From Candidatus Fermentibacterota bacterium (GTDB lineage: Bacteria; JAFGKV01), in NCBI GenBank assembly GCA_030620115.1, contig JAUXFG010000092.1, positions 1-15,312 on the forward strand: a DNA stretch of 15,312 nt, given 5' to 3'. Positions 1-15,312 of this stretch are shown one piece after another. Position numbers and translations under genes: made by a program. How positions within the stretch are numbered: the first letter of the stretch is position 1; every line of letters starts with the position of its first letter. The notes below the pieces were generated by a model. That model saw only the letters and a list, made by a program, of their open reading frames with translations. It was not told the origin of the DNA and made no database searches.

Positions 1-313
1 AGAACCTGTTGAACGCCTCCACATAGCCCAAGCTGACTTCAGGCAACCTTGAACGCTGAACCCTGAACCCTGAACCTGTGAACGGTTACGAATTTCGAAA
101 TGCTGGATTGCTGGAATGGGTGAATGGGTGAATGGGAAGGAGAGAGCGTGCAGTGTTGAGCGTTCAGATGGTGGAGGAGAGAAGAACAGAACATGCGAGA
201 GACATCTCTCCCTTCCAACCTTATCAGCTCAACAGCTCACCGGCTCAACAGCTCACCGGCTTATCAGCTCACCGGCTCAACAGCTCGCCAGGGGCGACTT
301 GAGCGATGGATAA
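1..313. repeat. Non-coding region with short tandem repeat arrays
   Basis: I see no convincing gene here. Three simple arrays are visible. At 51-84, units of the form gaacgct/gaaccct (7 bp, last one 8 bp) run in tandem, with a related pair at 2-15. At 114-137, gaatgggt occurs three times with the last base changed. At 225-288, eight consecutive 8-bp units fit c(a/g)gctca(a/c) with minor variants. The region lies just beyond the 3' end of the minus-strand TPR gene, and no T-tract terminator is obvious on that strand. The 65-codon frame across it is made partly of repeat translation and has no family resemblance, so I do not call it. Confidence 0.7.
225..288. repeat. 8-bp tandem array, eight units
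   Basis: Eight abutting 8-bp units run cagctcaa, cagctcac, cggctcaa, cagctcac, cggcttat, cagctcac, cggctcaa, cagctcgc. The alternation of cagctcac and cggctca(a) suggests a 16-bp higher-order unit. It starts 26 bases past the stop of the minus-strand TPR gene. Such arrays are usually slippage-prone intergenic DNA; no coding role is apparent. Confidence 0.8.
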
Positions 314-2533
314 TTATCGATTTGGGGCAATCGATAGGTGCTTTTCCAGGATGGTGGTGATCTCGGGGGCGAAAAAACCGTCCGGAGCAAGCACAAGGTA
401 GCGCTCGAAAAAGCCTCGAGCCGAATCCGTCTTTCCTTGCTGCAAGAAAAGGTGGCCTATATGCCGGTATGCATCCGGCAGCTCTGGCCATCGTGCGATG
501 GTCCCTCTCAGAATGCTTTCAGCCCTGGCAGACTCCCCGGCGAGCAAGGCAATCTCCCCGAGATTGGCGTGGGCCACCGATAGATCAGGAGCCAGATGGA
601 CTGCCTGGGCAAAGCAGGATTCAGCTCCATCGATCTGCCCAAGTGCTCTCAAGCTGACGCCAAGATCATTGACAATGACCGGATCTTCCGGTGACAGTGC
701 ACCAGCGGCTTGGAGGAGGCGTGCCGAGTCGCGAACTCTGCGTTCTTGCAAGGCGCTCCTCCCGGCAACGGCGAGCTCTTCCACTATGGAATCACCAGAC
801 ATCTTGAGAGCGGCGGCCCTCTGGATCGCCTCACGGGCATCGATATCTCTTCCAACCAACACATAGGCCTTGGCCAATGTCATCCAGATCGACGGATCAA
901 CCTCGCCCAGATCCGCAGCGCGTTCCAGGGGCCTAATCGCATTGGTTGGTCTTCCTGCCTGGAGATGACAGAGACCGATGTTGAGATGGGCTGATGTGGT
1001 GGTACTATCCTGCTGCAGCACTTCCTGGAGAAGTCTGAGCGATTCATCGAGTCGACCCATGGTTCTCCACGTTCCCGCGAGATTCGTTCTGAAGAGTGGA
1101 TGCCCCGGCGCCAAGGCTAGTGCTCTAATGAAGCAAGACTCAGCCTTAGCCAGTGCGCCTGCTTGGAAGTATGCAACACCAATATTATCCCACGCATCGG
1201 CATTGTTGGGCTGGCGCACCAATGCTGATTCGCTGAAGGCAAGTGCCAGTTCCGTGCTCCCTCCCCTGGTCTCCTCCAAGGAGAGATTTGTGTAGCCAAG
1301 GGCGGATTGTGGCGTCCGATGTACCACCCAGGCGAAGAGGGTTCTATCGTTTCGCCATTTGCCCGAGGCGGTGTAGCTCACGAACAGGAAGGATAGAAGC
1401 ACAATCCCCACGAGCACGAAAGTCGTGCGCTTCTTGGGCAGATGCGAGAATAGCCAAGTTAAAACTATTGCCAGTCCTACTAGGGGCAGATAGAGGAATC
1501 GTTCGGCGAAGTAGGAGGGACCTGCCAGGCGTATGGGAATCAGGTTCAGCACCGGTAGCAGCAATACCACAAAGAGAAAAAGGCCGGATCGAGCTGTTCG
1601 TTCCAGGCGGCCCCTTCGGATAAGATAGACAGATCCCACCAGCAACAGCAGCCCAAACCAGCCTTGCAGGTCGGCTGCGCCGGCGGCTGGGTAGTAGTGA
1701 ACAGGGCTTGGGAAGAAAGGGAATATGGTGAAGCCCACGTAGCCGGCGTAGGTCCGGCCCACGAGGAGCAGTCGGTGGAGGAGTCCCGCGACCACGGGGG
1801 GACCCGCCCGAGTGGGCAAGAGCGCGCCCAATGTCGCTGTGCGAGCGAGCAAGTAGAAGCCAATGGCCACGAGGTACGGCGTGTAGCTCTTGAGGCCAGT
1901 CCAGGAAATCTGTGCTCGTCTGGCCCTCCGGCTTGGTTTGGGCCGAGGTGGAGGCCAGAGCATACGATCGGCGATCAAGGCCACTACGGGGAACGTGATT
2001 GCCATCTCTTTGGAAAGGAGTGCGAAAAGGAATACCAATGCGGCGACCCAACGCAGTTTCCACGATCGACCAGTGAGGGAACGGTGGTGTATCCTTATCG
2101 CACCAAGGAAGAAGAGAGTAGTGAGGAGATCGAAGCGGCTGGAAATGAACACCACCCCCTCGACTCGTGACGGATGGATGGCGAACACGGCTGCACCGAG
2201 GCATGCGGCGAGGGGCCGCCCGCCCATGGCGAGAAGAAGTCGAAACAGCAAGAGCACGCAGCATATATGCAGCAAGAGGTTTTCCAGGTGATAAAAGGTG
2301 GAGCTGGTCCCAAAGAGGGCGTAGTCCGCGAAGAAGCTCAAGTACCCGATTGGCCTGAAGTAGCTTGGAGATATGAGAAAAAGAGATTTCAGTGATGAGA
2401 GAATGAGTTCGGGGTGACGGTAGTTGGGATGATCAAGCAGAAGGAGGTCGTCATCCCAGACGAAATCACCACCAAGCCCGGGGAAGAACGCGAAGAATGA
2501 AAGGATCACAAGAAGAAGCGAATATCGAACCAT
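314..2533 (-). CDS. TMTC/DUF1736-like polytopic membrane protein with C-terminal TPR repeats (putative GT-C glycosyltransferase)
   Basis: This 739-residue protein has about ten hydrophobic segments in residues 3-395, then a soluble part of about eight tetratricopeptide repeats (roughly 410-725). Just after the first membrane segment is W-D-D-D (26-29), where GT-C enzymes carry acidic residues in the first outer loop. Next come FRP (59-61), an HPSRVEG...SSRFDLL segment, SKEMA, and AERFLYLP near 343-350, the hallmark of TMTC/DUF1736-type proteins. By family it may transfer sugar from a lipid carrier to protein at the membrane; donor and acceptor are unknown. I chose the ATG at 2533 because GAGGG lies 4 nt upstream and the membrane segment starts at once; an upstream in-frame ATG at 2578 adds 15 polar residues. 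It is divergent from the propeller gene. Its N-terminal half resembles the membrane protein at 8397-9842. Confidence 0.85.
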   Translation of the reverse strand: MVRYSLLLVILSFFAFFPGLGGDFVWDDDLLLLDHPNYRHPELILSSLKSLFLISPSYFRPIGYLSFFADYALFGTSSTFYHLENLLLHICCVLLLFRLLLAMGGRPLAACLGAAVFAIHPSRVEGVVFISSRFDLLTTLFFLGAIRIHHRSLTGRSWKLRWVAALVFLFALLSKEMAITFPVVALIADRMLWPPPRPKPSRRARRAQISWTGLKSYTPYLVAIGFYLLARTATLGALLPTRAGPPVVAGLLHRLLLVGRTYAGYVGFTIFPFFPSPVHYYPAAGAADLQGWFGLLLLVGSVYLIRRGRLERTARSGLFLFVVLLLPVLNLIPIRLAGPSYFAERFLYLPLVGLAIVLTWLFSHLPKKRTTFVLVGIVLLSFLFVSYTASGKWRNDRTLFAWVVHRTPQSALGYTNLSLEETRGGSTELALAFSESALVRQPNNADAWDNIGVAYFQAGALAKAESCFIRALALAPGHPLFRTNLAGTWRTMGRLDESLRLLQEVLQQDSTTTSAHLNIGLCHLQAGRPTNAIRPLERAADLGEVDPSIWMTLAKAYVLVGRDIDAREAIQRAAALKMSGDSIVEELAVAGRSALQERRVRDSARLLQAAGALSPEDPVIVNDLGVSLRALGQIDGAESCFAQAVHLAPDLSVAHANLGEIALLAGESARAESILRGTIARWPELPDAYRHIGHLFLQQGKTDSARGFFERYLVLAPDGFFAPEITTILEKHLSIAPNR

Positions 2534-2956
2534 TGAACCCTCGAACGCAGGAACGAATCTGCTGTCGACTCTGCACAACCCCGCAAGCGATAATCTTCTT
2601 GCGCGGCCTCGTCAAGCACATTCGCCCAAGCGGCATGTCCCGGGCATTCCACCACGTGGCCAGTAGCGCAGCTCAGTGATGCAGGTCAGTGGCGCAGATC
2701 AGTGGCGCCACTGACCTGCCTGCCATCCTGAGGGAAACAGCCGAATCTTGTATCCACCGCAGTCAACAATGTCTGCTCACCACAGCCGCCTATGTCACTT
2801 GACAGCCCAGCCATGGGCGACCACTATTGCACAACGGTACAGGATACCTCTCTCCTATATCAGACGGCAAGGCCCGCGGCAAGGCCCGCTCCGGGCTGAG
2901 GCCAAGACTATCCGGATGAGGAATGACAGGGAGGTTCACACCTGGAGGTTGGCGCC
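2534..2956. other. Divergent intergenic region
   Basis: This 423-bp gap separates two genes that start in opposite directions, so promoters for both should lie here, but I could not find a well-spaced -35/-10 pair I would defend. It holds the 13-bp repeat hairpin at 2668-2719 and a perfect 12-bp tandem duplication, ggcaaggcccgc at 2866-2877 and 2878-2889. The second copy forms a small gcccg/cgggc hairpin (2884-2896). No coding frame here looks real. Confidence 0.6.
2668..2719. repeat. Three 13-bp direct repeats followed by an inverted copy (14-bp-stem hairpin)
   Basis: Units gcagctcagtgat (2668-2680), gcaggtcagtggc (2681-2693) and gcagatcagtggc (2694-2706) abut one another. They are followed directly by gccactgacctgc (2707-2719), the exact reverse complement of unit two. 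As a result gcaggtcagtggcg (2681-2694) pairs perfectly with 2706-2719 across an 11-nt loop; unit three could pair with the same arm in a tighter alternative hairpin with one mismatch. No T-run follows, so a Rho-independent terminator is unlikely. It lies 135 bp upstream of the TPR gene start and 238 bp upstream of the propeller gene start. Confidence 0.8.
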
Positions 2957-4303
2957 ATGAAGTGGAGAGCACTATTCTATGCGGTGATAGGTCTGATAAG
3001 CCTACTCGTATTCACGGCTTTGGCCGATGGGTGGCAATGGAGGAGGATTGCGTGGGAGGGCATCTATCTCGAATCGGTCGTGTGTCCTCCGGATTCTGAA
3101 AATGTGGTATACGTCAGCACCTCAGACTGCTACCTGCCTGAGGAAGAGTGGGGTGTTTACAAGAGCACGGATAATGGATTGACGTGGCGATTTCTGGAGG
3201 AGAGCAATGGCCCGTTTCCGTACGCCGTGACCGTAGATCCAAAGGATCCTGCGACCATATACTGCGGCTACTATGACATCTTCACTGGGGACGTGCCGTG
3301 GCGGAGCCGGGACGCGGGTGAGACATGGGAAAGGACCACGGAGAACTCAACTCGATACATGCCGAGCCCGTGGGAGCATGACCTGATCTTTGCGACGCAG
3401 GGATGGAACAACTACAGCCTTTACAGAAGCACAGACGATGGGGTAACGTGGAACTGGATTTCTGGAACGGAAGAGCCGGTTTTCTGCGATCGCGTGGTAT
3501 TCCACCGTGAGGATTCGCTGGTAGTATTTGCGTGTCTTGCCTCTCCCCGTGGCTTGTGTCGGAGCACAGACAGGGGTGAGACATGGGAGCTTGTGCTCGA
3601 AGGCGAGGTGAGCGCATTCGATAATGATCCGGCGGATCCTCATCATTGGATCGCGTTCGTCGTCGTCTCATCTCAGAGCTTGTGGCCACAGTTCGCCGAA
3701 TCATTTGACGACGGGATATCATGGGAGCTGTGGGACTTCCCCTATGATGTGTGGACAGGCCGGCAGATGGTGTTCGACCTGTTCGATTCTCGGACGATCT
3801 ACATGGCCTATGCAGGGGCCAGCCCCGAACCCCTTGGGATCCTGCGATCAATGGACGGTGGGTTGACCTGGGACTCCATGAATAATGGGCTGCCGTCACC
3901 TTTTGGCGCCAACGAGCTTTTCCTGTCCAGAGCTAGGTCCGGAGAGCTGTTGGCAGCAAGGAGATACGGTCTTTGGAGATGGACCGATCAGCTGATCGGA
4001 GAGACTCCGGGGGAGCCTGTTTCGGGGGTGCTGCGAATCGAATCCGTCTCGCCGTGCCCGTTTCAAGGGAGCATGGAGGCGCGAGTGGTCATTGGGACGA
4101 GAGGCGTAGCTCGTGGCTGCGTCTATTCTCTTGGTGGATCGGTCGTACGACAGGTTTTCAGTAGACCGTTTGCCGAGGGCGTATACCAGTTTGTCTGGGA
4201 CGGGCGTGATGACGGGGGGCGCGTGGTAGCGCCTGGAGCATATGTACTGCGGGTCGAGATGGGGAATAGACAGGCAATGGGAAGAGTGGTGAAGCTGAGG
4301 TAG
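2957..4303 (+). CDS. Secreted Asp-box (BNR/sialidase-like) beta-propeller protein with FlgD-Ig-like C-terminal domain
   Basis: This 448-residue protein starts with a signal peptide (MKWR, a hydrophobic stretch to about residue 21, likely cleavage near ALADG). It carries six Asp-box motifs of form S-x-D-x-G-x-T/S-W at residues 70, 117, 158, 203, 249 and 298, the mark of sialidase/Vps10-type propellers. No catalytic sialidase arginine triad is evident, so a binding or structural role is more likely than sialidase activity. Residues 355-448 form a FlgD-Ig-like domain (WDGRDDGG, PGAYVLRV) ending in a basic GRVVKLR tail, as in proteins sorted to the surface by type IX-like systems. The ATG is set by GGAGG at 2944-2948 with 8-nt spacing. 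It appears monocistronic, flanked by a divergent gene and a repeat island. Confidence 0.87.
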   Translation: MKWRALFYAVIGLISLLVFTALADGWQWRRIAWEGIYLESVVCPPDSENVVYVSTSDCYLPEEEWGVYKSTDNGLTWRFLEESNGPFPYAVTVDPKDPATIYCGYYDIFTGDVPWRSRDAGETWERTTENSTRYMPSPWEHDLIFATQGWNNYSLYRSTDDGVTWNWISGTEEPVFCDRVVFHREDSLVVFACLASPRGLCRSTDRGETWELVLEGEVSAFDNDPADPHHWIAFVVVSSQSLWPQFAESFDDGISWELWDFPYDVWTGRQMVFDLFDSRTIYMAYAGASPEPLGILRSMDGGLTWDSMNNGLPSPFGANELFLSRARSGELLAARRYGLWRWTDQLIGETPGEPVSGVLRIESVSPCPFQGSMEARVVIGTRGVARGCVYSLGGSVVRQVFSRPFAEGVYQFVWDGRDDGGRVVAPGAYVLRVEMGNRQAMGRVVKLR

Positions 4304-4347
4304 GGGCGCGAGCAATTGCGTCCCGGTTGTCGCGTGGTTTCAGTAGC

Positions 4348-4379
4348 GTAGGTCGGGTTAGCTCAGCGTAACCCGACAT
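4348..4379 (+). repeat. REP-like palindrome, copy 1
   Basis: Core arms gtcgggtta (4352-4360) and taacccgac (4369-4377) pair perfectly around an 8-nt loop. A second copy lies at 4537-4568 in opposite orientation and matches at 29 of 32 positions. From memory, short palindromes of this gggtta/taaccc type are scattered between genes in many bacteria. Confidence 0.8.
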
Positions 4380-4536
4380 TCCGGATACAATCCGGTCAAA
4401 GATGAATATGTGTGTCGACTGATCGATTGACTCTACTCCAGCATGTGGCGATACGTGGATGCGGGTGTGTACTCGGTGGATTGGGGCACGGGGGCGATGA
4501 CGTTGCCGAAGGATGTGGGAAACGAATAATGCGGGG

Positions 4537-4568
4537 ATGTCGGGTTACGTTGGGCTAACCCGATCTAC
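4537..4568 (-). repeat. REP-like palindrome, copy 2 (inverted)
   Basis: Read on the minus strand this matches copy 1 at 29 of 32 bases (differences at its 5th, 16th and 19th positions). Its own arms tcgggtta (4540-4547) and taacccga (4556-4563) also pair. The two copies bound a 157-bp interior, as in a REP doublet (REPIN) or a small non-autonomous element. I see no clear target-site duplication outside the pair. Confidence 0.8.
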
Positions 4569-4645
4569 ATTGCTAAGCTCAGGACAGGCTGGGAAGTGCC
4601 CTACGCTTTTGGAACCCTCGCTGCAATGACTGAGGCATGCCGGAG

Positions 4646-4743
4646 GTCATCGCGAGCGATAGCGCGGCGATCTCGATGGGTGGATGAGATTGCTTCATCG
4701 CGGACTCTATCCTGAGCTTGTCGAAGGGCTCCTCGCAATGACT
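4646..4743. repeat. MITE-like palindromic repeat with nested 18-bp motif
   Basis: The ends gtcatcgcgag (4646-4656) and ctcgcaatgac (4733-4743) are inverted repeats matching at 10 of 11 positions, and inner segments around gcgatctc and gagattgc are also complementary. From memory the ends resemble a widespread intergenic repeat of the type cattgcgagg...gcaatct. Within the right arm sits cctgagcttgtcgaaggg (4711-4728), itself a motif found scattered in many bacterial genomes, which suggests a repeat inserted into a repeat. A partial end-like sequence, tcgctgcaatgac, occurs just upstream at 4618-4630. Confidence 0.7.
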
Positions 4744-5002
4744 GGGCTGGGGGCCGCGGTTCCGGAATCTCGCTACGGGATATTGTATTCCCATGTTGGC
4801 ACATGCGATGAAAGCCGCTTCCCAACAAGAGAGTTGCGGCCTGCTGTTCACATGAGATAGGTTGTCCGGCGAGCGTATTGACCATTAAGTTGATGAGAAT
4901 TGCTTTCCTGACACTTGAACCCTGACAGCACGGCCCAACCACAGAACTCTGACCTCGCCCAGCTCATCCCGCCGAAGGCGGAAGCATGAGGTCTCAATGA
5001 AC

Positions 5003-5007
5003 GGAGG
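5003..5007 (+). promoter_or_regulatory. Ribosome binding site deciding the glycosidase start
   Basis: GGAGG is followed by two in-frame ATGs, at 5010 (2-nt spacer) and 5013 (5-nt spacer). The second has workable spacing, so I place the start at 5013. The two choices differ by one residue. Confidence 0.7.
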
Positions 5008-5012
5008 ACATG

Positions 5013-7244
5013 ATGGGGAGTTATGAACGCGGGGTGCTTCAAAGCCTGGCGCGCTCTGATAAGTGGGTCCTGGGAGGGGATGGGCCGTTTCTTTGGGCGC
5101 CGGGATCTCCCATCTGGTTGGAGAAGCCTGGATTCTGGGATGCAGGCCAATTCTACCGGCATCAAATAGGCCCCTTGTTCTCTGTGGAACTGCTCGGTCC
5201 AACAGGGGAACCGATTAACCTCCGGTCGGTAAGCCGGAGATGGACCCCTGCATATGTGCTCCAAGAGTATGAGTCGAGCGGTGGCATCAAGATGCTCGAA
5301 AGGAAGACAGTACTTCCGTCCGGCGTGCTCGTCAGCGAGCTCACGGTCGAGACGGATCACCTCGTCAATATCTCTTTGGTGGCATGGAGCATCCAACCTG
5401 CCGAGCCGGATACTTCTGCGGTACGGGGCGTAGGGACGGTAGCTGTGCCAAGGCGGTTGCCCGCGCCAGTGGGTTCAAGCGAGCTTGTTTGGCTCGCTCT
5501 GGCCTTGGGGCCGGGCGAATCGGTGGTACAGGTCACTCCCTCGGAGGCCGGCACCGCGGGACCTTTGTGGACACGATCAGCACTGTGGGAAACGCTGAAG
5601 GCCGGTGACCAACCTGAGCATATAGGTCGCATGAAACACCAGCTCCACCTCGGGATGCGGATGGATTTGGAGCTCTCTCCCAAGACGCCGATTCGTCTGG
5701 TTGCCGCCATGGCGCTTGCCACGGAGAGGGAAAAGGCGGAGCAGGCTGCGCGCCAAAACGTACGCGGGGATGCCCGACCTATCGAGGAAAGCCTTGATGC
5801 ATGGGAACAATACATTGCTGCTATTCCACAGTTCCGCTGTTCATCAGAGCATGTGCAACGCTACTATTGGTATCGTTGGATGGGCCTACGCATGGCCATG
5901 CAGCGACCAGGCGTGGGGCAGCTGAAACGCCGAACAGTCTGTGAGGGGCCCGGTTACTTCCGGCGTGCCATTACGTACAGCCTGCAGGCCCATCTCCGGG
6001 AGCTCCGGTGGATGAAGACATCGCAAGTGGCACAGGATACCCTCTTTAACTTTTTCGATGCGCAAGAGGAAGATGGGCGAATCCCGGGAATCATTGACCT
6101 TGAGGGGGCGCGCGAAGAGTCGTTCTATCACGCTGACTGGGCCGGGTCGGTGCTCGATCTCCTATCGATCCATCCGAGTCGAGAGATCCTGGTGGCAGCC
6201 TACCGTTCGCTTTCACGCTATGCGCAGTGGCTCCGGAGTACCAGAGACCCGGAGGGCGTCGGACTCTACGCGGTGGAGAATCATTATGAGACCGGGCAGG
6301 AGTTCTCCAGCCGGTACCAGGTGGTGAATCCGGAGGCTGATATCCAGCATTGGGGCAACCGCTTCCAACTCCAGGGTGTTGATGCCACGACGTATGCGTA
6401 TGAGCTCTATCGGGGGCTGACGCTGATGGCCGGCATGCTTGGTGAAGAGGGGCAAGGCGCGGTGTGGAGGGAGGAGGCGGAACGCATCAAGCAAGCCGTG
6501 CTTCTGCGCATGTGGGACTCGGGAGATCAGATGTTCTATGACGTGGATTCGCGTACCGGGAACCGGACAAAGGTCAAGGCTGGCACTTGTTTCTACCCGT
6601 TCATGACCGATATGCCGGAAGAGAAGCATTGTGCTGCCCTGGAGCATCACCTCCTCAATCCGGAAGAGTTCTGGACCGAATACCCCTTCCCTTCGCTGAG
6701 CATGGATGATCCCATGTTCAATCCCCTAGGGCTCTGGAAGGGGTTGATGAGAAACTGCCCATGGAATGGGAGGAGCTGGCCTATGCTCAACAGCCATCTT
6801 GTTGAGGCTTTGGCGCGAGCCGGCGCGCGGCTGCAACCATCTCTCCTTCCCCACGCCGGCGAGGCGCTCTTGCGAACCATCAGATTGCTGTTTCTGGGAG
6901 GGGATGCCGCGCTCCCGAACTGCTACGAGCACTACAATCCCCTGACCGGCAAACCGTGCCTGTATCGTACTATCAATGACTACCAGCATAGCTGGGTTAT
7001 TGACTTGATTTTGAAATACTGCGCCGGCCTTCAGCCTGATCCCAATGGCACTTTGCGCGTCTCTCCCTTGCCTACAGGGCTCGAATTCGTTCATGTCCAG
7101 GGGGCTCGGGTCTTTGGGCATGAAATCGACATCGAAGTGGCAGATGGCAGAGTCATATCCCTCCATGTGGATGGCGAGCAGATGGATACATCAGGTGAGC
7201 GGATCGCCATAGACTTGACGGCCCTGCCTCCTACGGCGGGCTAA
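5013..7244 (+). CDS. MGH1/GH63-like (alpha/alpha)6-barrel glycoside hydrolase
   Basis: This 743-residue protein lacks a signal peptide, so it is probably cytoplasmic. An N-terminal beta-sandwich-like region (to about 260) leads into an all-helical barrel. Barrel signatures of clan GH-G and mannosyl/glucosylglycerate-hydrolase-like proteins are visible: GRSWPMLNSHLV, CYEHYNPLTGKP (E639, candidate general base) and NDYQHSWVIDLI near the C-terminus. Where relatives usually have an E-x-G-x-D-N-S-P-R motif with a catalytic Asp, this protein reads HYETGQEFSSRY (residues 424-435), putting Glu430 at that place. It is therefore either a variant enzyme or a different subfamily. The substrate cannot be read from sequence; retaining versus inverting chemistry is unknown. 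It is first in the glycan operon, with galK 37 nt downstream. Confidence 0.75.
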   Translation: MGSYERGVLQSLARSDKWVLGGDGPFLWAPGSPIWLEKPGFWDAGQFYRHQIGPLFSVELLGPTGEPINLRSVSRRWTPAYVLQEYESSGGIKMLERKTVLPSGVLVSELTVETDHLVNISLVAWSIQPAEPDTSAVRGVGTVAVPRRLPAPVGSSELVWLALALGPGESVVQVTPSEAGTAGPLWTRSALWETLKAGDQPEHIGRMKHQLHLGMRMDLELSPKTPIRLVAAMALATEREKAEQAARQNVRGDARPIEESLDAWEQYIAAIPQFRCSSEHVQRYYWYRWMGLRMAMQRPGVGQLKRRTVCEGPGYFRRAITYSLQAHLRELRWMKTSQVAQDTLFNFFDAQEEDGRIPGIIDLEGAREESFYHADWAGSVLDLLSIHPSREILVAAYRSLSRYAQWLRSTRDPEGVGLYAVENHYETGQEFSSRYQVVNPEADIQHWGNRFQLQGVDATTYAYELYRGLTLMAGMLGEEGQGAVWREEAERIKQAVLLRMWDSGDQMFYDVDSRTGNRTKVKAGTCFYPFMTDMPEEKHCAALEHHLLNPEEFWTEYPFPSLSMDDPMFNPLGLWKGLMRNCPWNGRSWPMLNSHLVEALARAGARLQPSLLPHAGEALLRTIRLLFLGGDAALPNCYEHYNPLTGKPCLYRTINDYQHSWVIDLILKYCAGLQPDPNGTLRVSPLPTGLEFVHVQGARVFGHEIDIEVADGRVISLHVDGEQMDTSGERIAIDLTALPPTAG

Positions 7245-7268
7245 CATCCCGGGCCCGTCCTGTGGCGA

Positions 7269-7275
7269 GAGGTGG
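7269..7275 (+). promoter_or_regulatory. Ribosome binding site supporting a TTG start for galK
   Basis: GAGGTGG ends 6 nt before TTG at 7282. An in-frame TGA at 7276-7278 rules out any start further upstream, and TTG at 7282 keeps the residues normally found before the galactokinase signature. Confidence 0.65.
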
Positions 7276-7281
7276 TGAGCG

Positions 7282-8409
7282 TTGCCAAGGACGCAGATAG
7301 AGCGAGAGTTCCTCCGGCTCTTCGGAAACCATCCCGCGGTACGTTCCAGAGCGCCGGGACGGGTCAATATCATCGGAGAGCATACGGACTACAATGGCGG
7401 CTATGTCCTCCCCATGGCCGTGGATCGCTATGTGGAGGTCGCATGCAGCGCTGATGCCGAGGCAAGAATACGGGTTGTGTCGTCCGCCATGGGGGAGTGC
7501 ACCATTGGATTTGCACGCTTGGAGGAGCACCGAGGCAGAGGGTGGATGAGCTATATTGCAGGGGTGATCCATGGCCTCCTGGCGCGAAAGATTCGTATTC
7601 CAGGGGCGCAGCTTCTCATTGAGAGTGATCTCCCCGTTGGCGCCGGTCTCTCATCGTCCGCCGCCATGGAGGTGGCGGTGGCTCTGGCACTCCTCCAGCT
7701 CGCAGATGTGGTACTGGAGAGGCGGGAGGTGGCTCAGATCTGCCTCGAGGCAGAGCACGATTTCGCCGGCGTGCCGTGCGGCATCATGGATCAATATGCA
7801 GTCCTATTCGGGGGGGGCGGGAATGCGATGTTCCTCGATTGTGCTTCGCAGGAGTTCGAGAAGGTGCCGTCAATACCTCCTGAATTCAGGCTTGTGCTGC
7901 TGGACTCGGGCCAGAGCCGCCAGCTCGCCGCATCGGGATATCGACGCCGAAGGGAGGAGTGCGCCGAGGCCCTGGAATACTTGTCTCAGGCAGGCATCCG
8001 TGCCTCATCTCTCAGCGAAGTGACGCCTTTGGCTCTTTTTTCCCAGCAAGAGAAGATGCCGGGAAGGCTCTTCTTTCGGGCGCTCCATGTGATAGGGGAG
8101 AACCGACGAACCATTCGCGCGGCGGCTGCGTTGCGCGACGGGAACATGATTGCCCTGGGGAGGCTCATGTACCGTTCGCATCAAAGCCTTGCGGCGCGCT
8201 ACGAGGTCAGTACGAAGGAGCTCGATCGCCTTGTGCGGTGGGCGCGCAACGCTGACGGCATACTCGGAGCACGGTTGACCGGGGCCGGATTCGGGGGGTA
8301 CACCGTGAATCTGGTCAAAGGCTCCGCAGTAGACGAGATCGTGGAGAGATCTAATACTGGATCCGTGGTGATTGGTTCTGGAGAGACTGCTTCTGCATGG
8401 CGAATTTAA
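7282..8409 (+). CDS. galK: Galactokinase
   Basis: This 375-residue GHMP-family kinase phosphorylates galactose at C1 with ATP, the entry step of the Leloir pathway. All hallmarks are present: the signature APGRVNIIGEHTDYNGG (24-40), the ATP-binding glycine/serine loop LPVGAGLSSSAA (117-128), catalytic Asp in CGIMDQY (D170, equivalent to D174 of the E. coli enzyme), and the third GHMP motif GARLTGAGFGG (329-339). Length is normal for the family, and the HTDYN segment favours galactokinase over mevalonate or homoserine kinases. Start is TTG. It sits between the glycosidase and the membrane protein, whose start overlaps its 3' end by 13 nt. The usual partners galT and galE are not in the window. 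Confidence 0.93.
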   Translation: MPRTQIEREFLRLFGNHPAVRSRAPGRVNIIGEHTDYNGGYVLPMAVDRYVEVACSADAEARIRVVSSAMGECTIGFARLEEHRGRGWMSYIAGVIHGLLARKIRIPGAQLLIESDLPVGAGLSSSAAMEVAVALALLQLADVVLERREVAQICLEAEHDFAGVPCGIMDQYAVLFGGGGNAMFLDCASQEFEKVPSIPPEFRLVLLDSGQSRQLAASGYRRRREECAEALEYLSQAGIRASSLSEVTPLALFSQQEKMPGRLFFRALHVIGENRRTIRAAAALRDGNMIALGRLMYRSHQSLAARYEVSTKELDRLVRWARNADGILGARLTGAGFGGYTVNLVKGSAVDEIVERSNTGSVVIGSGETASAWRI

Positions 8410-9842
8410 CCCTCCGTCACCTCTTCCTTCCTCTTGTTGTGGCGGCAGCTGTGTATGGCGCCTGGGGGGCAATGTCTGGTGGGGGATGGGTCAGCGATGA
8501 CTGGCCATGGTTGGAGCGTGCAGGAAGTGGGGAGATACAACGGCCTGGGAAGTTTTTTCGCCCCGGTTGCTGGATGACCTGGCGTCTCCTCTCTCCCAAA
8601 GGACCAGGGGCAGCACATGTCTTTGATCTTGTGGTGCACTGGTTCTGTGTCTGGCAGGTGAGCCTTCTGGCATGGAAGCTCTCGGGACGGTCCATGGCAG
8701 GATTTGTGGCGGGTGTCCTTTTCGCCACGCTTCCCACCCTGCACGAGGCGGTCTGTTGGAGCTCTGCGCGGTGCGGTCCGCTTGCCGTGGGATTTGCGCT
8801 CGCCGGAATTAATGCTGTCCTCCGGGATCAACGCTTGATCGCGGGGCTGCTTCTCATCGCAGCCCTCTCGATGAAGGAACCCGCCGTGTTTTTCATCTGG
8901 GGGTTGCCGCTCCTCCTTCTGTGTTTGGGGAGAAGACGGGATGCGCTTGTCTGGTCAGTCATTTTGGCCGTATTCTCTGTTGCATATGTGGGTGCGTTGC
9001 GTGCCGCTGGAGCGCACGTTGGGCTGGCGGGCGGGTACGCTGCGCCGTTCGACCTTGGAAGAAGCCTCTCACACTTGGGTTCCTATCTTGGCTTGGGGAT
9101 CGGCGTGCACGGTACATCGAACCTGTGGCCTCTCTGGTTCTTGCTGGGACTTGGGGCGCTGGGGATGGCGGCAAGGGGGAGCCCCATTTTCTTGGCGCTG
9201 TGGCTATGGGAGTGTATCATCTTTTTGCCATTCCTGAAATTGGGGGGGCCGGAACAGACGAGGTTTCTGTACCCGCTGAGCATTGTCCCCGTGGTGTTTT
9301 TGGCAATCCAATTGGCCGCAGTTGCGGAAAGAAGAAGGATCTTGAGCAGGGCCGTGATAATAGGTACCGCCTGTCTTGTTGTTTTTCTATCGATCGGCGC
9401 GAGACGGGTAAGCCATGATTGGGTCGCGTCGGCTGCGCGGGCACGGTCCATTATTGGAGAAACACGGAATGTGCTTTCCACCGAGCATCCCCACATTCTC
9501 GTTGACCCGCCTGAATGGCACGGCAAGGCTCACCTGTTCAGAAACGGCCTATTCGAGGCATTGAGACTCATCACTGAGGAGCATGGATACCGGGGAATTC
9601 TGATCCCCCCCAGCGAGCGAGTTCTTACTGCCGGGGAGCTCGCAAGGTGGCTGGAACAGCGGGCACCCCAACTGCTCCATGACCAGCATGTGGCTGCATG
9701 GCTCTACTGTGATGATAGGCCGGTGCAGCTCAATGGATGGCGAGTTCCCGAGAATGCCCGGCGGCCCTTGACTGCCTTGTTGCTGCGTGATGGCGAGGGC
9801 GATCCGGGTAGCAAGGTGAGCAGTATGGGGGAACAAGCATGA
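8397..9842 (+). CDS. Polytopic membrane protein, GT-C-like, without TPR domain
   Basis: This 481-residue protein has about nine to ten hydrophobic segments in residues 8-330 and a soluble C-terminal part (about 340-481). It aligns by eye with the membrane half of the minus-strand TPR protein: VSDDWPW (32-38) for VWDDD, FFRP (53-56) for YFRP, LHEAVCWSSARCGPLAV for RVEGVVFISSRFDLLTT, SMKEPAVFF for SKEMAITFP, and TRFLYPL for ERFLYLP. That places it in the same putative glycosyltransferase or membrane-glycan family; activity is inferred. The ATG overlaps the galK stop region by 13 nt, suggesting translational coupling; a weak GGAGAG lies about 11 nt upstream. The C-terminal soluble domain is unlike the TPRs and I do not recognise it. 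Confidence 0.78.
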   Translation: MANLTLRHLFLPLVVAAAVYGAWGAMSGGGWVSDDWPWLERAGSGEIQRPGKFFRPGCWMTWRLLSPKGPGAAHVFDLVVHWFCVWQVSLLAWKLSGRSMAGFVAGVLFATLPTLHEAVCWSSARCGPLAVGFALAGINAVLRDQRLIAGLLLIAALSMKEPAVFFIWGLPLLLLCLGRRRDALVWSVILAVFSVAYVGALRAAGAHVGLAGGYAAPFDLGRSLSHLGSYLGLGIGVHGTSNLWPLWFLLGLGALGMAARGSPIFLALWLWECIIFLPFLKLGGPEQTRFLYPLSIVPVVFLAIQLAAVAERRRILSRAVIIGTACLVVFLSIGARRVSHDWVASAARARSIIGETRNVLSTEHPHILVDPPEWHGKAHLFRNGLFEALRLITEEHGYRGILIPPSERVLTAGELARWLEQRAPQLLHDQHVAAWLYCDDRPVQLNGWRVPENARRPLTALLLRDGEGDPGSKVSSMGEQA

Positions 9843-10270
9843 ATGTTCCTTGGGATAAAGGGAACCGAGCCATAGCAGGTGTGTGTGAACATGGTTTTCG
9901 CCAGGGATGGGGTGGGACCGTTCCTGCATACCCTTCCTTTCGGCTATTCCTTCCTCCCCGCGCTACCTGCATTCTCAATCGCCCCACGGAGCGGACAGGA
10001 GTCCTGCAGGTACAACTCTTCGTTCATATAGAACGGCCCCCGTTTCCCACACTCAAGGTTGATGCGGCGGACGAGTCGTGGACATGGGCGCTCTCCGCAG
10101 GATGGCAGCTTCACCACCATCTTGTCAGCGAGGGAGCGGATCCGCTGGAGATCGTGTTTCACTGCGAGCTCGGGGCGGAGAAACCCTGGTTCGAGTTCAG
10201 GTTCACAGAAATCTCCCTCTTTGGCCAGTCGGATCCCAGAATACGCGGCAGTCTGGTGGAAGCAACGTGA
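9839..10270 (+). CDS. Small uncharacterised protein, probably beta-sandwich
   Basis: This 143-residue protein starts in an ATGA overlap with the preceding stop and ends in a GTGA overlap with the glycosyltransferase start, so all three should be translationally coupled; a GGGGGA lies just upstream of the ATG. There is no signal peptide or membrane helix. Residues 45-130 alternate hydrophobic and polar positions as in beta strands (VLQVQLFVHIE, PLEIVFHCEL, WFEFRFTEISLF) and are rich in Trp, Phe and His (three consecutive His near 92-94). This layout recalls small carbohydrate-binding-like sandwich domains found near glycosyltransferases, but I cannot assign a family. Because of the overlaps I consider it a real gene. 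Confidence 0.62.
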   Translation: MNVPWDKGNRAIAGVCEHGFRQGWGGTVPAYPSFRLFLPPRATCILNRPTERTGVLQVQLFVHIERPPFPTLKVDAADESWTWALSAGWQLHHHLVSEGADPLEIVFHCELGAEKPWFEFRFTEISLFGQSDPRIRGSLVEAT

Positions 10271-11517
10271 AGGTTCTTATTCTCTCTCCTCTGTATCTCC
10301 CGAACCGTTCGGGTTCGGCGATACATATGGCCCACCTTGCGGAGGCGCTGGCTCGCGATGGCGCATCGGTAACCGTCTGGACAAGCGATGCGCAGGACAC
10401 GCATTACTTCGTCGACCGAAACATGGCGAGGGTCAGCTGTTCTGAAGAGACGTTGGAGGGCGTGCGTGTCAGGCGGTTCCCTCTCTCATCGTGGTCTCTT
10501 CACCATCCGCAGATGTTCAATGCAATACGTGGACTTGTGCGACCGTGGACCTGGTGGGCGTTTCGCGATCCGGCCACGCATACCGCGCTCCTGTGGCACG
10601 CCCTTGTTTCTGCCAAACGATATGACCTCGTGATAGCAGGAGTGCTTCCGCATACACCGTTTCTCTTACCAGGGCTCGTGGTGGCGAGGAAGTGGCGCGC
10701 ACCACTGGTCTTTCTCACCTTGATCCATACCGGTGAACCCATGCGTGTGGAGTACCGCCAAGAATTCGTCGGCCATGGTGTGCCACGGCTTCTCTGCGCT
10801 GCTGATTTAGTCGTCTGTAACAGCCCCGCAGAGACCGGCCTTCTTGCGCGGCGTGGCATTGATCAGCGTAAGCTCGTGGCCATCGGGCCTGGTGCGGATC
10901 CGGGTTCGTGTCTGGGCGGAGACGGAGGGCGTTTCCGACGACGCTATGGGATCGAGGGGCCAATCGTGCTCCAGATGGGTACGCAGACCCACGAGAAGGG
11001 AAGCCATCATACTGCCGAGGCTGTCCTATGGCTCAGGGGCCAGGGCATCGATGCCACCGGCGTGTTTCTCGGTTTTGTTCGAGACGATTTCGATCAGGGG
11101 TACCTCGCGTACAGGACAAGTCACGAACTGAAGGGGCTTGTGGTTTTAGGCGAAGTGGACGATGCCATAAAGCGGGATGCGTTGGCAGCGGCCGATATCC
11201 TTTCCATGCCGTCCCGGGCTGATAGCTTCGGCATCTCGTTCCTGGAGGGTTGGCTCTTGGGCCTTCCGGCCATCGGCGCCTTTGCAGGCGGAATCCCATG
11301 GGTGATCGAAGATGGTGTTGATGGTTTCCTGGTTTCGTTTGGGGACTCGTTTGCAGCCGGAGGATACATGAAGGTCCTCCTGGCGCAGCCGGAATTAGCC
11401 ATGAGAATGGGGGAGAGGGGGCGCGCAAAGGTCTGGAACAGGTATACATGGGATAAGGTCACCCAGCGTTTCAAGGAGGTGGTATATCCGTTGCTCCCCC
11501 GTGACCCGCTGGGATAA
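10267..11517 (+). CDS. GT4-family glycosyltransferase (GT-B fold)
   Basis: This 416-residue enzyme transfers sugar from a nucleotide-sugar donor to a glycan or lipid acceptor; specificity is not readable. The N-terminal Rossmann half begins KVLILSPLYLPNRSGSAIHMAHLAEAL, including the glycine/serine-rich acceptor-side loop. The C-terminal half has GTQTHEKG (E243, K244, G245, phosphate contact) and RADSFGISFLEGW, in which D319-x7-E327 is the usual EX7E motif with Asp in first place. The real start is GTG at 10267, overlapping the previous stop; the frame is open further upstream, but those codons translate to unrelated residues. It is the last gene of the operon and is followed by a strong hairpin terminator. 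Confidence 0.88.
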   Translation: MKVLILSPLYLPNRSGSAIHMAHLAEALARDGASVTVWTSDAQDTHYFVDRNMARVSCSEETLEGVRVRRFPLSSWSLHHPQMFNAIRGLVRPWTWWAFRDPATHTALLWHALVSAKRYDLVIAGVLPHTPFLLPGLVVARKWRAPLVFLTLIHTGEPMRVEYRQEFVGHGVPRLLCAADLVVCNSPAETGLLARRGIDQRKLVAIGPGADPGSCLGGDGGRFRRRYGIEGPIVLQMGTQTHEKGSHHTAEAVLWLRGQGIDATGVFLGFVRDDFDQGYLAYRTSHELKGLVVLGEVDDAIKRDALAAADILSMPSRADSFGISFLEGWLLGLPAIGAFAGGIPWVIEDGVDGFLVSFGDSFAAGGYMKVLLAQPELAMRMGERGRAKVWNRYTWDKVTQRFKEVVYPLLPRDPLG

Positions 11518-11575
11518 CCAGGTCGCGGACTGATGTTCCTGCAATCCGGCCCAGCCCGTATTTCGCGGGTTTTAC

Positions 11576-11611
11576 AAATCCCCACTAAATCTATGGATTT
11601 AGTGGGGATTT
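11576..11611. terminator. Strong hairpin terminator after the glycan operon
   Basis: Arms aaatccccactaaat (11576-11590) and atttagtggggattt (11597-11611) pair perfectly. One more C-G pair closes a tatg loop, giving a 16-bp stem. The AT-rich outer ends provide a short T-rich tail on either strand, so it could act in both directions. It lies 58 nt after the glycosyltransferase stop. Confidence 0.8.
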
Positions 11612-11673
11612 ATTCTACGTACAGTTTGGCCTGAGAATGGATCCTGTGTGGCGTTGGATCAACATGCATTGAG

Positions 11674-11694
11674 AGCTGACTTCAGGTAACCTTG
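11674..11694. repeat. Second copy of a 21-bp dispersed sequence (first at 31-51)
   Basis: This segment equals 31-51 except for one base (gct-gacttcagg then c or t, then aaccttg). Both copies lie in intergenic DNA in the same orientation, about 11.6 kb apart. A 20/21 match at this length is unlikely by chance within one window, so a dispersed repeat family is the simplest reading. Confidence 0.6.
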
Positions 11695-11742
11695 TTCGTT
11701 TCGATAGCTGGTGAGAAATCCGGGTTACGGTCTTGGGAGAGC

Positions 11743-11746
11743 GAGG
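11743..11746 (+). promoter_or_regulatory. Ribosome binding site supporting a TTG start for the methyltransferase
   Basis: GAGG lies 7 nt before TTG at 11754. The alternative in-frame TTG at 11733 has no comparable site, so I prefer 11754. Confidence 0.6.
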
Positions 11747-11753
11747 TATCAGT

Positions 11754-12458
11754 TTGAACCAGACATATAACCGTTCAGATTCCAAGGTTGAGATTGAGGG
11801 CTTTGAGGCCCGTCACTACGACCTGCTGACAAACATCATCACAGCCGGCACCTATCCCTTCTTCATCCGGCGAGTTATGCGGGATATGGCGATCCAAGCA
11901 GAAGATGCCATCCTTGATCTTGGATCGGGCAGTGGGCGCAACGCTTGCTTGATGGCCCGCCGCCTCTCTGTTGCAGGGCAGATTGTCGGGCTGGACATCG
12001 GTGTGGAGATGCTGGCGCAGGCCCGGCGTCGCTGTCGCCATCTGCCCAATGTCACGATGGAGAAGCAGCGCATCGAGGAGACCTTGCACTACTGCGAAGA
12101 ATTCGACAAGGTCTTCATATCCTTCGTCCTGCACGGTTTCGTCCAGGAGGATCGGCTGCACATCGTCGAGAACGTCTACCGGGCACTTCGGCCTGGTGGT
12201 CAGTTTCTTGTCCTGGATTACAACGAGTTCGAGCCGGAGCAATCGTTCTGGCCGGTGCGCTTTGCTTTTCATCATTTGGAATGCCCACTGGCGTCCGACT
12301 TTGTGCGGCGGGATTGGATGGCGATCTTGCGGGAGCAGGGCTTTGGTGATTTCCAGGTTCACGGCTATTACTTTGGCTACTTACGGCTGCTGTCGGCGAA
12401 GAAGTTGGAACGAGGGGGTGAGCGAGCGGATCAAGGAATCAAAAAAGCAGATGGCTGA
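11754..12458 (+). CDS. Class I SAM-dependent methyltransferase (UbiE/COQ5-like)
   Basis: This protein of about 234 residues has the Rossmann methyltransferase fold: motif I ILDLGSGSGRNA (53-64) for S-adenosylmethionine binding, the acidic residue at the end of strand two in VGLDIG (D81), a hydrophobic strand-four segment FDKVFISFVLHGF, and the post-motif LRPGGQFLVLDYNEF typical of UbiE-type enzymes. The acceptor is unknown. TTG at 11754 is favoured; starting at 11733 adds seven residues. It is separated from the glycan operon by a terminator and from the DUF1684 gene by 129 bp, so it may be its own unit or the first gene of the following group. Confidence 0.85.
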   Translation: MNQTYNRSDSKVEIEGFEARHYDLLTNIITAGTYPFFIRRVMRDMAIQAEDAILDLGSGSGRNACLMARRLSVAGQIVGLDIGVEMLAQARRRCRHLPNVTMEKQRIEETLHYCEEFDKVFISFVLHGFVQEDRLHIVENVYRALRPGGQFLVLDYNEFEPEQSFWPVRFAFHHLECPLASDFVRRDWMAILREQGFGDFQVHGYYFGYLRLLSAKKLERGGERADQGIKKADG

Positions 12459-12587
12459 AGAGTCGCCGGCCTATCTGTTGAAGGTAATCCATGTGATGTG
12501 AAGCAGTGCGGATGCAACGTCCGGATGTTTGAGATCAGGTTGAAGATAAGACAATGCTCCGTACCATAGACAAGGAGGCAAGTTGCT
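12459..12587. other. Short intergenic gap before the DUF1684 group
   Basis: These 129 bases separate the methyltransferase stop from the DUF1684 start. A TTGAAG (12540-12545) with TACCAT (12562-12567) at 16-nt spacing resembles a sigma-70 promoter, but it would start transcription inside the ribosome binding site, so I do not call it. No terminator is seen, so read-through from the methyltransferase is possible. Confidence 0.5.
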
Positions 12588-13136
12588 GTGGAAACTGACG
12601 AGTGGAAAGCGCAGATCGAGAGAGAGCGTAGGGAAAAGGATGAGTTCTTCGCGGGGGGTTGGCAATCGCCGCTACCTCTCCAGGATCGCGCTGAGTTCAA
12701 AGGGCTCGACTATTACCCTCCCGCCCCGGATTGCAGATTCGAGATCGAACTCTACGAGCATGAGGAAAAGAAGACGAAAAAGATGGCCTATACAAAGGGC
12801 GAGGAGCGGGACTTCATCCAATGGGGTGAATTTCGATTCAGCATCGGCGGCGAGGAATGTGTGCTCCAGGCTTACAAGAACGATGCTGAGGAAGGGCAAC
12901 TCTTCATTCCCTTCAGGGACGCAACGTCTGGCCAGGAAACATACGGTGCAGGGAGGTATCTTGATCTCAACGCTGCGAGGAATCACACCGCGGATGGGAA
13001 ATGGATTCTCGACCTCAATAGGGCGTACAATCCATGGTGTGTGTATAGCGAGAATTACACATGTCCCTTCGTACCTCAGGAGAATTGGCTTGCAGTGCCC
13101 ATACGTGCTGGAGAGAAGAACTACTCCAAGAAGTAG
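12588..13136 (+). CDS. DUF1684 family protein
   Basis: This 182-residue protein, probably cytoplasmic, has the family's conserved core: R-x-x-K-D-E-F-F near the N-terminus (15-21), SPLP (27-30), FIPFRDATSGQETYGAGRY (106-124), LDLNRAYNPWC (141-151), SENYTCPFVPQEN (154-166) and PIRAGEK (171-177). The conserved R, D, E, Y, N and two Cys (C151, C159) cluster as in an active or binding site, but the family's biochemical role is unknown to me. Start is GTG at 12588, set by AAGGAGG at 12572-12578 with 9-nt spacing. The next gene begins 26 nt after its stop, so the two are probably co-transcribed. Confidence 0.9.
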   Translation: METDEWKAQIERERREKDEFFAGGWQSPLPLQDRAEFKGLDYYPPAPDCRFEIELYEHEEKKTKKMAYTKGEERDFIQWGEFRFSIGGEECVLQAYKNDAEEGQLFIPFRDATSGQETYGAGRYLDLNAARNHTADGKWILDLNRAYNPWCVYSENYTCPFVPQENWLAVPIRAGEKNYSKK

Positions 13137-13162
13137 CCAGTTCGCGATTGGCAGGGAGTGAC

Positions 13163-14101
13163 ATGCGTATCGAGATTCTTGGAGCGGAGTCACTGGGAGT
13201 GCGCGGGCTTTCCTGTGTGGTAGAGGTCGAGGACCGCAAGATCGTCATTGACCCCGGGCTCGCTCTGGGCTACCGGCGCCACGGGCTGCTTCCCCACCCG
13301 TCACAGGTGGCGGTTGGAGAGCAGGTGCGCCGGAAGATCATGGCGGCATTGAAGAATTCGACCGACGTGGTGATAAGCCATTTTCATGGGGATCACATTC
13401 CTTTGCCGGACGCCAACCCCTATCAGCTCAACGCCCGTCAGGTGGCTCCTTTCTGCCGGACAGTCCGGTTCTGGACCAAGGGGTCTGAAGGGCTCGCCCC
13501 CAACATGGAGCTTCGGAGGGAAACTCTGTGCGAGGTGTTGGACAGGGACCTGCCGAATGCAGAAACACAGAGTGAGGGGTGTCTCGCCTTTTCACTGCCT
13601 GTGCCGCACGGTGAACGACATGGCGGACATGGGATGGTAATGATGACTCGCATTGAGGACGAGGGCGCTGTTTTCGTGCACGCTTCGGACATTCAACTTC
13701 TTGATAACGAGGCTGTGTCGTTGATACTGAATTGGGAACCAAATATCGTTCTGGCTGGAGGGCCGCCTCTCTATCTCTCGGTGCTCTCGCCAAAGCAACG
13801 GCAGGAGGCATGGAGGAACGCACAGCGGCTGGCTCGTCACGTTGATACGCTGATTCTCGATCACCACCTGCTCCGTTGCGAAGAGGGGCTCTCCTGGCTG
13901 GATCGCCTATCATCCGAGACGGACCATCGGGTGATTTGTGCAGCGGATTTTATGGAGCGTCCCCGTTGCTTGCTTGAGGCCCAGCGTGTGCAGTTGTACA
14001 AGGAGATGCCGGTGCCCGACGGGTGGCACGAGGCCTACGCTCGTGGCGACGCCGATACGCGTCGCTATAAGGGACTATCGAAAGGAATGCGTAGTTGTTG
14101 A
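13163..14101 (+). CDS. UPF0282/COG2248 metallo-beta-lactamase-fold hydrolase
   Basis: This 312-residue protein begins MRIEILGAESLGVRGLSCVVEVED...IDPGLALGYRRHGLPHP-like, which I recognise as the UPF0282 signature (SLGVR, IDPG-ALGP-R-GL-PHP) of a mostly archaeal family. The metal-binding motif is HFHGDH (73-78); further likely ligands are in VPHGERHGGHG, HASD and LDHH. Family substrates are not known to me. ATG 13163 is chosen because AGGGAG precedes it by 4 nt and it matches the family N-terminus; the frame is open to 13061, but that part overlaps the DUF1684 gene. It lies between DUF1684 and the dehydrogenase with 26- and 36-nt gaps. Confidence 0.87.
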   Translation: MRIEILGAESLGVRGLSCVVEVEDRKIVIDPGLALGYRRHGLLPHPSQVAVGEQVRRKIMAALKNSTDVVISHFHGDHIPLPDANPYQLNARQVAPFCRTVRFWTKGSEGLAPNMELRRETLCEVLDRDLPNAETQSEGCLAFSLPVPHGERHGGHGMVMMTRIEDEGAVFVHASDIQLLDNEAVSLILNWEPNIVLAGGPPLYLSVLSPKQRQEAWRNAQRLARHVDTLILDHHLLRCEEGLSWLDRLSSETDHRVICAADFMERPRCLLEAQRVQLYKEMPVPDGWHEAYARGDADTRRYKGLSKGMRSC

Positions 14102-14137
14102 TTCGGTAGAACACATATGGCATGTGAGGAGAGAGCG

Positions 14138-15151
14138 ATGAAGGCATGGATACTTGAAAAACAGGGAAGAATAGAGGAACGGCCATTGAAACTCGTGGAG
14201 GTCCCTACGCCCCATCCACGGGATGGCGAAGTGCGGCTAAGAATCCTCGTTTGCGGGGTCTGCAGGACGGATAATCACATCGCAGAGGGGGACCTTCCCT
14301 TGAGGAGATCTTCCGTCATTCTGGGGCACGAAATCGTGGGAATCGTTGACGAGGTGGGGAAAAACGTTGAACGGTTCCGCGTCGGTGACAAGGCCGGCAT
14401 GTATTGGCTGCACAGCGCTTGCGGAGAGTGCAAGTATTGTCTATCACAGAGAGAGAACTATTGCTCGCAGATCAAATGCACAGGGTGGGACGTGGATGGC
14501 GGCTACGCAGAGTATGTGACAGTGCCGGCGGAATATGCCTTGCCGCTCAATGCTGTCCAATTGGAACCTGCCGAAATCGCCCCACTTTTGTGCCCTGGCA
14601 TAGCGGGGTACGCGGCGTTTAAGCTCACAGGGGCGCAAGAGGGGGACAGATTGGGCCTTTATGGCTTCGGTCCTACAGCCTACTACGTGCTCAAGGTCGC
14701 GCAATCTATGGGCATAGAGACGTATGTGAACACCAGGTCGGCGAAGAATATCGAAGGCGCAAAGAGAGCAGGAGCGAGCTGGGCTGCGAACGCCGCAAAG
14801 GAGAGGATGCCACACAAATTGGACGCAGCCATTCTCTTTCCCCCGGCAGGAAACCTGGTTGAACCTATGCTCTCGCAGTTGGAAAAAGGCGGGACCCTGG
14901 TGATGGCGCCTGTGAGTGCGTCTCCAATTGTGATTGAAAACTACAGTGAGAATCTATGGGGACGCGATATCAGAACCCTGTATAACTTGAAGAGGTCTGA
15001 TGCAGAGGAATTGCTCGAGATCGTTAACCGGCTGGATTTGGAAGTAGGAACGAGTCTTTTTCCCTTCGAAGAACTGCAGGATGCGCTCATTCTGACCAGA
15101 CGGGGCGAGTTAGAACAGCCCAACGCCGTGATCAAGGTTGCCGACCGATGA
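14138..15151 (+). CDS. Zinc-dependent alcohol dehydrogenase (MDR family, adh_fam_2-like)
   Basis: This 337-residue medium-chain dehydrogenase oxidises an alcohol or reduces an aldehyde with NAD(P). Catalytic zinc ligands fit CRTDNH (C42), GHE (H63-E64) and LLCPG (C152); the structural zinc site is CGECKYC...YC (C95, C98, C101, C109). The nucleotide-binding glycines are GFGPTA (176-181), a variant of GFGASA/GxGxxA. The AGMYWLHSACGEC segment matches the adh_fam_2 type (TIGR02822). Start ATG 14138 follows GAGGA (14126-14130) with 7-nt spacing; an upstream in-frame ATG at 14117 has no good site. It ends the three-gene group. Confidence 0.9.
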   Translation: MKAWILEKQGRIEERPLKLVEVPTPHPRDGEVRLRILVCGVCRTDNHIAEGDLPLRRSSVILGHEIVGIVDEVGKNVERFRVGDKAGMYWLHSACGECKYCLSQRENYCSQIKCTGWDVDGGYAEYVTVPAEYALPLNAVQLEPAEIAPLLCPGIAGYAAFKLTGAQEGDRLGLYGFGPTAYYVLKVAQSMGIETYVNTRSAKNIEGAKRAGASWAANAAKERMPHKLDAAILFPPAGNLVEPMLSQLEKGGTLVMAPVSASPIVIENYSENLWGRDIRTLYNLKRSDAEELLEIVNRLDLEVGTSLFPFEELQDALILTRRGELEQPNAVIKVADR

Positions 15152-15240
15152 TGAGCAACAGAGAGCTCGGAATTCAGGCTGTTAGGGCGTTTCTGAACCT
15201 ATGACATTTGGAGACTGCCGAAGGATCGCCGATTCTGAAT

Positions 15241-15264
15241 GAGCCCAAAGGGTGGCCTCTTTTT
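15241..15264 (+). terminator. Possible weak terminator after the dehydrogenase
   Basis: gagcc (15241-15245) can pair with ggcctc (15254-15259) with one bulged C, and TTTTT follows at 15260-15264. The stem is short and imperfect, but the site lies 90 nt after the last gene of the group with no further gene before the window end. Confidence 0.35.
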
Positions 15265-15312
15265 AGGGTTCGCGCAGGAATAGTTTCACATTCTTGCATC
15301 CCATCTTTATCC

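Follow-up and report, generated by a model that had tools for sequence, protein, structure and literature searches.

Whether five closely packed genes form one conserved pathway is the question raised by positions 5010–11611 of a 15,312-nucleotide stretch of DNA (hereafter the window). The earlier note on this DNA had proposed that they release a sugar inside the cell, activate galactose and build a surface glycan. The window is a complete contig (C205 of genome G000) from a draft genome of 4.1 Mb that is 98% complete. To answer the question, we compared the order of the genes in related genomes, the families to which their products belong and the sugar pathways of the genomes that carry them.

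Organization and conservation of the gene cluster

All five genes lie on the forward strand. The first encodes a glycoside hydrolase (GH; 5010–7244) and starts with ATG; a second ATG at 5013 was the start taken in the earlier note. It is followed by a galactokinase gene (galK; 7282–8409, TTG start), a gene for a GT-C-like polytopic membrane protein (8397–9842, ATG start), a gene for a small stand-alone beta-sandwich protein previously regarded as an orphan (9839–10270, ATG start), and a gene for a GT4-family glycosyltransferase (10267–11517, GTG start). The successive junctions are +37, −13, −4, and −4 nt. A hairpin at 11576–11611 (forward strand; arms 11576–11591 and 11596–11611), with a perfect 16-bp stem, a 4-nt loop, and a stability of −25 kcal/mol, follows the GT4 gene as a possible transcription terminator. 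It was far more stable than expected (z = −5.2 against shuffles, none of 200 being equally stable). A clean T-run was not seen behind the full stem, the terminator scan of the window did not list this hairpin, and no repeat of it was found in the other loci compared. The open reading frame coordinates and fold statistics thus bore out the gene order, junctions, and strong terminal hairpin reported before, and the junctions agreed with the tight packing as a unit; the spacing suggests a single transcript. The five frames all appear to be genuine genes, since four are conserved in order in two relatives and galK keeps galactokinase signatures.

Other features of the window lie upstream of the cluster. 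Positions 2957–4303 (forward strand) encode a Sortilin/BNR-repeat protein with a FlgD-Ig-like C-terminal domain of a type often found on exported proteins. The intergenic stretch at 4540–4760 carries CCTGAGCTTGTCGAAGG and GATTGCTTCATCGC; it resembles dispersed repeats of other draft genomes, and no second copy of it was found in the loci compared.

Among the genomes compared, only G001 and G002 belong to the same family as the window genome, both in another genus, and the next-nearest genomes were classed as 'same domain' only; the lineage is therefore very thinly sampled. Both relatives keep the order GH, GT-C, orphan, and GT4 with no galK within the block, and these three genomes are the only ones that carry it. 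Identities to the window proteins were approximately 54% for GH, approximately 45–46% for the GT-C-like protein, 38–43% for the orphan, and 61–62% for GT4. The block would fit vertical inheritance, with which the 50–70% identity of other genes common to the three genomes agrees. The flanking genes differ in all three genomes. The gene upstream of GH is divergent in both G001 and G002, and the gene downstream of GT4 is convergent in G001 (in G002, the contig end falls inside GT4), which gives the unit the same limits. The orphan and GT4 genes overlap by 4 nt in all three genomes. In the relatives, GH and GT-C are separated by gaps of 13 and 3 nt, so that galK of the window sits exactly at that junction.

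The neighborhood comparison accordingly divided the earlier proposal: GH, GT-C, orphan, and GT4 are kept together in both relatives and galK is not. Conservation of all five genes was rejected and a single conserved five-gene pathway was not supported, since neither relative has galK in the block or an orthologue of it elsewhere in the genome. A break-up of the five genes in relatives, named in the earlier note as grounds for refuting its proposal, was thus observed for galK. The order kept without galK indicates that the real unit is a lineage-specific block of four genes (GH, GT-C, orphan, and GT4) in which galK is optional. Judging from the three genomes compared, galK would either have been gained in the species of the window or lost in the relatives.

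Galactokinase and the fate of galactose

Both its model score and its motifs identify galK as a canonical galactokinase. Its score against the equivalog model TIGR00131 was 267.5 bits (cut-off 226.65), and it contains PRVNIIGEHTDYN-type and GIMDQY motifs, corresponding to the galactose-binding signature GRVNLIGEHTDYN and the GxMDQ catalytic Asp. The closest homologues among 290 genomes showed 43–44% identity and occur in unrelated genomes outside the lineage. A recent foreign origin was not indicated by composition (codon z 0.7; GC3 0.667, like the neighboring genes). Two genomes of one genus, G062 and G203 (L076, L078, and L079), contain the closest non-lineage relatives of both galK and GT4, which are on different contigs in each genome.

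In place of a galK orthologue, G001 and G002 encode only divergent GHMP kinases with 34–37% identity to galK and a changed sugar motif, one of which also occurs in the window's own genome. A GHMP kinase gene at L010 5990–7210, L027 5326–6663, and L028 6420–7607 is kept in all three genomes with 64–79% identity. Here G(D/S)G(E/A/Q)YTDD replaces the galactose motif GEHTDYN, and the enzyme probably acts on another sugar substrate. A second galK-like gene of the window genome, on C46, was rejected as the same enzyme (34% identity, GEHTDYN motif lost).

The galT gene of the Leloir pathway was found in none of the three genomes with either of two models (TIGR00209 and PF01087), both of which gave matches in control genomes; the absence of galT noted for the window thus extends to the whole genome. 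No galE was found in the window either, as had been stated. In the whole genome, the best match to the galE model scored 180 bits (cut-off 262.3), but there are six related epimerase-type matches, so that a galE may yet be present; no GalU match exceeded the cut-off, though related proteins exist. Because GalT is absent, Gal-1-P would need a relaxed uridylyltransferase to reach UDP-Gal.

These data bear on galactose salvage by all five genes, in which GH would free galactose, galK would convert it to Gal-1-P, and GT4 and the GT-C-like protein would use UDP-Gal in a surface glycan. Such a route is favored by the exact, tightly joined placement of galK at the GH/GT-C boundary, by its catalytic intactness as judged by motifs, and by the soluble, cytoplasmic nature of GH. 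Against it, the block of two relatives does without galK, galT is lacking in every genome that carries the block, and nothing points to galactose specificity of GH, GT4, or the GT-C-like protein. We consider this route unlikely.

Families of the four conserved proteins

The GH product is, by its sequence, a cytoplasmic glycoside hydrolase of the MGH1-like/GH63-like (alpha/alpha)6 group. It matched Pfam PF22422 with an E-value of 3.7e-49 (168.6 bits; cut-off 27), and profile matches identified the structures of YgjK and beta-L-arabinobiosidase as the nearest solved relatives. Two carboxylates, E431 (HYETGQEFSSRY) and E640 (EHYNP), are candidate catalytic residues; both are conserved in the three lineage proteins, and E640 in 10 of 10 aligned homologues. 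Hydropathy revealed neither a signal peptide nor a transmembrane segment, in agreement with the earlier suggestion of a glycosidase acting inside the cell. The (alpha/alpha)6 domain and the C-terminal catalytic Glu region are common to MGH1-like/GH63-like hydrolases such as YgjK, mannosylglycerate hydrolase, and beta-L-arabinobiosidase (5mqr), whereas the window GH is cytoplasmic and has Glu at the acid position. In GH63, Asp is expected there. In a GH homologue of genome G060 (L066 7592–9814), the candidate acid glutamate is lost (HFTIGRGYLSRR), so this protein may be inactive or may rely on a different residue.

GH homologues in other phyla (31–39% identity) are not located beside GT-C, orphan, or GT4 genes; the role of GH is therefore the weakest link of the block, and GH may have a separate job. 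GH, galK, and the transferases could be no more than transcriptional neighbors, GH together with galK serving the catabolism of an imported oligosaccharide and GT-C, orphan, and GT4 performing a separate glycan step. The widest junction, between GH and galK (+37), is consistent with such a division, but GH is the first gene of the block in all three genomes despite their differing flanks, and we regard the division as unlikely. GH and GT4 might instead degrade and make a cytosolic glycoside (a compatible solute or storage disaccharide, e.g. glucosylglycerate), the GT-C-like protein being incidental. The GH domain is named for the mannosylglycerate hydrolase MGH1 and weakly matched the glucosylglycerate hydrolase model; however, the score of 36 bits was far below the equivalog cut-off of 550, and both the nearest GT4 paralogue and the orphan domain point to a polysaccharide export locus, making a cytosolic glycoside highly improbable.

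The product of 8397–9842 had no Pfam or NCBIfam match, and its structure model (pLDDT 57) was too poor to add weight regarding the fold. Residues invariant among the three orthologues (D34-D35, R55-P56, E161, and R289xxY292) correspond to motifs M1, M2, M4, and M7 described for TMTC proteins (PMC7801869); M3 is incomplete. On the reverse strand, positions 314–2578 of the window encode a TMTC-like GT-C protein whose C-terminal part consists of TPR repeats; it is related to the block's GT-C-like gene and may be a bacterial protein O-glycosyltransferase. A profile built from the GT-C-like orthologues of all three genomes aligned with the N-terminal half of this protein (hhalign probability 83%, E 9e-6), placing D34-D35 as the acidic pair in the first extracytoplasmic loop that characterizes the GT-C clan. 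The block protein is thus like a GT-C-type enzyme and putatively a distant TMTC/ArnT-like member. With TMTC/ArnT-type proteins of the GT-C/PMT clan (PMC7801869) it has in common the DD of the first loop, RP, the conserved E, and RxxY before a late transmembrane segment, but it is below Pfam thresholds, lacks the TPR region, and has RCG in place of the RxD aspartate. It is not a paralogue of the Wzm/Wzt-locus membrane protein (hhalign probability 0.2%).

The GT4 product matched Pfam Glycos_transf_1 above the cut-off (E 5.1e-16) and has GT-B-type GT4 domains. Comparison of the window gene with L008 7622–8875 and L009 3–1247 showed that the EX7E-type active-site motif is a DX7E variant in the window, DX7D in G002, and EX7E in paralogues at a Wzm/Wzt locus. 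A scan of genome contigs with GT4 as the query turned up nothing beyond a weak GT4. The paralogue, with approximately 40% identity, is present in the Wzm/Wzt locus of all three genomes, along with an ABC-2 permease, a Wzt-type ATPase with Wzt_C, a methyltransferase, a GT2, and a second GT4.

The GT2 gene lies directly upstream of the GT4 paralogue, and the C-terminal domain of its product is homologous to the orphan (hhalign probability 95%, E 2e-8). The orphan status assigned to 9839–10270 was therefore abandoned; the frame is a real gene because of its 38–43% identity in both relatives and its 4-nt overlap with GT4 in all three genomes. A joint profile of the orphan and the GT2 domain found only six domains in 386 genomes, none convincing outside the lineage. 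Since the GT2 with the orphan-like domain adjoins the GT4 paralogue, the orphan and GT4 genes together look like a duplicated piece of the Wzm/Wzt export locus, with the domain now forming a separate protein. The structure model of the orphan (pLDDT 62) predicted a beta-sandwich jelly-roll similar to carbohydrate-binding modules, for which the best Foldseek matches were TmCBM61 and CBM4 (E 3e-4). Assignment to a named CBM was not settled at this model quality, as VIA-align 2 also matched many unrelated jelly-rolls at Z 7–8.7.

Proposed function and comparison with known systems

The four-gene block probably builds or trims a surface sugar chain. The membrane-bound and soluble transferases invoked earlier for a surface glycan agree with a GT-C-type and a GT4-type protein, and the nearest paralogues within the genome, being in the Wzm/Wzt export locus, point to surface-glycan assembly. 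Our preferred reading, to which we give about an even chance, is a small block that assembles a surface glycan and includes an intracellular glycosidase; galactose activation by galK would be an optional addition. GT4 would draw on an NDP donor to attach a sugar to a growing glycan, probably lipid-linked, at the inner membrane face, with the beta-sandwich protein as an accessory or glycan-recognition partner. The GT-C-like protein would add a sugar from a polyprenyl-phosphate donor at the outer face, and the cytoplasmic glycosidase would trim or recycle oligosaccharide. In the species of the window, galK plausibly phosphorylates free galactose derived from the glycosidase or from uptake. A bolder version, in which GH passes sugar to the kinase and on to GT4 and GT-C, galactose enters independently of GalT, and the detached GT2 beta-sandwich acts in trans as a ruler or clamp for GT4, appears quite improbable.

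The comparison shows that a sugar kinase can be gained or lost in the middle of a glycan block whose other four genes are conserved. The orphan gains a family, its domain occurring both as a protein of its own and within a GT2 enzyme, in each case beside a related GT4. Should the block be fed by the galactokinase, this genome would be an example of GalT-free galactose activation.

A literature search found no described locus matching this gene set. The block is a lineage-specific, unstudied version of a familiar type of glycan locus rather than a startling one. Compared with known galactokinases of the GHMP family, galK has all signature motifs but lies outside any gal operon. Compared with Wzm/Wzt O-antigen or capsule loci, the block resembles the export locus of the same genomes in pairing a GT4 paralogue with the orphan-like domain; it differs in having no GT2 or methyltransferase and no ABC exporter, the ABC-2 permease and Wzt ATPase being absent from the window and found only at the paralogous locus, and in carrying, in place of these, a glycosidase and a GT-C protein.
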